Notes under the pieces: generated by a model
What the model was told of the DNA's origin: nothing
Databases searched by the model: none
The model's input: only the letters and a program-made list of their open reading frames with translations
Assembly: GCF_027213715.1 (NCBI RefSeq)
Contig: NZ_JAPWGM010000001.1
Location: forward strand, 496,001-560,000
Source: Pedobacter punctiformis
GTDB lineage: Bacteria > Bacteroidota > Bacteroidia > Sphingobacteriales > Sphingobacteriaceae
Reading direction: 5' to 3'
DNA length: 64,000 nucleotides
Made by a program: the position numbers and the translations under genes
Part shown: positions 1 to 64,000 of the stretch, one piece after another
How the letters are laid out: every line of letters starts with the position of its first letter
Numbering within the stretch: position 1 is the stretch's first letter

Positions 1-133
1 AAATACGCGGCGTAAAATTTTGCCGACTTAAGGGATAATAGAATGCGGGCCGGAAATGATTAATAAACAAGCTCTTCTCAGCAACAATTTGCGCTGTGAA
101 AACAGAAAGTTTATGTAAAAATTGTTTAATCAT
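1..133 (-). CDS. Partial unidentified protein, N-terminus only
   Basis: An open frame reads leftward from an ATG at 133 and leaves the window without a stop, showing 44 residues beginning MIKQFLHKLSVFTAQ. No signal peptide or family motif is recognisable in this fragment. A plausible Bacteroidota promoter lies 40-70 bases upstream on the same strand, which supports a real gene start. It is divergent from the DUF4397 lipoprotein gene. With so little sequence the frame could still be chance, so function and reality are both uncertain. Confidence 0.4.
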   Translation of the reverse strand, partial: MIKQFLHKLSVFTAQIVAEKSLFINHFRPAFYYPLSRQNFTPRI

Positions 134-171
134 TTCTTGCGTATTAAAACGGCTTTAACTCTATTGAGGTG

Positions 172-203
172 CAAAGGTTTAAATAAAAATCGAGTTCCAC
201 AAT
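172..203 (-). promoter_or_regulatory. Candidate promoter for the left-edge gene
   Basis: Read on the minus strand, ATTG (200-203) and AACCTTTG (172-179) are 20 bases apart. Each differs by one base from the Bacteroidota consensus TTTG / TAnnTTTG. Transcription would start near 166, about 33 bases before the ATG at 133. The rest of the 300-base intergenic stretch up to 441 is AT-rich and shows nothing else I can name. Confidence 0.4.
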
Positions 204-441
204 ATTATGCTCATTTTTTTATCATTTGTATTGATTTTTATTGGATTAATCTGACTAAAAGTCTTCCTATCATGCTGATCTGATTAAAAATGTTAAAAAT
301 GCAGAAAAATTTAACACCTGCTTAACATCATTTAACACCAGCCAATAGTGCTTAAACACAATATTTGCATAGCTGTAGCGAATATCATCCGACTATCGTT
401 TTATCAGCATAAGTCATTTCCAATTAACCCTAAAAAGAATT

Positions 442-1149
442 ATGAAAAATTTTACACTTTTTAAAAGATTAACCCTCCAATCGTTTCTTTTACTCCTCAC
501 GATTGTTTCGCTATTTTCATGCCAAAAAACAGAACCATCAGATACACCCACTACAAGTTTAAGAGTTATAAATGCTTCACCAGCTTCTGCAACCTATAAT
601 GTTTATTTAGGCGGCACTCCAATTAATACGGTTGCGCTTCCTTTTACAGGCGCTTCGACCTATAAATCGGGATTACCCGGCGCTTACAGTATCAAATTTA
701 CAACAGCAAATTCTACTGAAAGCTTGTTTAGTAAAGATATTAGCCTTGCACAAAGCATTTACTCTTCTTTTTACCTGCTTAATAAACCCGGGCAGCTGGA
801 TGGTTTATTAACAACAGATGATTTAAGTATTCCGGATGCCAGCAAAGCTTATATCCGTTTTATTAATTTAGCCCCGGATGCTGCCACAGCCCTGGATTTA
901 GCAAAAACAGGCAGCACTTCCGCTTTAATCAGCAACAAAGCTTATAAAGCTATAAGTAATTTCATTGCAGTAGATGCTGGCTCTTACGCTTTTGATGCAA
1001 AAGAAACTGGAGGCTTAACAGTAAAAGCCACACTTGCAGGTGCTATTTTAACTGCAGGATACCATTACGATGTAATTTGTGCTGGTTTATCAAATCCGGC
1101 AAATGATACAGAAAGACCATTGACTTTGCAGGTAATTAAAATTCAATAA
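442..1149 (+). CDS. DUF4397 domain lipoprotein
   Basis: Predicted cell-envelope lipoprotein of 235 residues. The N-terminus has a hydrophobic segment ending in a lipobox-like LFSC with the acceptor Cys at residue 27, followed by a polar linker. The body has two related beta-rich halves, starting near residue 39 (LRVINASP) and near residue 132 (YIRFINLAPDA). This is the pattern of DUF4397, a family of surface or periplasmic proteins of unknown function common in Bacteroidota. ATG 442 gives a complete signal sequence. The gene appears monocistronic and is followed by a long inverted repeat. No catalytic motif is visible, so a structural or binding role is only a guess. Confidence 0.85.
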   Translation: MKNFTLFKRLTLQSFLLLLTIVSLFSCQKTEPSDTPTTSLRVINASPASATYNVYLGGTPINTVALPFTGASTYKSGLPGAYSIKFTTANSTESLFSKDISLAQSIYSSFYLLNKPGQLDGLLTTDDLSIPDASKAYIRFINLAPDAATALDLAKTGSTSALISNKAYKAISNFIAVDAGSYAFDAKETGGLTVKATLAGAILTAGYHYDVICAGLSNPANDTERPLTLQVIKIQ

Positions 1150-1158
1150 AGACTTAAT

Positions 1159-1207
1159 ATTACCATCTGTCAGTCCTGCTAATTTTAAAAAGCTGACAGA
1201 TGGTAAT
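1159..1207 (+). terminator. Hairpin after the DUF4397 gene
   Basis: A perfect 15-bp inverted repeat (1159-1173 with 1193-1207) with a 19-base loop starts 10 bases after the stop codon. The stem is strong but no clean T-tract follows, so it may act as a terminator or as a 3-prime stabilising structure. Confidence 0.6.
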
Positions 1208-1362
1208 TCTTCTATGATCTCTCCTGCCCCCTCTCCCCAAATTAAAATTCTCTTAAAGTATTTCAGCATTTCTGTTAAATCTTTTCCACAGTTTGATTTA
1301 ACCTATTTTAGTTTGGTTTCTGATGCATTTCTCAAAATGAAATGTTAAATACACCTTCCTTA

Positions 1363-1382
1363 TTTAGAATTAATCAAAATAA
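1363..1382 (+). promoter_or_regulatory. Candidate Fur-type operator 1 of the siderophore receptor
   Basis: TTTAGAATTAATCAAAATAA differs from operator 2 (1421-1440) at one position and closely resembles a site upstream of feoA (62316-62335). It ends immediately upstream of the proposed -33 element, where bound repressor would block RNA polymerase. Assignment to Fur is inferred from the iron genes downstream and from similarity to AT-rich Fur boxes of Bacteroidota. Confidence 0.6.
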
Positions 1383-1414
1383 TTTGGATTATAAATTTCT
1401 GTGCCGTTATTTTG
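1383..1414 (+). promoter_or_regulatory. Candidate promoter of the iron-uptake cluster
   Basis: TTTG at 1383-1386 and TTATTTTG at 1407-1414 are separated by 20 bases, matching the Bacteroidota TTTG / TAnnTTTG layout with one mismatch in the -7 element. It lies between two near-identical operator candidates, with the receptor ATG at 1449. Confidence 0.5.
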
Positions 1415-1420
1415 CGGCTG

Positions 1421-1440
1421 TTTAGAATTAATCCAAATAA
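1421..1440 (+). promoter_or_regulatory. Candidate Fur-type operator 2 of the siderophore receptor
   Basis: TTTAGAATTAATCCAAATAA sits just downstream of the -7 element, over the expected transcription start. It matches the feoA-upstream site in 18 of 20 positions. Two sites around one promoter would give tight iron-dependent repression. Confidence 0.6.
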
Positions 1441-1448
1441 AAACAAAC

Positions 1449-3830
1449 ATGCGTAAAATTATACTTTTCAGTTTAACTCTTCTTCTTTCTACTTTAAGTA
1501 CCATTGCATTTTCACAGCAATTTTCGACCATAAAGGGAAAAGTAACCACTTCTGATGGCAAACCTGCCTCTTTTATTTCTATTGGCTTAAAAGGCTACAA
1601 TTCGGGTAATACCACAGACGATAATGGCTTTTATACCATTCATCGTATAAAACCCGGCACCTATACCATTAAAGCATCAGCGGTTGGTATTAATCCGGCA
1701 GAAAAAACGGTTACCATTGCCGCAGGAGAGAGTAAAATAATTGATTTTACTTTGGTTGAAAATAATCAGGCTTTACAGGAAGTAACCATCGCCGGTAAAA
1801 ACAATAAGTACAAGATTAGTTTACCATCTGCATCATTAAGGCTAAATGAGCCTTTACTGGAAGCACCGCAAAATATACAGATTGTTAGTGATCAGGTAAT
1901 TAAAGATCAACAAATCATTAGCATGAGTGATGGTTTGATCAGAAATGTGAGTGGCGCTGTGAGGTTAGAACACTGGGGAGACATGTATACCAATATAACC
2001 ATGAGAGGTTCGCAAATTCAGGCTATGCGCAACGGCTTTAATGTTGTTTCATCTTATTGGGGCCCACTTACGGAAGACATGAGCTTTGTTGATCATGTTG
2101 AATTTGTGAAAGGACCTGCCGGGTTTATGCTAAGTAATGGCGATCCAAGCGGAATGTACAATGTGGTAACTAAAAAACCTACTGGTTTTAACAGAGGCGA
2201 AGTTTCGTTTACGGCAGGAAGTTACGATTTATACAGAACCACAGTAGATTTTGACCATAAACTAACCGAAGATGGAAAGTTATTATTCCGTTTAAATGCA
2301 GCCGTTCAAAATAAAGCCTCATTCAGACCTTACGAACAAAATGACCGCTATAGTTTTGCCCCGGTTTTAAGCTATCAGATCACCAACAAAACAAAGTTAA
2401 CAGCAGAGTATACTTTACAAAATGCGAAGATGACTGAAGTTGGTTCTTACTATGTTTTTGCTCCCGGTGGTTACGCAATACTTCCACGTGAATTTACCAT
2501 GACCCAACCCGGATTACCATCAACCCGTATAAAAGATCATAGCTTATTCTTAAACCTGCAGCACAACTTTAGTGATACCTGGAAATTAACTGCTCAGGCA
2601 GCGTATTTCAAATATCTTCAAACAGGATACAGTTCATGGCCATCAGCAGTTAATGCTAATAATACGGTAATCAGAAATGTGGGCATCTGGGATGCAGAAA
2701 GCAGCATGAAGCTGGCTCAGTTATTTATTAATGGCCAAGTTAAAACAGGGGGTATCAACCATAGAATTTTAACGGGATTTGACGGAGGAAAGAAAAATTA
2801 CATGGCAGACTGGGGTCAATCTCATGATTTAGATCTGGCTTCTTCTCCTTTCAACCTAAACAATCCTGATTATGGCTTTCCATCTAATGGCTATCCACAA
2901 TTTGACCGCGTTACACCATTATCTCAAAGAGCGCTCACTGCCGGAGGGTTAATGGATTCTAAATACCTGAGTGGATACCTGCAGGATGAATTGGGTTTCT
3001 TCAATAATATGGTTCGCTTAACATTAGCCGGCCGATACACTTATGTAAGTCAATCTGCATGGGGTGGCCCATCTGATAAAGCTAAACATTTTACACCACG
3101 TGCCGGGTTAAGTATATCTATAGATAAAAATACTTCGGCTTATGCAGTCTATGATGAAGCATTTATACCACAAAGTGGAAAAACTTATGATGGAAGTAAA
3201 GTTGAGCCTATTACAGGAACAAACTATGAAATTGGACTTAAAAAAGACTGGTTTGATGGAAAATGGAATACAACACTGTCGGCCTATAAAATTATTAAAA
3301 GAAATGAACTGGCAACTTATGGCAATCCAAACTCTGGTGTAAGCATCGCTCTGGGCGAAAAAACTGCTCAAGGTATAGAGTTTGACTTAAGAGGTAAAAT
3401 TACGGATGGCTTAACCTTAATTGCAAACTATGCTTATACGGATGCTAAAGTAACAAAGGTAAATCCTGGAGCAATAGGTGTTGTAGAAGGAAGTGTGGTT
3501 CCTGGTTTTTCTAAACATGTATCAAATGCATGGTTAACCTATACCCTTCAGGATGGTGTGCTTAAAGGTTCAGGTATTTCAGCGGGTTTTACCTATTTGG
3601 CTGATCGTGCTACGGATACATGGAGTGTTGGACTGCAAAAGCTACCAAATTACTTTAAACTGGATGGGGGCTTATTTTACGAGCGTTCTAAGTTCAAAAT
3701 TACAGGTAATGTTTTTAATATGCTGGATAAATACCTGTTCAGCGGATCTTATTACCAATGGTTAAATGCGTATTACACCCAGGCAGAAGCACCTAGAAAT
3801 TACAGATTAAGTATAGCCTATAAATTTTAA
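1449..3830 (+). CDS. TonB-dependent siderophore receptor
   Basis: Outer membrane receptor of 793 residues that would import a ferric siderophore using TonB energy. A signal peptide (cleavage near residue 22, AFS/QQ) is followed by a carboxypeptidase-regulatory-like domain (about 27-103), a plug domain (about 125-235, with GPAGFMLSNGDPSGMYNVVTKKP) and a beta-barrel ending in a C-terminal Phe. The plug sequence is of the FhuA/FhuE/FpvA siderophore class. The frame is open 16 codons further upstream, but ATG 1449 is chosen because it starts directly at the signal peptide. It leads a four-gene iron cluster and has two Fur-like operators at its promoter. The siderophore specificity cannot be read from sequence. 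Confidence 0.92.
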   Translation: MRKIILFSLTLLLSTLSTIAFSQQFSTIKGKVTTSDGKPASFISIGLKGYNSGNTTDDNGFYTIHRIKPGTYTIKASAVGINPAEKTVTIAAGESKIIDFTLVENNQALQEVTIAGKNNKYKISLPSASLRLNEPLLEAPQNIQIVSDQVIKDQQIISMSDGLIRNVSGAVRLEHWGDMYTNITMRGSQIQAMRNGFNVVSSYWGPLTEDMSFVDHVEFVKGPAGFMLSNGDPSGMYNVVTKKPTGFNRGEVSFTAGSYDLYRTTVDFDHKLTEDGKLLFRLNAAVQNKASFRPYEQNDRYSFAPVLSYQITNKTKLTAEYTLQNAKMTEVGSYYVFAPGGYAILPREFTMTQPGLPSTRIKDHSLFLNLQHNFSDTWKLTAQAAYFKYLQTGYSSWPSAVNANNTVIRNVGIWDAESSMKLAQLFINGQVKTGGINHRILTGFDGGKKNYMADWGQSHDLDLASSPFNLNNPDYGFPSNGYPQFDRVTPLSQRALTAGGLMDSKYLSGYLQDELGFFNNMVRLTLAGRYTYVSQSAWGGPSDKAKHFTPRAGLSISIDKNTSAYAVYDEAFIPQSGKTYDGSKVEPITGTNYEIGLKKDWFDGKWNTTLSAYKIIKRNELATYGNPNSGVSIALGEKTAQGIEFDLRGKITDGLTLIANYAYTDAKVTKVNPGAIGVVEGSVVPGFSKHVSNAWLTYTLQDGVLKGSGISAGFTYLADRATDTWSVGLQKLPNYFKLDGGLFYERSKFKITGNVFNMLDKYLFSGSYYQWLNAYYTQAEAPRNYRLSIAYKF

Positions 3831-3893
3831 CAACAGATTAGTGGCAGTTTTCAGATAGCTGCCGCTGACGTTTAACCCTATAATCTTAGAATT

Positions 3894-4604
3894 ATGAAAA
3901 CTAAAATCTCTCTATTACTCTTACTGATTGCATTCAGTGTTTCCAGTACCTTCGCACATGCCTTGTGGATAGAAACTGCTTCGACAGGAAAAAAAGGCCA
4001 GGCTCAGGAAGTAAAAGTCTTTTTTGGAGAATATGAATCTAAAGAACCAGATTCTGCTAAAAAATGGTTCAGTAACCTAAAAGAATTTAACCTGGTTTTA
4101 ACCGCTCCAAATGGTAGCACAAAAGTTTTAACAGCAACACCTGATGTACTTTTCTTTAAAACGAGCTTTACACCGGATCAGGATGGAACCTATAAACTAT
4201 CAATCGTGCATGAAGTAAAAGACATTTATGAACATGCCAAAATCGAATATTATGCTTTTGCCGATGTAACCGTTGGAAATGAAAAAAATAATTCAATTTT
4301 CCCTGCAAATGCACTTTTAACCATCAGGCCTGAGAAAAATGCTTTAAAAGCTGGTGAAACAACCACACATGAATTGATTTACAATAAAGCGCCTTTTGCA
4401 AAGCAAAAAATAAGTATTGTCAATCCTGACTGGAAAAAAGAAGAGATTGAAACCGATGCAACAGGAAAGTATACTTTTAAACCAGCACAAAAAGGAAACT
4501 ATTTCCTGGAGGCTTTTACCGAAGATAAAACACCTGGTACTTTACATGATAAAAGCTACGATAAGGTTTGGCACTTGGTAACTTATTTTACCAAGGTTAA
4601 ATAA
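3894..4604 (+). CDS. DUF4198 domain periplasmic protein
   Basis: Exported protein of 236 residues. A signal peptide (cleavage near residue 21) leaves a mature N-terminus that begins HALWIE. A His at the mature N-terminus followed by LW is typical of DUF4198/NikM-like proteins, where it has been proposed to help bind metal. The remainder looks like two immunoglobulin-like beta domains (for example LTAPNGSTKVL and LSIVHEVKD). It follows the siderophore receptor by 63 bases, which include a small hairpin, and precedes a PepSY membrane protein, so a role in periplasmic handling of iron or a siderophore is inferred from context. Confidence 0.85.
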   Translation: MKTKISLLLLLIAFSVSSTFAHALWIETASTGKKGQAQEVKVFFGEYESKEPDSAKKWFSNLKEFNLVLTAPNGSTKVLTATPDVLFFKTSFTPDQDGTYKLSIVHEVKDIYEHAKIEYYAFADVTVGNEKNNSIFPANALLTIRPEKNALKAGETTTHELIYNKAPFAKQKISIVNPDWKKEEIETDATGKYTFKPAQKGNYFLEAFTEDKTPGTLHDKSYDKVWHLVTYFTKVK

Positions 4605-4625
4605 AATAATATACCCCTAATTTCA

Positions 4626-4659
4626 ACCAGTTGGCTTTTTAAAGTCAATTGGTCTTTTT
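4626..4659 (+). terminator. Intrinsic terminator or attenuator inside the iron cluster
   Basis: An 8-bp stem with one G-T pair (4626-4633 with 4646-4653) is followed by CTTTTTA. It lies between the DUF4198 and PepSY genes and would reduce expression of the two distal genes relative to the receptor. Confidence 0.6.
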
Positions 4660-4674
4660 ATTAAGCAGCATTTA

Positions 4675-5886
4675 ATGGCAACTACAAAACAAAATCCAAA
4701 AGCAAAATCCAAAAAATCCAGATTCAGAAGGATTAGCGATTGGTTACATTTATGGCTCGGCATAACATCCAGTTTAATTGTCATAATTATTGCCATAACA
4801 GGCTGCATTTTCGTTTTTCAAAAAGAAATTACAGAGACTATCCATCGTAAAGAATTTTTTGTACAGGTTCCGGTAAATCCAAAAACATTGCCCCTAAGTG
4901 TGTTAACTGCAAATGCCGAAAAGGCACTTGGCAATGGAAAAAAAATAGGTTTTTTATCTACTTACAAAGAACCTGAAAGGGCCTGGGAATTTGGCACCTT
5001 TAAAGGTGGGGATCCGAAAGCCTTTTTCTATTTCGATGCTGTAGCTTATTACGATATGGTTTTGGTAAATCCATATACGGGTAAGGTAACGCTGGTATCA
5101 GATTATAAGTACAACTTCTTTAACATCATTAAAATGCTGCACTGGAGTTTGTTAATTAATCACCCAATCGGACAACAAATTATTGGCTGGTCTACCTTTA
5201 TTTTTGTGATCCTGCTGATTACCGGGATGATTATGTGGTGGCCAAAAAATCTCAGGAAATCAAATTTTGATAAGAGTTTTAAAATAAAATGGAAAGCCAA
5301 ATTTAAACGGGTTAATTACGATTTACACAATGTGCCCGGCTTTTATGCGATGTTAATTTGCCTGGTGCTAGCACTAACGGGTATGGTGTGGGCTTTTAAA
5401 TGGTTTCAGACTACAGTTTATGTGGTGGCCTCCAGAAGCATTACCCCACCTCCATTGGTTACCGGAAAATCAGATTCTACACAAACCAGTATTATAAATC
5501 CTTTCGACATTGCATTTGAGCAAGCTAAGCAAAAGTTTAAAGATGCAGATCGCATTGGCATGTCTCCGGCCATTGGCGGCGGCAGCGCCGTAATTTATGC
5601 AAGTGGCTATCGTGGCGGAGAAACGTATTATGATTACGACGAATTACAATTTGACCAATATTCAGGAAAGTTACTGAACCGCAGAAATTATTCAGAAAAA
5701 AATGCCGGAGAGAAAATAATCGGCATGAACTACGATATCCATGTAGGTGCAATTTTAGGCTTACCCGGAAAAATCTTAGCCTTTATAGCCAGCCTGATTG
5801 CAGCAAGTTTACCCATCACCGGATTTATCATCTGGTGGGGCAAAAAGAAAAAGAAAAAAACACCCGCAGCAGCGGAAACTAAATAA
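4675..5886 (+). CDS. PepSY-associated transmembrane protein
   Basis: Inner membrane protein of 403 residues with four membrane segments (about 26-48, 170-190, 223-241, 366-388) and two large periplasmic parts carrying PepSY-like sequence. The HWSLLINHPIG stretch before segment 2 and the LHNVPGFYAML stretch before segment 3 are characteristic of the PepSY_TM family (PiuB/FoxB-like). Members are regularly encoded beside siderophore receptors, and some act as reductases that release iron from the siderophore. The C-terminus is a Lys-rich tail. ATG 4675 puts a short basic cytoplasmic segment before the first helix. Confidence 0.88.
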   Translation: MATTKQNPKAKSKKSRFRRISDWLHLWLGITSSLIVIIIAITGCIFVFQKEITETIHRKEFFVQVPVNPKTLPLSVLTANAEKALGNGKKIGFLSTYKEPERAWEFGTFKGGDPKAFFYFDAVAYYDMVLVNPYTGKVTLVSDYKYNFFNIIKMLHWSLLINHPIGQQIIGWSTFIFVILLITGMIMWWPKNLRKSNFDKSFKIKWKAKFKRVNYDLHNVPGFYAMLICLVLALTGMVWAFKWFQTTVYVVASRSITPPPLVTGKSDSTQTSIINPFDIAFEQAKQKFKDADRIGMSPAIGGGSAVIYASGYRGGETYYDYDELQFDQYSGKLLNRRNYSEKNAGEKIIGMNYDIHVGAILGLPGKILAFIASLIAASLPITGFIIWWGKKKKKKTPAAAETK

Positions 5887-5904
5887 CACTAAAATAAAAT
5901 AATA

Positions 5905-6822
5905 ATGAAATTTTTAAACCTAATTTTAGTCTTAACAGGATTGGTTACTGTTAAAGCAAATGCTCAAAGTAAATTAGAGCAAGATAGAAAAGCAATAAAA
6001 TCATTAGCTGGTTTCTATGAAGTAAATTTCAATTATGGTGAGGTTACAGCACCAGATACTGCCTATAAATTTAGTAAGCCTTATGAAAGTCATGGCAGTG
6101 AGTGGGCAGAAATTATCGTGGATGAACCTAAACGAATCGTAATTCAGCACATGCTGGCCATAAACGATACCACCGTGATTAAGCACTGGCGTCAGGACTG
6201 GACTTATGAAGATACAGACATTATGCTTTACACACAGGATAATGCATGGAAGAAAGGTAAATTAACGCCTGCTGATGTAAAAGGAACCTGGACACAAAAA
6301 GTTTATCAGGTTGATGATAGCCCACGCTACCAGGGTTACGGAACATGGAGCCATGTTGGTGGTCATGATTCGTGGCAAAGCCAAACCGATTCTCCACTCC
6401 CAAGAAGAGAATCTACAGTGCGCAAAGATTATAATGTTTTAAACCGTGGCAGCAGAATTACGATCACTCCAAAAGGCTGGATGTTTGAGCAGGATAATAA
6501 AAAAATTGTTCGTAGCCCAGCAGGTGATAAATTACTGGCTGTAGAAAAAGGTTATGAAGAATTTACTAAAATCGATCCAAAAGTTTTTGCTTACGCTCAA
6601 AAATGGTGGGCAAGTCAGCATACTTATTGGGCTGATGTTCGCAATGTTTGGGCCGATATCATTGGTTCTAACAATACCTTTAAAGTTAAAACAATGGCGA
6701 ATGGCAAATTGCTTTATGAAACATTATTCAGCCTTGGAGATCAGTCTATAAAAGAAAAATGGACATCAACTCAAAATAAAGAAAAGGTAAAAACAGCTTT
6801 ACAACCTTATCTGGTTAAGTAA
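5905..6822 (+). CDS. DUF6607 family exported protein
   Basis: Secreted or periplasmic protein of 305 residues with a signal peptide (cleavage near residue 20, ANA/Q). The sequence matches my recollection of DUF6607, a Bacteroidota family found next to siderophore receptors and PepSY proteins. Conserved-looking aromatic segments include HWRQDWTYED and GTWSHVGGHDSWQS. No enzyme motif is recognisable. It starts 18 bases after the PepSY gene, so the two are almost certainly cotranscribed, and it ends the cluster before a strong terminator. A binding role in iron acquisition is inferred from context only. Confidence 0.82.
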   Translation: MKFLNLILVLTGLVTVKANAQSKLEQDRKAIKSLAGFYEVNFNYGEVTAPDTAYKFSKPYESHGSEWAEIIVDEPKRIVIQHMLAINDTTVIKHWRQDWTYEDTDIMLYTQDNAWKKGKLTPADVKGTWTQKVYQVDDSPRYQGYGTWSHVGGHDSWQSQTDSPLPRRESTVRKDYNVLNRGSRITITPKGWMFEQDNKKIVRSPAGDKLLAVEKGYEEFTKIDPKVFAYAQKWWASQHTYWADVRNVWADIIGSNNTFKVKTMANGKLLYETLFSLGDQSIKEKWTSTQNKEKVKTALQPYLVK

Positions 6823-6837
6823 TTGAATTAATATCTT

Positions 6838-6875
6838 AAAAGCGCCATTCTATTTGTATAGAGTGGCGTTTTTGG
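6838..6875 (+). terminator. Terminator of the iron-uptake cluster
   Basis: A 16-bp stem with two G-T pairs and a TTGT loop (6838-6853 with 6858-6873) ends in a T-run. It lies 15 bases after the DUF6607 stop codon and closes the cluster. Confidence 0.85.
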
Positions 6876-6915
6876 TTTATAAGCTTAATGATTAAATTGA
6901 GCGATATTTAAATCC

Positions 6916-8061
6916 ATGAGAAAGCTTTTAATTTTTTTCCTTTTACTATCCTCTACTTACAGTTTTGCACAGGATTCTACCTACACCCGGAAGATAGTGG
7001 ATACCTTAACATCCAAAACATTTTGGGGCCGGGGTTATATCAAGGATGGGATGGCCAAAGCAGGCGATTTTATTGCCCTTAATTACAAAAGCATTGGCTT
7101 ATTGCCAATGGGAAATGATTACAAACAAACTTTCAGTTATCCTGTAAATACTTTCCCGGGTAAAATGATCGTCGAGTTAAATGGCAAAAAACTTAAACCC
7201 GGTGTGGATTTTTTGGTTACCAATGAAAGTCCCGGTTTAAAGAAAAAAGATAAACTGGTCCAAATCGATAGTTTAAAATTTCAATCCTCGTCTGATTTAG
7301 TCTTGCTGTTAAAAAATAAGCTAACCTGGTCTGTCGCTACCGAAGTTTCTGAAATAACCACAATTGAACTCAACCGCAAAACATTTAAAGCCATACCAAA
7401 TAAAATTAATGTTGATGTAGAAAATAAATTTATTGACGATTTTAAGGCGGCCAACATTTGTGGTTTTGTAAAAGGAACTCAATTTCCCGATTCTGTTTTA
7501 ATGATTACGGCACATTATGATCATTTAGGTGGCATGGGTGCAAACACCTATTTCCCGGGTGCTAACGATAATGCTGCAGGCATTGCTACCTTATTAAGTC
7601 TGGCAAAATACTACGCCGCCAACCCGCAGCCTTATTCAATCGGGTTTATTTGCTTTGCTGGCGAAGAAGCCGGTTTATTAGGCTCCAGATATTTTGTCGA
7701 AAATCCGCTTATCCCTTTAAGCAACATTAAGTTTCTGATTAACCTTGATTTAGTGGGTACCGGAGAAGCTGGAATGACCGTTGTGAATGCCAGTGTTTAT
7801 CCAAAGGCATTTACCATGTTAAACGAAATTAACAATGAATATAAGCTCATATCAAAAATAAATTCAAGAGGAAAAGCGGCCAACAGTGACCATTATTTCT
7901 TTACAGAGAAAGGCGTACCTGCATTTTTCTTTTATACGCAGGGCGGTATTTCAGCTTATCATGATGTGTATGACAAGCCTGAAACGTTACCGCTTACCCG
8001 ATACCATAGTTTATTTAACCTGATTGTTAAATTCAATCAAAAATTACAAGCTCAACATTAA
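6916..8061 (+). CDS. Secreted M28 family zinc aminopeptidase
   Basis: Exported metallopeptidase of 381 residues with a signal peptide ending near residue 18 (SFA/QD). The M28 metal and catalytic motifs are present in order: AHYDHLG (His near residue 200), NDNAAG (bridging Asp), GEEAGLLGS (catalytic and ligand Glu), NLDLVG (Asp) and a late SDHYFF. These bind two zinc ions and hydrolyse N-terminal peptide bonds. A beta-rich region of about 100 residues precedes the catalytic core. It stands alone, convergent with the following oxidoreductase gene. The substrate is unknown. Confidence 0.9.
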   Translation: MRKLLIFFLLLSSTYSFAQDSTYTRKIVDTLTSKTFWGRGYIKDGMAKAGDFIALNYKSIGLLPMGNDYKQTFSYPVNTFPGKMIVELNGKKLKPGVDFLVTNESPGLKKKDKLVQIDSLKFQSSSDLVLLLKNKLTWSVATEVSEITTIELNRKTFKAIPNKINVDVENKFIDDFKAANICGFVKGTQFPDSVLMITAHYDHLGGMGANTYFPGANDNAAGIATLLSLAKYYAANPQPYSIGFICFAGEEAGLLGSRYFVENPLIPLSNIKFLINLDLVGTGEAGMTVVNASVYPKAFTMLNEINNEYKLISKINSRGKAANSDHYFFTEKGVPAFFFYTQGGISAYHDVYDKPETLPLTRYHSLFNLIVKFNQKLQAQH

Positions 8062-8095
8062 TTCTTTCGAATATTGTAGTCCCCCTTTTCAATGG

Positions 8096-9103
8096 TTATA
8101 AAAATAAGTCGGCCAGTAACTGATATGATTTTATGCGATCTTCAAAATGTTCAGTAATGGTAACCGCCATCAGTTCATTTACATCATAATCTAAAGCCAG
8201 TTTTGTCAATTTTTCCTTAATTACATCCGGCGTTCCATAAATCATTCTCGGCTTATTTGCATTTATTCTTTCCTGCTCGGCAAAATTATAAGTCACATTT
8301 TTTATATCTTCCCAACCTACTGAAGTTAAACCCCCACCCTTTTCTAGTTGCAGAAAACGGTACGACATTAATGCTTCCTGTTGCTTTACTTTTTCTTCAT
8401 CTTCTGAACAGAAAACAAAAAAAGCTACATTTTCTTCTGGTTTTGGTAAGTCGATCGAAGGTTTAAAATGTTCGCGATAATACTGAACCGCTTGCGGGCC
8501 GCCATGGGGATTAATAAAATGTGCAAAAGAAAAACCCATTCCAAAATGAGATGCAAATAAAGCACTTTGCCCACTGCTGCTTAACAACCATTGCTGTGGT
8601 ACCGTTTCTGCAATGGGAATGGCTTTAATTTTGGTCTGAATGGTTCCTTCTTCCGGAGAATCGTGCAAATAATTATGCAAATCCTGAAGTTGCACCACAA
8701 AATCCTGCTCGCTGAAATTATTTGATGGATTTAACATGGAAGCCGTGATCCTGTCGGTTCCAGGTGCTCTTCCCATTCCTAAATCTATCCGGCCGGGATG
8801 CATAATTTCCAGTAAACGGAAGCTTTCTGCAACTTTTAAAGCACTATGGTTGGGTAACATAATCCCACCCGAACCAATTCTTAATGTTTTGGTGTGATTT
8901 GCCAAATGCGCAATTAGAATTTCTGGCGTTGAACCTGCCAAACTGGTGGTATTGTGATGCTCAGAAACCCAGAAACGATGATAACCCAATCTTTCTGTTT
9001 CCTGTGCCAACAGCGTTGTTTCCTCAATCGCCCGGCGGGCACTTACCCCTTTCCGTACCGGTGACTGATCTAATACGCTTAATTTAATTTTTGCTGTGCT
9101 CAT
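8096..9103 (-). CDS. Luciferase-like (LLM) flavin-dependent oxidoreductase
   Basis: Cytoplasmic TIM-barrel flavoenzyme of 335 residues in the bacterial luciferase-like monooxygenase superfamily, MsnO8-type branch. Visible landmarks are LSVLDQSPVRKG at the N-terminus, the WVSEHHN segment, GSGGIMLPNHSALKVAE and DLGMGRAPGTD, which form the flavin-binding face. It probably uses reduced flavin and oxygen on an unknown small substrate. The frame extends four codons upstream to a TTG, but ATG 9103 (MSTAKIKLS) is the better start. It is followed at 68 bases by a methyltransferase gene transcribed the same way and upstream of it. Confidence 0.88.
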   Translation of the reverse strand: MSTAKIKLSVLDQSPVRKGVSARRAIEETTLLAQETERLGYHRFWVSEHHNTTSLAGSTPEILIAHLANHTKTLRIGSGGIMLPNHSALKVAESFRLLEIMHPGRIDLGMGRAPGTDRITASMLNPSNNFSEQDFVVQLQDLHNYLHDSPEEGTIQTKIKAIPIAETVPQQWLLSSSGQSALFASHFGMGFSFAHFINPHGGPQAVQYYREHFKPSIDLPKPEENVAFFVFCSEDEEKVKQQEALMSYRFLQLEKGGGLTSVGWEDIKNVTYNFAEQERINANKPRMIYGTPDVIKEKLTKLALDYDVNELMAVTITEHFEDRIKSYQLLADLFL

Positions 9104-9170
9104 ATGTTTAAACAAATTTATGAGCCTGTTGAGTTAAAAGAGCGGGGGCTTAGCCTTTATGACTTTCAAA

Positions 9171-9857
9171 TTATTGCGCCAGCGTTAATTTGACTAAATA
9201 TTGATCTTCGCCGTCATCAAAGATCAGTTCACAATTCCAGCCGGTTTCTTTTGCTATGGTTTTAATGGTTTCCTGATCAATATAAAGCCAGTTAAACCAG
9301 TTGCCTTTTTCGCCTTTGTATTCATATTGGTAAGATACTTCACCATAATATTGATTTTGCGGTTTGGGCATATCTTCATATAAATAGGCAATATCTGAAG
9401 AATCGAAAATGAGCTGACCGCCGGGATTTAAGAGTCTTTTAACATCTGTTAGAAACGTTTTAAAACCAGGAAGCGTCCCGGTTAAACCAATGCCATTCAT
9501 CAACATAATAATGCTGTCGAATTTTTCCTGGTAAGTATAAATATCCTGCAGGATTGCTTTTTTTACACCCCGGTCTTTCATGATGCTCACCGCAGCTTCT
9601 GATACATCGATAGCGGTTACATCCATATTAAAAGCTTGTAAAAGTAAAGCATGGCTTCCAACTCCGGCTCCAATATCCAAAACTTTTCCTTCGCACAGGT
9701 GTAAAGCCTGAAGTTCCAGCACGGGCATATCTTCATCATCTCTAAAGAAAAATTCCAGCGGCATTTCTTCCGGTTCGCCGTAAGAATTATGTAACCAAAG
9801 TATATCGGCTTCGCCTGTTCTGTAAATATCGGTTAAAGCTTTACCAAAAACATCCAT
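9171..9857 (-). CDS. Class I SAM-dependent methyltransferase
   Basis: Soluble Rossmann-fold methyltransferase of 228 residues. Motif I is VLDIGAGVGSH (59-69), binding S-adenosylmethionine, and the acidic residue after strand 2 is in TAIDVS (near 84). An IIMLMNGIGLTG segment corresponds to motif IV. An N-terminal extension of about 50 acidic residues precedes the fold. Substrate cannot be predicted. It lies between the flavin oxidoreductase gene and a beta-CASP nuclease, all on the minus strand. A palindromic intergenic repeat separates it from the nuclease. Confidence 0.85.
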   Translation of the reverse strand: MDVFGKALTDIYRTGEADILWLHNSYGEPEEMPLEFFFRDDEDMPVLELQALHLCEGKVLDIGAGVGSHALLLQAFNMDVTAIDVSEAAVSIMKDRGVKKAILQDIYTYQEKFDSIIMLMNGIGLTGTLPGFKTFLTDVKRLLNPGGQLIFDSSDIAYLYEDMPKPQNQYYGEVSYQYEYKGEKGNWFNWLYIDQETIKTIAKETGWNCELIFDDGEDQYLVKLTLAQ

Positions 9858-9936
9858 GAGGCAAAGATAGGCAGGAAAGCTGAAAGATAAGGCGGAAGGC
9901 CAAAATCAAATTTTTAGCAGTATCGTTGTTGAAAGA

Positions 9937-9995
9937 CACGAAGCAATCTACTTAACCAGGGTTACAAAAACCTGCTGTTTTGAGATTGCTTCGTG
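9937..9995. repeat. Inverted-repeat element with CACGAAGCAATCT arms
   Basis: CACGAAGCAATCT (9937-9949) and its exact reverse complement (9983-9995) are separated by 33 bases, giving a long hairpin between the methyltransferase and beta-CASP nuclease genes. It looks like a dispersed intergenic repeat and may also terminate transcription of the nuclease gene. Confidence 0.6.
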
Positions 9996-10016
9996 CCTGT
10001 ACAGGAAAGTTTTGAA

Positions 10017-11417
10017 TTATCCTAAATCGAATTCCTGATGATAATCGGGAATGACAACATTTTTAAATCCATGATCTTTTAATCTGGCTGCAAAATGTTG
10101 CTGCACTTCATATTCTCCATGCACCAAAAATAATTGCTTAACCAGGTCAGGGTTTTGCCCGGATAAAAAGTTCAGTAAATCTTCGTAATCTCCGTGCGCA
10201 CTCATTGATTTGATGGACCTTACTTCGGCCTTAACCTCGTAATCATCATGAAAAATATCCACTACCTTTTGACCGGCCATTAATCTGCCCCCTAAAGAAG
10301 AAGGTTCACAATAACCAACCATTAAAATGGTATTTTTTTGATCACCAATGTTGTTTTTGATGTGGTGTTTTACCCTTCCGGCTTCGGCCATGCCCGAGGC
10401 TGAAATAATTACACAAGGTCTTGAATCTTCATTCAAAGCCTTCGATTCTTCAACACTTTCAATAAATCTTAATCCTTTAAAAGCAAATACATCATGATCA
10501 ACTTTTAAAGTTTCTTTAACCCCGTTGTTATAAACTTCGGGATGGTTTTTTAAGATTTCTGTTGCCTGGGTAGATAGCGGACTATCCACATAATAAGGCA
10601 CATCGGGCAGTTTATTTTTTAATTCCAGTCCGTTTAAAGCATATAAAAGTTCTTGTGTACGACCAACGCTAAATGCCGGAATAATCACTTTCCCTTTTTT
10701 AATATTGCAGGTATTATTAATGATTTCAAACAGCATATCTTCAATAGGGTCGAGATCTTTATGCAAAGAATCGCCATAAGTAGATTCCATTAAAATGTAG
10801 TCTGCCTGATCAAATTGTTGTGGGCTTTTTAACAGTAAATCTCCATAACGGCCAACATCGCCACTAAAAGTGATTTTGGTTTGTTTGCCATCTTCGGTAA
10901 TTGTTAAATGCACTGCAGCGCTTCCTAAAATATGGCCCGCATCTGTAAACCTTAAACGAATGCCGGGTTCAATTTCGAAATCATTTTCATATTCTACAAT
11001 CGTCATCTGGCTTACCGCCTGAATGACATCCTCATCAGTATAAAGTGGTTCTTCCTTTTTCTCACCGGGGCGTAAGTGACGGTTCGAGTATTCAGCATCC
11101 TGCATTTGTATTTTAGCCGAATCCATCATTAAAATTCTGGCTAAATCCATGGTTGCGGAAGTACAGAATATTTTACCGCGAAAACCTTCTCCCACAAGGC
11201 GGGGCAATAAACCGCAATGGTCTATGTGCGCATGCGATAAAATCATGTAAGTTACTTTTCCGGCATCGAAGCCAAAATAGCCATTCAGTTTATCGGTAAT
11301 ACGACCCATGCCTTGAAAAAGGCCACAATCCAGTAAAATTTGAGTTTCGTTTTTGAGCGTTATAAGGTGCTTGCTACCTGTAACTGTACGGGCAGCGCCG
11401 TGAAAAGCAATTTTCAT
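10017..11417 (-). CDS. Beta-CASP metallo-beta-lactamase family ribonuclease
   Basis: Cytoplasmic MBL-fold protein of 466 residues with beta-CASP and RMMBL (RNA-specificity) domains, the architecture of CPSF73-like and TTHA0252-like ribonucleases. The zinc motif HAHIDH is at 62-67, further ligands lie in DAGHILGSA and FSGDVG, and the C-terminal part carries SAHGDYEDL and LVHGEYEVQ, the RMMBL histidine motifs. It probably cleaves RNA, with zinc at the active site; the targets are unknown. ATG 11417 begins directly at KIAFHGAARTVTGS, as usual for the family. Confidence 0.9.
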   Translation of the reverse strand: MKIAFHGAARTVTGSKHLITLKNETQILLDCGLFQGMGRITDKLNGYFGFDAGKVTYMILSHAHIDHCGLLPRLVGEGFRGKIFCTSATMDLARILMMDSAKIQMQDAEYSNRHLRPGEKKEEPLYTDEDVIQAVSQMTIVEYENDFEIEPGIRLRFTDAGHILGSAAVHLTITEDGKQTKITFSGDVGRYGDLLLKSPQQFDQADYILMESTYGDSLHKDLDPIEDMLFEIINNTCNIKKGKVIIPAFSVGRTQELLYALNGLELKNKLPDVPYYVDSPLSTQATEILKNHPEVYNNGVKETLKVDHDVFAFKGLRFIESVEESKALNEDSRPCVIISASGMAEAGRVKHHIKNNIGDQKNTILMVGYCEPSSLGGRLMAGQKVVDIFHDDYEVKAEVRSIKSMSAHGDYEDLLNFLSGQNPDLVKQLFLVHGEYEVQQHFAARLKDHGFKNVVIPDYHQEFDLG

Positions 11418-11446
11418 TTATTGAGGTTAGAAATTATAATTGAATA

Positions 11447-11472
11447 AAAATGCCGGAAAAATCCGGCATTTT
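11447..11472 (-). terminator. Terminator of the YtxH gene
   Basis: An 11-bp stem AAAATGCCGGA (11447-11457 with 11462-11472) with a 4-base loop. Read on the minus strand it ends in TTTTTATT, so it terminates the small YtxH gene before the beta-CASP gene. Confidence 0.85.
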
Positions 11473-11479
11473 CAATTAT

Positions 11480-11707
11480 TTAAGCTTTTATTTCAGCTAT
11501 TTTATCTTTAACCTTATCCGCAACTCCGGAAGCTTTATCTGCCAAACCAGCCAATTTATCTTTTGATGAATCTAAAAGGTCACAAAACCAATCAGATACT
11601 TTACCTTTTATATCGTCTGTAGAATCAGAAGATAAAGCCAAAGCGATTGTTGCACCTAGTGCAGCACCAGCTAATACACCTACTATAATTTTTGTTTCCT
11701 TTGTCAT
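11480..11707 (-). CDS. YtxH domain small membrane protein
   Basis: Small protein of 75 residues with one N-terminal hydrophobic Gly/Ala-rich segment (about 7-25, IIVGVLAGAALGATIALAL) followed by an amphipathic helix rich in Lys, Asp and Ala. This is the YtxH/gas-vesicle-like pattern, often induced by general stress. It probably anchors in the inner membrane with a coiled helical tail. It forms its own unit, with a terminator directly behind it, and is divergent from the HAD gene. Molecular function is unknown. Confidence 0.82.
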   Translation of the reverse strand: MTKETKIIVGVLAGAALGATIALALSSDSTDDIKGKVSDWFCDLLDSSKDKLAGLADKASGVADKVKDKIAEIKA

Positions 11708-11787
11708 AACTTAAATATTTTTATTGATAAACATTAAATTGGCACTTGTTGTTTTGTTTAATATTCATAACATAAATCATTCCATTA

Positions 11788-12417
11788 ATGAAAAGTATAT
11801 TTTTTATAGATTTAGATAATACCATCTATTTTACCAGGCCCAATGAAAAACAATTAATGAGTGGCTTGTATAACCTGCTCGAAAATGAAGATTTAGGCAT
11901 TTCTAAAAAAGAATTTCTGCTGGCCAAGGCTGATATGCTGAGAACACCTTTTCAAAAAGTGGCTGCAAAATTTAACTTTAAACAGGAAGCTACCAACCGG
12001 GCTATAACGTTTTTAATTAATGGCGAAGTTACTGAACCTTTAATGCCATCTGCTGATTACCATTATATTAAAGCTTTAAAAGGGAGAAAATTTATTGTAA
12101 CTGCAGGTTTTTTAAAAAAACAAACAACCAAAGTTAAAATGCTCGGGATAGCCGACGATTTTGAGGAAGTTTATGTTGTAGATGCCACAACCTCCGATCA
12201 AAACAAGAAGGATGCTTTTAAAACTTTGATTGAAAAGCATAATCTTAATCCAAAGGATATTTTAGTTATTGGCGACGATGCCGAATCAGAAATTAAATTT
12301 GCATTAGAATTGGGCATCGAAACTTTTTTACTGGATCCCGATGAACTCCATCCGAATGCCAGAACAACTTTCAGAGGCCGGGATTTAAAAAATCTACACG
12401 AGGCGGCCGGTCAGTAA
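11788..12417 (+). CDS. HAD family phosphatase, pyrimidine 5'-nucleotidase type
   Basis: Cytoplasmic haloacid dehalogenase-fold hydrolase of 209 residues. The nucleophile motif DLDNTIY is at 8-14, and the late acidic motif GDDAESEIKFA closes the active site. The small all-alpha cap after residue 20 resembles pyrimidine 5'-nucleotidases (SDT1/YjjG type). Expected activity is Mg-dependent dephosphorylation of a nucleotide or other small phosphate ester; which one is not certain. It is a single gene ending at a bidirectional terminator shared with the convergent DUF6600 gene. Confidence 0.85.
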   Translation: MKSIFFIDLDNTIYFTRPNEKQLMSGLYNLLENEDLGISKKEFLLAKADMLRTPFQKVAAKFNFKQEATNRAITFLINGEVTEPLMPSADYHYIKALKGRKFIVTAGFLKKQTTKVKMLGIADDFEEVYVVDATTSDQNKKDAFKTLIEKHNLNPKDILVIGDDAESEIKFALELGIETFLLDPDELHPNARTTFRGRDLKNLHEAAGQ

Positions 12418-12429
12418 AGCACAAACAAA

Positions 12430-12455
12430 AAAGTCCCGGTTTTCACCGGGACTTT
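12430..12455. terminator. Bidirectional terminator between HAD and DUF6600 genes
   Basis: An 11-bp stem AAAGTCCCGGT (12430-12440 with 12445-12455) with a TTTC loop has A/T runs on both sides and lies between convergent stop codons. Confidence 0.85.
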
Positions 12456-12459
12456 AATT

Positions 12460-14055
12460 TTATCCTCTTCCAGGTCTGGATGGTCTTCCACCTTCTGAGC
12501 TGCTTCTTTCGCCACCACCACGATTTTGTTGTTGCGGTGCAGATTCAGTTCTGGTTCTTTCCATTCGTTGTTGCTGTTGCTGCTGGCGTTGTTGCTGAGC
12601 CTGAGCATCGCGTTGTTGCCTTTGCTGATCCATCTGTGCACGTTGCTGTTCTGCCTGTTGATTACGTTGTTGTTGCGCCTGGGCATCACGTTGTGCACGT
12701 TGTTGCTCTTCCATTTGCGAACGTTGTTGCTGGGCCTGTTGCACTTGCTGGTTACGTTGTGCTCTCTGTTGCTCCATTTGTGCACTACGTTCCTGCTGTT
12801 GTTGCTGGCTGCGCTGTACTCTTTGTTGCTGATCCTGAGCATCACGTTGTTGCCTTTGCTGATCCATCTGCTGACTGCGTTGCTGTCTTTGCTGTTCCAT
12901 TTGTGCAGAACGTTCCTGCTGGTTGCGCTGGCCATTCTGATCCGCTTGTGTACGCTGATCATGACCACGCTCCATCGCTTGTCTGCTTCTTTGGTTGGCA
13001 TCGCCATTATTTTGACCTACACGATCTGTTCTGCCATTTGCACCCCTGTTAAATACATCACCTCTGTTGTTTGCAGGGTTATCACCACCACGGTTTACAT
13101 TACCATCTGCTCTGCTTCCTGTTTGAGGATTGCGACCATCGGTTCGTTGTCCAAATCTACCGTTGTTATCTACGTTTCTTTGACCGCGATTGTTGTTATT
13201 ATCTGTACCCGCATTTCTTCCATTTCTGTTGAAGCCAGCATTACCCTGTTCAAATTTTCTAGGCGCAGCATTACGGTTATCTACATTTCTTTCCACTCTT
13301 GGTCTGTATATAGAAACATCTCTGCCACTTATCCTGCTTGCTCCCGGTCTGTTGCTTTGATCAAAACGGTAAACCCTTACATCACGGTTGGTTGCCCTTC
13401 TGATGTCTTCCATTCTTGGCCCTCCATAATAACTTCTTTTGTTGTATACATAAGTGTTGTTTATGATGGTTGTATTACGGATGTAAACATTGTTACGGCC
13501 ATAATCATATCTTGGAAATGAATTGATGTAGATATTTGACTGCGGAATAAAGTTCCAGCAAAATTCTGGAACTGAATAACGACGGCCAAAGCTTAAATTA
13601 ATGCTGATGCTTGGCGCCATTGGTGCCCAACCATAATAACCATCTCCACTTCTCCAGTCTACCCACGCTGGTCCCCAGTTGGTATCAGGTAACCAAATCC
13701 ATTGTCTGTAGCTGTTAATTACCCAACGGCCATAGTGAAATGGTGCCCAGCCCCAATCGTAATTAGAAACCCAGGTATTGCCATATTCTGTCATTGCCCA
13801 TCTTCCGTTTGTATAATACGGACGGAAATCATTTTGATCTACATCCGGACGCCAAACATAACCATATTGGGGGTCCTGAATCCAGGTACCATAAGGCGAA
13901 AGCTCATCATAAAAAGTTTGTAAAGACACATTCCCGGTGTTGTATCCATCATCCTGGTAGTTATCTTGATAGTCTTGCGCCCTGACTAAGGTTGTGGTTC
14001 CGGCAAGGAGCGCAAAGAGCCCCAGCACAAGTGCCGTAGATTTAAGTGTTTTCAT
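12460..14055 (-). CDS. DUF6600 envelope protein with Gln/Arg-rich tail
   Basis: Exported protein of 531 residues. A signal peptide (cleavage near 26, VRA/QDY) is followed by an aromatic DUF6600 region (about 45-165) with repeated GTWI, WRPYY-like and WGWAPFHYGRW motifs. A basic Asn/Arg/Gly linker follows. From about residue 365 to 510 the protein is almost entirely Gln, Arg, Met and Ala in QQR-type repeats, ending in a Gly/Ser/Arg tail. DUF6600 proteins are of unknown function and envelope-located. The repeats create long accidental open frames on the opposite strand. The tail should be disordered or helical and strongly cationic, suited to binding polyanions such as nucleic acid or lipopolysaccharide; that is inference. 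Confidence 0.85.
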   Translation of the reverse strand: MKTLKSTALVLGLFALLAGTTTLVRAQDYQDNYQDDGYNTGNVSLQTFYDELSPYGTWIQDPQYGYVWRPDVDQNDFRPYYTNGRWAMTEYGNTWVSNYDWGWAPFHYGRWVINSYRQWIWLPDTNWGPAWVDWRSGDGYYGWAPMAPSISINLSFGRRYSVPEFCWNFIPQSNIYINSFPRYDYGRNNVYIRNTTIINNTYVYNKRSYYGGPRMEDIRRATNRDVRVYRFDQSNRPGASRISGRDVSIYRPRVERNVDNRNAAPRKFEQGNAGFNRNGRNAGTDNNNNRGQRNVDNNGRFGQRTDGRNPQTGSRADGNVNRGGDNPANNRGDVFNRGANGRTDRVGQNNGDANQRSRQAMERGHDQRTQADQNGQRNQQERSAQMEQQRQQRSQQMDQQRQQRDAQDQQQRVQRSQQQQQERSAQMEQQRAQRNQQVQQAQQQRSQMEEQQRAQRDAQAQQQRNQQAEQQRAQMDQQRQQRDAQAQQQRQQQQQQRMERTRTESAPQQQNRGGGERSSSEGGRPSRPGRG

Positions 14056-14323
14056 TTGTGTGTTTTATATTAACCTAACGTTATGTGTGTATCAATTAGA
14101 GAACCAAAATCATTTAAGGTTTAATATGCTTGCATAGTTTCGCTACTTTCCTTTAAATATTGTATTCCTAGGGGCTTTTTAACTTATTTTTAACGTTTTA
14201 CATTAAATTTAATTGTGCAGAAAATAAGTCATTTAGAAATAAAATTTGCTACACATCTGTTTACAAAATAGAAAATACTGTACAATGATTAAACTTTAAA
14301 ACATAAGTTACCTAATTTGTAAG

Positions 14324-14331
14324 TATTTTTG
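14324..14331 (+). promoter_or_regulatory. TATTTTTG -7 element directly at a start codon
   Basis: A perfect TAnnTTTG element ends four bases before the ATG of the RsmI-like gene, so the transcript would have almost no leader. No TTTG is present at the -33 position. The rest of the 280-base gap back to 14056 shows nothing else. Confidence 0.4.
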
Positions 14332-14335
14332 CAGC

Positions 14336-15040
14336 ATGCAGAACGGCACCTTATATCTTATTCCTGTACCTCTTGCAGAGGAGGCAGCACATAAAACCTT
14401 TACCCCCTATTTGGTTGATACGATTAATCAGATTGACACCTATATTGTAGAAAACAGTAAAACCGCCCGAAGATTTTTGAAAGAAGCGGGATTAAAAACT
14501 CCTCAAAAAGATTTAATTGTGCACGATTATGATAAGCACAGTCGTAATTCGAGCCTGGTTCCGTTTTTTAAGGAGCTTTTAGAAGGTAAAGATGTTGGTT
14601 TAATGAGCGAAGCCGGATGCCCTGGGATTGCAGATCCGGGAGCAGATATTGTTGCCGAAGCACATAAACGCGGCATTAAGGTTGTGCCTTTGGTTGGACC
14701 AAGTTCAATTCTGCTTGCTTTAATGGCTTCGGGTTTTAACGGACAAAGCTTTACTTTTTGGGGTTACCTGCCAATTGATAAAGAACAACGCAGTAAACGC
14801 ATTAAAGACCTTGAATTATCAGGCACGCGTTATAAACAAACGCAGCTGTTTATCGAAACGCCTTTCCGCAATAACCAGATGATGGAAGAGATTTTAAAAA
14901 GCTGTAAACCCAGTACACAACTTTGCGTGGCCTGCAATTTAACGGGCGAAGATGAGTTTATTAAAACGCAAAGCATTTACAACTGGCGGAAAGAAGAAAT
15001 TGATTTGCATAAAAAACCGACCATATTTTTATTGTCGTAG
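14336..15040 (+). CDS. Tetrapyrrole-methylase fold SAM methyltransferase, RsmI-like
   Basis: Cytoplasmic methyltransferase of 234 residues. It starts NGTLYLIPVPL and contains MSEAGCPGIADPG and VVPLVGPSSILLALMASGF, the signature stretches of the RsmI group in the tetrapyrrole methylase fold. RsmI 2'-O-methylates C1402 of 16S rRNA. The protein is shorter than typical RsmI (about 280 residues) and lacks the C-terminal extension, so the exact target is uncertain; Bacteroidota often encode this short paralogue. The start is fixed by the conserved N-terminus. A strong terminator follows. Confidence 0.85.
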   Translation: MQNGTLYLIPVPLAEEAAHKTFTPYLVDTINQIDTYIVENSKTARRFLKEAGLKTPQKDLIVHDYDKHSRNSSLVPFFKELLEGKDVGLMSEAGCPGIADPGADIVAEAHKRGIKVVPLVGPSSILLALMASGFNGQSFTFWGYLPIDKEQRSKRIKDLELSGTRYKQTQLFIETPFRNNQMMEEILKSCKPSTQLCVACNLTGEDEFIKTQSIYNWRKEEIDLHKKPTIFLLS

Positions 15041-15060
15041 TATTATAAATTTCAAATATA

Positions 15061-15088
15061 AAATCCTCTGAAAAATCAGAGGATTTTT
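15061..15088 (+). terminator. Terminator of the RsmI-like gene
   Basis: An 11-bp stem AAATCCTCTGA (15061-15071 with 15076-15086) followed by a T-run. The stem and flanks are nearly the same as in the pdhB terminator at 39582-39617. Confidence 0.88.
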
Positions 15089-15234
15089 TGTTAGATGCTG
15101 ATTTTACAGATACGATACCTTTGCCAGGCGGGCTTCTTTTTTTGATGTCAAAAAGAAAAAATACCAGTCAATTACAAAACATAAACGCAATTGGATTATA
15201 ACCCTTAATAGTTTTACAAGCGTTTAGATTTAAA

Positions 15235-15290
15235 CTGGATTGAAGCGGTATCTTCCGGTTTTTCATCGGAAATTTAGCGAAAAGCTAGGC
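15235..15290. repeat. Dispersed hairpin repeat, copy 1
   Basis: GATTGAAGCGGTATC (15238-15252), a TTCCG/CGGAA hairpin (15253-15271) and a GCGAAAAGC tail align with 59791-59848 across the same three blocks. It lies in a 342-base gap (15041-15382) that also holds the terminator and a near-palindrome around 15130-15155 (CTTTTTTTGA / TCAAAAAG). No gene is visible there. Confidence 0.55.
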
Positions 15291-15382
15291 GAACGTTAAT
15301 TTCATCATAGCTTTTGCTTTCCAAAAAAAATAACCATTTAAAGATTGTACAATTATATTACACTAATCAACGTAAGTCCATC

Positions 15383-15976
15383 TTATAAATACATTCCTTT
15401 TCCTTCAATAAAAGCGATAACCTTATCAGGCAGGAAAAACTGAACATTCTTTTTTTCTTTAATTGCTTTCCGGATAAAAGTTGAAGATATTTCCATCAAC
15501 GGAGTGTTGGTAAAAGTAATTGACGGATGATTTTCCCATTCGCTTACATTTGCTCCGGGACGCGGGTAAACAAAAATCTGATAGTTTTTAAGCAGTACTT
15601 CATAATTTTTCCACTTCTTAAACGAAACTAAATTATCGGCGCCCATAATAAGCACAAACTCTTTTTCAGGATACTTTTCATGAAGATAGGTAAGAGTATC
15701 GATGGTGTAAGAAGGTTGCGGCAAAGCAAATTCGATATCGCTAACCCGGAGATTTTCGGCATGCTCTGTTGCCAGCTTTGCCATCTCCAGCCGATCGTAC
15801 ATATTGGTTAATCCGCTCTTATCTTTTAAAGGATTGTGCGGAGAAACGATTAGCCAAACTTCATTAAGCTCTGTATGATTGGCCATGTAATTGGCAATAA
15901 TTAAATGTCCGGTATGAATTGGATTATAGGATCCGAAAAATAAGCCAGTTTTAAATTTGCCCCTTGCAGTTGCCAT
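15383..15976 (-). CDS. nadD: Nicotinate-nucleotide adenylyltransferase
   Basis: Cytoplasmic enzyme of 197 residues that adenylates nicotinate mononucleotide with ATP to give deamido-NAD in NAD synthesis. The nucleotidyltransferase motif GSYNPIHTGHL (the family usually has GSFNP) contains the HxGH residues, and SSTFIRKAI is the C-terminal ISSTxIR motif. The frame continues five codons to a TTG at 15991, but ATG 15976 is preferred. It lies downstream of gmk on the same strand, separated by a repeat element; nadD-gmk-yicC clustering is usual in this group. Confidence 0.93.
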   Translation of the reverse strand: MATARGKFKTGLFFGSYNPIHTGHLIIANYMANHTELNEVWLIVSPHNPLKDKSGLTNMYDRLEMAKLATEHAENLRVSDIEFALPQPSYTIDTLTYLHEKYPEKEFVLIMGADNLVSFKKWKNYEVLLKNYQIFVYPRPGANVSEWENHPSITFTNTPLMEISSTFIRKAIKEKKNVQFFLPDKVIAFIEGKGMYL

Positions 15977-15996
15977 TACTTTAATTTTCAATATAG

Positions 15997-16103
15997 GTCA
16001 TTCCGGAAGCAATGAAGAATCTTTCAATAAGTCCTGCTTTAACAAAATGTTTATTTCAATCTTCTGTTCCAACTTACAAATTCTTCGTCAGGCTCAGAAT
16101 GAC
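15997..16103. repeat. Inverted GTCATTC...GAAGAAT repeat element
   Basis: The left arm has GTCATTC (15997-16003), 10 bases, then GAAGAAT (16014-16020). The right arm is the mirror image, ATTCTTC (16080-16086), 10 bases, then GAATGAC (16097-16103). Single arms of the same element occur at 29269-29293 and 39545-39569. It is a dispersed intergenic repeat between gmk and nadD. Confidence 0.65.
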
Positions 16104-16114
16104 AATTTATATTT

Positions 16115-16684
16115 TTATTTCTTTATAAAATCGCCGACTAACTTTTCAGCTTCGGCACAAGCGACTGCTAAGTCGTAGTTTTTTAAAATCACATCAAATT
16201 TATCCGCGTAAAGAAGCTCTTTTTCTGCCTTGATAAAACGTTCCTGTAATTTTTCGGCGCTATCTGTGCCACGACCACTTAAACGTTCTTTTAGCACTTC
16301 TAAAGATGGTGGCTGTACAAAAATTGCTAAAGCATCTTCTTCATATTTTCTTTTCAAACGAATTCCGCCTTCTACATCTATATCAAAAATCACATGTTTG
16401 CCTTCATTCCAGATGCGTTCAATTTCCGAACGTAATGTTCCGTAAAAAGTTCCGTTATAAACTTCTTCAAACTCTACAAATTCCTGACGGGCAACTTTAT
16501 GCAAAAACTCTTCCTTACTTATAAAATAGTAATCGTTTTCGTGTGTTTCTGCACCTCTTAACTCACGCGTAGTTGCGGAAATAGAAAAGCTCAGTTCAGG
16601 AAACTTTTTTAATAAATGGTGTACAATTGTGGTTTTACCTGCTCCTGATGGTGCTGAAAATATAATTAATTTGCCTTGTTTCAT
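16115..16684 (-). CDS. gmk: Guanylate kinase
   Basis: Cytoplasmic nucleoside monophosphate kinase of 189 residues that converts GMP and ATP to GDP and ADP. The P-loop is SAPSGAGKT (10-18), followed by the GMP-binding stretch SISATTRELRGAETHENDYYFIS and the lid region ERLSGRGTDSAEKLQERF. Length is normal for the family. ATG 16684 is directly at MKQGKLIIFSAPSG. It follows the YicC gene on the same strand by 68 bases, as in many bacteria. Confidence 0.96.
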   Translation of the reverse strand: MKQGKLIIFSAPSGAGKTTIVHHLLKKFPELSFSISATTRELRGAETHENDYYFISKEEFLHKVARQEFVEFEEVYNGTFYGTLRSEIERIWNEGKHVIFDIDVEGGIRLKRKYEEDALAIFVQPPSLEVLKERLSGRGTDSAEKLQERFIKAEKELLYADKFDVILKNYDLAVACAEAEKLVGDFIKK

Positions 16685-16752
16685 TTGGAAAGCTAAAAGC
16701 TAAAAGCTAAAAAACCAAAGCAGATTTTTGCTTTAGTTCTTAGCATTTCTGC

Positions 16753-17628
16753 TTATAATACGTTTAATAGTTGTTCTTTTATTTTTTCTAATTCTTCTTT
16801 CATACCCACCACAAATTGCTGTATTTGTGCATCGTTAGCCTTAGCACCCATGGTATTTATTTCACGGCCAATTTCCTGCGAAATAAAACCTAGTTTTTTC
16901 CCGTTTGCTTCTTTACTGGTTAGCGTTTGCAAAAAGTAATCACAATGACTTTTTAAACGGGTTTTTTCTTCGGTAATGTCTATTTTATCGATGTAATAAA
17001 TCAGTTCCTGCTCAAAACGGTTTTGATCGATGTTAACTTTACCAACTGCATCATCCAAAAACTGACTGAATTTTTCGCGGATAGCCGTTAATCGTCTTGG
17101 TTCAAGCGCTTCAACCGATTTAAAATAAGACAGAATGTTTTTAATCCTTAACTCCAGATCAGCTTTTAAAACGGTGCCTTCATCTTCTCTAAACTTATTG
17201 AAATTGTTAAGGGCTTCGGTAAAGATCTGATATAAGTGATTCCACTCATCTTCACTAACACTTTCCTCTTTATAATTAATTACGTCCGGAAAAGTTAAAG
17301 CCGTTTGCAATAAATTATTGCTGTTTGCATTTAATTCTTCATTAACGGCAGTTAACTGGTTGTAATAGTGCGTTAGCAAAGCGGTATTAATAGTAGCACC
17401 CGTAACTTCAGCTGCAGAACGTTCTACATTGATGCTCAACGAAACTTTTCCTCGTTCAATATCTTTACTGCAAACATTGCGGATTATGATTTCTTTATCA
17501 GAAAAGGCTTTAGGATATTTTAAATTTAGCTCAAGAAATTTGCTGTTGAGCGATTTTATTTCGACACTATATTTAGCATTAGCATAGTCGGCTGTTACCA
17601 GGCCGTATCCTGTCATGGATTTAATCAT
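16753..17628 (-). CDS. YicC/YloC family endoribonuclease
   Basis: Cytoplasmic protein of 291 residues. The N-terminus MIKSMTGYG is diagnostic of the YicC family, and the C-terminal block GREINTMGAKANDAQIQQFVVGMKEELEKIKEQ is its conserved end. YicC proteins are endoribonucleases implicated in degradation of small RNAs in E. coli. The frame extends two codons upstream to a TTG, but ATG 17628 gives the family start. The gene precedes gmk, a conserved neighbour. Confidence 0.93.
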   Translation of the reverse strand: MIKSMTGYGLVTADYANAKYSVEIKSLNSKFLELNLKYPKAFSDKEIIIRNVCSKDIERGKVSLSINVERSAAEVTGATINTALLTHYYNQLTAVNEELNANSNNLLQTALTFPDVINYKEESVSEDEWNHLYQIFTEALNNFNKFREDEGTVLKADLELRIKNILSYFKSVEALEPRRLTAIREKFSQFLDDAVGKVNIDQNRFEQELIYYIDKIDITEEKTRLKSHCDYFLQTLTSKEANGKKLGFISQEIGREINTMGAKANDAQIQQFVVGMKEELEKIKEQLLNVL

Positions 17629-17670
17629 GTGCAAAGATAGAAAATTTACTTTACAGTTTTTATAATTCCC

Positions 17671-18411
17671 TTATTGTGACACTGGATTGAGCAAAGCCAG
17701 AATGGAGTTGTATGTTTTTTCTTTTAGCATTTCAAGGTCTTCTGCGACCAAACCTTTCACTTCAATAGCCGTTCCAAATCGGGTATTTATAATCCCCGGA
17801 TTAAGCATTAAAGGGTCTGTTCTGGGCAAATGTTTTTTGCTGTTCATAATTGCAAATGGCAATACCGGCGTTTGGGTTTCAATAGCCAAACGAAATGCCC
17901 CATCAAAAAAAGGCGTTAAAGGCTTACTCGTTTTGTTCATCGTACCTTCAGGAAAAATTAATATGGATTGTCCATCAGCAAGATCTTTTCTAAGTTCGGC
18001 CACAGAGTGATCCCGGCTTTCGCGGCTGCTCCGGTCTATTACAACAACCAATCTTTTGTAAATCCAGCCAAATACAGGCACTTTAAGCATTTCAATTTTA
18101 CCCAGTGGACTAAAAGCCTGTGGAATGGAAATTACGATGGCAACTGCATCTAAAAAAGAGCTGTGATTGCCTACATAAATATAAGATTTAGAGGTATCAA
18201 CTTCTGATTTCCCATTGCTGGTAAACCATAAGAATGTAAATAAACTAAAACCCCAGGCCCAAAATTTCAGAAAAATAAAAGAAACTTTTTTACCTGATTT
18301 TTCTTTTAAAAATGTGGTTGCTAAAATTATAAAGGGACAAACGACTACCATAAGCACAAAAAATACGAGTGCCGAATACAATAAATAAATGGCCCCAACA
18401 AGCTTTCGCAT
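17671..18411 (-). CDS. 1-acyl-sn-glycerol-3-phosphate acyltransferase family protein
   Basis: Membrane-associated acyltransferase of 246 residues, PlsC type, adding an acyl chain to lysophosphatidic acid or a similar acceptor. An N-terminal hydrophobic hairpin (about 5-35 and 44-64) anchors it. The catalytic HX4D motif is NHSSFLDAV (H83, D88), and FPEGTMNK near residue 155 binds the phosphate. It lies just upstream of yicC on the same strand and divergent from a hypothetical exported protein. Bacteroidota usually have several paralogues, so the exact substrate is not certain. Confidence 0.9.
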   Translation of the reverse strand: MRKLVGAIYLLYSALVFFVLMVVVCPFIILATTFLKEKSGKKVSFIFLKFWAWGFSLFTFLWFTSNGKSEVDTSKSYIYVGNHSSFLDAVAIVISIPQAFSPLGKIEMLKVPVFGWIYKRLVVVIDRSSRESRDHSVAELRKDLADGQSILIFPEGTMNKTSKPLTPFFDGAFRLAIETQTPVLPFAIMNSKKHLPRTDPLMLNPGIINTRFGTAIEVKGLVAEDLEMLKEKTYNSILALLNPVSQ

Positions 18412-18538
18412 CTGTATTAACGTTTTTTTAACAGTTTACTTGGTTAACAATTGTTAATTTTACAAAAAATATTCCACACAAGATGAAAGCAAATCGTTTG
18501 GCTTTCCTGATTTTAAAATGCCTGTAAAAATTTAAAAT

Positions 18539-19249
18539 ATGAAACGAATTACCTTAGCCGCCATACTCGTATTTATTTGTGCCTCTGCTTTAAACTTAAA
18601 AGCGCAGGATCTTCTTGTTAAAGGGGTAATTTTTGAAAAGGGAACCAACATCCGGGTAGCGCTATCTGAAATTACCAATAAACGTACAAAGTTAGGCGTA
18701 GGCAGTAATGATCTTGGTTTTTTTCAAATTAAAGCCAACATTGGCGATACACTTTTAATTACCAAAAGAAATTTAAATGATCAGCAAATTATTGTTCACG
18801 GACCGCAGGACATTATTGTTTATCTGGTAAGAGGAAGTACCATGCTGGATGAGGTAACCGTTAAAGGGAACACAAAAAAGCAGGACCTTGATGAGATAAA
18901 ACGTGAATTTAGAAACAAAGGCGTGTACAATGGTGGTAAATCATCCTTTTTATCTGCCATTTTTCAGCCTTTAAACGGTTTATATAACTTATTTGGCAGA
19001 GATCCTAAAAATGCCCGCCGGTTTGGGCGGTATGCAGACAATGAAATCAAGCAAAGTCAGATCGATCAGTATTTTAACACCACCATTATACAAAACAATA
19101 CGAATCTTAAAGGGCAGGACCTTGAAAACTACATGCTTAATTACCGCCCAACGTTTGAAAAAGCTCAATATTGGAACAGCTACGATTATATTAAATACAT
19201 TAAGGAATCTTCGAAGAAGTTTACGGATACTTTAGGAAAAGACAAGTAG
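18539..19249 (+). CDS. Exported protein with carboxypeptidase-regulatory-like domain
   Basis: Hypothetical exported protein of 236 residues. A signal peptide (cleavage near 22, KA/QDL) is followed by one beta-sandwich domain of the CarboxypepD_reg-like type (about 25-105: LLVKGVIFEKGTNIRVALSEITN... GFFQIKANIGDTLLITK). The remaining 130 residues are polar and probably helical. Such domains usually head TonB receptors; here there is no plug or barrel, so this is a free-standing version. Bacteroidota carry many of these and their role is not known. It is convergent with rnc. Confidence 0.75.
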   Translation: MKRITLAAILVFICASALNLKAQDLLVKGVIFEKGTNIRVALSEITNKRTKLGVGSNDLGFFQIKANIGDTLLITKRNLNDQQIIVHGPQDIIVYLVRGSTMLDEVTVKGNTKKQDLDEIKREFRNKGVYNGGKSSFLSAIFQPLNGLYNLFGRDPKNARRFGRYADNEIKQSQIDQYFNTTIIQNNTNLKGQDLENYMLNYRPTFEKAQYWNSYDYIKYIKESSKKFTDTLGKDK

Positions 19250-19310
19250 GTTGGCGGTTTTTAGCAAGCAGTTTAAGCAATTTTGACAATTAAACAGTTT
19301 ATCCTATTGC

Positions 19311-20039
19311 TTAGATAGACAAAACTTCACAGGCTTTTTCGGCAGCTAGTTTTTCAGCATTTTTCTTATTGTAATCACGCCCCATACCAACTATTTCGCT
19401 ATCTACCAAAGCATTAATGGTAAATAGTTTTGTACTTTCACCTTCGCCATTTTCGGTTAATTCAAACATTACATCTTTACCATGGCGCTGGCACCATTCA
19501 ATTAATTTACTTTTGAAATTGGTTTCGGTAAGTTCAAGGGTATGAATATCGATATGTGGTTTTACAATTCTGCGCAATAAAAATTCTTTGGTGAAATTGT
19601 AACCCTTATCCAGGTAAATGGCTCCAATAATTGCTTCAAATGCATCGCCAAGCATTGAGTTATGCTTAGTTTGAATACTAACAGAACGTTGATCGAACTG
19701 AATTAATTTATCAAAGCCAATTTTTTTTGCCAGCTGATTCAGATTAGCCCGGTTAACGATTTTTGACCGCATCTCTGTTAAAAAGCCTTCTTCCTTGTAC
19801 GGATAATGTTTAAAAAGCAATTCTGCAATTACAGAACCCAAAACAGCATCACCTAAAAATTCTAAACGCTCATTGCTGCTCCGGCTTCCATTCTTCAAAA
19901 TTTTAGCCATAGATCGATGCCTGAACGCCATTTTATATAGCGTAACATTACCCGGAACAAAACCTAAAATATTTTTCAGTTTTTTAACAAACTCCTTTTC
20001 GGGAGAAAGGTAAAGCTTATATAATCTTAATATCGGCAT
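19311..20039 (-). CDS. rnc: Ribonuclease III
   Basis: Cytoplasmic double-strand-specific endoribonuclease of 242 residues involved in rRNA maturation and RNA turnover. The signature ERLEFLGDAVLGSV starts at residue 57 and carries the metal-binding acidic residues. A second acidic cluster is in SMLGDAFEAIIGAIYLD. The C-terminal 80 residues form the double-stranded RNA-binding domain, with AEKLAAEKACEVL at the end. It is the last gene of acpP-fabF-rnc, 99 bases after fabF. This order is conserved in Bacteroidota and other phyla. Confidence 0.95.
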   Translation of the reverse strand: MPILRLYKLYLSPEKEFVKKLKNILGFVPGNVTLYKMAFRHRSMAKILKNGSRSSNERLEFLGDAVLGSVIAELLFKHYPYKEEGFLTEMRSKIVNRANLNQLAKKIGFDKLIQFDQRSVSIQTKHNSMLGDAFEAIIGAIYLDKGYNFTKEFLLRRIVKPHIDIHTLELTETNFKSKLIEWCQRHGKDVMFELTENGEGESTKLFTINALVDSEIVGMGRDYNKKNAEKLAAEKACEVLSI

Positions 20040-20138
20040 TAAATAAATAACACAATTAACGGCTAATCAGCATATTTAACTAAGTTATCCATTTTTAACC
20101 AGCATCCAAAATTATATAACAAGGCTGTTTGAACTTTT

Positions 20139-21392
20139 TTAGTCTTCGTACTTTTTGAAAATCACTGAAGCATTGTGACCTCCAAAACCGAAAGTATTAC
20201 TTAAAGCCGCTCTTACTGTACGTTTTTGAGCTTTATTAAAAGTAAAATTCAATTTAGGGTCAAAAGCAGGATCATCTGTAAAGTGATTAATTGTTGGAGG
20301 AACAATATCATTTTGAACAGAAAGAATTGCTGCAATGGCCTCAATAGCACCGGCTGCCCCTAAAAGGTGACCAGTCATTGATTTTGTTGAGCTGATGTTC
20401 AGTTTATAAGCATCTTCACCGAATAAATCTGCAATGGCCTTGGTTTCACTAATATCACCAAGTGGTGTAGAAGTTCCGTGAACATTGATATAATCGATAT
20501 CAGAGGTACTTAAACCTGCATCTTTCAGTGCATTGGTCATAACCATTCTGGCACCTAAACCTTCAGGATGAGGTGCCGTGATGTGATTAGCATCCGCACT
20601 CATTCCACCACCCACAAGCTCTGCATAAATTTTTGCACCCCTTGCTTTGGCATGTTCAAGTTCTTCCAGAATAATTGTCCCTGCGCCTTCACCAGCAACA
20701 AACCCATCACGGTCTTTATCAAAAGGACGTGACGCAGTAGTAGGATCTTCATTTCGCGTAGATAATGCATGCATGGCATTAAAACCACCCATTCCTGCTT
20801 CGTTAATGATCGCTTCAGAACCACCGCTGATAATTACATCGGCCATACCCAAACGGATATAGTTAAATGCATCAATCATAGCATTTGTTGAAGACGCACA
20901 TGCCGAAACAGTTGCAAAATTTGGCCCGCGTAAGCCATACTTGATTGAGATATGCCCTGGAGCAATATCAATAATCATTTTAGGAATAAAAAACGGATTG
21001 TACCGTGGGGTACCATCTCCTTTGGCAAAATTACTCACCTCATCTAAAAAGGTTTTCAATCCGCCTATGCCAGCGCCCCAAATTACACCGATGCGGTTAG
21101 TGTCTAATTTCGAAAAATCAAAACCACCATCCTTTACGGCTTCGTCTGTTGCGACTAAAGCATATTGTACAAAAGGATCTAGCTTGCGGGCTTCCTTTTT
21201 TTCCAAAAAATCTTCCGGATTGAAGTTTTTTACCTCGCAAGCGAATTTGGTTTTGAACTTTTCAGTGTCAAAACCTTTAATAGGAGCAGCGCCACTCACC
21301 CCGTTAGTCAATCCTTCCCAAAAATCAGGAACATTATTGCCTATAGGAGTGAGCGCACCCAACCCTGTTACTACTACTCTTTTTAATCCCAT
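20139..21392 (-). CDS. fabF: 3-oxoacyl-[acyl-carrier-protein] synthase II
   Basis: Cytoplasmic condensing enzyme of 417 residues that extends acyl-ACP with malonyl-ACP in fatty acid synthesis. The Cys-His-His triad is visible: C165 in VSACASSTNAM, H305 in NVHGTSTPLGD and H342 in MTGHLLGAAGAIE, with K337 in between. Length and order are typical of KAS II. It follows acpP by 20 bases and is certainly cotranscribed with it; the pair supplies substrate carrier and elongating enzyme together. Confidence 0.97.
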   Translation of the reverse strand: MGLKRVVVTGLGALTPIGNNVPDFWEGLTNGVSGAAPIKGFDTEKFKTKFACEVKNFNPEDFLEKKEARKLDPFVQYALVATDEAVKDGGFDFSKLDTNRIGVIWGAGIGGLKTFLDEVSNFAKGDGTPRYNPFFIPKMIIDIAPGHISIKYGLRGPNFATVSACASSTNAMIDAFNYIRLGMADVIISGGSEAIINEAGMGGFNAMHALSTRNEDPTTASRPFDKDRDGFVAGEGAGTIILEELEHAKARGAKIYAELVGGGMSADANHITAPHPEGLGARMVMTNALKDAGLSTSDIDYINVHGTSTPLGDISETKAIADLFGEDAYKLNISSTKSMTGHLLGAAGAIEAIAAILSVQNDIVPPTINHFTDDPAFDPKLNFTFNKAQKRTVRAALSNTFGFGGHNASVIFKKYED

Positions 21393-21412
21393 TTATACTG
21401 AAAGCGTGTTTC

Positions 21413-21649
21413 TTACTTAACGTTTTTTTCCAAATAAGCAATTGCCTGGCCAACAGTACCGATGGTTTCAGCCTGATCATCAGGAATAGCTACATTAAAT
21501 TCTTTTTCAAATTCCATAATAAGTTCTACGGTATCTAAAGAATCTGCACCCAAATCGTTAGTGAATGAAGCCTCTGGCGTAACTTCACTTTCGTCAACAC
21601 CTAGTTTTTCTACGATAATAGCCTTAACTCTTGAAGCAATATCAGACAT
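21413..21649 (-). CDS. acpP: Acyl carrier protein
   Basis: Acidic carrier protein of 78 residues. S37 within [11 protein letters not shown] is the site of 4'-phosphopantetheine attachment. It carries growing acyl chains for FabF and the other fatty acid synthase enzymes. It is the first gene of acpP-fabF-rnc. A promoter candidate lies about 35 bases upstream. Confidence 0.97.
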
Positions 21650-21682
21650 AATTTTATAATTTAATGGTTAAATAATTCTGTG

Positions 21683-21713
21683 CAAAGAAAAATAAATTCT
21701 TACAATTTTCAAA
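21683..21713 (-). promoter_or_regulatory. Candidate promoter of acpP-fabF-rnc
   Basis: On the minus strand, TTTG (21710-21713) and TTTCTTTG (21683-21690) are 19 bases apart. The -33 element is perfect and the -7 element has one mismatch to TAnnTTTG. The acpP ATG is about 34 bases downstream. Confidence 0.5.
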
Positions 21714-21776
21714 TGTTTTTATTTCGACACTCAATTTTGGCATCCAAATAACAAGGCGAATATAGAATTAGTTTTT

Positions 21777-21784
21777 TAATTTTG
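21777..21784 (+). promoter_or_regulatory. -7 element of the IPExxxVDY gene
   Basis: TAATTTTG is a perfect TAnnTTTG element. Transcription from it would begin near 21789, which excludes the upstream GTG at 21787 as start codon and favours TTG 21808. Confidence 0.4.
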
Positions 21785-21807
21785 TCGTGTTAATAATTTA
21801 TTTTGCT

Positions 21808-22227
21808 TTGAATAAAACTTATCTCAAGTTAACCTTAGACCTTGATTTTATACTAATTGCGATCACAGCACCCCTAAAAGACTATGTGCTGTGCCACAAA
21901 ATTAATACGAGGTTGGGCACGCAATTTGAAAAAGTTGAAGACCACGAAATATTTTTTAATATTGACGAACCAGCCTGGTATTTTTCGAAATATTACTTTT
22001 TTGTAGAGCAGGGAGAGGTAGAATATTACCTGCTGAGCAACAAAAGCAGCGACGGTTTGCTGGTTCCTGAAATGAGTAATGTAGACTTTTTTATCATTAT
22101 CAGAGAGTTTATTGATAAAGAAGATCTTAATTATTTAATAAACGGATTAAACAAACTACCTGATATACAAGTAGCTGCAAGAATAGAACCCACCAAACTT
22201 AAAAGCAAAGAGAATTTGGTAATATAA
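21808..22227 (+). CDS. IPExxxVDY family protein
   Basis: Small cytoplasmic protein of 139 residues from a Bacteroidota family named after its IPExxxVDY motif; here the motif reads VPEMSNVDF, a variant. The N-terminus NKTYLKLTLDLDFILIAI is characteristic. I use TTG 21808 (NKTYLKL) as start because a -7 element at 21777-21784 would place the upstream GTG 21787 outside the transcript; the longer version adds seven residues. Function is unknown. The gene lies between the fatty acid operon and pyk, a neighbourhood I recall as common for this family. Confidence 0.78.
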   Translation: MNKTYLKLTLDLDFILIAITAPLKDYVLCHKINTRLGTQFEKVEDHEIFFNIDEPAWYFSKYYFFVEQGEVEYYLLSNKSSDGLLVPEMSNVDFFIIIREFIDKEDLNYLINGLNKLPDIQVAARIEPTKLKSKENLVI

Positions 22228-22256
22228 AAATTATATACTTGGTGTATTAAATACAC

Positions 22257-22264
22257 TATATTTG
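22257..22264 (+). promoter_or_regulatory. -7 element upstream of pyk
   Basis: TATATTTG is a perfect TAnnTTTG element, about 113 bases before the pyk ATG, giving a leader of roughly 105 bases. No convincing TTTG lies at -33. Confidence 0.4.
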
Positions 22265-22376
22265 AGGGTTATAAAAGAAAGAACAAAACAATAAATACAT
22301 AAAATTTGATGCAGTTTAATTAATTTAGACAATTAATTAGCGTTTTCGAAACTGCATTGTTAAAATCAATTAATAA

Positions 22377-23807
22377 ATGAAACCTTTTCATTCAAGAACT
22401 AAAATTGTTGCCACTCTTGGGCCTGCCTCCGCTAAACCAGAAGTTTTATATAGTATGTTTAATGCCGGATTAGATGTTTGCCGTTTAAATTTCTCACACG
22501 GTTCACAGGCAGATCATCAGGCCGTTTTAGATACCATCCGCGATCTGAACAAAAAATATGATTATAATGTGGGTATCCTTGCCGATTTACAAGGCCCTAA
22601 AATCCGTATTGGTTTAGTAAAAGAAGGCGGTATTAACCTGATTAATGGTAAAACGACTATTATTACCACCAACGAATGTATTGGTAATGAAGAGCGTATC
22701 TATATTACTTACCAAAACTTCCCTCAGGATGTTCAGGCAGGCGAAATTATCCTTTTGGATGATGGAAAACTGCAAATGAAAGTTTTAGAAACCAATTTAA
22801 AAGATGAAGTGCTTTGTGAAATTGTTCACGGTGGTATTTTAACTTCAAGAAAAGGTGTAAATCTTCCAAATACTAAAGTTTCTATTCCTTCCCTAACACC
22901 TGAAGATCGTGAAAACTTAGAATTTGTTCTTCAAAATGATGTAGAATGGATTGGTTTATCTTTTGTACGTAAAGCTGAAGACATTATAGAGCTTAAAAAA
23001 ATAATTGCTGAGCGTGGTAAAACAGCCCGTGTAATCGCTAAAATTGAAAAACCTGAAGCCATAGCCAACATCGATGAAATTATCGCTGTAACAGACGGTA
23101 TTATGGTTGCCCGTGGCGATCTTGGGGTAGAGTGTCCGATGGAAGAAGTTCCATTGCTACAAAAAATGATTGTTGCTAAATGCAGAGCAGCTTCAAAACC
23201 GGTAATTATTGCAACCCAGATGCTGGAAAGCATGATTACTACCCCCCGCCCAACCCGTGCAGAGGTAAATGATGTAGCCAACTCTGTTTTAGATGGTGCT
23301 GATGCAGTAATGTTAAGTGGCGAAACTTCGGTTGGAGAATTTCCATTGATCGTAATCGAAACCATGCAAAAAATCATTCAGAACATTGAGGTTAACAACT
23401 ATCCTTTCAATCCTGATAAATTTTTAAAACCAAAATCACCATCTTTCTTAAGTGATGCGATTTGCGATTCAGCTTGCTTTTTAGCAAAACAAACCAATGC
23501 AATAGGTATCGTTTCCATGACTTTAAGTGGTTATACCGCTTTTGAAATTTCAAGTCACCGTCCGGAAGCTTTAACTTTTATCTTTACCAGTAACCGGGCT
23601 TTATTAAATACAGTGAGTTTACTTTGGGGCGTTAGAGGCTTTTTCTATGATAAATTTGAAAGCACAGATAATACCATTATTGAAGTTAACGAGTTCTTAA
23701 AAAGTAAAAAACTGGTTAAACAAGGTGATATCATCATCAATACCGCTGCCATTCCGATGGAAGTTAAAGGTAAAACCAATATGTTAAAAATCACTGTAAT
23801 AGACTAG
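22377..23807 (+). CDS. pyk: Pyruvate kinase
   Basis: Glycolytic enzyme of 476 residues that transfers phosphate from phosphoenolpyruvate to ADP, giving pyruvate and ATP. The N-terminal TKIVATLGPAS, the active-site loop with MVARGDLGVECPMEEVP and the TRAEVNDVANSVLDGADAVMLSGETSVGEFP block are all present, followed by the C-terminal allosteric domain. Length is normal. A single gene with its own terminator; a leader of about 100 bases precedes it. Confidence 0.97.
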   Translation: MKPFHSRTKIVATLGPASAKPEVLYSMFNAGLDVCRLNFSHGSQADHQAVLDTIRDLNKKYDYNVGILADLQGPKIRIGLVKEGGINLINGKTTIITTNECIGNEERIYITYQNFPQDVQAGEIILLDDGKLQMKVLETNLKDEVLCEIVHGGILTSRKGVNLPNTKVSIPSLTPEDRENLEFVLQNDVEWIGLSFVRKAEDIIELKKIIAERGKTARVIAKIEKPEAIANIDEIIAVTDGIMVARGDLGVECPMEEVPLLQKMIVAKCRAASKPVIIATQMLESMITTPRPTRAEVNDVANSVLDGADAVMLSGETSVGEFPLIVIETMQKIIQNIEVNNYPFNPDKFLKPKSPSFLSDAICDSACFLAKQTNAIGIVSMTLSGYTAFEISSHRPEALTFIFTSNRALLNTVSLLWGVRGFFYDKFESTDNTIIEVNEFLKSKKLVKQGDIIINTAAIPMEVKGKTNMLKITVID

Positions 23808-23833
23808 TAACCGTTTATTTCAAAATAAAACAC

Positions 23834-23864
23834 AAGCCCTTAACATTTTTTGTTGAGGGCTTTA
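23834..23864 (+). terminator. Terminator of pyk
   Basis: An 11-bp stem with one G-T pair (23834-23844 with 23852-23862), AAGCCCTTAAC in the left arm, followed by TTATTGTTT, ends transcription of pyk before the tRNA-Ser promoter. Confidence 0.85.
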
Positions 23865-23894
23865 TTGTTTAAGCGATATAAAATTATATTTTTG
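23864..23894 (+). promoter_or_regulatory. Promoter of tRNA-Ser
   Basis: ATTG (23864-23867) and a perfect TATTTTTG (23887-23894) are 19 bases apart. Transcription would start about six to seven bases before the mature tRNA 5' end. Confidence 0.65.
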
Positions 23895-23906
23895 CAACCC
23901 ACACAC

Positions 23907-23995
<89 letters not shown>

Positions 23996-24004
23996 TTTAT
24001 AAGC

Positions 24005-24030
24005 AAAGCCTGGCAATAGCCGGGTTTTAT
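24005..24030 (+). terminator. Terminator of tRNA-Ser
   Basis: A 10-bp stem with two G-T pairs and an AATA loop (24005-24014 with 24019-24028) ending in TTTTATTG, 10 bases after the tRNA. Confidence 0.75.
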
Positions 24031-24103
24031 TGTTTATAGATTTTTGTATTTCCAGGCAACATTCAAGCACATCTGCTTCTCTATAAGCAATTTATATGCG
24101 TCT

Positions 24104-24161
24104 AAAGGATATTTTCACTTCATAAAAAGGGTATTTTCATTATACAAAAAGGATGTTTTCC
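24104..24161 (+). repeat. Three direct repeats of AAAGGrTATTTTCA with 22-bp period
   Basis: AAAGGATATTTTCA (24104-24117), AAAGGGTATTTTCA (24126-24139) and AAAGGATGTTTTCC (24148-24161) are spaced exactly 22 bases start to start. They sit in the 517-base gap 23995-24511, where the short open frames look accidental. The spacing puts the three copies on the same helix face, as in an operator array. Confidence 0.6.
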
Positions 24162-24341
24162 CCCCTAAAAAAAGTAAAATAAAACTGCACTATTGTATCG
24201 TCAAATCGAGACTTAAAAATGGCACGGTGAGAAATACATTTCAATAAGTGCTAAAGTTACCAAGGGACAGGAAATGGGTACTTTCATGTATGGAGGTTCT
24301 TCATATTATCCTCTCATCCCTATAGTACAGTTTAAAAACAA

Positions 24342-24370
24342 AAAAGCTCTGGTACCATACCGGAGCTTTT
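24342..24370. terminator. Strong orphan hairpin, bidirectional terminator type
   Basis: A 13-bp stem with one G-T pair and a CCA loop (24342-24354 with 24358-24370) is flanked by an A-run and a T-run. No convincing gene ends here, so it either terminates an unannotated short transcript starting after 24030 or attenuates the downstream NTF2-like gene. Confidence 0.7.
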
Positions 24371-24511
24371 GTTTGTCAACCATTGAGGCTTTAGATCGTT
24401 TAATTAATTTTAATAAAGAGCAGCGGCAGTGTCTTTTTGAGATAATACGGTTGCACCAAACAATAAGTATATTTAACTTGTATTCAGGATTTATTAAAAG
24501 AAAAATTAAAC

Positions 24512-24865
24512 ATGAGTAAAAATAAAGAAACCGTAACCCGTTATATGGAAGGTTTTAATGCCACTGACCATTCAAAAATTCTTTCCTGCCTTACTGATGA
24601 TGTAGTATGGGAATTGCCGGGTGTTTATCTAAAAACCGGTAAAGAAGCTTTTGATCAGGAAATTGAAAATGATGATTTTATTGGCCCTCCGGAAATTACG
24701 GTAAGCAGGTTAACAGAAGAAAATGATATCGTAATTGCTGAAGGAGCCGTTAAAACTAAACGAAAAGATGGAGAAGGCTTAAACTTGGTATTTTGCGACG
24801 TATTTGAAATGGAAAATGGATTAATCAAAAAACTAACCAGTTATTTGATGACCATTCCCGCATAA
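24512..24865 (+). CDS. Nuclear transport factor 2-like (SnoaL-type) protein
   Basis: Cytoplasmic alpha+beta-barrel protein of 117 residues. The pattern RYMEGFNATDHSKILSCLTDDVVWELPG, followed by beta strands with VIAEGAVKTKRKDGEGLNLVFCDVFEMENGLIKKLTSYL, is the NTF2-like/SnoaL fold of small enzymes and ligand-binding proteins. No specific catalytic residues can be assigned, so the substrate is unknown. It stands alone, downstream of a strong hairpin. Confidence 0.8.
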   Translation: MSKNKETVTRYMEGFNATDHSKILSCLTDDVVWELPGVYLKTGKEAFDQEIENDDFIGPPEITVSRLTEENDIVIAEGAVKTKRKDGEGLNLVFCDVFEMENGLIKKLTSYLMTIPA

Positions 24866-25004
24866 AATTTTTCCTTATAGCTGTAGCCTGATTAGTCAAT
24901 TAAAATATAAATACCATTTCAAAAAAATAATTTTCTTCGTAATTTCAAACTGCCATAGGGTTGTCAGTGCCGGGTATTTAATTTGTAGAAACAAAACAAA
25001 ATCT

Positions 25005-25535
25005 ATGATACAGGAACAATTATTACCGGAAACCATGGTTAAAGAAAATGCCATTACTCAATTAATGAAAAACTATGCCAACTACAATTTTTGGGCAAAT
25101 ATGACCCTTGTAAACTGGCTTAAAAAACAACCCTTAACTTTACTTGAACAAGAAGTAAAATCGAGTTTTAAAAGTGTAAAAGCAACATTAATTCATATTT
25201 TACAAACTCAGGAATATTGGTTTTCTGTAATTAGCAAAACGGAGTTTATAACCAACGATTATCAATGCGAAGTTGAAGAGTTGTTTGATCTTTTCCTGCA
25301 ACAATCAGAAATGCTGGCCAATTATATTAATGATATGGACGCACCAGCGCTTGAGGAAAGTATTTTTGTTCAAAGCCCATGGTTTCATTCAGATTTTCAG
25401 AATTTCGAGTATGTAATGCAGGTTTTTAATCATAGCACCTATCACCGTGGACAAATTATTACAATTTGTCATAATTTAGGAATTACAGGTGCTCCAATGA
25501 CGGACTATAATTATTATAATGTAAATGCCAGATAA
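25005..25535 (+). CDS. DinB family protein
   Basis: Cytoplasmic four-helix-bundle protein of 176 residues in the DinB/YfiT-like superfamily. The likely metal-binding histidines are H64 in TLIHILQTQEYWF and those in FNHSTYHRGQI near the C-terminus, the usual three-His arrangement. Members include thiol-dependent transferases and hydrolases, but most have no known substrate. The gene ends in a bidirectional terminator shared with a small convergent gene. Confidence 0.88.
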   Translation: MIQEQLLPETMVKENAITQLMKNYANYNFWANMTLVNWLKKQPLTLLEQEVKSSFKSVKATLIHILQTQEYWFSVISKTEFITNDYQCEVEELFDLFLQQSEMLANYINDMDAPALEESIFVQSPWFHSDFQNFEYVMQVFNHSTYHRGQIITICHNLGITGAPMTDYNYYNVNAR

Positions 25536-25543
25536 AACACCAA

Positions 25544-25574
25544 AATAAAACCCCGCCAAGTGCGGGGTTTTATT
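25544..25574. terminator. Bidirectional terminator after the DinB gene
   Basis: A 13-bp stem with CCCCGC/GCGGGG core (25544-25556 with 25562-25574) has A/T-runs on both sides and separates the DinB gene from a convergent small gene ending at 25576. Confidence 0.88.
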
Positions 25575-25575
25575 T

Positions 25576-25755
25576 TTAATTTTTATGTTCGCGTTTCCGC
25601 TCATTGTCTTTATTTGACGTTTGATCCGACCGCTGTCCACCTCCATTGGTTATGCCCTGAATTTTCTTATCGGTCTTTATATCATGGTTGGCTCTGTCGG
25701 CTATTGAACTTCCTTGTGTAGTTGGATTGTTTTTAGGGGTGTTTGTGTTTTTCAT
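25576..25755 (-). CDS. Small hydrophilic protein of unknown function
   Basis: A 59-residue open frame reads MKNTNTPKNNPTTQGSS... and ends NERKREHKN. It is very rich in Asn, Lys, Asp, Thr and Gly and has no hydrophobic segment, so it is probably a disordered cytoplasmic protein. The stop lies two bases from a bidirectional terminator, a position that supports it as a real gene. It occupies the gap between the DinB and GH3 genes. The remaining bases up to 25960 show no other gene. I do not recognise the family. Confidence 0.6.
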   Translation of the reverse strand: MKNTNTPKNNPTTQGSSIADRANHDIKTDKKIQGITNGGGQRSDQTSNKDNERKREHKN

Positions 25756-25960
25756 CGCTTTATAATTTAAGTGTTTAGAATTACAAAGAGCGCTCCTTTA
25801 TAAAACCACAGGTTTGGCATTATGTTTTTATTTTTTCAAAACGTTTCCAATGCTTTCATTTTCAAATATTTATTGTATAAAATCAATTACATGAACAGGT
25901 TTTTGCTTAATTGAGCTTTTGATTGTTAATTTAGCAAATTAGATAGACAACAAAACATAC

Positions 25961-27661
25961 GTGAAAAAAAGATTATTTATCCTTGTTATTTTATGCTCTG
26001 CCGCCTTTTCGGGCTTTGCACAACGAAAAACTTATTTAGAAATGCTGGCTAATCAACCTAAATGGGTTGATTCTGTTTTTAATAAATTAAACCGCAGAGA
26101 ACGTATTGCACAAATGTTTTTTGTGAGGGCACATACCAATTTGGGTAAGAAATATTCTGACTCCGTTGGAATGGTAATTAAAAAAGAACAACTGGGTGGA
26201 GTTGTATTTTTTCAGGGGGGGCCAGGCAGACAAGCGGCGGTAACAAATGCCTATCAAAAGGTAAGCCGCGTTCCCTTAATTATTTCAAATGATGGCGAAT
26301 GGGGTTTAGGTATGCGTTTAGACAGTACCATTTCATACCCTTACCAAATGACTTTGGGCGCCATTCAAAATAAAGAGTTGCTTTATAAAATGGGTATTGA
26401 GGTAGCGAAAGACTACAAACGCCTGGGCATGCAAATGAACTTAGCTCCTGATGCAGATGTAAATAATAATCCTAAAAATCCGGTTATTAATTACCGCTCT
26501 TTTGGCGAAAATAAATATAATGTAGCTTCGAAGGTTGGAGCCTACATGAAAGGCATGCAAGATGGCGGTTTATTAACTACGCTTAAACATTTTCCTGGTC
26601 ATGGCGATACAGATGTAGATTCGCACTATGATTTGCCTCAGCTAAACTTTAGCGCAACCCGTTTGGATACCTTAGAAATGTATCCGTTTAAAGAACTTAT
26701 TAAGCAGGGTGCATCGGGTATTATGGTTGCGCACATGAATATTCCTTCTTTAGATAATACTCCAAATCTCCCTTCTACCCTCTCTAAGCCAATTATCACA
26801 GGTATTCTGAAAGAAAAATTAGGCTTTAAAGGTTTAATTATTTCTGATGCTATGGACATGAAAGGTGTAGTAAAATACTTTAAGAATGGTGAAGCAGATT
26901 TAATGGGTATTATAGCCGGAAATGATATCCTGGAGCTTTCTGAAAACAGCGACAGAGCCATTAAATTGGTCCGCAGAGCAGTAAGACAAGATAGAATCGA
27001 TATGAAAGTTATTGATGAAAGCGTTCGTAAAATCTTAACTGCTAAATACTGGGCCGGACTTTACAAAAGAGATACCGTGGTTACTCAGGGCATCGTTTCA
27101 GCGTTAAACCGCAAAGAAAGTAATGCATTGGTGCAGGAGCTTGCCAATGCCTCGGTTACTGTACTAAGAGGTAAGGATTATATTAAAAATTTAATTCCAA
27201 TCAGAAGAACTGCCATTATTAGTATCGGCGTTCCATCGGTAACCACCTTCCAGAAAGAGGTATCGAAAGGCTTTTATAATTCTGTTTATTACGTTTTGGA
27301 TAAAGATGCCACTGCAAGTCAGATTTCTAATATAGCGAGAGAAGTTGGTGCTTTTGATCAGGTTATAGTTGGTATTCACGACAGTCGTTCAAGACCGGCG
27401 AATAACATCGCATTAAATGCAGGTGTTAAAAATTTCATTACGGAATTGTCTGGAAAAAAAGCTGTTTTTGCATTATTTGCAAATCCATATAATTTAGCTG
27501 GCTTACCGGGACTGGAAAAAAGCAGAGGTCTGATTGTAGCTTATCAAAAAGAAGATTATATGCAAATATCTGCTGCAGCAGTTGTAAATAGCAGATTGGT
27601 TCCAACAGGAAAACTACCGGTTAGTGTTGCTCCATTTTATAAATTTGGTGACGGTTTATAA
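25961..27661 (+). CDS. Secreted glycoside hydrolase family 3 protein
   Basis: Exported hydrolase of 566 residues with GTG start and a signal peptide ending near residue 20 (GFA/QRK). The GH3 N-terminal barrel is complete: KHFPGHGDTDVDSHYDLP (about 208-225) is the NagZ-type His-containing loop, and IISDAMDMKG (near 297) carries the catalytic Asp. A GH3 C-terminal-like alpha/beta domain follows, ending at PVSVAPFYKFGDGL. The likely activity is beta-N-acetylglucosaminidase acting on peptidoglycan fragments or chitin oligomers. Many Bacteroidota homologues continue into a beta-lactamase-like domain of about 400 residues; here it is absent. Confidence 0.9.
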   Translation: MKKRLFILVILCSAAFSGFAQRKTYLEMLANQPKWVDSVFNKLNRRERIAQMFFVRAHTNLGKKYSDSVGMVIKKEQLGGVVFFQGGPGRQAAVTNAYQKVSRVPLIISNDGEWGLGMRLDSTISYPYQMTLGAIQNKELLYKMGIEVAKDYKRLGMQMNLAPDADVNNNPKNPVINYRSFGENKYNVASKVGAYMKGMQDGGLLTTLKHFPGHGDTDVDSHYDLPQLNFSATRLDTLEMYPFKELIKQGASGIMVAHMNIPSLDNTPNLPSTLSKPIITGILKEKLGFKGLIISDAMDMKGVVKYFKNGEADLMGIIAGNDILELSENSDRAIKLVRRAVRQDRIDMKVIDESVRKILTAKYWAGLYKRDTVVTQGIVSALNRKESNALVQELANASVTVLRGKDYIKNLIPIRRTAIISIGVPSVTTFQKEVSKGFYNSVYYVLDKDATASQISNIAREVGAFDQVIVGIHDSRSRPANNIALNAGVKNFITELSGKKAVFALFANPYNLAGLPGLEKSRGLIVAYQKEDYMQISAAAVVNSRLVPTGKLPVSVAPFYKFGDGL

Positions 27662-27721
27662 TATTTTTTCTAAAACAATTTTGCTCCGATAATACTTATC
27701 TTAAAATAAAACATAAATGTT

Positions 27722-27919
27722 ATGGTAGATCCAAGAGATAACTATTCGGATGATCCGAATGATGCTTTACGCAGAGAAGATGGTGTGGATGGAATTGAAG
27801 AAATTAGTGGCGATGACATTAGCATAGAACATGATAAAAATAGGCTTGAACAAGCTGATGAGGCATCGAAACCATCATACGAATTAGATTTGGATGATGA
27901 AGATGATTTAGACGATTAA
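27722..27919 (+). CDS. Small highly acidic protein
   Basis: Protein of 65 residues, about 40 percent Asp and Glu, starting MVDPRDNYSDDPNDALRRED and ending in a run of Asp and Leu (LDLDDEDDLDD). No signal peptide, membrane segment or catalytic motif. It follows the GH3 gene by 60 bases and is closed by a strong terminator, so it may be cotranscribed with it. It is probably intrinsically disordered. I do not recognise a named family. Confidence 0.75.
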   Translation: MVDPRDNYSDDPNDALRREDGVDGIEEISGDDISIEHDKNRLEQADEASKPSYELDLDDEDDLDD

Positions 27920-27920
27920 C

Positions 27921-27951
27921 AAAAAAGCCAGGCAAATTGCCTGGCTTTTTT
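27921..27951. terminator. Bidirectional terminator after the acidic protein gene
   Basis: A stem of GCCAGGC/GCCTGGC extended by six A-T pairs (27921-27933 with 27939-27951) has A-run and T-run flanks and separates convergent genes. Confidence 0.9.
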
Positions 27952-27966
27952 GTTAAATAGCTTATT

Positions 27967-28500
27967 TTATTTAGCCTTTGCTTTGTAAGTTTCAGGATTT
28001 ACTGCCGTACTTGTCCAACCTTTTAAAAATGAGGTGATCTTTTTAACATCATGGCCTAGTTTTGCTTTACCATTTGCATCTTTTTCATCACTTTCAAGGT
28101 AAGCAGAGTTCTCAATGTGCAATACTTTTCCTTTACCATTTAAAATTAAGAAAACCGGAAAACCAAAACGTTGTGGGTAACCCAAGTCGGCTAAAACAGC
28201 TTCATTTTTATTTTCCGGGCTATAGTTTACCAAAACCGTTTCAAAATTATCGTTGATGTATTTTTTCAAAGTCGTCGTACTGTCTACCAGATTATGGAAA
28301 GCAATACACCAGCTACACCAGTTTCCACCCACCTGCAATAAAACATGTTTATTCTCTTTGGCAGCCTTCACAACTGCTGCGGCAATATCAGCCTTAGCAT
28401 TAGCTTGTGGATTGTAAATATGAACAGCCTCCTTTTTTGCCTGTCCGAATGATGCAGTAGAAACAAATACCGCAACCAATAAAGTCAATATCGTTTTCAT
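27967..28500 (-). CDS. Exported thioredoxin-fold protein
   Basis: Periplasmic thioredoxin family protein of 177 residues. A signal peptide (about 1-20) is followed by a thioredoxin fold with the redox motif CSWC (C62, C65) in QVGGNWCSWCIAFHNLV, a motif differing from the usual CGPC. A cis-Pro region is in RFGFPVFLILNGKGKVL. It resembles DUF255/thioredoxin_7 proteins that reduce disulfides in the envelope. It is convergent with the acidic protein gene and divergent from the TatD-like gene. Confidence 0.88.
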   Translation of the reverse strand: MKTILTLLVAVFVSTASFGQAKKEAVHIYNPQANAKADIAAAVVKAAKENKHVLLQVGGNWCSWCIAFHNLVDSTTTLKKYINDNFETVLVNYSPENKNEAVLADLGYPQRFGFPVFLILNGKGKVLHIENSAYLESDEKDANGKAKLGHDVKKITSFLKGWTSTAVNPETYKAKAK

Positions 28501-28596
28501 AATTTTTTAGAATGATTGTACAAAGATAATAAAGCCGACTATTTTTATAGATTATTTACAAATTCTTTACAGAGTAAATACATTTTCGCAAAAGCT

Positions 28597-28604
28597 TATC
28601 TTTG
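28597..28604 (+). promoter_or_regulatory. -7 element just before the TatD-like start codon
   Basis: TATCTTTG is a perfect TAnnTTTG element seven bases before ATG 28612, giving a leader of only about six bases and fixing the start codon. No TTTG is found at -33. Confidence 0.45.
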
Positions 28605-28611
28605 CACCGCA

Positions 28612-29268
28612 ATGGATTTTTTAGACATACATACCCATAAGTCTGCTCAAAAAAAAGATGTAACCAGCATTCAAAGTTTATCGTTAACCAGCGATATTTT
28701 TCTGGCAATGCCTAAAACTAAGCCTATTTCTATTGGTTTGCATCCCTGGTACGCAACAATCGATAAACTGGAAACACAATTAAAGTATTTAGCAGTTTTA
28801 GCAAAACAGGCCAATGTAAAAATGATTGGTGAGTGTGGTTTGGACCGGTTGAAAGGCGAAACTATAGAAAATCAAACAATCATTTTGGAACAACAAATTA
28901 AACTTGCTGAAAGCCTGAACAAACCTCTTATTTTACATTGTGTTAAATCTTTTTCGGAGCTGGCTGAAATTAAAGACAGGCTTAAAGTAAAAGTACCGAT
29001 GATTATTCATGGTTTTAATAAAAATGAAGAACTGGGCAGACAATTAATGGCTAAAGGATTTATACTTTCCTTTGGAAAAGCAATGCTGACCCCAAATTCT
29101 GGTGCAGCAAAATTAGTAGAATCAACTGATCATTTCTTTTTAGAAACCGACGATGCAGAAACAGCAATTGAGGAAATTTACGAAACCGCAGCGTTTTTGA
29201 AAAATTGTACTGTTGAAGTGCTTAAAGCTCGTATTTTTACCGATTGTAAAAACTTGAATTTAATATAA
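28612..29268 (+). CDS. TatD family metal-dependent hydrolase
   Basis: Cytoplasmic TIM-barrel hydrolase of 218 residues. The metal ligands H7 and H9 are in LDIHTHK, the Glu is in IGECGLDR, His in LILHCVKSF and IIHGFNK, and Asp in FLETDDAE. Homologues are metal-dependent DNases or deoxyribonuclease-like enzymes; this short form is common in Bacteroidota. The frame stays open 32 codons upstream, but that segment lacks family similarity and a -7 promoter element ends just before ATG 28612. It precedes tcdA by 43 bases. Confidence 0.88.
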   Translation: MDFLDIHTHKSAQKKDVTSIQSLSLTSDIFLAMPKTKPISIGLHPWYATIDKLETQLKYLAVLAKQANVKMIGECGLDRLKGETIENQTIILEQQIKLAESLNKPLILHCVKSFSELAEIKDRLKVKVPMIIHGFNKNEELGRQLMAKGFILSFGKAMLTPNSGAAKLVESTDHFFLETDDAETAIEEIYETAAFLKNCTVEVLKARIFTDCKNLNLI

Positions 29269-29293
29269 CCATTCTAAGCTTGTCGAAGAATAC
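29269..29293. repeat. CATTCTnAGC...GAAGAAT repeat arm
   Basis: A single 25-base arm between the TatD-like gene and tcdA has the same GxCATTCTGAGCnnnnnGAAGAAT pattern as 39545-39569 and the right arm at 16080-16103. Confidence 0.5.
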
Positions 29294-29311
29294 AATCAAA
29301 CACCATAGATT

Positions 29312-30106
29312 ATGTCTGATGTTACCTGGCTTTCCCGCTCTGCCCTGCTTGTTGGCGATGACGGAATTGAGAAATTGCAAAGCAAGCACGTTTTAGTGAT
29401 CGGTTTAGGCGGCGTAGGCTCTTTTGCTGCCGAATTTATTTGCCGGTCTGGTGTAGGCGAGATGACTATTGTTGACGGCGATGTTGTTGATCCGAGTAAC
29501 AGAAACCGACAATTACCTGCGCTGGCAACCAATCATGGTGTTAGTAAGGCACAGATTATGCAAGAGCGTTTACTGTCCATAAATCCTGATTTAAAATTAC
29601 AGGTGGTTAATGCTTTTCTTACGCCAGAAAAATGCCGTGAGATTTTGGAAGCCAGATACGATTATGTGATGGATTGTATCGATAGCGTAATGCCAAAAAT
29701 TACCTTGCTTTCAACGGCATTAGAAAAAAATATTCCTATTGTAAGCTCTATGGGTGCTGGCGGTAAAATGGATCCAACAAGATTACGCATCACCTTGCTT
29801 CCGGACACTTATCAGTGCGTTTTCGCAAGTTATGTACGCAAAAGGCTAAATAAACTGGTTAATGCAGATAAGATCAAAACCGTTTTCTCCACAGAAGAAA
29901 TGCGCAAAGATTCCTTAATTATGACCGATGGAAATAATTTTAAACGTTCTGCTTATGGCACAGTTTCTTATCTTCCCGCTGCTTTCGGAGGGGCGTGTGC
30001 ATCCGTTGTAATCCGGGATTTGTTGGGTTACCCGATTGAAATGGCAGAACGTCCGGCGAGAATTAGTCATAAAGTTTTAGCAAAAAAGAAAAAGAAAGCA
30101 AATTAA
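29312..30106 (+). CDS. tcdA: tRNA threonylcarbamoyladenosine dehydratase
   Basis: Cytoplasmic E1-like enzyme of 264 residues that uses ATP to cyclise t6A at position 37 of ANN-decoding tRNAs to ct6A. The nucleotide motif GLGGVGS is at 31-37, followed by RSGVGEMTIVDGDVVDPSNRNRQ, and SMGAGGKMDPTRL near the middle; AFGGACASVVIRDLLG ends the domain. Cys residues typical of ubiquitin-like E1 zinc sites are absent, as in TcdA. The gene follows the TatD-like gene and may share its transcript. Confidence 0.93.
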   Translation: MSDVTWLSRSALLVGDDGIEKLQSKHVLVIGLGGVGSFAAEFICRSGVGEMTIVDGDVVDPSNRNRQLPALATNHGVSKAQIMQERLLSINPDLKLQVVNAFLTPEKCREILEARYDYVMDCIDSVMPKITLLSTALEKNIPIVSSMGAGGKMDPTRLRITLLPDTYQCVFASYVRKRLNKLVNADKIKTVFSTEEMRKDSLIMTDGNNFKRSAYGTVSYLPAAFGGACASVVIRDLLGYPIEMAERPARISHKVLAKKKKKAN

Positions 30107-30180
30107 ACCAATTGTTAGTATCATCATTTCGGGAAAATTTTAAATTGTTGTAAGTTTAAAACACAATTCCATTTACCAAA

Positions 30181-30681
30181 ATGCAACAATCTAATTACGG
30201 CCCGGCCAATTCTGCACCATCCAATTCCCCTCTCGAAGAGGAGTGTCTGCAATACGGGGTGTTAAAATATGGGCAGTGCACAATTAAGAATACGATAATC
30301 AAATATGCTCCTGTAACAGACCTACCCTACCAACCCCATTTAAAAGAAAGAGCAAAATCTTTAAGGCGGGCAGGGAATCTATCTGAAGTTCTATTTTGGA
30401 TGCAGGTAACTAAAGGTAAATTTCATAAAATAGATTTTGATAGACAACGCGTAATTGGAAACTATATCGTTGATTTTTATGTTAAGAAACTTGGATTGGT
30501 GATAGAGATTGATGGATCAAGTCACGATAATAAAATCGAATATGATAGAATAAGAGAAGACTATTTAATCTCTTTAGGTCTAAAAGTATACAGGATAACC
30601 GTTGGAGATGTAATGAGAAATATGCATTTTGTGATCATTGGGTTGGAGAATTACATTATTACTGAATACGGAATGGAGTGA
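30181..30681 (+). CDS. DUF559 nuclease-like protein with repeat-derived N-terminus
   Basis: Protein of 166 residues. The C-terminal 110 residues form a DUF559/Vsr-like nuclease fold: LRRAGNLSEVLFWMQV, then FDRQRVIGNYIVDFYVKKLGLVIEIDGSSHD with the acidic residues of a PD-(D/E)xK-like site, then DYLISLGLKVYRITVGDVM. The first 50 residues look unrelated to the fold and are encoded partly by a palindrome (30226-30243), so the natural start might lie further in; no good ATG is obvious. A second palindrome follows the gene. Vsr-like activity (DNA nicking) is inferred from the fold; such genes are dispersed and probably mobile in Bacteroidota. Confidence 0.78.
   Translation: MQQSNYGPANSAPSNSPLEEECLQYGVLKYGQCTIKNTIIKYAPVTDLPYQPHLKERAKSLRRAGNLSEVLFWMQVTKGKFHKIDFDRQRVIGNYIVDFYVKKLGLVIEIDGSSHDNKIEYDRIREDYLISLGLKVYRITVGDVMRNMHFVIIGLENYIITEYGME
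30226..30243. repeat. Palindrome inside the DUF559 N-terminal coding region
   Basis: TCCCCTCTCGAAGAGGAG contains a 5-bp CCTCT/AGAGG stem with a CGA loop. It resembles the palindrome after the gene (30729-30745) and codes for SPLEEE. Confidence 0.5.
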
Positions 30682-30728
30682 TAAATATTAATTCCTCAAA
30701 CACTAAAAAACACCCTGGTCTTTGACCA

Positions 30729-30745
30729 CCCCTCCCGCAGAGGGG
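30729..30745. repeat. Palindrome between the DUF559 and AddA-like genes
   Basis: CCCCTC (30729-30734) pairs with GAGGGG (30740-30745) around a CCGCA loop. It ends 16 bases before the helicase-nuclease start codon. Confidence 0.55.
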
Positions 30746-30761
30746 AATAAAAAAATAAAGT

Positions 30762-33700
30762 ATGCCCAAACCCCTCAAAATTCTTCAAGCTTCTGCCGGT
30801 TCTGGTAAAACATTCAGTCTTACTGCACATTACCTTACGCTGCTGTTTAGCGGAGATAATAAATACCTGGAAATTTTAGCCGTAACCTTTACCAATAAGG
30901 CTACCGAAGAAATGAAGTCCAGAATTTTAGAGGTGCTTGTTGGTTTGGCAAAAGGGAGTCCTTCAAAAAAAATAGAAGATTACAGAAAATTAATTTTAGT
31001 TGCCTACCCTCTGCTAAGCGCACCAGAACTTCAATCAAAAGCCGATAAAATCTATCGCAAAATCCTGCATGATTATAGCCGGTTTTCAGTAAGCACTATT
31101 GATGGTTTTGTACAGAAAGTTATCCGCGGTTTTGCTTTTGAGCTGGGGTTAAATGCCGATTATAATTTAGAAATGAATTATGATAAGGTTAAAGACGATT
31201 TGGTTAATAAACTGGACGAAGCTTTAAATGATAATAAACAGCTTTTACAATGGATTATTGATTTAGCCATTGAGCGCATCAGCGATAATAAAAGTTGGAA
31301 CTATAAAATAGAACTTTATAACCTGATTGGAGAAATCTTTTCAGAGCGGTTCCAGATTTTTGAATCCGCAGTCGAAGAGCTTGGTCTTGAGAATATTGAT
31401 GAACTTTTTAAAAAGTACATTAGTGTTACTAAAGATGAAATTAAAAATTTCGAAAATGAGATTATTCAACTCGCAACAGATGCGCATGATGCTTTAAGTG
31501 TTTTAGGAGTAGAAAACGACCATTTAAAGGGAAAGTCGAGAAGCCCTTTGGCTAAAATTATATTGGTTGCCCGGGGAGATTTTTCTAAAATCGAGCCCCT
31601 TTTCAATTATATAGATGAGCCTGATGACTGGTTTCAAAAAAATGTAAGTTTTCCTGAAGCTTATGAAATCGTAAATCCGATTTTACAAAAGATTAAAACA
31701 CATTATCTGGCACATTTACCGAATTATGGTTTGGCCATCGCTTTCAATAAAAACCTTTATTATTTAAGGCTAATGCAGGAAATTGCTGTTTTACTTAAAC
31801 AATATCGGGCAGAAAACGATAACCTGTTAATTAGTGATGCACAAAAATTAATCTCCGGAATTACCGAAGATGCAGGAGATAATCCTTCCTTTATTTGGGA
31901 AAAAGTAGGTAACCGGTACCGTAACTTTTTATTTGATGAGTTTCAGGATACCTCAACCAGCCAATGGGGAAGTTTTAAATCCCTTTTAACCAATGCCATT
32001 GCAACACCCAGTCAGGATTTAACCGACCATTTAATTGTTGGCGATACCAAGCAATCCATTTACCGGTGGCGTAATGGCGACTGGAATATTCTGCATAAAC
32101 ATGCCAAACTGGATGTTGGTGTACACAATGTGATAGAAGAAAGTTTAGAAGAAAATTATCGCAGTGCGGAAAACATCATCACGTTTAATAATTTCCTTTA
32201 TCGTTCTATTCCTTTAACCCTGCAAAATGAACTGAATCAAAATTTAGCTGGCAAGCCCGAAAGCATTTCGACCTGGTGGAATGAGCAGAACTACAGTCAG
32301 ATTATTACGGATATTTATGCCGGTTCAACTCAAAATTTTGCCACCAATACCTTAAAAGGGGGCACCATCAAAATTAAAAAATTTGGTAAAGATCATGCAC
32401 CAAACGAAGCTCGTTTTACCGAAACTGTTTTCAGAGATATTGCTTTAGATGACATCATTGCAGAAATTTTTTACCTGAAAGATGAACAACACTATGTCTT
32501 AAAAGACATTGCCATTTTGGTGCGGTCTAATAGTGAGGCTTTATTAACGGTTCAAAAATTAATGGAGCAAAAATTGCCCGTTCTTTCCGGTGATGCCTTA
32601 TTAATTTCGAACAACTCAGCAGTTCAGTTAATTATCAATACTTTAAAAACCTTAATCGGCTTAGATGCTCAAACGGCGTTATATAAAGCAAATTGTATTG
32701 CGCTTTATCATTCCCTGCATGATAAAGAAGCAAATGCTAGCCATTATTTGAACCTCAACAATGTTTCATTAAGTACTTTGGCTAAGGTTTTACCACAATC
32801 GCTATGCGAAAATTGGCAATCCTGGTTACAATTGCCCCTACCAGAACTGGTCGAAATTTTAATTGAAGCTTATAATTTAAAAGACCTTAGCCAACACCTG
32901 CCCTATTTATTGGCGTTTAGAGATTTAACCGCAAACGCTGGAAAATTAGGCGAAAAAGGTATTATTTCTTTTTTAACCTGGTGGGATGAAGATGGGATAA
33001 AAAAATCCCTTCCATCACCTGAAGGTGCCGATGCGATTCAGATTATCACCATTCATAAATCAAAGGGCCTTGCTTTCAGGGCCGTTTTTGTCCCTTTTTG
33101 TAACTGGGAAATAAAAGGTAAAGCAAATGCTACTTTCTGGGTTTCATCTGAAGAAACCGTATACAAAGAACTCCGTGGCATCCCTTTGAAATACAGCGAA
33201 GCCCTGGCCGATTCTTCTATAGCAAAGGCATATTATGAAGAACTGCTTTATAACAATATGGATGCTTTAAACATGCTTTATGTAGCCACAACCCGTTCAA
33301 AAGATTATCTGTACATCGCCACAATGGCTAAAAAAGAGTTGAAATTATCCAACATGGGCGATGTTATAAATCTCACTTTCGAAAATGACTTTGATGAAAG
33401 CGGCGTTTATGAAATTGTAGATTATGTAACCAATGAAAGCAAACCAGAAGAATTAAATTTCATTAATTTAAAAAGCTACCCAACCACTTCACGTTTGTCT
33501 GAACTGTATATTCCTTCGGAAGAAAAGCATTTAAAACATTTGGTTAACATCGAAAAATCGGGGCGCAAGGGTTCTTTATTGCACGATATTCTGGCCAGTG
33601 CGAGTACCGAAAAGGAAGTGACCGATTATACCACCAATCTGGTATTGCAGGGAATTATAAAAGAAGAAGAAAAACAAAATTTAATATCATCTGCTTTGGA

Positions 33701-33980
33701 AGTGCTGAACAATCCTCAACTTAAAACCATTTTGAGTAAAGCGACAGAAAGCATCACCGAGAAAAATATTATAGATGTAAATGGTAAACTGCATCGGCCA
33801 GACCGGGTTTTAATCCATGCAGATGAGGTTATTATTCTCGACTATAAATTTACTTTGGAAGAGAGCGACAAACACATCCAACAGGTTGATAATTACAGAA
33901 CATTGCTTGCCGAAATGGGCTATAAAAACATCAAAGGCTATCTTTTTTATGCCATAAATGGCAAATTGAAATTAGTATAA
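30762..33980 (+). CDS. UvrD-type helicase/nuclease, AddA-like
   Basis: DNA repair enzyme of 1072 residues. The superfamily 1A helicase motifs are Walker A ASAGSGKTF (10-18), Walker B LFDEFQDTS (near 390), DTKQSIYRWRNGD (near 428) and late motifs IITIHKSKGLAF and NMLYVATTRSKD. A C-terminal RecB-type nuclease has LHRPDRVLI and ILDYKF (near 1028), with catalytic Asp and Lys. It should act with the next gene as an AddAB/RecBCD-type complex that resects double-strand breaks for recombination. The following gene starts two bases after its stop, so the two are translationally coupled. Confidence 0.9.
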   Translation: MPKPLKILQASAGSGKTFSLTAHYLTLLFSGDNKYLEILAVTFTNKATEEMKSRILEVLVGLAKGSPSKKIEDYRKLILVAYPLLSAPELQSKADKIYRKILHDYSRFSVSTIDGFVQKVIRGFAFELGLNADYNLEMNYDKVKDDLVNKLDEALNDNKQLLQWIIDLAIERISDNKSWNYKIELYNLIGEIFSERFQIFESAVEELGLENIDELFKKYISVTKDEIKNFENEIIQLATDAHDALSVLGVENDHLKGKSRSPLAKIILVARGDFSKIEPLFNYIDEPDDWFQKNVSFPEAYEIVNPILQKIKTHYLAHLPNYGLAIAFNKNLYYLRLMQEIAVLLKQYRAENDNLLISDAQKLISGITEDAGDNPSFIWEKVGNRYRNFLFDEFQDTSTSQWGSFKSLLTNAIATPSQDLTDHLIVGDTKQSIYRWRNGDWNILHKHAKLDVGVHNVIEESLEENYRSAENIITFNNFLYRSIPLTLQNELNQNLAGKPESISTWWNEQNYSQIITDIYAGSTQNFATNTLKGGTIKIKKFGKDHAPNEARFTETVFRDIALDDIIAEIFYLKDEQHYVLKDIAILVRSNSEALLTVQKLMEQKLPVLSGDALLISNNSAVQLIINTLKTLIGLDAQTALYKANCIALYHSLHDKEANASHYLNLNNVSLSTLAKVLPQSLCENWQSWLQLPLPELVEILIEAYNLKDLSQHLPYLLAFRDLTANAGKLGEKGIISFLTWWDEDGIKKSLPSPEGADAIQIITIHKSKGLAFRAVFVPFCNWEIKGKANATFWVSSEETVYKELRGIPLKYSEALADSSIAKAYYEELLYNNMDALNMLYVATTRSKDYLYIATMAKKELKLSNMGDVINLTFENDFDESGVYEIVDYVTNESKPEELNFINLKSYPTTSRLSELYIPSEEKHLKHLVNIEKSGRKGSLLHDILASASTEKEVTDYTTNLVLQGIIKEEEKQNLISSALEVLNNPQLKTILSKATESITEKNIIDVNGKLHRPDRVLIHADEVIILDYKFTLEESDKHIQQVDNYRTLLAEMGYKNIKGYLFYAINGKLKLV

Positions 33981-33981
33981 C

Positions 33982-36843
33982 ATGCAGATGAAACCTTTTT
34001 TACAGGAAGTTGCCGAAGATTTAATTACCAGATTTGGTTCTCAGCTAGAAAACTGTGCCATTGTTTTTAACAATAAACGTCCATCGGCTTATTTGCAGAA
34101 ACATTTTGCAGATCTAATTGGAAAACCTTTTTTCAGCCCGTCATTTTTTACCATACAGGAGTTTTTCGCCAACTCTACCAGTTACAAAATCGCCGATTTT
34201 TATCTGCAATTTTTCACTTTACATAAAATCTATAACCAACTTCTGGCAGAGGAGAAACTGGAAAGCATTTCCAGTCATAAATTTTTCCCTTTAGCTAAGA
34301 TTATTTTAAGCGATTTCAACCAGATTGACAGCGATTTGGTTGATGCTGAAAAGTTGTATCGCGATTTGGAAGATATTTCCATCATCAATAAGGATTTTGA
34401 TTATTTAAGTCCTGAACAATATCAGTTTCTTTCACAGTTCTGGACTTCTTACTCAGAAGGAAAGCATAAAAAACAGCAGGAACTATTTATAAAGATGTGG
34501 CGTAGAATGCCCAAACTTTATCATAAGTTTCAGGCTACTCTAAAAGAACAGGGCTATTTAACCAACGGTTCGGTTTATCGTCATCTGGCCGGTGACATTA
34601 CCAACCACCAGGAATTTATATCCAACTTTGATAAAGGAAAAATAATATTTGTTGGCTTTAATGCGCTGAGCCGTGCCGAAGCCAAAATATTTACTCAATT
34701 ACAGGAAACCGGTAAAGCTTTGTTTTATTTTGACGCTGATAGCTATTATTTAGATGATGTTTCGCAGGAAGCGGGTTTATTTTTAAGAAAAAACATTAAT
34801 CAGCTGGGCTTAAAAAATGTATTTGCAGAGCAGGAAAGTCTGATGAAATCGGCCGGTCATCATGTAAATGTTTTCAAAGTTCAGGGACAATCTGCGCAAG
34901 CAAAAATTCTGAATAATATTTTAGAAGAAGATTACATCGATTCGGAAACGGTAGGTAAAACAGTAGTGGTTTTAGCTGACGAAAGTTTGCTGATCCCGAC
35001 TTTACAAACCATTCCAACTAAATTTAAGGATAAAGAAATTGACCTGAACGTAACGATGGGTTTCGCTCTGTCCACATCAAGTATTTTTGGGTTGGTTGAT
35101 TTATGGTTAACCTGTCAGCTTGAAATTTTGCACCACGATAAGGTAACTTATAAAAATGTTGAAGCTTTTTTAACGCATCCATTAACTGGTTTAAGCCAGA
35201 AAATGCGGGAGAAAATCCAAACGGCCTTATTAAACGAAAACGAAGTAGAAATAGACCATAAACGGCTATTAAGACAAAATGGCTTATTTGAAGTTTTTTA
35301 TAAAAAAATTGATAACCCACAGCATGTTGTTACCCATTTATTAGATGTGCTGGATTTCGTGCTGACCAGATTATCAAATGCTAAAACCCTTAAAAAAATA
35401 GATGCAGAACTTTTTGTAAAAACCATTCAGGAGTTAAACCGGCTGCACGATACTTTTAGTAACCACATTGGTAAAGAAGAAATTCCATTTGTTATTTATC
35501 TTGTTCAAAAGTCACTTCAGTCCATTGCTGTTCCCTTGGCCGGCGACCCTTTAAACGGCATCCAGGTAATGGGATTGCTCGAAACCAGGAATTTAAATTT
35601 CGATAAGGTTGTTATTCTGGGTTTTAATGAAGGTATTATTCCAAAATCATCTATCGGTAATAGTTTCATTCCGGATTCTATTCGTCGGGTTTATGGTTTG
35701 CCCGTTTTAGAAAACCTCGATGCCATTTCCTCTTATATGGTCTATCGGTTAATGCAAAGGGCAAAGCACATTAATTTTGTTTACAATAGCCTAACCGATG
35801 AATCAACCTCTGGTGAAGCCAGCAGAATTTTAAAACAGCTGGAATATGAAAGTGGGTTTGATTTTACCTACCATGAGTTAAACCTCGATATAAAAACGGA
35901 GCCTTTTAAAAACGTTCAGATTGAGAAAACGGGTAATGCTTTTATTCAGGAAACATTACAGAAATATCTGGATAAAAAGAAAATACTTTCGCCATCCGCA
36001 TTAACGCAATACATTTCCAATCCGATTGATTTTTTCTTTAATTATATTGCCGGGATTAAAGAACCCAAAGAAATCAGTGCGGTTGTTGAGGCTAATGAAA
36101 TCGGATCTATTTTGCACAAGGTGATGGAATATTTCTATCAGGATTTACGAAATGCAGAAATTACCGCCGATCGTATTAATGAGCAGCGAAAAAAAGTTCC
36201 TGCATTTATCCAAAAGGCATTCAATGCCATCATGTTCAACCATCCTGATAAGATAGTGGAATATAAAGGCATGCAAAAAGTAATTTTGGCTATTGTTGAT
36301 GCCTATGTAAACATTATCCTGAATCAGGACATTTCGCAAACACCTTTCAATATTATTAGTTTAGAGCAAAAAGTTGAGGCAGAAATTAGTTTCCCGCTAA
36401 ATGGCAAGGAAGAAAGTGTAAAAATATTCGGTTATATCGATCGTGTTGATGTTAAAGATGGGGTTACAAAAATCATCGATTATAAAACAGGGAGTGACAA
36501 ACTTACTTTTAAAGATGTAGACGAACTCTTTAATTCGGACGGGAAACACATTAATAAGGCTTTAATCCAAACTTTACTTTACACCTATGCTTATGAGCAG
36601 TTTTCGGGTAAAACCTGTGTAGAACCAAATCTTTATATTGTAAAAACAATGAGTAATGAAGGCATTTGGTTTAAAACTGGCAGACAAAATTTATCCGGCG
36701 ATTTCCTCGAAGAAATTAAACCTCAGTTTTTGGCCAGATTAAGAGAAAAACTGACTGAGCTTTTCGGTGCTCCATATTTTAAGGCCAGTGAGGTTCCTGA
36801 TAATTACAAATATTCAATTTATAAAACCCTGTTTGGGAAATAG
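33982..36843 (+). CDS. PD-(D/E)XK nuclease family protein, AddB-like
   Basis: Partner of the preceding helicase, 953 residues. The N-terminal two thirds resemble an inactivated UvrD-like helicase without a Walker A motif. The C-terminal RecB-type nuclease has the SALTQYISNPIDFFFNYIAGI entry helix, the GSILHKVMEYFY helix and the IIDYKTGSDK active site (near 831). In iron-sulfur AddB proteins the entry helix carries a Cys (YxxCPxxFFY); here it is Asn, and no terminal Cys cluster is present, so the cluster appears lost. It probably cuts the other DNA strand in the AddAB-type complex. ATG 33988 is an alternative start. Confidence 0.88.
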   Translation: MQMKPFLQEVAEDLITRFGSQLENCAIVFNNKRPSAYLQKHFADLIGKPFFSPSFFTIQEFFANSTSYKIADFYLQFFTLHKIYNQLLAEEKLESISSHKFFPLAKIILSDFNQIDSDLVDAEKLYRDLEDISIINKDFDYLSPEQYQFLSQFWTSYSEGKHKKQQELFIKMWRRMPKLYHKFQATLKEQGYLTNGSVYRHLAGDITNHQEFISNFDKGKIIFVGFNALSRAEAKIFTQLQETGKALFYFDADSYYLDDVSQEAGLFLRKNINQLGLKNVFAEQESLMKSAGHHVNVFKVQGQSAQAKILNNILEEDYIDSETVGKTVVVLADESLLIPTLQTIPTKFKDKEIDLNVTMGFALSTSSIFGLVDLWLTCQLEILHHDKVTYKNVEAFLTHPLTGLSQKMREKIQTALLNENEVEIDHKRLLRQNGLFEVFYKKIDNPQHVVTHLLDVLDFVLTRLSNAKTLKKIDAELFVKTIQELNRLHDTFSNHIGKEEIPFVIYLVQKSLQSIAVPLAGDPLNGIQVMGLLETRNLNFDKVVILGFNEGIIPKSSIGNSFIPDSIRRVYGLPVLENLDAISSYMVYRLMQRAKHINFVYNSLTDESTSGEASRILKQLEYESGFDFTYHELNLDIKTEPFKNVQIEKTGNAFIQETLQKYLDKKKILSPSALTQYISNPIDFFFNYIAGIKEPKEISAVVEANEIGSILHKVMEYFYQDLRNAEITADRINEQRKKVPAFIQKAFNAIMFNHPDKIVEYKGMQKVILAIVDAYVNIILNQDISQTPFNIISLEQKVEAEISFPLNGKEESVKIFGYIDRVDVKDGVTKIIDYKTGSDKLTFKDVDELFNSDGKHINKALIQTLLYTYAYEQFSGKTCVEPNLYIVKTMSNEGIWFKTGRQNLSGDFLEEIKPQFLARLREKLTELFGAPYFKASEVPDNYKYSIYKTLFGK

Positions 36844-36975
36844 TTTTGGCTAAAGCCAATTGTTTTCCTAGCATTTAGTATTCCGCCAATAAATAACTGG
36901 CTCTCTGAATCCATTCATTGCAGTCTGCTTTAGCTGACTGTTACAAAAAAAACATTACATTGGCTTTAGCCAAAA
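36844..36975. repeat. REP-like inverted palindromes upstream of a RAYT gene
   Basis: TTTTGGCTAAAGCCAAT (36844-36860) and its exact reverse complement (36959-36975) flank 98 bases. Each copy is itself a hairpin (TTGGCT/AGCCAA), and a third palindrome (CAGTC...GACTG, 36921-36940) lies between them. The array ends nine bases before the transposase ATG. Confidence 0.8.
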
Positions 36976-36983
36976 TATAAAAT

Positions 36984-37388
36984 ATGTCGTATGTAAAAAT
37001 TTGGGTTCATTTAGTGTTCTCAACCAAAAACCGACATCCTTATTTAACAAAGAACATCCGTTATAAACTTCAAAATCATATTATTGAAAATTGTAAAGAG
37101 AAATCCATTTTCTTAAAAGCTATCAATGGTTATACAGAACACATACATTGCTTAGTTTCGATGGGGAAAGAACAAAGCATTGCAAAAATTGCCCAGCTCA
37201 TCAAAGGTGAATCAGCTTATTGGATTAATAAAAATCGCCTAACCCATGAAACCTTTATTTGGCAAGATGATTATTTTGCAATTTCTGTTAGCGAATCGAA
37301 CATAGAAATTGTAACCAATTATATCAAGAATCAGGAAAACCATCATCGAAAGAAATCATTTGATGATGAAGTGAAAGAATTTCGCTAA
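36984..37388 (+). CDS. REP-associated tyrosine transposase (IS200-like Y1 HUH family)
   Basis: Transposase of 134 residues in the IS200/IS605 TnpA-like fold. The HUH metal motif is HIHCLVS (H53, H55) and the nucleophile Tyr is Y113 in EIVTNYIKNQENHH. Such single-domain enzymes cut and join single-stranded DNA at hairpins. The palindromes directly upstream (36844-36975) are the likely substrate, as known for RAYT/REP pairs. No accessory TnpB is present. The gene is intact, so it may still move REP units. It lies between the AddB-like gene and an acetyltransferase gene. Confidence 0.9.
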   Translation: MSYVKIWVHLVFSTKNRHPYLTKNIRYKLQNHIIENCKEKSIFLKAINGYTEHIHCLVSMGKEQSIAKIAQLIKGESAYWINKNRLTHETFIWQDDYFAISVSESNIEIVTNYIKNQENHHRKKSFDDEVKEFR

Positions 37389-37422
37389 TAAATATAAATT
37401 TGGGCTACAAAAGGAATAACAA

Positions 37423-37980
37423 ATGCTAAATCTAAATTTCACCCAATTTCCAGCTTTAGAAACCCATAGGTTAATCCTTCGCGAGCATGCACTACCTGAT
37501 GCAGACGCCCTATTTGCTTTGCGCACCAACGAAACGGTTATGCAATATATTGACCGGGAAAGACCAAAAGACTTATCAGAGATCAAAACTTTTATAACCA
37601 GCTTTAATGAAGGTTTTGAAAAGGGCGATAATTTAGCCTGGGTAATTGCGCTAAAAGAAAATCCGGCACACATGATCGGTTCTATAGGTTATTGGCGAAC
37701 AGATTATGCCAATCACCGGGCAGAAATTGGTTATATGTTGCACCCGGATTACTGGAGAAAAGGAATTATATCTGAAGCACTAATTAAAACCATTGCCTTT
37801 GGTTTCGAAAACATGAATCTTCATTCGATAAAAGCTAATATTAACCCTGGTAACGATGCTTCCAGGCAAATTTTAAAGAAACATGGCTTTGTTAAAGAAG
37901 CTTACTTTAAAGAAGATTATTATTTTAAAGGACAATTTTTAGACAGTGAGATTTATGGTTTGTTAAATCCAAATCATTAA
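37423..37980 (+). CDS. GNAT family N-acetyltransferase, RimJ/RimL-like
   Basis: Cytoplasmic acetyltransferase of 185 residues. The sequence LETHRLILREHALPDADALFALRTNETVMQYIDRERP is the RimJ/RimL-type N-terminus, and the acetyl-CoA binding motif region is IGYMLHPDYWRKGIISEALIKTIAFGF followed by NPGNDASRQILKKHGF. Target may be a ribosomal protein N-terminus or an amino-group on a small molecule; this cannot be decided. It lies 34 bases after the transposase and 21 before a VOC family gene. Confidence 0.9.
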   Translation: MLNLNFTQFPALETHRLILREHALPDADALFALRTNETVMQYIDRERPKDLSEIKTFITSFNEGFEKGDNLAWVIALKENPAHMIGSIGYWRTDYANHRAEIGYMLHPDYWRKGIISEALIKTIAFGFENMNLHSIKANINPGNDASRQILKKHGFVKEAYFKEDYYFKGQFLDSEIYGLLNPNH

Positions 37981-38001
37981 TTTTAAATAGAATTTAAAAC
38001 T

Positions 38002-38358
38002 ATGCTTAAAACTGCAACTCCAATACTGGCTTCCCTAAACGCTGCTGAAACCATAAAATTCTATACAGAAAAATTAGGTTTTACTTTTCATAATAACTGG
38101 GATGGCTATTTAATTCTCAGTAAAGATGAAATCGGCCTTCACCTTTGGCCAACCGATGATGAAAGTGTTCCCAAAAATACGGGATGTTATATTTACGTAA
38201 CTGAAGTAGATAAGCTTTATGCAGAGTATGAGGCCCAGGGTGTTGTACATCCAAACGGAAAGCTAAAAAATATGCCATGGGAAATGCGCCAGTTTTCTAT
38301 TTTAGACAATAGTGGAAATATTATTCATTTTGGAGAAGATATTTCGAAAAAAGCATAG
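38002..38358 (+). CDS. VOC superfamily protein (glyoxalase/bleomycin resistance fold)
   Basis: Small cytoplasmic protein of 118 residues with the paired beta-alpha-beta-beta-beta modules of the vicinal oxygen chelate fold. ILASLNAAETIKFYTEKLGFTFHNNW is the first module and CYIYVTEVDKLYAEYEAQGV the second; His in GLHLWPTD and Glu in FGEDI may be ligands. It resembles bleomycin-binding proteins, but no function can be assigned. Probably cotranscribed with the acetyltransferase gene. Confidence 0.85.
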   Translation: MLKTATPILASLNAAETIKFYTEKLGFTFHNNWDGYLILSKDEIGLHLWPTDDESVPKNTGCYIYVTEVDKLYAEYEAQGVVHPNGKLKNMPWEMRQFSILDNSGNIIHFGEDISKKA

Positions 38359-38501
38359 GCTTTAATACAAATACCATTTCAAAAACGCAATTACCCAATA
38401 TTATTTTTCCTTTTAGTTTATAATCAAAAAAAGCCGCCCAAAAAACCACTAAAAATCTTCCAAACTAACTATAATTATTACAAAACACACGCATTATTGC
38501 C

Positions 38502-38533
38502 TTTGGTTTCAAAGCGATTAATAATTATATTTG
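38502..38533 (+). promoter_or_regulatory. Promoter of pdhB
   Basis: TTTG (38502-38505) and TATATTTG (38526-38533) are 20 bases apart, both perfect matches to the Bacteroidota consensus. The ATG follows 21 bases later. Confidence 0.8.
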
Positions 38534-38554
38534 CCGCTGTTATTAAAATTTACA

Positions 38555-39541
38555 ATGAGAGAAATCCAATTTAGAGAAGCACTACGCGAAGCCATGAGTG
38601 AAGAAATGCGCAAAGATGACCGCGTTTTTTTATTAGGTGAAGAAGTAGCAGAATATAACGGAGCATACAAGGTAAGTCAGGGCATGCTTGATGAATTTGG
38701 TGCTAAACGAATTATTGATACCCCAATTGCCGAATTAGGTTTTGCAGGTATTGCAACTGGTGCCGCAACAGCTGGCCTTATTCCAATTGTAGAGTTTATG
38801 ACATTTAACTTCTCATTGGTAGCAATCGATCAGATTATCAATGGTGCGGCTAAAATTTTATCAATGAGTGGTGGTCAGTTTTCTTGCCCTATGGTATTTC
38901 GTGGCCCAACTGGTAACGCAGGTCAGTTAGGTGCACAGCACTCACAAAACTTCGAAAACTGGTATGCAAATACACCAGGATTAAAAGTGGTTGTTCCGGC
39001 TACTCCATACGATGCCAAAGGTTTATTAAAACAATCTATCATTGATCCGGATCCTGTTATTTTTATGGAATCTGAAGTAATGTACGGCGATAAGGGTGAT
39101 GTACCTGAAGGCGAATATTACATCGAAATAGGTAAAGCAAACGTAGTAAAACAAGGAACTGATGTTACCATTGTAACTTTCGGTAAAATGTTAACCCGTG
39201 TAGTAAACCCTGCTGTAGAAGAATTAGCAAAAGAAGGAATTAATGTTGAAGTAATTGATTTACGTACCGTACGTCCTATCGATTATGCAACCATTATCGA
39301 ATCAGTTAAAAAAACCAACCGTTTAGTTGTAGTTGAAGAAGCATGGCCATTGGCATCACTTTCGGGTGAGATTGCTTTCAACGTACAAAAAAATGCATTC
39401 GATTATTTAGATGCACCGGTATTGCGTATTACTTGTGCCGACGTACCACTTCCATATTCTCCAACTTTAATTGCAGCCAGCTTACCAAATGCAGAGCGTG
39501 TAGTTAAAGCCGTAAAAGAGTCTATGTACGTTAAAAAATAA
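38555..39541 (+). CDS. pdhB: Pyruvate dehydrogenase E1 component, beta subunit
   Basis: Cytoplasmic subunit of 328 residues in the thiamine diphosphate-dependent E1 of a 2-oxoacid dehydrogenase complex. It starts MREIQFREALREAMSEEMRKD and carries RIIDTPIAELGFAGIATGAA, GNAGQLGAQHSQNFENWYANTPGLKVVVPATPYDAKGLL and the C-terminal EEAWPLASLSGEI, all typical of the beta subunit of pyruvate dehydrogenase. No alpha, E2 or E3 gene lies next to it, so the complex is encoded in pieces. The perfect promoter at 38502-38533 makes ATG 38555 the start. Confidence 0.92.
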   Translation: MREIQFREALREAMSEEMRKDDRVFLLGEEVAEYNGAYKVSQGMLDEFGAKRIIDTPIAELGFAGIATGAATAGLIPIVEFMTFNFSLVAIDQIINGAAKILSMSGGQFSCPMVFRGPTGNAGQLGAQHSQNFENWYANTPGLKVVVPATPYDAKGLLKQSIIDPDPVIFMESEVMYGDKGDVPEGEYYIEIGKANVVKQGTDVTIVTFGKMLTRVVNPAVEELAKEGINVEVIDLRTVRPIDYATIIESVKKTNRLVVVEEAWPLASLSGEIAFNVQKNAFDYLDAPVLRITCADVPLPYSPTLIAASLPNAERVVKAVKESMYVKK

Positions 39542-39544
39542 TTT

Positions 39545-39569
39545 GTCATTCTGAGCATAGCGAAGAATC
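39545..39569. repeat. GTCATTCTGAGC...GAAGAATC repeat arm
   Basis: Directly after the pdhB stop, GTCATTCTGAGCATAGCGAAGAATC is a single arm of the family seen at 15997-16103 and 29269-29293. A degraded fragment (GTCATGCTGAGGC) follows around 39637. Confidence 0.6.
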
Positions 39570-39581
39570 ACATTAAAATAT

Positions 39582-39617
39582 AAAATCCTCTAAGTTTAAA
39601 ATCTTAGAGGATTTTTT
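39582..39617 (+). terminator. Terminator of pdhB
   Basis: A 13-bp stem AAAATCCTCTAAG-type (39582-39594 with 39603-39615) followed by TTGTT. Its outer stem is the same as that of the terminator at 15061-15088. Confidence 0.85.
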
Positions 39618-39731
39618 GTTTTCTTATAAAGCATTTGTCATGCTGAGGCACATAAATCAATTCCTGAAACACCTTTTTAATTGCTAAAAATCCATCAAAT
39701 AATTTTATATTAGGTTATAAAATAACTTTAA

Positions 39732-40106
39732 ATGCTGACTGCAAAACCTAAAAATTTTGAAGAATACATCTTTTCCTTTCCTATAGAAACACAAAAAATA
39801 TTGGAACAAGTACGTACAGCAATAAAAAAAGCTGCTCCAGCGGCCGAAGAAGTAATTAGCTATGGTATGCCGGCTTTTAAGTTAAATGGCATGCTGGTTT
39901 ATTTTGCCGGTTATAAAAAACACATCGGCTTCTATCCTATGCCCGCAGCATTAATTGCCTTTAAAGAAGAACTTTCCGGTTATAAATCTTCAAAAGGGGC
40001 AGTACAGTTCCCGATAGGTAAACCTATGCCTTTGGCTTTGATTACTAAAATCGTAAAATTCAGGGTAAGCGAGAATCTTAAAAAAATTCAAAGTCAAGAC
40101 CAGTAA
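39732..40106 (+). CDS. DUF1801 / YdhG-like protein
   Basis: Small cytoplasmic protein of 124 residues. The pattern FPIETQKILEQVRTAIKKAAPAAEEVISYGMPAFKLNGMLVYFAGYKKHIGFYP is diagnostic of DUF1801, related to the iron chaperone frataxin-like YdhG fold of Bacillus. The C-terminal KGAVQFPIGKPMPLALITKIVKFR completes the domain. An iron-chaperone role has been proposed for one homologue, but this protein has no clear metal ligands, so function stays open. Single gene. Confidence 0.87.
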   Translation: MLTAKPKNFEEYIFSFPIETQKILEQVRTAIKKAAPAAEEVISYGMPAFKLNGMLVYFAGYKKHIGFYPMPAALIAFKEELSGYKSSKGAVQFPIGKPMPLALITKIVKFRVSENLKKIQSQDQ

Positions 40107-40199
40107 CAAGCCATTAATTCTATCTAAGTTTAACAACTTACTCACAAAATCCGGTGGAAAACTTCATTTCAAAAATCCTGATTTATCATAAATCCTGAT

Positions 40200-40207
40200 T
40201 AGATTTG
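40200..40207 (+). promoter_or_regulatory. -7 element upstream of tex
   Basis: TAGATTTG is a perfect TAnnTTTG element 23 bases before the ATG. Upstream, AATCCTGATT occurs twice (40174-40183 and 40191-40200) with a 17-base period. No clear -33 element. Confidence 0.4.
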
Positions 40208-40230
40208 CCTCCCTTAATTTTAGAAAAAAA

Positions 40231-42522
40231 ATGCAAGCTCATCATAAAACCATCGCATCTGAATTAAAAGTTGCGGAAAAACAAGTCACTGCCACCATCA
40301 ATTTATTGGATGAAGGTGCAACTGTTCCTTTTATTTCCCGTTACCGTAAAGAGTTAACCGGAAGTTTAGACGAGGTACAGGTTGCAGCTATTCGTGATAG
40401 AATGCAGCAATTACGGGATTTAGATAAACGCCGTGAAGCGATTTTAAAATCGATGACTGAGTTGGGTAAACTTACGCCTGAATTGGAAAAGCAAATTAAC
40501 GAAGCCGAAACCATTTCCCTTTTAGAGGATATTTACCTGCCGTACAAGCCTAAACGAAAAACCAGGGCCAGTATGGCAAAAGAAAAAGGTTTGGAGCCTT
40601 TAGCTTTACAGATTTTTGAGCAAGGCAGTTTCAATTTAGAAACTACAGCCGATCAATTTATAGATATTGAAAATGGTGTAAGCTCTTTAGATGAAGCTTT
40701 AGCAGGCGCCAGAGATATTATTGCTGAAATGATTTCTGAAAATGCGGAAGCCCGTACCAAAATGCGTCATTACTTTCAGGAAAAAGCCGAATTTAAAGCC
40801 GAAGTAATTAAAGGCAAAGAGGAAGAAGGCATAAAATATAAAGATTATTTCGAGTGGACTGAGCCTGTAAAAACAGCAGCTTCACACCGCGTACTGGCTA
40901 TGCGTCGTGGCGAAAAGGAATTAATCCTTCGTTTGGATGCACTCCCTCCGCAAGAAGACGCCATTTCTATTTTAGAAAATCAATTTATAACGGCTAATAA
41001 TGCAGCCGCTAAACAAGTTCAGCAAGCTTTAGAAGACGGCTACAAACGCTTATTGGAACCCGCAATGGAAACAGAGCTTCGTGTTTTAACCAAACAGAAA
41101 GCAGATGAAGAAGCCATTCGGGTCTTTGCAGAAAATGCCCGCCAATTATTATTAGCCGCTCCAATGGGACAGAAAAATGTTTTGGCTATCGATCCGGGTT
41201 TCCGTACTGGTTGTAAGGTAGTTTGTTTGGATAAACAAGGTCAGCTTTTAGAAAATACCGCTATTTACCCGCACACCGGACAAGGCAATGTTAAAAATGC
41301 AGAATTTACCATAGAACAACTTTGCAAGAAGTATGATATTGAAGCCATTGCCATTGGAAATGGAACTGCTGGCCGGGAAACTGAAGCTTTTGTGCGCAGT
41401 TTGAATTTACCCCACGTTACAATTGTGATGGTTAATGAAAGTGGCGCATCTATTTATTCGGCGTCAGAGGTAGCCCGTGAAGAATTTCCAACTCAGGATA
41501 TTACCGTCCGTGGTGCAGTTTCAATTGGTCGCCGCTTAATGGACCCACTGGCTGAACTCGTAAAAATTGATCCAAAATCAATTGGTGTTGGACAATATCA
41601 GCACGATGTTGACCAAAATAAATTACAACAGAGTTTGGATGATACTGTAATTAGTGCGGTAAATGCCGTTGGTGTTGAATTAAATACCGCATCAAAACAA
41701 ATTTTGGCGTATGTATCTGGTTTAGGCCCAACCTTAGCACAGAACATTGTTGACTATAGGAATACCAATGGAGCCTTTAAAAATCGGGAGAGTTTGAAAA
41801 AAGTTCCCCGCTTAGGTGATAAAGCTTATGAACAGGCTGCGGGTTTCTTACGCATCCGCAATGCCGAAAATGTTTTAGATACCAGCGGTGTTCACCCGGA
41901 ACGTTATGCAGTGGTGGATAAGATGGCTAAAGATTTGGGCACAACCGTTTCTGCTTTAATGAAAGATACTCAGTTGCAAAAGCAAATTAAATTGCAGCAA
42001 TATGTTACTAATGAAATCGGCTTACCAACCCTAACGGATATTTTAAAAGAGTTGGCGAAACCAGGTCGTGATCCGCGTGAACAGTTTGAGGCTTTTAGTT
42101 TCACAGATGGTGTAAATTCGATTTCAGATTTAAGAATCGGTATGAAATTGCCTGGTATTGTAACCAACATTACCAATTTTGGTGCTTTTGTTGATATTGG
42201 TGTTCATCAGGATGGATTGGTGCATACCAGTCAACTGGCAAACCGGTTTATTGCTAATCCAAATGAAGTGGTTAAAGTACATCAAAAAGTAGAGGTAACG
42301 GTTATGGAAGTTGATGAAGCCCGTAAGCGGATTTCTTTATCCATGAAAACGGAAGAAACACCAAGACCAAAAACGGAAAGAGAAAAACCAAAAGACAACA
42401 GACCGAAACAGGATTTTAAACCGAATAACCAAAAGCAAAATTTTAAGCCCCGAAATGAACCTAAAGATGCTGATGGTGATTTACAAGAGAAACTGGCCAA
42501 ACTTAAAGGCATGTTTAAATAA
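40231..42522 (+). CDS. tex: Tex family RNA-binding transcription accessory protein
   Basis: Cytoplasmic nucleic acid-binding protein of 763 residues. The N-terminal helical Tex domain contains ATVPFISRYRKELTGSLDEVQ. A YqgF/RNase H-like domain begins near 316 (VLAIDPGFRTGCKVV), followed by helix-hairpin-helix motifs (VSGLGPTLAQNIVDYR, LKKVPRLGDKAYEQAAGFL) and an S1 domain near 635 (GIVTNITNFGAFVDIGV). The Lys/Asn-rich tail is longer than usual. Tex is the bacterial relative of Spt6 and affects transcription and toxin expression in other bacteria. It ends at a perfect palindrome shared with a convergent gene. Confidence 0.95.
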   Translation: MQAHHKTIASELKVAEKQVTATINLLDEGATVPFISRYRKELTGSLDEVQVAAIRDRMQQLRDLDKRREAILKSMTELGKLTPELEKQINEAETISLLEDIYLPYKPKRKTRASMAKEKGLEPLALQIFEQGSFNLETTADQFIDIENGVSSLDEALAGARDIIAEMISENAEARTKMRHYFQEKAEFKAEVIKGKEEEGIKYKDYFEWTEPVKTAASHRVLAMRRGEKELILRLDALPPQEDAISILENQFITANNAAAKQVQQALEDGYKRLLEPAMETELRVLTKQKADEEAIRVFAENARQLLLAAPMGQKNVLAIDPGFRTGCKVVCLDKQGQLLENTAIYPHTGQGNVKNAEFTIEQLCKKYDIEAIAIGNGTAGRETEAFVRSLNLPHVTIVMVNESGASIYSASEVAREEFPTQDITVRGAVSIGRRLMDPLAELVKIDPKSIGVGQYQHDVDQNKLQQSLDDTVISAVNAVGVELNTASKQILAYVSGLGPTLAQNIVDYRNTNGAFKNRESLKKVPRLGDKAYEQAAGFLRIRNAENVLDTSGVHPERYAVVDKMAKDLGTTVSALMKDTQLQKQIKLQQYVTNEIGLPTLTDILKELAKPGRDPREQFEAFSFTDGVNSISDLRIGMKLPGIVTNITNFGAFVDIGVHQDGLVHTSQLANRFIANPNEVVKVHQKVEVTVMEVDEARKRISLSMKTEETPRPKTEREKPKDNRPKQDFKPNNQKQNFKPRNEPKDADGDLQEKLAKLKGMFK

Positions 42523-42608
42523 TCAGGTACAGAGCCGCTAAGTTTATTATGGTGTCTTCAAATTAAAATCCGTGCAATAATACAGCTAACTTAAAATGAG
42601 CAGAAACA

Positions 42609-42635
42609 TTTGAGGTCGCAATTTGCGACCTCAAA
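42609..42635. terminator. Perfect palindrome between convergent genes
   Basis: A 13-base inverted repeat TTTGAGGTCGCAA / TTGCGACCTCAAA (42609-42621 with 42623-42635) surrounds one central base. It lies between the tex and lipoprotein stop codons and is a likely bidirectional terminator, although T-tracts are short. Confidence 0.65.
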
Positions 42636-42680
42636 CCACCAAGAAGTGAAACTTATTTTCCTAATATTTTTACAGAGTTA

Positions 42681-43523
42681 TCAATCACATTGATATTTGA
42701 AATTGTAAACCGAATTCCAACTCCCTCTAATATAGTTTGGAACGCCCGGATTAATTTCAGCATAGATAGTACCTATCTTCATTGAAGTAATTTTGCCTTC
42801 TGAATCCCTGGTGTGGAGAAAAGAATATGAAAATGAGTATCCTGAGCCATAATTTTTAGACATACTGGTTTGCTTTACCGAACTTAATTGATTTTTAGAA
42901 GTTTTACCAAAGAAACCAGGAATAACCTCATTAATTTCCAGGTAATAAAGCGGGTTTGCATTGCTGGTCAAATCAATAGCAATATCATTAGTATAAGTAT
43001 ATTCTAAAGTTTCTGTATTTCCGTTTAACGAATTAACACCCGTGGCCTTTATCAAATTTCCATCTGCATAGTTAAAAGTATAGCTCATCTGACTGCCTGA
43101 ATAAGAATCTGTCTTAATTAGGCTTGAAAGATATCCATCTGCATTATATGCCAGATTAGCTTTAATCGCACCATTATAGAACTCTACATAAATAACCCTG
43201 CCTTGCCCATCTAACTTATAAATCCAATCACCGTTATATTTTGTTTTAAGGGTTAATTGAGTGGCTGTAAACAGAACCGAGAAACTTCTAAAGGCACTAT
43301 CCTGAGTACTTATAATACTTTTTATATTACTTTTCTCATCGTAATTCACTATTGCTGAACCAGTATAATATGCGGCATCCGTTTTCTTTTCCGGATTAAA
43401 AACCATATCAGCGGAAACTATCCGACATTTCTTTTCACTTGTTTCATCAACTGGAAGTTTTTCTTTATTGCACGAGGAAAATAATACTACTGCGAAAAAT
43501 AAATAATAGAAAGCGTGTTTCAT
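42681..43523 (-). CDS. Hypothetical lipoprotein with YD-repeat-like strands
   Basis: Predicted lipoprotein of 280 residues. The signal ends in VLFSSC, with the acceptor Cys near residue 18. The body has repeated short beta hairpins of the type YNADGYLSSLIKT, YADGNLIKATGV and LDGQGRVIYVEF, similar to RHS/YD-like or DUF4595-like repeats in Bacteroidota lipoproteins. No catalytic motif. It is convergent with tex and divergent from the rplM operon. Expected location is the outer membrane or surface; function is unknown. Confidence 0.78.
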   Translation of the reverse strand: MKHAFYYLFFAVVLFSSCNKEKLPVDETSEKKCRIVSADMVFNPEKKTDAAYYTGSAIVNYDEKSNIKSIISTQDSAFRSFSVLFTATQLTLKTKYNGDWIYKLDGQGRVIYVEFYNGAIKANLAYNADGYLSSLIKTDSYSGSQMSYTFNYADGNLIKATGVNSLNGNTETLEYTYTNDIAIDLTSNANPLYYLEINEVIPGFFGKTSKNQLSSVKQTSMSKNYGSGYSFSYSFLHTRDSEGKITSMKIGTIYAEINPGVPNYIRGSWNSVYNFKYQCD

Positions 43524-43800
43524 GCTGTAAGTGCCTGGATTTTAATTCAACCTCTAAAATATTATTTTTATCTAAATAATGTATATTGTTTATGCAATTT
43601 TGCATCTACCAGCGATAGCTCTGTTCTAAGAATTCATCTAAATCGGGCAGCTTCAATCAGATTGCCACAGCAGTGCATTAAGCGCCATAACAATTCTTAA
43701 ACAGCAGATAAAAAATCATTAAATCCCTTACCAATTAAGATGCTGTAAATAAATACCATAAATAGTCCCTTAAAAACACTAAACTTTTTTCAATCAACTA

Positions 43801-43831
43801 TTTGATAATAAAAGTATTCTATCTATCTTTG
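43801..43831 (+). promoter_or_regulatory. Promoter of the rplM-rpsI-rpsB operon
   Basis: TTTG (43801-43804) and TATCTTTG (43824-43831) are 19 bases apart, a perfect Bacteroidota housekeeping promoter. The leader to the rplM start is about 50 bases. The preceding 277 bases back to 43524 hold no gene that I can support; a CAATCAGATTGCC fragment near 43654 recurs near 59908. Confidence 0.85.
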
Positions 43832-43887
43832 CAGTCCCGAATTTTATGGGGTAATAAATAATTGTTTAATAAATTAAATACAAGCAA

Positions 43888-44331
43888 GTGAATACGTTAA
43901 GTTACAAAACTGTCTCGGCCAATGCTAAAACTGTAAACAAACAGTGGATTGTAGTTGATGCGCAAGGCGAGATTTTGGGGCGCTTGTCATCGAAGATCGC
44001 TATGATCATCCGTGGTAAAAACAAGCCTGAGTACACCCCACACGTAGATTGCGGAGATAACGTTATCGTTATTAATGCAGACAAGGTTAAATTGACAGGA
44101 AACAAATTCAGCGAAAAGCAATATGTTTCTTATACTGGTTATCCAGGTGGTCAACGTTTTATTTCTCCTAAGGAGTTAATGGCGAAACACCCTCAACGTG
44201 TAATTGAAAAAGCAGTAAGAGGTATGTTACCTAAAACTAAATTGGGCAAAAAATTGTACACCAATCTTTTTGTTTATGCTGGTGAAACTCATCCGCATGC
44301 AGCTCAATCTCCAAAAACCATTAAACTTTAA
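43888..44331 (+). CDS. rplM: 50S ribosomal protein L13
   Basis: Large-subunit ribosomal protein of 147 residues. The family blocks VVDAQGEILGRLSSKIAMIIRGKNKPEYTPHVDCGDNVIVINA, GYPGGQRFISPKELMAKHPQRVIEKAVRGMLPKTKLG and the C-terminal AGETHPHAAQSPKTI are all present. It starts with GTG 43888, the only start giving a complete N-terminus. It heads rplM-rpsI-rpsB, with rpsI four bases after its stop codon. L13 binds 23S rRNA domain II and in other bacteria can repress its own operon; whether the short leader here is a target is not known. Confidence 0.97.
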   Translation: MNTLSYKTVSANAKTVNKQWIVVDAQGEILGRLSSKIAMIIRGKNKPEYTPHVDCGDNVIVINADKVKLTGNKFSEKQYVSYTGYPGGQRFISPKELMAKHPQRVIEKAVRGMLPKTKLGKKLYTNLFVYAGETHPHAAQSPKTIKL

Positions 44332-44334
44332 GAA

Positions 44335-44721
44335 ATGTCAGTTACTAACACTTCAGGAAGAAGAAAAACAGCTGTTGCACGTATCTACTTAAAAGATGGT
44401 GCTGGCGCAATTACCGTTAACGGTAAAGATCACAAAGTATATTTCCCTACTTTACCTCTACAATATATCGTAAACCAAAGTTTAGAAGTTTCTGAGCTTG
44501 TTGGCCGTTACGATATCACTGTAAATGTACAAGGTGGTGGTATCAAAGGACAAGCAGAAGCTGTTCGTTTAGCTATTGCTAAAGCGATTGTTGAACTTGA
44601 TGCGGAGAAAAAACCTGCATTACGTGCTAAAGGCCTAATGACGCGTGATATGCGTATGGTTGAGCGTAAGAAACCAGGACGTGCTAAAGCTCGTAAGAAA
44701 TTCCAATTCAGTAAACGTTAA
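44335..44721 (+). CDS. rpsI: 30S ribosomal protein S9
   Basis: Small-subunit ribosomal protein of 128 residues, starting SVTNTSGRRKTAVARIYLKDG and ending in the basic tail KKPGRARARKKFQFSKR-like (GRAKARKKFQFSKR), whose final Lys-Arg reaches the P-site tRNA in the ribosome. It starts four bases after rplM and ends 18 bases before rpsB. Confidence 0.97.
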   Translation: MSVTNTSGRRKTAVARIYLKDGAGAITVNGKDHKVYFPTLPLQYIVNQSLEVSELVGRYDITVNVQGGGIKGQAEAVRLAIAKAIVELDAEKKPALRAKGLMTRDMRMVERKKPGRAKARKKFQFSKR

Positions 44722-44725
44722 TCAC

Positions 44726-44731
44726 AGGAGG
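44726..44731 (+). promoter_or_regulatory. Strong Shine-Dalgarno site of rpsB
   Basis: AGGAGG is followed by eight bases and the rpsB ATG at 44740. Such a strong site is rare in Bacteroidota, where most genes, including those around it, have none. It may signal special translational control of S2. Confidence 0.7.
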
Positions 44732-44739
44732 CAAAGACA

Positions 44740-45573
44740 ATGGCAAGAACAACTTATCAAGACTTATTGGATGCAGGTGTACACTTTGGTCACCTTACCC
44801 GTAAATGGAATCCAAAAATGGCTCCTTACATTTTCATGGAGCGTAATGGAATTCACATTATAGATTTAAACAAAACTTTAACTAAAACTGAAGAAGCTGC
44901 GGCTGCGATTAAACAAATCGTAAAATCAGGACGTAAAGTTTTATTCGTTTCTACTAAGAAACAAGCTAAAGGAATCGTAGCTGAACAAGCGAAAAAAGTA
45001 AATATGCCTTTCGTAACTGAACGTTGGTTAGGTGGTATGTTAACTAACTTTGCTACTGTTCGTAAGTCAATTAAAAAGATGTCTAACATCGATAAAATGA
45101 CTAAAGACGGTACTTATGCGATCTTATCTAAAAAAGAGCGTTTAATGATTCAGCGTGAGCGTATTAAATTAGAATCACTTTTAGGTGGTATCGCTGATTT
45201 AAACCGTTTACCTGCAGCTTTATTCTTAATTGATGTTAAGAAAGAGCACATCGCAGTAACTGAGGCATTAAAATTAAACATCCCAACTTTTGCGATGGTT
45301 GATACAAACTCTGATCCTTCTAACATCGATTTCCCAATTCCGGCGAATGATGATGCTACAAAATCAATCTCTTTAATTACTGATGTAATTATCAAAGCTA
45401 TTGAAGAAGGTTTAGATGAGCGTAAACGTGAAAAAGATGACGAAGCAGAAAAAGAAGCAGTAGCGGTTAAAGCTGCAGCTGATGCGCCAGAGGTTAAAGA
45501 ACCAAGACGCAAAAAAACTGCTGAAGCTGAAGTTGAAGCATCTTCATCAGAAGAAGCTAAAACAGAAGAATAG
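44740..45573 (+). CDS. rpsB: 30S ribosomal protein S2
   Basis: Small-subunit ribosomal protein of 277 residues. It begins ARTTYQDLLDAGVHFGHLTRKWNPKMAPYIF and contains RWLGGMLTNFATVRKSI and DTNSDPSNIDFPIPANDDATKSI, the diagnostic S2 blocks. The last 55 residues form an acidic, Ala/Glu/Lys-rich tail not found in E. coli S2, but seen in other Bacteroidota. It is the third gene of the operon; tsf follows after 129 bases with its own ribosome binding site. Confidence 0.97.
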   Translation: MARTTYQDLLDAGVHFGHLTRKWNPKMAPYIFMERNGIHIIDLNKTLTKTEEAAAAIKQIVKSGRKVLFVSTKKQAKGIVAEQAKKVNMPFVTERWLGGMLTNFATVRKSIKKMSNIDKMTKDGTYAILSKKERLMIQRERIKLESLLGGIADLNRLPAALFLIDVKKEHIAVTEALKLNIPTFAMVDTNSDPSNIDFPIPANDDATKSISLITDVIIKAIEEGLDERKREKDDEAEKEAVAVKAAADAPEVKEPRRKKTAEAEVEASSSEEAKTEE

Positions 45574-45585
45574 TAATATTTTTTA

Positions 45586-45663
45586 ATTGCAGGTTACTGG
45601 TTTCAGGTTTTAAGTTGGCTTAACATGAGTTTAACTTAGCGCTTGTAACTTGTAACCTGTAAT
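45586..45663. repeat. Inverted repeat between rpsB and tsf
   Basis: ATTGCAGGTTAC (45586-45597) and GTAACCTGTAAT (45652-45663) form a 12-bp inverted repeat with one mismatch around 54 bases. It could fold the rpsB-tsf intergenic RNA, moderating read-through into tsf, or be an old repeat insertion. Confidence 0.45.
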
Positions 45664-45702
45664 TGTTATAACAAGATTGTAAATTTTAAAAAAGGAAATA
45701 AA

Positions 45703-46548
45703 ATGTCTACAGTACAAATTACTGCCGCAGATGTAAATAAACTACGCCAACAAACTGGTGCTGGTATGATGGATTGCAAAAAAGCTTTAGTTGAAGCTAA
45801 TGGCGATTTCGAAGCAGCTGTTGATTTATTGCGCAAAAAAGGTCAAAAAGTATCTGCCGCTCGTTCTGGTAATGCTACTTCTGAAGGTCTGGTATCCATC
45901 AATGTTTCAGCAGATGGCACAAATGGCAAATTAGTTGCTTTAGCTTGTGAAACTGAACCAGTTTCTAAAGTTGAAGATTTCCGTAATCTAGCTCAGGCTG
46001 TTTTAGCTGCTGCAGTTACCAGCAATCCTGCTTCTATTGAAGAATTATCAGCGATTACTTTGCAAGATGGACGTACAGTTGCCGAAACCATAACTGAACT
46101 AACGGGTAAAATCGGAGAGAAAATCGTTATTCAAGAGTACGCAAATATATCTGGCGAAAAAATCGTTTCTTATATCCACTCTAATGGCAAAATGGGTGTT
46201 TTAGTGGTATTTGAAGGTGCTAATGGCGTTGATATTACTGAAGCTGGTAAAGATGTTGCAATGCAAATTGCTGCAATGAACCCAGTTGCTGTTGATAAAG
46301 ATGGTGTTGATCCTGCTACTATTGAACGTGAAATCGAAATTGCTAAAGATGTAATCCGTCAAGAAGGTAAACCAGAAGAAATGGTTGAGAAAATTGCTGC
46401 TGGTAAATTAAACAAATTCTACAAAGACAGTACTTTATTAAACCAGGAGTTTGTTAAAGACAGTTCAGTAGATGTTCGTAAATTTTTAGATAACACTTCT
46501 AAAGGTTTAACGGTATCTGCTTTCAAACGTGTACAATTAGGTGCATAA
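45703..46548 (+). CDS. tsf: Translation elongation factor Ts
   Basis: Guanine-nucleotide exchange factor for EF-Tu, 281 residues. The UBA-like N-terminus VNKLRQQTGAGMMDCKKALVEANGDFEAAVDLLRKKG and the KVEDFRNLAQAVLAA and AMQIAAMNPVAV blocks are typical. An AAGGAA-type ribosome binding site lies seven to twelve bases before the ATG. rpsB-tsf adjacency is conserved across bacteria. A strong terminator follows. Confidence 0.97.
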   Translation: MSTVQITAADVNKLRQQTGAGMMDCKKALVEANGDFEAAVDLLRKKGQKVSAARSGNATSEGLVSINVSADGTNGKLVALACETEPVSKVEDFRNLAQAVLAAAVTSNPASIEELSAITLQDGRTVAETITELTGKIGEKIVIQEYANISGEKIVSYIHSNGKMGVLVVFEGANGVDITEAGKDVAMQIAAMNPVAVDKDGVDPATIEREIEIAKDVIRQEGKPEEMVEKIAAGKLNKFYKDSTLLNQEFVKDSSVDVRKFLDNTSKGLTVSAFKRVQLGA

Positions 46549-46564
46549 GCATTAATTAAATATT

Positions 46565-46595
46565 AAAAAAGTCCCTTGAAAAAGGGACTTTTTTT
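46565..46595. terminator. Terminator of tsf
   Basis: A stem of GTCCCTT/AAGGGAC extended by A-T pairs (about 46565-46577 with 46582-46594) followed by a long T-run; its A-run also suits the convergent gene. Confidence 0.92.
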
Positions 46596-46602
46596 TTGCC
46601 CA

Positions 46603-48630
46603 TTATTTTTTAATTGAGGCACTTATATTTAAAAGCGCCTGATCTTTTGGATAAAGCTTCAGACCTTGATCAACAATTTTTCGTAGCGGGGCATCATTAT
46701 ATCCGGCCAGCTTAAGAGACTGAGCATAATAAGAATAAGATTGCTCGTCTTTCCTGTATGTGTTATAAAGTTTAAACATATTAATCACCTCAGCGCTGTC
46801 TTTTTTCAATCCGGCATAATAACTCGCCATCCTGTAATAGTAAAAGTGTCGTGGTTTTAAATAAAAAGCCAGTTTACTATATTTAGTGGCACTATCTATT
46901 TTACCCATCTCTGTATAGATATTACATTTTAAGTAGGTATCATAAACTATATTAGGGCTAACATCGTGCATATTATCCAGCAGCTTAATGGCCTCATCAA
47001 ATCTTTTCTCCTTTTGCAGATACTTTGCCTTTTTATACGCTATAGTTTCAGAATTCTCGGCAATGTTGGGAAAAGATGGAAACATTTGATTAACCTCTGC
47101 AAACTTCAGCTTCGGCATTGCGTTTGGAATATTATCAACGCTGTTCAAATCGTTATCCACTACAAACTGTGCTTTCATCGATTTCAAAACTGTAAAATGA
47201 GCGTAAACAACAATAACACTAATCAATAATGCAGATACTCCAAAGATTTTATTAAAATTTGATTTCGAAATGCTTTCCCCTGTTTCTTTATCAGAAATAG
47301 AGTTGGTAATAATAAAAGCCAGTAGGAGTGCCAGAAGAATCTGAATATTTGGCCTTTCAGAAGGGAAATTAAAAAAGGCATCAATAAAATAACCACTCAA
47401 ACTTGCAAAAATGACTATTGCCATCATTTTTTTATCAAAATCATGTTTAGAGAACACAATTTTAATGGTAAAAATAAGGGCAAGCAAAAATATAGACAAG
47501 TAGATCAAACTATTTGGAATCCCTGTTTCACCTGCAATTTCTAAAAAGTCGTTATGCGGATGTTTAGAAAATACATTATCATCCAAAAGTGTTCGGGTGT
47601 ATAATGGGGAATATAATTTCCAGTTTCCATACCCCACACCCGTTAAAGGTCTTTTAGAAATAAAATTAGCAGTCTCTTTCCAGTATTTTAAACGAATACT
47701 GGTGGCATCATTATTTTGATCAGTAATGGTTGTTAATCTATTCGTGAATGTCCCATATACAGAAGTGTTATCAGATTTTAAAGCTTTATTAATTGCATTC
47801 TGACTAATAAAAAAAGCAAAAGCATATACGCCAAAAAGCAATATGGAATTAAATTTAAACTGTTTAATTTCCTTACTTTTTATTTGCAGGTAAGCCAACC
47901 CACAGACTAAAACCAATAAGCTTATAATTAAACCCAAATAAGCAGATCTGGCATTAATCAGGAAAACCGTTAAAACCGCCAGCAATAATGACAATGCACT
48001 TAAATATTTAACAAAACCGTCTCTTTTAATTAAACAATAGATAATGATTGGAATTTTTATAACCAACGCTGCTGCAAAAATATTTTTATTGCCGGCCGTG
48101 CTTTGTATGTTGTTAATCAAAATGGACAGATTAACTTTACCCACACCGCTATAAAACTGCATTACAGCAGAGAAAGATTGGGCCAACACAATTAGCGTTA
48201 CAATAAAACCAATATTCTTTAATAAATTATTTCGCTTATATAGGAACAAGCCAAAAATAAAGAACGCCGTTGCAACAGTAAGTAACCGGGCATAAATAAC
48301 CAGGCTTTCAACTTTGTTTATGGCAACAAATATGGATAAGCCTGAAATAATGATAAATGCAAGATACAGCCAGGTAATACTATTTTTAAAGACTGGTTTT
48401 AATGCCGCATTAAAATCTTCATTTCTAAAAATGTAACAGGCCGAAATTAAATTAAGTATAGCAATTAAAAGCCAGTGAATGCCCATTTGATCCTGAATTT
48501 CCATTGCAGGAACACAATCTACGAGAAGATACAAACTGATCATAACCAATACAATATTACTGGTTAATTTGGATGGACCGCTTGTTAAAACCTGGGATGA
48601 TTTAACTTCTTTATGCTTTTCGCCCTTCAT
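46603..48630 (-). CDS. O-antigen ligase-like membrane protein with TPR tail
   Basis: Inner membrane protein of 675 residues. The first 470 residues hold about twelve hydrophobic segments, with the Wzy_C-type periplasmic loop containing RLKYWKETANFISKRPLTGVGYGNWK and SKHPHNDFLEIAGETG, the pattern of O-antigen ligases and polymerases. The C-terminal 170 residues carry TPR-like helices (KYLQKEKRFDEAIKLLDNMHDVSPN, KLAFYLKPRHFYYYRMASYYAGLKKDSAEVI). It may join or polymerise surface polysaccharide, or transfer glycans to proteins. No other polysaccharide genes are adjacent, so the substrate is unknown. Confidence 0.85.
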   Translation of the reverse strand: MKGEKHKEVKSSQVLTSGPSKLTSNIVLVMISLYLLVDCVPAMEIQDQMGIHWLLIAILNLISACYIFRNEDFNAALKPVFKNSITWLYLAFIIISGLSIFVAINKVESLVIYARLLTVATAFFIFGLFLYKRNNLLKNIGFIVTLIVLAQSFSAVMQFYSGVGKVNLSILINNIQSTAGNKNIFAAALVIKIPIIIYCLIKRDGFVKYLSALSLLLAVLTVFLINARSAYLGLIISLLVLVCGLAYLQIKSKEIKQFKFNSILLFGVYAFAFFISQNAINKALKSDNTSVYGTFTNRLTTITDQNNDATSIRLKYWKETANFISKRPLTGVGYGNWKLYSPLYTRTLLDDNVFSKHPHNDFLEIAGETGIPNSLIYLSIFLLALIFTIKIVFSKHDFDKKMMAIVIFASLSGYFIDAFFNFPSERPNIQILLALLLAFIITNSISDKETGESISKSNFNKIFGVSALLISVIVVYAHFTVLKSMKAQFVVDNDLNSVDNIPNAMPKLKFAEVNQMFPSFPNIAENSETIAYKKAKYLQKEKRFDEAIKLLDNMHDVSPNIVYDTYLKCNIYTEMGKIDSATKYSKLAFYLKPRHFYYYRMASYYAGLKKDSAEVINMFKLYNTYRKDEQSYSYYAQSLKLAGYNDAPLRKIVDQGLKLYPKDQALLNISASIKK

Positions 48631-48716
48631 TTAATTATATTTACTGCGAAAATTACCCTTTTTTTGAGATAATACAAATTTGAATCTCATTCTAATTTTA
48701 ATAGTTTAATCAGTCC

Positions 48717-49808
48717 ATGGCAAATTTACTTCAGAACTGTAGCTTTTATAAAAACGACACACTATTACCACATCAGGATATCCTTATTCAGGGTAAAACC
48801 ATCAGCGAAATTAAACCGACAGCATATGCTGAAAATCCTCAAAATCTGGTTGTTCCCGGATTTATCGATCTTCAGATTTATGGTGCTGGCGGAAGGTTAT
48901 TTTCAGCTGATCCTACTGTAGAATCATTAACGATAATAGAAGATGATTTACTAAAGAAAGGAACAACCGGCTTTTTAGCTTGCATGGCAACCAATACGCC
49001 TCAAGTTTTCAATGCTTGTATAACGGCAGCTAAGGCCCACTGGGCAACAGCAAAAAACTGTCTTGGCTTACATTTAGAAGGACCATTTTTAAATCCTAAA
49101 CGACTAGGCGCACATGTTCCAGAGTTTGTTCGCAAAGCGACATTGGATGAAATTAAACAATTGCTCGAATTTGGTGATGGTGTAATTAAAATGATGACCA
49201 TTGCACCAGAGCTTCAGGATGATGATGTGATCCAGTATTTATTGGATCATGGCGTAGTCGTTTCTTTAGGGCACAGCAACGCTACTTTTGATGAAGCTAC
49301 AGCAGCTTACAATAAAGGTATTCAAACCACTACGCATTTATTTAATGCAATGAGTCCGATCCATCATCGCGAACCGGGAATCCCAACTGCAGTTTTTAGT
49401 CATAACAAAGCAATGGCCAGCATTATTGCCGATGGGCAGCATTTAGATTTTGAAGTGGTTAAATTTGCTCAGAAACTTTTAAAGGACCGCTTATTTTTAA
49501 TTACTGATGCGGTTACCGAATGTTCTTCCGGGCCATATCAACATGTAAAAAAAGGAGATAAATATGTAATGCCCGATGGAACGCTATCCGGTTCTTCACT
49601 TACAATGCCACAAGCTGTTAAAAATTGCGTAACCAAATGCAACATCGATTTACCTGTTGCTTTAAAAATGGGCACATTATATCCGGCTAAATTAATTGGT
49701 ATAGAAAATTTAACAGCTACAATTGAACCTGGGCATCAGGCTGATTTTGTCGTTTTAGATGACGAATTGAATTTAAAAAACGTAATCTTTAAAGGTAATC
49801 TTGTTTAA
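48717..49808 (+). CDS. nagA: N-acetylglucosamine-6-phosphate deacetylase
   Basis: Cytoplasmic amidohydrolase of 363 residues that removes acetate from GlcNAc-6-phosphate in amino sugar recycling. The motifs PGFIDLQIYGAGG, LHLEGPFLNPKRLGAH (metal Glu), SLGHSNATFDEA (His), THLFNAMSPIHHREPG (His) and LITDAV (catalytic Asp) are in the expected order. It may salvage sugar released by the GH3 enzyme at 25.9 kb, though the genes are far apart. It is followed by a phosphodiesterase gene 25 bases later. Confidence 0.95.
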   Translation: MANLLQNCSFYKNDTLLPHQDILIQGKTISEIKPTAYAENPQNLVVPGFIDLQIYGAGGRLFSADPTVESLTIIEDDLLKKGTTGFLACMATNTPQVFNACITAAKAHWATAKNCLGLHLEGPFLNPKRLGAHVPEFVRKATLDEIKQLLEFGDGVIKMMTIAPELQDDDVIQYLLDHGVVVSLGHSNATFDEATAAYNKGIQTTTHLFNAMSPIHHREPGIPTAVFSHNKAMASIIADGQHLDFEVVKFAQKLLKDRLFLITDAVTECSSGPYQHVKKGDKYVMPDGTLSGSSLTMPQAVKNCVTKCNIDLPVALKMGTLYPAKLIGIENLTATIEPGHQADFVVLDDELNLKNVIFKGNLV

Positions 49809-49833
49809 AAGTATTTCTTCAATCCAAATTATC

Positions 49834-50796
49834 ATGTTAAAAAAGATTAGCTTAATTCTTCTCTTATTGGTTATATGTGCTACCCATGTTCAGTCACAAC
49901 AAACCAATACCGCTTTTAAAATAATACCGCTTGGCGTTAAAGGCGGAGATGATGAAAGTAATTTATCAGCGTATATGCTTGCTCCAAAAGGCAGTGAAAA
50001 TTATGTTTGTTTAGATGCAGGCACCATAAATGCCGGAATACAAAAAGCAATTGACCAAAAAACATTAAAAGGCATTAGCGAAGATATTCAACGCAAACAG
50101 ATAAAAGGTTATTTAATATCTCACGCACATTTAGATCACGTTGCAGGCTTAATTATCAATTCTCCGGCAGATGCTGCAAAAAATATTTATGGTATGTTGC
50201 CCGTACTAAATATTCTTAGAGATAAATATTTTACCTGGGACGCCTGGGCCAATTTTGGAAATGAAGGAGAAAAACCACAGTTAAAAAAATATACTTATAC
50301 CCCACTCGAAGAAGGGATTGTTTATCCCCTTGCAGAAACTGACATGAAAGTACAAGCTTACGAACTTAGTCATGGTAAACCTTATAAAAGCACCGCTTTT
50401 TTAGTTCAGGCAGGCAATAGTTATGTTTTGTATCTTGGAGATACCGGTGCAGATGAAATTGAAAAATCGGACAGACTCATAAAATTATGGCAAACCGTGG
50501 CTCCGCTTATTAATGCAGGTCGGTTAAAAGCTGTGTTTCTGGAGGTATCTTTCCCAAATGAGCAACCAGAAAATCAATTATTTGGTCACCTTACCCCAAA
50601 ACTTTTTTTCAGTGAACTTGGCAAGCTTAAAGCCTTGACGGATGCAAATGCCATTAAAAAAGTTTCTTTCATTGTAACCCATATTAAACCTCCTCAGCAT
50701 AACGCCGAGAAAATAAAACAACAACTGCTTTCAGAAAATATATTTAATTTAAATTTAGTATTTCCAGAACAAGGGAAACAGTTAACAATAAATTAA
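49834..50796 (+). CDS. cpdP: Exported class II 3',5'-cyclic-nucleotide phosphodiesterase
   Basis: Periplasmic metallohydrolase of 320 residues related to yeast PDE1 and Vibrio CpdP. A signal peptide (cleavage near 21) precedes an MBL-like fold with SHAHLDHVAG (H97, H99, D101, H102), YLGDTGADEIE and VFLEVSFPNEQPENQLFGHLTP, all typical of class II phosphodiesterases. It would degrade cAMP or cGMP outside the cytoplasm. The frame extends upstream to a TTG at 49801 that overlaps nagA; ATG 49834 is preferred as it begins the signal peptide. Probably cotranscribed with nagA. Confidence 0.88.
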   Translation: MLKKISLILLLLVICATHVQSQQTNTAFKIIPLGVKGGDDESNLSAYMLAPKGSENYVCLDAGTINAGIQKAIDQKTLKGISEDIQRKQIKGYLISHAHLDHVAGLIINSPADAAKNIYGMLPVLNILRDKYFTWDAWANFGNEGEKPQLKKYTYTPLEEGIVYPLAETDMKVQAYELSHGKPYKSTAFLVQAGNSYVLYLGDTGADEIEKSDRLIKLWQTVAPLINAGRLKAVFLEVSFPNEQPENQLFGHLTPKLFFSELGKLKALTDANAIKKVSFIVTHIKPPQHNAEKIKQQLLSENIFNLNLVFPEQGKQLTIN

Positions 50797-50830
50797 TATA
50801 AGTAAAACATTATCTATAAGTAAGTCGGAG

Positions 50831-50838
50831 TATTTTTG
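50831..50838 (+). promoter_or_regulatory. -7 element of the Oar-like receptor
   Basis: TATTTTTG is a perfect TAnnTTTG element ending 14 bases before ATG 50853. There is no TTTG at -33. Confidence 0.45.
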
Positions 50839-50852
50839 CTAAAAAATTACTC

Positions 50853-53800
50853 ATGAAAAAAACCTTACTTCTGTTTACAACATTTCTATTTTTAATCCTC
50901 TTAAAAATAGATGCTGTAGCACAAAATGAAACAACAGCCTCTATAAATGGTATGGTTGCCGATGCTAAAGGGCCAATCAGCGGAGCTACTGTTATTGCTA
51001 TACACGAACCATCAGGTTCGAGATATGCTACTTCTACCCGATCGGATGGCCGTTACAATTTACCAGCCATGCGTATTGGTGGTCCTTACTCAATCACGGT
51101 GTCTTTTATTGGTTTCAAAAATCAAACACAACGCATTGAAAAATTAGCCCTTGGCCAAAGTTCTACTTTAAATGTTACCCTAAGCGAAGATGCCAGCAAT
51201 TTATCTGAGGTTACGGTGTCGGGCAAACAAAGCAAAGTTTTTAACTCAGGCAGAACCGGAGCGTCGCAAAATATTTCCAGAACGGCAATTCAAAACTTAC
51301 CCACTTTAAACAGGAGTTTTACCGATTTTGTTAAGCTTACACCTCAGTTCTCTTTACAGTTTGGAAGCCCAAGTATTGCAGGAAGAAGTAACCTGGCCAA
51401 CAATTTTACGGTAGATGGAGCCCTGTTTAATAATGCTTTCGGTTTACAAGGCACCATTGGTAGCCAAACCAGTTCTCAGCCGATTAACATGGATGCATTT
51501 GAAGAAATTACTGTAAATATCGCCCCGTATGATATTCGTCAAAGTGGTTTTACAGGTGCAGCAATAAATGCAGTAACCAGAAGTGGTACAAATGAGTTTC
51601 AAGGTTCATTAAATACTTACTATAGAAATCAGGATTTGGTAAGCGACTACAATTATGCCGGGTTAAAAGCACCGGTAACTAACTTTAGCCTTAAAGGTTA
51701 CGGTTTCACTTTGGGCGGGCCAATTATTAAAAATAAATTATTCTTTTTCGCCAGTGGAGAATTAGAAAGAAGATCAGATCCCGGAACCGGCTTTTCAGCT
51801 TCAAGAGGTGGAAGTACCGGTCCAAATATATCTCAGGCAAAAGGAGAAGATTTAGATAAATTAAGTTCTTTCTTGCAAACGCTTGGCTATGACCCCGGTG
51901 CTTATGAAAACTATGCCTTGAAAACGAGAAGCGATAAATTATCGGCCAAATTAGATTACAATATTGATGATAAAAACACTTTAAGTTTAAAGTATTTCTA
52001 TTTCAGATCTTACAAAGATATTTTACCAAGTAATAGTGGTGCGCCAAAAAATAACCGTCAGCCATCACAATTGGGTCTTCCGTTTCAATCGGCAGGCTAC
52101 GGAATTAACAATAACATGGACAACGTTAATCTGGAGTTCAGGACACGTTTTAACAATAAATTTTCCAATCAGTTAACGGTTGGTTACAACAGCATGAACG
52201 ATTTCAGAGAGTCAAAAGGTAACAAACCTTTTCCTCTTGTTGATATTATGAATCCTGACGGAAGTTCTTATACTGCTTTTGGTTACGAACCTTTTACTGC
52301 GTTTAACACCTTAAAGACTAAAGTTTACCAGATTACAGATAACTTTAATATTTATGCAGGTCGTCACGAAATAACATTGGGAGCCAATTATGAAGGCTAC
52401 AGAACGCTTAACGGTTTCGCTCCAAACTATTATGGCGCCTATACTTTTAACAGCCTTGCTGATTTTTACAACAGTGCAAATAATGGCGTATCCAATGCAA
52501 CAAAATACCAGATTCAATATTCGGTTATGCCTGATGGATCATTCCCTTATGCAGAAATCCAGTCAAATATGTACGGTTTGTATGCGCAGGATGCTTTTAC
52601 CGTTAGCGATCAGTTAAAATTAACAGCCGGTTTACGTGCAGATTTAACCAATGTTTCTTCACCCGCATCATTTAGCAATCCAAATGTAGAAAAGTTAACT
52701 TTCGAAAATGGAGAAAAAATCGACGTTGGCCGGTTTCCTAAAAGTTCTATTTTGTGGTCGCCGCGTTTAGGTTTTAACTGGGATGTGAATAATGCCGGCA
52801 AAACACAGGTACGAGGTGGTACAGGATTATTTACCGGAAGACCTCCCCTAGTTTGGGTATCTAATCAGGCCAGTAATAATGGGGTTCAGTTTGGTTCAGA
52901 ATCTATTACCAACCCAACAAACAGACCTTTTACTCCGAATGTTGATGCTTATAGAAATGTAAACAAAGCTACTGCAGCAAATAACACAGCCTATAATCTT
53001 GCTGTAACTCAACAGGATTTTAAATTTATGCAGGTTTGGCGTTCCAATTTAGCCATCGACCAGAAATTACCTGGTGGCGTTACCGGAACCATTGAAGCGT
53101 TATATTCAAAAGATATTAATTCTGTTTATTTCCGCAATGCAAACTTAAACACTTCTGCATATACCCTTTTAAAAGGTGCCGATAACCGTCCGAGATACAC
53201 CAGTTCAAGAATTTATGGATCTGCAACCCCTACCCCTGCAAATCCAAATATTTCTGATGCAATTGTAATGACCAATACCAATAAAGGCCATAGCTTATCA
53301 ATCACCGGAACATTATCAAAAGAGTTTGCAGGTGGTCTTTTTGCGACCGCTGGCTATACTTATACCGACTCAAGATCAGTTAATGATGGTGGCTCTATTG
53401 CTCAATCGATGTGGAGAGATCGTCAGGTTTCCGGCAGCCCAAATACAGATGCACTTTCATATTCAAGCTACATGGTTAAAAACCGTTTTATTGCATCTGT
53501 AGTTTACAGAAAAGAGTATATCAACCACTTAGGAACAACATTTTCTATGTTCTACCAATTGCAAGATGGTTTCAGGTATTCTTATACTTATGGAAACGAT
53601 TTAAACAATGATGGTTTAAGTGGCAACGATTTAATTTTTGTACCGGCAAATAAATCTGATATTGTTTTAGTACCAGAAAATGCCGGTGATACCCGCACGG
53701 CTGATCAGCTTTGGGCTCAATTAAACAGCTACATCAGTCAGGATAGCTATTTGAATAAAAAGAGAGGTCAGTATGCACAAAGAAATGGCCTTGTTGGTAA

Positions 53801-54125
53801 TGTAATCGGTACGCTTGATATTCGCCTTGCACAAGATTTATTTGCAAGCCTGAAAGGTAAAAAGCATTCGCTTCAACTTACTTTTGATATTTTCAATTTT
53901 GGAAATATGATCAATAAAACCTGGGGAGTTCCAAAATTTGCCAATAGAGCTAATGGCCTTCTTAACTTTAAAGGAGTGGATGCCGTATCAGGTAAACCTA
54001 CATTTTCTTTCCCTTACCTAAATGCAGAGAACAACGTACCTTTAGTTAATACATTTTCAAGCAGTATTGATGAAACTGCCCGCTGGAGAATCCAGTTCGG
54101 ATTAAGATATAGATTTAATCAATAA
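50853..54125 (+). CDS. Oar-like TonB-dependent outer membrane receptor
   Basis: Outer membrane protein of 1090 residues. A signal peptide ending near 23 (AVA/QNE) is followed by a carboxypeptidase-regulatory domain (about 28-112: INGMVADAKGPISGATVIA... GRYNLPAMRIGGPYSITVSFIGF), a plug-like domain (about 125-245, QNISRTAIQNLPTLNRSFTDFVKLTPQFS), and a very long beta-barrel. This is the Oar architecture known from Myxococcus and Bacteroidota, associated with uptake or secretion of peptides or proteins. The C-terminus GLRYRFNQ places an aromatic residue third from last. A terminator follows, then a lipoprotein gene. Confidence 0.92.
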   Translation: MKKTLLLFTTFLFLILLKIDAVAQNETTASINGMVADAKGPISGATVIAIHEPSGSRYATSTRSDGRYNLPAMRIGGPYSITVSFIGFKNQTQRIEKLALGQSSTLNVTLSEDASNLSEVTVSGKQSKVFNSGRTGASQNISRTAIQNLPTLNRSFTDFVKLTPQFSLQFGSPSIAGRSNLANNFTVDGALFNNAFGLQGTIGSQTSSQPINMDAFEEITVNIAPYDIRQSGFTGAAINAVTRSGTNEFQGSLNTYYRNQDLVSDYNYAGLKAPVTNFSLKGYGFTLGGPIIKNKLFFFASGELERRSDPGTGFSASRGGSTGPNISQAKGEDLDKLSSFLQTLGYDPGAYENYALKTRSDKLSAKLDYNIDDKNTLSLKYFYFRSYKDILPSNSGAPKNNRQPSQLGLPFQSAGYGINNNMDNVNLEFRTRFNNKFSNQLTVGYNSMNDFRESKGNKPFPLVDIMNPDGSSYTAFGYEPFTAFNTLKTKVYQITDNFNIYAGRHEITLGANYEGYRTLNGFAPNYYGAYTFNSLADFYNSANNGVSNATKYQIQYSVMPDGSFPYAEIQSNMYGLYAQDAFTVSDQLKLTAGLRADLTNVSSPASFSNPNVEKLTFENGEKIDVGRFPKSSILWSPRLGFNWDVNNAGKTQVRGGTGLFTGRPPLVWVSNQASNNGVQFGSESITNPTNRPFTPNVDAYRNVNKATAANNTAYNLAVTQQDFKFMQVWRSNLAIDQKLPGGVTGTIEALYSKDINSVYFRNANLNTSAYTLLKGADNRPRYTSSRIYGSATPTPANPNISDAIVMTNTNKGHSLSITGTLSKEFAGGLFATAGYTYTDSRSVNDGGSIAQSMWRDRQVSGSPNTDALSYSSYMVKNRFIASVVYRKEYINHLGTTFSMFYQLQDGFRYSYTYGNDLNNDGLSGNDLIFVPANKSDIVLVPENAGDTRTADQLWAQLNSYISQDSYLNKKRGQYAQRNGLVGNVIGTLDIRLAQDLFASLKGKKHSLQLTFDIFNFGNMINKTWGVPKFANRANGLLNFKGVDAVSGKPTFSFPYLNAENNVPLVNTFSSSIDETARWRIQFGLRYRFNQ

Positions 54126-54150
54126 TCTTTTTAAACTATATAAGCAATTA

Positions 54151-54185
54151 AAAATGGCTGGGTTGAATATCAACCCAGCCATTTT
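54151..54185 (+). terminator. Terminator of the Oar-like receptor gene
   Basis: A perfect 16-bp stem (54151-54166 with 54170-54185) with an ATA loop and trailing T-run, the strongest terminator in the window. Confidence 0.93.
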
Positions 54186-54288
54186 TTTATCAAAAAAGTG
54201 ATAATCTAAATGTAATAAGGGGACAACAATTGATTAACATAATTAAGGTAGGTTTAAGGCATTAAACATTTTCAATCTATTAATTATT

Positions 54289-55914
54289 ATGAAAAAACAA
54301 TTAAAATTAACCGGCATCGCTTTTATTGCGTTTGCAACATTATTAAGCTTTAACGGCTGTAAAAAACAAGAAATTGAAACCAGTCAAAGTGCTTCCCTTA
54401 AGACAAAATCATTAGGAGTTGCTTCTGCAAATGCTGCACTTGCCGTACAAACTGTAGAAAATTTTGAAGTAGGTTCAACCAGCCCTAAAACGGCTTATGA
54501 TGTTTCTCCTGCAGGCTCAGCAAGTGGGGATGATGTTACGCTTAACGGGAAATCGTGGAATTTATTCGATGCCTTAATCGGAAATCTTGCTGCAGATAAA
54601 AAAAATGGATCATGGTCTGCCCGTATTCGTAATTCGGGAAAAATCACCATGCAGTTTGACATTGCAACAGGCATTAATACAGTAAGCATTCAACATGCTA
54701 CTTATGGTACCGATGCAGCCAGTCAGTGGGGTTTATGGTATTCAACCAATGGTGGAAGCAGCTGGACACAGTCTGGCGCTAACATAACCAGTACATCAAC
54801 CCTACAAACACAATTATTTACGTTAAATCTTACCGGAAATGTTCGCTTAGAAATCAGGAAACTTTCAGGTGCTTCAAACAGAATTAATTTTGATGATATT
54901 ACCATTAACGATAATGGTGGTGGCACTGATCCGGGAACAAATCCTGTAATTACTGGTAAGAAGTTTTTATTTGATGCTTCAAAACTAGAAAATGCAGGTA
55001 GTGCCGACTGGCAAATAGATGCAGATGGAACTGAAAATGTTCCAAGCTATCAGGGTGGAACAACTGTTGAACTTAAAGCACAAAGATTTCCAACACCATC
55101 TTACACCGGTATAACTGCCTCAACTCCTGAAACCTATTGGAAAGGCGCCATGTCTGCCTGGGCGGTAGAACTGGTAAAGCGTGGTGAGCTGGTAGAAACT
55201 TTACCCGTTGGTACCGCGATCACTTATGGAGATACTTCTAATCCACAGGATTTAAAAAATTACGATGTATATGTCGTTATTGAACCAAATAAATTATTTA
55301 CTGCTGCTGAGAAAACTGCAATTATGAATTTTGTGGCTAACGGTGGTGGTTTAATGATGGTGGCCGATCATACTGCGGCAAGTACAGCCGGAACAGATGC
55401 CAATGGTTATAATCCTTCAGACAGAGATGGTGATGGTTACGATTCGCCAAGAGTTTGGAATGATTTAATGAGCAATAATGGCATTAACAATAACAAGCCT
55501 TTTGGTTTCAATGTGGATTATGTTGACATCAGCGAACAACCAAGTACCAAGGTTTACACTGGAACCAGCACTAGTGCTAATCTGGTTTTAAATGGAGCTG
55601 CCGGAAATGCTTCAAAATTAGCTTTCTATAATGGTGCAACTGCAACCCTATTTCCTGCGCAAAACTCTACTGTTCAGGGGTTATTTTGGAGAATGAGCAG
55701 TACTTTAGGTAGTAACAATGGCGTTATGGCACTAATTTCGACTTATGGAAGCGGCAGAGTAGCTTTTGTTGGCGATAGTTCTTCTTCTGATGACGGAACC
55801 GGAGATACAAATGATAATCTATTTAATGGCTGGTCTGGCGATGCACCGTCTGGATACACCTCTCATCCGGCTTTGCATTTAAATGCATCGTTATGGCTTG
55901 CTAAAGCACAATAA
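54289..55914 (+). CDS. Putative surface lipoprotein with GATase-like domain
   Basis: Exported protein of 541 residues; the signal ends in SFNGC, a weak lipobox with Cys at 24. Residues about 55-205 form a jelly-roll of the type seen in Bacteroidota surface proteins (VENFEVGSTSPKTAYDV... WYSTNGGSSWTQ... GASNRINFDDITI). A linker leads to an alpha/beta domain (about 222-541) with YDVYVVIEPNKLFTAAEKTAIMNFVANGGGLMMVADHT, typical of class I glutamine amidotransferase-like DUF4350 folds without a catalytic Cys. It lies just downstream of the Oar-like receptor; the two may form a surface system. Function unknown. Confidence 0.72.
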   Translation: MKKQLKLTGIAFIAFATLLSFNGCKKQEIETSQSASLKTKSLGVASANAALAVQTVENFEVGSTSPKTAYDVSPAGSASGDDVTLNGKSWNLFDALIGNLAADKKNGSWSARIRNSGKITMQFDIATGINTVSIQHATYGTDAASQWGLWYSTNGGSSWTQSGANITSTSTLQTQLFTLNLTGNVRLEIRKLSGASNRINFDDITINDNGGGTDPGTNPVITGKKFLFDASKLENAGSADWQIDADGTENVPSYQGGTTVELKAQRFPTPSYTGITASTPETYWKGAMSAWAVELVKRGELVETLPVGTAITYGDTSNPQDLKNYDVYVVIEPNKLFTAAEKTAIMNFVANGGGLMMVADHTAASTAGTDANGYNPSDRDGDGYDSPRVWNDLMSNNGINNNKPFGFNVDYVDISEQPSTKVYTGTSTSANLVLNGAAGNASKLAFYNGATATLFPAQNSTVQGLFWRMSSTLGSNNGVMALISTYGSGRVAFVGDSSSSDDGTGDTNDNLFNGWSGDAPSGYTSHPALHLNASLWLAKAQ

Positions 55915-55932
55915 CTAATCCAATCTGATAAC

Positions 55933-55965
55933 AAAAGGGGCGATAAGAAAATATCGTCCCTTTTT
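55933..55965 (+). terminator. Terminator of the lipoprotein gene
   Basis: A stem of about 12 bp including one G-T pair, with AAAAGGGGCGAT on the left (55933-55944), followed by a T-run. Confidence 0.85.
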
Positions 55966-56039
55966 ATTAATTACACTTAACCTAATTAAATATTTACATC
56001 AATTATTAAAACGATAGCCCGTAAGTAAAAAATTGTTAA

Positions 56040-56047
56040 TATTTTTG
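56040..56047 (+). promoter_or_regulatory. -7 element directly before pyrH
   Basis: TATTTTTG is a perfect TAnnTTTG element five bases before ATG 56053, so pyrH mRNA would be leaderless or nearly so. No -33 TTTG is seen. Confidence 0.4.
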
Positions 56048-56052
56048 GGGTC

Positions 56053-56757
56053 ATGAAGTACAAACGCATCCTACTTAAACTTAGCGGCGAGTCGCTAATG
56101 GGCGAAAAACAATATGGCATTGACAATGAACGTGTTAAACAGTATGCTGAAGACATAAAAGCTGTACACGATAAAGGCCTTGAAATCGCAATCGTAATTG
56201 GTGGTGGAAATATTTTTAGAGGTTTAAGTGCCGAAAAAAGTGGAATGGACAGGGCGCAGGCCGATTACATGGGCATGCTTGCTACGGTAATAAATTCTAT
56301 GGCTTTGCAAGATGCTCTGGAAAAAGTTGGTTTAAAAACCCGTTTACTTACAGCCATTAAAATGGAACAAATTTGCGAACCATTTATCCGCAGAAGAGCT
56401 GTTCGTCACTTAGAAAAAGGCCGTATTGTTATTTTTGGAGCAGGTACAGGTAATCCATATTTCACAACCGATTCTGCTGCTGCATTACGGGCCATTGAAA
56501 TTAAAGCAGATGCTGTGTTAAAAGGTACACGTGTAGATGGCATTTATACTGCTGATCCTGAAAAAGATCCAAATGCGACTAAATACACCGAAATTTCTTT
56601 CAAAGAGGTTTATGATAAAGGTCTGAATGTTATGGATATGACGGCTTTTACACTTTGTGAAGAAAACAAAGTTCCAATTATTGTTTTTGATATGAATAAA
56701 CATGGTAATTTTATGAAAATTGCCATTGGTGAACCAATTGGTACACTGGTAAGATAA
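56053..56757 (+). CDS. pyrH: UMP kinase
   Basis: Cytoplasmic amino-acid-kinase-fold enzyme of 234 residues converting UMP to UDP with [12 protein letters not shown] (9-17) binds phosphate, [10 protein letters not shown] and [23 protein letters not shown] form the nucleotide site, and [14 protein letters not shown] follows; all are standard for bacterial PyrH. It precedes frr, the usual neighbour, but a gap of 141 bases with a separate -7 element suggests frr also has its own promoter. Confidence 0.97.
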
Positions 56758-56873
56758 AAAAACATTTTTCCCGGCTTCAACTTCTATTCTCATAACTCAA
56801 TCCCTGGTATATCATGGGCTTGCTTGTGGGATATTCACATGAATACCGAAGCAGAGAAATAAAATAATATTTA

Positions 56874-56881
56874 TATTTTTG
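56874..56881 (+). promoter_or_regulatory. -7 element of frr
   Basis: TATTTTTG is a perfect TAnnTTTG element ending 17 bases before the frr ATG, in the pyrH-frr gap. No -33 element is apparent. Confidence 0.45.
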
Positions 56882-56898
56882 TAGAAATACACACAATT

Positions 56899-57462
56899 AT
56901 GAATGACCTCATAAAGTTACAATTAATGGATGCTCAATCTTCAATGGATAAAGCTATTGATCATTGTGAATCTGAATTAACCAAAATCAGAGCCGGAAAA
57001 GCCTCGGCAGGAATGCTTGATGGTATTTTTGTTGATTACTATGGTGCATCAACAGCACTTTCGCAGGTGGCAAGTATTAATACGCCGGATGCAAGAACGC
57101 TTATTGTTCAACCCTGGGAAAAATCTCTTTTAGTGCCTATTGAGAGAGCTATACAAGAAGCCAACATCGGAATTAATCCTCAAAATGATGGTATTGTAAT
57201 CCGTTTAGTTGTACCTCCTTTAACTGAAGAACGTCGTAAAGATTTAGTTAAAAAGGTAAAAGAAGAAGCAGAACGCGGCCGCATTACTGTTCGTAACATC
57301 CGTAAAGATGCCAACGAAAAGATTAAAAAATTAAAAGGGGACGGAGTTTCTGACGATGAAATTAAAACCGGAGAAGGCGAAGTGCAAAAGTTAACAGATG
57401 CTTATATCATTAAAGTAGATAAGCACGCCGAAGCTAAAGAAAAAGACGTTATGACTGTTTAA
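56899..57462 (+). CDS. frr: Ribosome recycling factor
   Basis: Cytoplasmic factor of 187 residues that splits post-termination ribosomes together with EF-G. Diagnostic blocks are ELTKIRAGKASAGMLDGIFVDYYGASTALSQVASI, NDGIVIRLVVPPLTEERRKDLVKKVKEEAERGRITVRNIRKDA and the C-terminal TDAYIIKVDKHAEAKEKDVMTV. Length is normal. It ends at a terminator shared with the convergent LacI gene. Confidence 0.97.
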   Translation: MNDLIKLQLMDAQSSMDKAIDHCESELTKIRAGKASAGMLDGIFVDYYGASTALSQVASINTPDARTLIVQPWEKSLLVPIERAIQEANIGINPQNDGIVIRLVVPPLTEERRKDLVKKVKEEAERGRITVRNIRKDANEKIKKLKGDGVSDDEIKTGEGEVQKLTDAYIIKVDKHAEAKEKDVMTV

Positions 57463-57486
57463 AGAACAGTAAAACTAAATATTTTG

Positions 57487-57517
57487 AAAAGGGAGCAGAT
57501 GATCTGCTCCCTTTTTT
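57487..57517. terminator. Bidirectional terminator between frr and the LacI gene
   Basis: GGGAGCAG/CTGCTCCC with flanking A/T-runs (57487-57517) lies between convergent stop codons. Confidence 0.9.
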
Positions 57518-57525
57518 ATTTTTAA

Positions 57526-58557
57526 CTATTTAACTGTTTGGCTCTTCCTTAAACTGGATCCTCTTATATTCAAAACAGCCGGCAAAATAGATTCAGTATA
57601 TTCAGAACTGCCTTTATCTGAATTAAGTTTTGACAATAAGGTTTTCATAATTCTTTCTGCAATGGCTTCCAGTGGTTGTGCTATTGCAGTAACTGGTGGG
57701 TTACAAAACTCCAGTAATTCGAAATCATCAAAAGAAACGACTGCAAGATCTTCAAGGATATTAATTTCCATTTGTCTGAAAGTTCTTAAACCATCCATGC
57801 AAATATAATTCGCTGCAAATATTACAGCATCCAGTCCCTCTTCTGTACTAAAAAAGTGAGTCATTTGTTTAATGGAATCAGCAGAATTTACATAATTTAA
57901 TTTCTTAATGTGTAAAGATAGATTGTGTTCCTTAATGGCTTGCTCATAACCAGCCAGGCGATCAATCATTTGCTGCTGTTCTGTATCAATGGTTATAAAG
58001 CCAATATTTTTATATCCGTTATCAATTAAATGTTGAGTGGCTTCATAAGTACTCCCCTGATTATCGATAACCACATAATCTGTTTTTAACTCAGGCACAT
58101 ACCTATCAAATAGCACGACTGGTTTTTTTGTTTGGATTAACTTACTGATTTCATTTTCCAGCCCTTCGGGAAGTGCAATAATATAACCATCAACATGCCT
58201 GTCTCTAAAAATCTGGAGTAATTCTATGGCTTTCTTCTGATCATTCCTGGTGCTGCTAAAAAGAATTTTATAGCCCATTTCTGAAGCTTTTTCATCAATA
58301 AAACGAGCGATTCCGGAGAAAAAGGGTTCAGAAATATCATCTACTAAAAAACCTAGAATCTTTGTTTTGCCGGTTCTTAAACTTTTGGCAAGCGCATTTG
58401 GCTGATAGTCGAGTTTTTCAACCAGATCCAAAACTCTTTTAGCGAGGGCGTCACTGATATTTTTTTCTTTTGCTTTTCCATTAATTACAAAAGATACTGT
58501 GGTTATAGAAACATTTAGTTGACTTGCGATGTCTTTAATTAGAATTTTCTCTTTCAT
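57526..58557 (-). CDS. LacI family transcriptional regulator
   Basis: DNA-binding regulator of 343 residues. The LacI-type helix-turn-helix is at 6-30 (LIKDIASQLNVSITTVSFVINGKAK), followed by the hinge helix NALAKSLRTGKT and a periplasmic-binding-protein-like ligand domain (ILGFLVDDISEPFFSGIARFIDEKASE, PVVLFDRYVPELKTDYVVIDNQG). LacI proteins usually repress sugar-utilisation genes and respond to a sugar. No carbohydrate operon is next to it in this window, so its targets must be elsewhere. Upstream on the same strand lies the tRNA-like unit, closed by its own terminator. Confidence 0.92.
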   Translation of the reverse strand: MKEKILIKDIASQLNVSITTVSFVINGKAKEKNISDALAKRVLDLVEKLDYQPNALAKSLRTGKTKILGFLVDDISEPFFSGIARFIDEKASEMGYKILFSSTRNDQKKAIELLQIFRDRHVDGYIIALPEGLENEISKLIQTKKPVVLFDRYVPELKTDYVVIDNQGSTYEATQHLIDNGYKNIGFITIDTEQQQMIDRLAGYEQAIKEHNLSLHIKKLNYVNSADSIKQMTHFFSTEEGLDAVIFAANYICMDGLRTFRQMEINILEDLAVVSFDDFELLEFCNPPVTAIAQPLEAIAERIMKTLLSKLNSDKGSSEYTESILPAVLNIRGSSLRKSQTVK

Positions 58558-58680
58558 TTATTACTGATACAAACCGATACGGGATTTGGGCTGAAATATA
58601 ATGAATTATTTACAGTGGATAATAGCGCAGGCATGAAAAAGTTAACAAAAAATTTACACGGCCATTTAGAATAATATTTA

Positions 58681-58712
58681 AAAAGAAAAAGAGCAACCCA
58701 TCCAGATTGCTC
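58681..58712 (-). terminator. Terminator of the tRNA-like RNA unit
   Basis: Read on the minus strand, GAGCAA and TTGCTC (58712-58707 and 58696-58691) form a 6-bp stem with a 10-base loop, followed directly by TTTTTCTTTT. It ends transcription about 30 bases after the 3' end of the second tRNA-like RNA. Confidence 0.82.
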
Positions 58713-58742
58713 GATTAACTAACTTATTATTCATAAAAAATG

Positions 58743-58886
58743 CTGTTGGGGAAGGAGTCGAACCTTCAAGGGGTAGTTAGCTACAGTTCAAAAAATTAAT
58801 TGTGGTCAACCCAATAAACTGCGTTTGTCCCATTATTCCCCACCACCGAGACAAGGAGGCGTGTCTGCCAATTTCACCACCCAACA
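58743..58886 (-). ncRNA. Class II tRNA-like RNA with 75-nt variable region (distal copy)
   Basis: A 144-nt tRNA-like fold. The acceptor TGTTGGG (58886-58880) pairs with CCCAACA (58750-58744), and the discriminator is G (58743) without encoded CCA. The D arm GTGAAATTGGCAGACAC has GG and resembles tRNA-Leu. The T arm GAAGG TTCGACT CCTTC is canonical. The anticodon arm CCTCC TTGTCTC GGTGG would give anticodon GTC (58850-58852, Asp-type), but has T at position 37 and a T-T mismatch at 29-41. The variable region starts with GGGG, ends with CCCC, and contains a TAG-CTAA-CTA hairpin and a 33-nt insertion relative to the proximal copy. Compare 58963-59070. Confidence 0.8.
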
Positions 58887-58962
58887 TTATATAGTTTTTA
58901 GTGTTAAGTCGAGCCTTAATCTCTATTAAAGACTAAGGGCTTCTGACTCTGAACTAAAACAG

Positions 58963-59070
58963 CTGTAGGGGAAGGAATCGAACCTTCAAGGAGTGGTTAG
59001 CCATTGCTGGTTTTCCATATTCTCCGCCACCGAGACAAGGAGGTGTGTCTGCCTGTTTCACCACCCTACA
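58963..59070 (-). ncRNA. Class II tRNA-like RNA with 39-nt variable region (proximal copy)
   Basis: A 108-nt tRNA-like fold, 76 bases upstream (in transcription) of the 144-nt copy. The acceptor TGTAGGG (59070-59064) pairs with CCCTACA (58970-58964), discriminator G at 58963, no CCA encoded. The D arm GTGAAACAGGCAGACAC and T arm GAAGG TTCGATT CCTTC are canonical. The anticodon arm CCTCCTTGTCTCGGTGG is identical to the other copy over 17 bases, again with GTC (59034-59036), T37 and the T-T mismatch. The variable region has a GGAG/CTCC base stem and a TGG-CTAA-CCA hairpin. Not a group I intron-containing tRNA or tmRNA: no such elements are present. Confidence 0.8.
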
Positions 59071-59120
59071 GTATGTTTAGCATTTAAAAGAACGTTCCTT
59101 TTTGTTAATTGCTTGATACA

Positions 59121-59152
59121 AATGTAAAGGAACAAGCAATATCTTGCAAATA
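59121..59152 (-). promoter_or_regulatory. Promoter of the tRNA-like RNA unit
   Basis: On the minus strand TTTG (59152-59149) and TACATTTG (59128-59121) are 20 bases apart, both perfect. Transcription would start near 59114, about 44 bases before the 5' end of the proximal tRNA-like RNA. It is divergent from the Lrp/AsnC gene at 59224. Confidence 0.75.
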
Positions 59153-59223
59153 TTTTAAACATTTAATTTTATTTTTGTGATATTAATAAATTATTTTAAA
59201 TTTGATTATCAAAATTCAAAAAT

Positions 59224-59700
59224 ATGCTTAAAAAAGACAATTCCAATTTAGAAATTGACAACCTGGACATTGATATATTGAAACAATTAATGCAGGATGC
59301 CACTAAACCTTATACAGAAATTGCAAAAGATTTGATTGTTTCGGGTGGCACTATACATGTAAGAATGAAAAAATTACATGAGATGGGTATTATTAAAGGC
59401 TCACATTTAATCATCGACCCACAGAAGGCGGGTTACGATATCTGTGCTTTTCTGGGTATTTATTTAGAAAAAGGGATTCAGTATAAGGATGCAGTTGCTC
59501 AATTGAGTAAAATTAAAGAAGTAGTAGAATTACATTACACTACCGGGGCATATAGTATGTTTGCCAAAATTATCTGCAGAGATACGAATCACCTGCGTCA
59601 TGTATTGAATGAAGAGATACAGGCTGTTAATGGCATCCAACGTACAGAAACGTTAATCTCGTTAGAAGAAAGTATTAAAAGACAAATAGAATTGGGATAG
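59224..59700 (+). CDS. Lrp/AsnC family transcriptional regulator
   Basis: DNA-binding regulator of 158 residues. A winged helix-turn-helix at about 15-60 (NLDIDILKQLMQDATKPYTEIAKDLIVSGGTIHVRMKKLHEMGII) is followed by the RAM ligand and oligomerisation domain (about 75-150: GYDICAFLGIYLEKG, KEVVELHYTTGAYSMFAKIICRD). Family members respond to amino acids and act as octamers. It is divergent from the tRNA-like RNA unit, with 70 bases between the promoter and its ATG, so it could influence that unit; this is inference. Single gene. Confidence 0.93.
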   Translation: MLKKDNSNLEIDNLDIDILKQLMQDATKPYTEIAKDLIVSGGTIHVRMKKLHEMGIIKGSHLIIDPQKAGYDICAFLGIYLEKGIQYKDAVAQLSKIKEVVELHYTTGAYSMFAKIICRDTNHLRHVLNEEIQAVNGIQRTETLISLEESIKRQIELG

Positions 59701-59790
59701 TGTTTAAGATTAAAGCGGAAATACTAAAGTGAAAATTTAGCCTGGTGTGGTATCTGGTCTTAAATAATTATACTACAGCAGCCATTTAGA

Positions 59791-59848
59791 CCCGATTGCA
59801 ACGGTATCCCCCGATTTTTTCAATCGGGGATTAAGTGCAAAGCGGGAA
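59791..59848. repeat. Dispersed hairpin repeat, copy 2
   Basis: GATTGCAACGGTATC (59794-59808) is followed by a CCCCGATT/AATCGGGG hairpin (59809-59829) and a GCAAAGCGGGAAG tail. The same three blocks occur at 15235-15290 with changed but still paired stem bases. Confidence 0.6.
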
Positions 59849-59951
59849 GAAATTTTAATCATTGCTCTATCTCTGCTCTCCAAATCCAGAATAACATGCT
59901 TAGGCTCCAATCAGATTGCCCCAGTTACGCAAAAAGAGTGAAGACAGAAAC

Positions 59952-62060
59952 CTATTTTAACAACTGATAAGCAACTAATGCAGCAAGATAGGCCATGGTT
60001 GTCATATAAGCCAGCTGAATTACGGGCCATTTCCATCCTTTTGTTTCTCGGTATACAATGGCAACCGTACTCATGCATTGCATAGCGAAAGCGTAGAAAA
60101 GCATTAAGGATATACCTGCTGCAAATGAGTAAACGGGCAAACCGGTTTTGCTATTTACAGAAGCAGCCATTCTTTCTCTTATGGTCGTGCTATCTTCCCC
60201 TCCGCCATCTACACTATAAATGGTAGCCATAGTACCAACAAAGGCTTCCCTTGCAGCGAAAGAGGTGATTAAGCCTATGCCTATCTTCCAATCGTAACCA
60301 AGCGGGCGTATTGCAGGTTCAATAAAATGACCAAGAATACCAACATAAGAATTTTCAAGTTTCTCTGTCGCCACTAAAGTTTTTATGTGGTCTGTATTTT
60401 TTGTGGTATCTGTTAAAGCAGATTCGTATTTTTTATCAATATTCTCAAAACGGTTTCCCGGTCCAAAAGATGCCATCACCCAAAGTATAATCGAAATGGC
60501 GATAATTACCTTACCGGCTTCAAAAACAAATGTTTTAGATTTCTCGTACATGGTATAGAAAACATTTTTCCATCTTGGCATGCGGTAAACCGGTAGTTCC
60601 ATAATGAAATAAGATTTTTCTTTTGATTTAATTACAACCTTCATTACCCACGCCACTAAAACCGCGGCAACGAAGCTCACCAGGTACATAACCATTAATG
60701 CCAGTCCCTGGATGTTTACAATACCCATAATATTTCTGGAAGGTATTATAATTGAAATTAAGAGGATATAAACCGGTAACCTTGCCGAACAGCTTATTAA
60801 AGGGGTAACCATAATGGTAATCATCCTGTCTTTCCAGTTTTCGATATTTCTTGCGGCCATTATGGAAGGAACTGCACAGGCTAAACCTCCAATCATAGGC
60901 ACTACCGACTTACCGTTAAGACCAACCTTACTCATAATTTTATCCATCATAAAGGTTACCCTGGCCATGTAGCCGGTGTCTTCCAAAATGGAGATAAATG
61001 CAAATAATATGGCGATTTGAGGGATAAAGACAAAAATACCGCCTAAACCGGCCACTACACCATCCAGTAAAAGATCGGTTAGCATACCTGCGGGCAAGTA
61101 TTCGTGCCCGGAAGAGGTAATCCAGCCAAAACCCGTTTCAATCCAGGCCATTGGATAGGATGACCAGGCAAATATGGCATTAAAAATGATGAATAAAATA
61201 AGCAGGAAAATGGCAAAGCCCCAAACTTTATGCGTTAAAACGGCGTCCAGTTTATCGCTGAATGAAAACTTTTTAGCGGTGCCTTTATCAATAACCACAT
61301 CTGATAAGATGGTACCTAAATGTTTATAGCGGGCAATGGTTTCGGCGGCTTGTGCTTTAGAGGATTCGAAATGATGGGATTGTTCAATCTCTTCAATTTC
61401 TAACTGATCTTTTTCATCAAAAAAAGTTAAATGTTCATGCTGATGCAAAACCTGCAACGCATAATAATTATTATCTGTATTTATTCTTTCTTTTATGGCA
61501 TTAATAGCTTCTGGAGCAAGGAAATGAAGATCGACTTCATTAATCTGGGTGGCTATTTTAGTTGTATTGGCTATTGCTTCTTTTAATTTATCAAGACCTA
61601 TATTGTTTCTGGCCGAGATGTTTACCACCTGAACACCCAGTTTTCCGGCGAGCTTATCGGTATTAATTTCAATGCCTTGTTTGGTTGATAAATCTACCAT
61701 ATTTAAGGCAAGAATCATTGGGATTCCCAGATCGGCAACCTGAGAATATAAAAGCATATTACGTTTCAGGTTGGATGCATCGGTAACTAAAACGATAACG
61801 TCGGGATGGCTACTATTGCCTTTATCGGCCAAAACCTGAAAAACGATACTCTCATCATTACTTTTTGGATACAAACTGTATGTACCGGGTAAATCGATAA
61901 TTTCGGCTTCTTTGTCTCCGCTAAGTTTTGCAACACCTGTTTTCTTATCTACAGTAATGCCTGGAAAATTTCCTATTTTTTGATTTAACCCTGTTAAACG
62001 GTTAAAGAGAGTAGATTTACCTGTATTGGGATTTCCAACTAACGCAACTTTAATATCCAA
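59952..62060 (-). CDS. feoB: Ferrous iron transport protein B
   Basis: Inner membrane Fe(II) transporter of 702 residues. The N-terminal G domain has G1 GNPNTGKST (9-17), G3 DLPGTYSLYP (near 57) and G4 NMVD, followed by a helical regulatory domain, then about ten membrane segments with the paired Gate motifs (VVPMIGGLACAVPSIMAAR, ITSFAAREAFVGTMATIYS). Large loop insertions near 560-600 and 640 are polar. It follows feoA by 10 bases. Iron control is expected from the Fur-like box upstream of feoA. Confidence 0.96.
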   Translation of the reverse strand: MDIKVALVGNPNTGKSTLFNRLTGLNQKIGNFPGITVDKKTGVAKLSGDKEAEIIDLPGTYSLYPKSNDESIVFQVLADKGNSSHPDVIVLVTDASNLKRNMLLYSQVADLGIPMILALNMVDLSTKQGIEINTDKLAGKLGVQVVNISARNNIGLDKLKEAIANTTKIATQINEVDLHFLAPEAINAIKERINTDNNYYALQVLHQHEHLTFFDEKDQLEIEEIEQSHHFESSKAQAAETIARYKHLGTILSDVVIDKGTAKKFSFSDKLDAVLTHKVWGFAIFLLILFIIFNAIFAWSSYPMAWIETGFGWITSSGHEYLPAGMLTDLLLDGVVAGLGGIFVFIPQIAILFAFISILEDTGYMARVTFMMDKIMSKVGLNGKSVVPMIGGLACAVPSIMAARNIENWKDRMITIMVTPLISCSARLPVYILLISIIIPSRNIMGIVNIQGLALMVMYLVSFVAAVLVAWVMKVVIKSKEKSYFIMELPVYRMPRWKNVFYTMYEKSKTFVFEAGKVIIAISIILWVMASFGPGNRFENIDKKYESALTDTTKNTDHIKTLVATEKLENSYVGILGHFIEPAIRPLGYDWKIGIGLITSFAAREAFVGTMATIYSVDGGGEDSTTIRERMAASVNSKTGLPVYSFAAGISLMLFYAFAMQCMSTVAIVYRETKGWKWPVIQLAYMTTMAYLAALVAYQLLK

Positions 62061-62070
62061 ACCAGCTTAT

Positions 62071-62286
62071 TTATTGAATGATAATAACTTCGGCCTCACT
62101 TTTACGTAAGCAAAGTTGATAGCCCGCCACACGAATGGCCATCGGATCGCCAAGTGGAGCAAAACGCTCTACTTCTACAACTTCGCCCGGCAAGCAGCCC
62201 ATTTCCATCAGTTTAACCGACATTTCCAAATCTGTAAATGCCACTATTGTTCCTGTTTGCCCAACCTTTAAATGCGAAAGTTTCAT
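62071..62286 (-). CDS. feoA: Ferrous iron transport protein A
   Basis: Small cytoplasmic SH3-like protein of 71 residues required for FeoB function. MKLSHLKVGQTGTIVAFTDLEMSVKLMEMGCLPGEVVEVERFAPLGDPMAIRVAGYQLCLRKSEAEVIII is the complete FeoA fold; shown here by its start LSHLKVGQTGTIV and the LMEMGCLPGEVVEV and GYQLCLRKSEA blocks. It leads feoAB. A Fur-type box lies 30 bases upstream. Confidence 0.95.
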   Translation of the reverse strand: MKLSHLKVGQTGTIVAFTDLEMSVKLMEMGCLPGEVVEVERFAPLGDPMAIRVAGYQLCLRKSEAEVIIIQ

Positions 62287-62315
62287 GTGCTAAATTTGTC
62301 GCAAGTTAACCTTTC

Positions 62316-62335
62316 TTTAGATTTATTCCAAATAA
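62316..62335. promoter_or_regulatory. Candidate Fur-type operator of feoAB
   Basis: TTTAGATTTATTCCAAATAA lies 30-49 bases upstream of the feoA start, matching the siderophore receptor operator at 1421-1440 in 18 of 20 positions. It overlaps the likely promoter (TTATTTGG on the minus strand). Confidence 0.65.
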
Positions 62336-62411
62336 GATAAATCATCCTAAACTAAAGTTTTACCAGCCGAGTCATGAATCGGTAGAAGTGTATGCAAAAA
62401 GTTATGTATGC

Positions 62412-62442
62412 AAAAGAGGCTCATTAAAAACGAGCCTCTTTT
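62412..62442 (-). terminator. Terminator of the beta-barrel protein gene
   Basis: AAAAGAGGCTC pairs with GAGCCTCTTTT (62412-62422 with 62432-62442); on the minus strand it ends in TTTTGC, 18 bases after the stop codon. A GTATGCAAAA direct repeat (62390-62399 and 62406-62415) lies beside it. Confidence 0.82.
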
Positions 62443-62459
62443 ATTATTTGAAATACAAA

Positions 62460-64000
62460 TTACATTCTCATGCGCATGCCACCACCGTTGCCCCCACCAC
62501 GTTGTCCGGGCATTTGCATATCAGAGCCCATGTTTCTGCCCCCAATACGGGTTAATGAATAGGTGAACGATAACATGTAGTAACGTTTTAATACATTATA
62601 ATTTAAATCCGTTATAGAAGTACCTGAAGTTGTTCTTGAAATTCCTGAGTTTTGATTTAAAGCATCGTTTACAGAGAATTTAAATGTTCCGCGGTTTTTA
62701 AAGAACTGACGGCTGATATACGGGTTCAGGATTGTGTATTCCCGATTGTATAAATCGCCTCCACCAAAATTTCTAAAGTAATCTATATCCAGTGCAAGTC
62801 GGATATTGGCCGGAAGCACATAACTGATATCAAAACTTGGGTTAATGGTATAATATTGTGTATTAGCCGATTGTTGAGCGGAGAAAGTTGAATGGGTATA
62901 ACTTCCGGTAATACCGCCTGTTAAATCAAACTTATCTACGTTTGTTACCAATTTATAACCGTTAGATATGGTATAACTGTTGGTTATATTTTTGGTTGGA
63001 ATACTAGAACCCACCGGTGTAATGAAGTTTACATTTCTGCTGTAAGATCCATTTCCTGAAATGTTAAGGGTTAATTTACGCTCGGCCATTAAAGGTAAAG
63101 ACCAGGTTGCATTTGCGTTACCTGAATAAACGCCATCAACATTTATATAACCTACCTCCTGTTTACCACCTGCAAGTGGTCTAACACTATTACCAATACT
63201 GTTAAAGGTTTGGGTTAAATTTATACCCGCAAAGAAAAACCGACCGGTTTCAATATTAAAATTGTTAAAATTGATTCTCAATTGGTTATTAAAAGATGGT
63301 TTTAAATTAGGGTTACCAACATAAGAAGTATTCGAATTGGTATTATCCGGTATAGGTTGAATCTGATCGATAGAAGGCTGATTAGTAGAACCGCGATAAT
63401 TAATAAATAAACGTTTACGGTTACTGAAATTATACCTGAACTGTGCCGAAGGCGTAATGTTTATAAAATTTTGTGTACGTCTGAGCCCCGTGGTCAGGTT
63501 TGTATTTACCCTATTGGTTTGTTGCGCTGCAACGCCAATATTCCAGTTGTATTTTTTCTCGGTTGTAGTAAAACTTAACCCTGCTGCATTGGTTAAAGTA
63601 CGGTTGTTATAAATATTTGAATAGTAATCATCCAATAAATCATATTGCAGTGTAAGCGGATTATAATTATACACGTCGCGTTGCGAATCGTTGTTAGAAT
63701 AACCGTTTTGATAATTAAACTCCAGGCTTAAAGTTTTATTCAATGGTTCCGTATAAACAAGTCTGGTTGTATTATTGATAGAATGACTATTGGTATTATT
63801 TAACTGATTGGTTAATGGATATGTTGTAATCCCTGCCAACATAATTGTATCCTGCCTGAAGTTCAGGTTAGTACCATCATTATCGTTAATATTAGTGTTA
63901 ACATTTAAGGATAAAGTACGCCCTCTGCGTTTAAAACTTTTTCTAACCAATAAATTATTGCTAATTGCGGGTGTAGAGGCACTGGTTGTATTTCGTTGAA
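62460..64000 (-). CDS. Outer membrane beta-barrel family protein, C-terminal part
   Basis: The gene enters from beyond the right edge; 513 residues are visible and the frame is open to 64000, so the TTG at 63950 is not a real start. The sequence is a TonB-receptor-like beta-barrel rich in Asn, Tyr, Thr and aromatic strands (LSLEFNYQNGYSNN, FRYNFSNRKRLFINYRGSTNQPSIDQIQPIPDNTN, NPNLKPSFNNQLRINFNNF), typical of the OMP_b-brl_3 family. The NPNLKPS segment is conserved there. The end is unusual: a Gly/Met/Arg tail (RGGGNGGGMRMRM) instead of a terminal aromatic. The ligand is unknown. Adjacent to feoAB but separated by a terminator. Confidence 0.85.
   Translation of the reverse strand, partial: QRNTTSASTPAISNNLLVRKSFKRRGRTLSLNVNTNINDNDGTNLNFRQDTIMLAGITTYPLTNQLNNTNSHSINNTTRLVYTEPLNKTLSLEFNYQNGYSNNDSQRDVYNYNPLTLQYDLLDDYYSNIYNNRTLTNAAGLSFTTTEKKYNWNIGVAAQQTNRVNTNLTTGLRRTQNFINITPSAQFRYNFSNRKRLFINYRGSTNQPSIDQIQPIPDNTNSNTSYVGNPNLKPSFNNQLRINFNNFNIETGRFFFAGINLTQTFNSIGNSVRPLAGGKQEVGYINVDGVYSGNANATWSLPLMAERKLTLNISGNGSYSRNVNFITPVGSSIPTKNITNSYTISNGYKLVTNVDKFDLTGGITGSYTHSTFSAQQSANTQYYTINPSFDISYVLPANIRLALDIDYFRNFGGGDLYNREYTILNPYISRQFFKNRGTFKFSVNDALNQNSGISRTTSGTSITDLNYNVLKRYYMLSFTYSLTRIGGRNMGSDMQMPGQRGGGNGGGMRMRM

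Follow-up and report, generated by a model that had tools for sequence, protein, structure and literature searches.

Tandem tRNA-shaped RNAs with aspartate identity elements and an Asn-type acceptor end in Bacteroidia and their phages: a candidate non-decoding adaptor linked to an AsnC-type regulator

A tandem pair of tRNA-like genes opposite an AsnC-type regulator

The window is the whole stretch of 64,000 nucleotides of Pedobacter punctiformis DNA that was analysed, and all positions refer to it. Two tRNA-like units lie head to tail on its minus strand, divergent from a gene for an AsnC-type regulator. The following features were assigned.

58691..58712, minus strand: predicted intrinsic terminator, GAGCAA..TTGCTC then a T-run
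58743..58886, minus strand: tRNA-like unit 2 (144 nt), core as in unit 1, longer variable region containing the GGGTTGACCAC motif
58963..59070, minus strand: tRNA-like unit 1 (108 nt), acceptor stem TGTAGGG/CCCTACA, G73; anticodon loop TTGTCTC with GTC at 34-36 and C38; variable region with a tetraloop hairpin
59083..59093, minus strand: boxA-like motif GTTCTTTTAAA in the predicted leader, by eye
59119..59150, minus strand: predicted Bacteroidetes-type promoter, TTTG (59150-59147), 20 nt, TACATTTG (59126-59119), by eye
59224..59700, plus strand: divergent AsnC-type regulator, 158 aa, best model NF008384 AsnC

The preliminary description had placed two units of 108 and 144 nt here, and both were confirmed, together with their tRNA frame of acceptor stem, 3-bp D stem, anticodon arm, long variable region and T arm, the G73 and the lack of an encoded CCA. 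The spaced pair TTTG-N20-TACATTTG is taken to be a promoter of the Bacteroidetes type from its fit to the consensus for that group. The motif lies 5' of the element at 150 of the 168 AsnC-linked loci, and at 2 of 168 when each sequence was shuffled once. The leader motif GTTCTTTTAAA is presumably boxA-like. One intrinsic terminator was found in the region, against a mean of 0.5 (sd 0.8) in shuffles. With a promoter before them and a terminator after, units 1 and 2 make up one small predicted transcription unit. A Flavo-1 RNA (RF01705, 53.3 bits) lies just 3' of the AsnC gene, at 59784-59853 on the plus strand.

The tRNA fold is supported by comparison

ARAGORN reported a tRNA-Ser as the only tRNA in the window and did not detect either unit. 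No tRNA match (RF00005) was returned by Rfam over 58600-59250 even at E<=10, and no Rfam 15 family reached its gathering score for units 1 and 2; the first reading of the locus had likewise known of no described family with this combination. A literature search, drawing mostly on sources other than subscription papers, gave among the matches listed no title or abstract opening that describes such an RNA. The folding energy of the single sequences was ordinary (z -0.58 and -0.16 for the two units) and their minimum-energy folds do not yield a cloverleaf, so that the evidence for the fold is comparative. At 15 of the 25 pairs of the alignment both partners have changed, with 97% of cells paired, a level reached in 0 of 500 shuffles, and the paired changes fall in the acceptor, D, anticodon, variable and T stems. 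A cloverleaf with T arm, U8, A14 and a 7-bp acceptor stem was found throughout, with the exception of element L246, which has G8 and weakened stems. Chance or a pseudogene as the origin of the units was ruled out by the covariation together with the distribution described below. The family and its fold are secure by these comparative measures.

Two details of the original reading were revised. The T-T (U-U) mismatch noticed in the anticodon stem is real, opposing positions 29 and 41, and is a lineage trait, not a general one, since the anticodon stem of distant relatives varies, covaries and is mostly paired (CCCTC/GGGGG, CCAGC/GCTGG, CCGCC/GGCGG, CCCGC/GCGGG and others). The variable regions described as giant are indeed far above class II size, and are now read as a structured arm. 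An anti-Shine-Dalgarno role for CACCTCCTT in unit 1, a sequence equal to the 16S 3' end, was considered and rejected: distant members alter CACCTCCTT and the stem stays paired. One further element, L075:4825-4994, appears to be a fusion of units 1 and 2, as if by recombination inside the tandem pair.

Distribution in Bacteroidia and in phages

A 27-nt core of the element occurs twice in the genome, both times at the 58743-59070 locus. Allowing up to three mismatches, it was found in 195 of 301 genomes of the host's own family, apparently Sphingobacteriaceae, and in 15 of its 25 genera; a reversed-pattern control gave 0 in every genome among the matches listed. An exact core scan of GTDB species returned at least 119 stretches, 80 of which were named and belong to Pedobacter, Arcticibacter, Solitalea and other Sphingobacteriaceae or Sphingobacteriales. 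The first covariance model (R1) was built from an alignment, A1, of 53 sequences taken from 138 distinct short elements, the degenerate-looking L025:895-1006 having been left out of 54 chosen. Unit 1 scored 124.1 bits (E 3e-30) against R1, its own sequence being part of that alignment, and unit 2 scored 99.8 bits (E 1.3e-23) against the covariance model. Searching with R1 brought in long members from other families of the class. A second covariance model at E<=1e-11 matched 46 of 247 class genomes; removal of G459, whose match is an ordinary tRNA-Leu, and of G382, which has a short relative, left 44 bearers, 38 of them outside the own family. Homologues, the absence of which had been named in the preliminary description as evidence against a real family, were thus found. 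Many genomes hold several copies. The plasmid collection contained no similar DNA. A tRNA-shaped gene that ARAGORN and Rfam missed in the window is present in hundreds of genomes. Expanded D loops were seen in the distant elements L236, L245, L247 and L250.

The element is also carried by viruses. A pattern for the distant anticodon arm hit 35 IMG/VR contigs of up to 326 kb, all of which carry the element (L334-L368): 34 are full, comprising 27 distinct sequences, and one is cut off. U1-A72 is present in 34 of 34 full copies; as the search pattern fixed the loop, only this acceptor-end conservation counts as independent. The viral labels are those of IMG/VR, and contigs that lack tRNA arrays may in some cases be host DNA. 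Plain DNA similarity separately led to a 636-kb phage record, whose element (L369:6004-6146) has a different anticodon stem, TCTCC/GGAGA, with the same loop, CTGTCTC. The own-family core pattern had no exact match in viral contigs. Phage carriage suggests a role during infection. Several viral elements have an expanded D loop. The viral tRNA arrays also contain odd long tRNA-shaped genes (L362:5065-5185, L364:7479-7599 and L340:7683-7830) with the acceptor stem AGTCAGG/CCTGACT, A73 and no obvious anticodon arm.

Aspartate identity elements and an amidation determinant on one RNA

Conserved positions were read from an alignment of 62 elements, to which 37 distant loci contributed 43 and 13 chosen own-family loci 19. 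U1, A72 and G73 are each present in 62 of 62, and G2-C71 is invariant. In the anticodon loop, G34 was found in 59 of 61, U35 and C36 in 61 of 61 each and C38 in 61 of 62, counts that lean toward GTC because R1 was built from GTC-bearing sequences, so that this conservation is partly selected. The aligned members with exceptional loops are L226 (G34 lost), L246 (G34 and C38 lost) and L249, from genome G441, in which most of the anticodon loop is missing. G10 is less widespread (22/62) and is present in the window units.

According to the accessible text of PMC9976931, G73, G34, U35, C36 and C38 are the strong determinants of aspartate identity, all of which are present in both window units. The same text gives U1-A72 as the determinant for amidation of Asp-tRNA, with G1-C72 and U20a as antideterminants. 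No U20a was seen by eye in the family, its D loop reading C/T then A after G18G19. The element thus carries the AspRS and the GatCAB (U1-A72) identity sets together. The host tRNA-Asp has G1-C72, A37 and the loop CTGTCAC; the host tRNA-Asn has U1-A72. Two features speak against the family as an AspRS substrate: G10 is present in the minority of elements given above, and G1-C72, which the accessible part of PMC9976931 describes as strictly conserved in bacterial tRNA-Asp and as helping to place the 3' end on the E. coli enzyme, is absent, an absence that may lower charging.

The doubt that the preliminary description cast on normal decoding was borne out. Of 61 elements, 55 have a pyrimidine at position 37 and 6 a purine, both window units having T37; at position 33, 48 of 61 have T, as do the window units, 10 have G and 3 have C. 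These 55 pyrimidines and 13 departures from U33 argue against a decoding tRNA, whether an extra tRNA-Asp or one that in certain conditions inserts asparagine at GAC/GAU codons. The variable regions, much longer than in class II tRNAs, tell against it as well, as does the ordinary tRNA-Asp found in the host genome and in six of the 35 viral stretches. In favour of the decoding reading, the viral copies often lie among ordinary tRNA genes, as if part of a translation set: ARAGORN found other tRNA genes in 23 of 35 stretches, with a maximum of 25 in one. Taken together, we judge decoding very improbable.

Linkage to AsnC

The regulator encoded at 59224..59700 matches NF008384 AsnC with E 3e-53 and 179.8 bits, under the curated cut-off of 227. 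Its best relative of solved structure is E. coli AsnC (PDB 2cg4, E 1.6e-37), the next best reaching 1.6e-22. An AsnC-type gene lies divergently upstream of the element at 168 of 209 loci, namely 145 of 172 own-family loci and 23 of 37 others; this count includes repeated places, leaves aside three ordinary tRNAs, and has among its misses stretches that end near the element. With repeated places merged, the own-family figure is 120 of 142. All 37 regulators scanned match NF008384; each also matches several further models of the Lrp type, with poorer best E-values. The regulator probably senses asparagine, a ligand suggested by its relationship to AsnC. No other neighbour recurs widely among the 209 loci. 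A 570-aa protein, whose group is found upstream in six loci, was considered as a possible AspRS and rejected, as it is secreted and has a sorting domain. None of 16 asnA or asnB loci in 15 genomes, 14 of these genomes being counted as non-bearers, had an AsnC gene nearby.

Gene content of bearers and non-bearers

GatB and AsnRS were scored in 68 genomes and AsnA/AsnB in 80, from several hundred handled. Bearers and non-bearers were hand-chosen from the core and covariance scans, favouring relatives of bearers. GatB, from which alone the presence of GatCAB was judged, exceeded its cut-off in 36 of 36 bearers tested, host genome included, compared to 14 of 32 non-bearers (Fisher p 4e-8, overstated as the genomes are not independent and relatedness was not corrected for). 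G383 and G450, which have weak GatB-like matches under the cut-off, were counted as lacking GatB. In four families (f1, f2, f16 and f36) the tested bearers have GatB and the tested non-bearers lack it, with the one exception of G075; in five others (f3, f24, f44, f49 and f50) the non-bearers keep GatB.

The same RNA could in principle mimic Asp-tRNA, binding or titrating AspRS, or serve as a plain aspartate carrier, in either case never being amidated, and the retention of all strong AspRS determinants in nearly all members would fit either. Both leave unexplained the U1-A72 pair, invariant in the aligned and the full viral elements, and the GatB found in every bearer tested, which makes this explanation quite improbable.

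Canonical AsnB was over its cut-off in 0 of 44 bearers vs 13 of 36 non-bearers, and AsnA was detected in 1 of 44 vs 4 of 36. One or the other was present in 1 of 44 vs 15 of 36 (Fisher p 9e-6, with the same overstatement). These gene absences are soft, as the scans over 40 genomes scored the best candidates per genome under strict filters. Counting G382 as a bearer instead changes the figures to 37/37 vs 13/31 for GatB and 2/45 vs 14/35 for AsnA/AsnB. AsnRS is present in 67 of 68 genomes, which indicates a need for free asparagine.

Most bearers have an AsnB-like paralogue: 33 of 36 exceed the TIGR01536 cut-off and 34 of 36 match at E<=1e-20; the paralogue of the host genome reaches 279 bits vs the canonical AsnB cut-off of 499. 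If this paralogue makes asparagine, the element RNA would not be essential. Thirteen genomes with GatB lack both the element and a canonical synthetase, and seven others lack all three. The two bearers without an AsnB-like match at E<=1e-20 are G326 and G481. In G326 the GTC loops are intact, in good agreement with the proposed asparagine role. G481 does not fit: it has GatB and lacks AsnA, AsnB and the AsnB-like paralogue, and its sole detected element (L246:4936-5042) has the loop CGTTCTA with G34 and C38 lost, so that either a further copy escaped detection or the proposed role fails in this genome. The sole bearer with AsnA, G508, has an element (L226:4072-4186) with intact stems and the loop CTCTCTC, in which G34 is lost. 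Its congener G382, which also has AsnA, contains only a 77-nt relative (L370:539-614) with U1-A72 and G73, no long arm, A34 and the loop CTATCTC, called tRNA-Asp (atc) by ARAGORN. G34 is therefore absent in both genomes seen of this AsnA-bearing genus, a finding that speaks for the proposed role.

Discrimination by AspRS was also considered. At two AspRS sites of putative diagnostic value for discrimination, 40 sequences were readable, the G333 AspRS not being counted among them. The first, a His in the Asp/Asn enzyme 4wj3, was never His (Leu, Lys, Phe, Gln, Met or Ile), and the second was Lys in 39 of 40. The accessible parts of PMC4206432 and PMC6523644 make no mention of these sites. What is accessible of PMC4206432 lists 18 genera with AsnRS, GlnRS and GatCAB and without an asparagine synthetase, Bacteroidetes being among the clades, and suggests a non-discriminating AspRS for Bacteroidetes that have AsnRS and GatCAB and lack a canonical synthetase.

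Proposed role and related systems

Three separate lines, the identity elements, the AsnC linkage and the gene content, support a connection with asparagine. From these we infer a non-decoding adaptor tRNA that would be charged by AspRS, amidated by GatCAB and used to supply asparagine under AsnC control, a reading that we regard as somewhat probable. The gene pair would be transcribed from its own promoter, divergently from the regulator gene, and the RNA would fold into an L shape, its tRNA body of class II (Leu-like) and its variable arm large and structured. AspRS would load aspartate by way of G34 U35 C36, C38 and G73, and GatCAB, which accepts U1-A72 tRNAs, would turn the bound aspartate into asparagine. 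Given pyrimidine 37 and the oversized arm, we propose that the amidated product is not used for decoding; the released asparagine would feed AsnRS and other needs, and the RNA would stand in for asparagine synthetase. A discriminating AspRS, if that is what these genomes encode, cannot load tRNA-Asn, which would leave GatCAB without an aspartyl substrate. The problem would be solved by one RNA that combines the anticodon of tRNA-Asp with an acceptor end of the Asn type.

The aminoacyl carrier, one of three roles guessed at the outset, is thus favoured by the identity elements, the neighbour and the co-occurrence, and the recoding tRNA is disfavoured. The third, a regulator, keeps some probability. 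The RNA might be charged and amidated with its Asn form serving as donor for another reaction, or might sense through its charging state the supply of aspartate, asparagine or glutamine and regulate genes via the variable arm. That arm has conserved motifs of its own, needless for a mere carrier: a GGGTTGACCAC-like sequence in 19 of 43 distant and 33 of 34 full viral elements, and, by eye, TAA opposite GA-AA. The several copies per genome in many cases point the same way. As the AsnC-type gene is the sole widespread neighbour, and no gene for an enzyme or target is commonly co-transcribed with the element, we consider a donor or sensor rather unlikely.

The adaptor reading can be put more boldly. 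In this form, for which we put the chances at about even, a non-coding tRNA class would act as an RNA cofactor in making a free amino acid, linking a discriminating AspRS to GatCAB through its Asp anticodon and Asn-type first base pair and replacing asparagine synthetase in many lineages of Bacteroidia, controlled by AsnC and also carried on large phages beside tRNA genes. If true, it would explain the asparagine supply of Bacteroidetes that have AsnRS and GatCAB and no canonical synthetase, and would add a tRNA with a metabolic, non-decoding job.

Non-proteinogenic tRNAs are known, such as the staphylococcal tRNA-Gly for peptidoglycan, which is aminoacylated and has features that keep it off the ribosome. 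The element resembles it in tRNA fold, in aminoacylation (predicted here) and in ribosome avoidance, and differs in the predicted amino acid, the large variable arm and the AsnC linkage. Another related system is tRNA-dependent asparagine formation on tRNA-Asn by a non-discriminating AspRS and GatCAB (Bdellovibrio, Staphylococcus, Deinococcus), with the same predicted amidotransferase and the same U1-A72 rule. The accessible text of PMC4206432 proposes that route for bacteria that have AsnRS and lack AsnA/AsnB. Its carrier is the decoding tRNA-Asn (GUU), whereas the element is a separate RNA with an Asp anticodon, so that a discriminating AspRS could serve.

Among ordinary tRNAs, the host tRNA-Asp shares with the element the loop C/T-T-GTC-N-C, G73 and G2-C71, and differs in G1-C72, A37 and its short variable loop. 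The D arm and body are similar, by eye, to those of the class II tRNA-Leu. The rule for tRNA-Leu is A73; in contrast, the element has G73, an Asp anticodon, U1-A72 and a variable region of ~37 to >100 nt. Two weak model matches, L340:9755-9836 and the one in G459, were identified as tRNA-Leu by ARAGORN.
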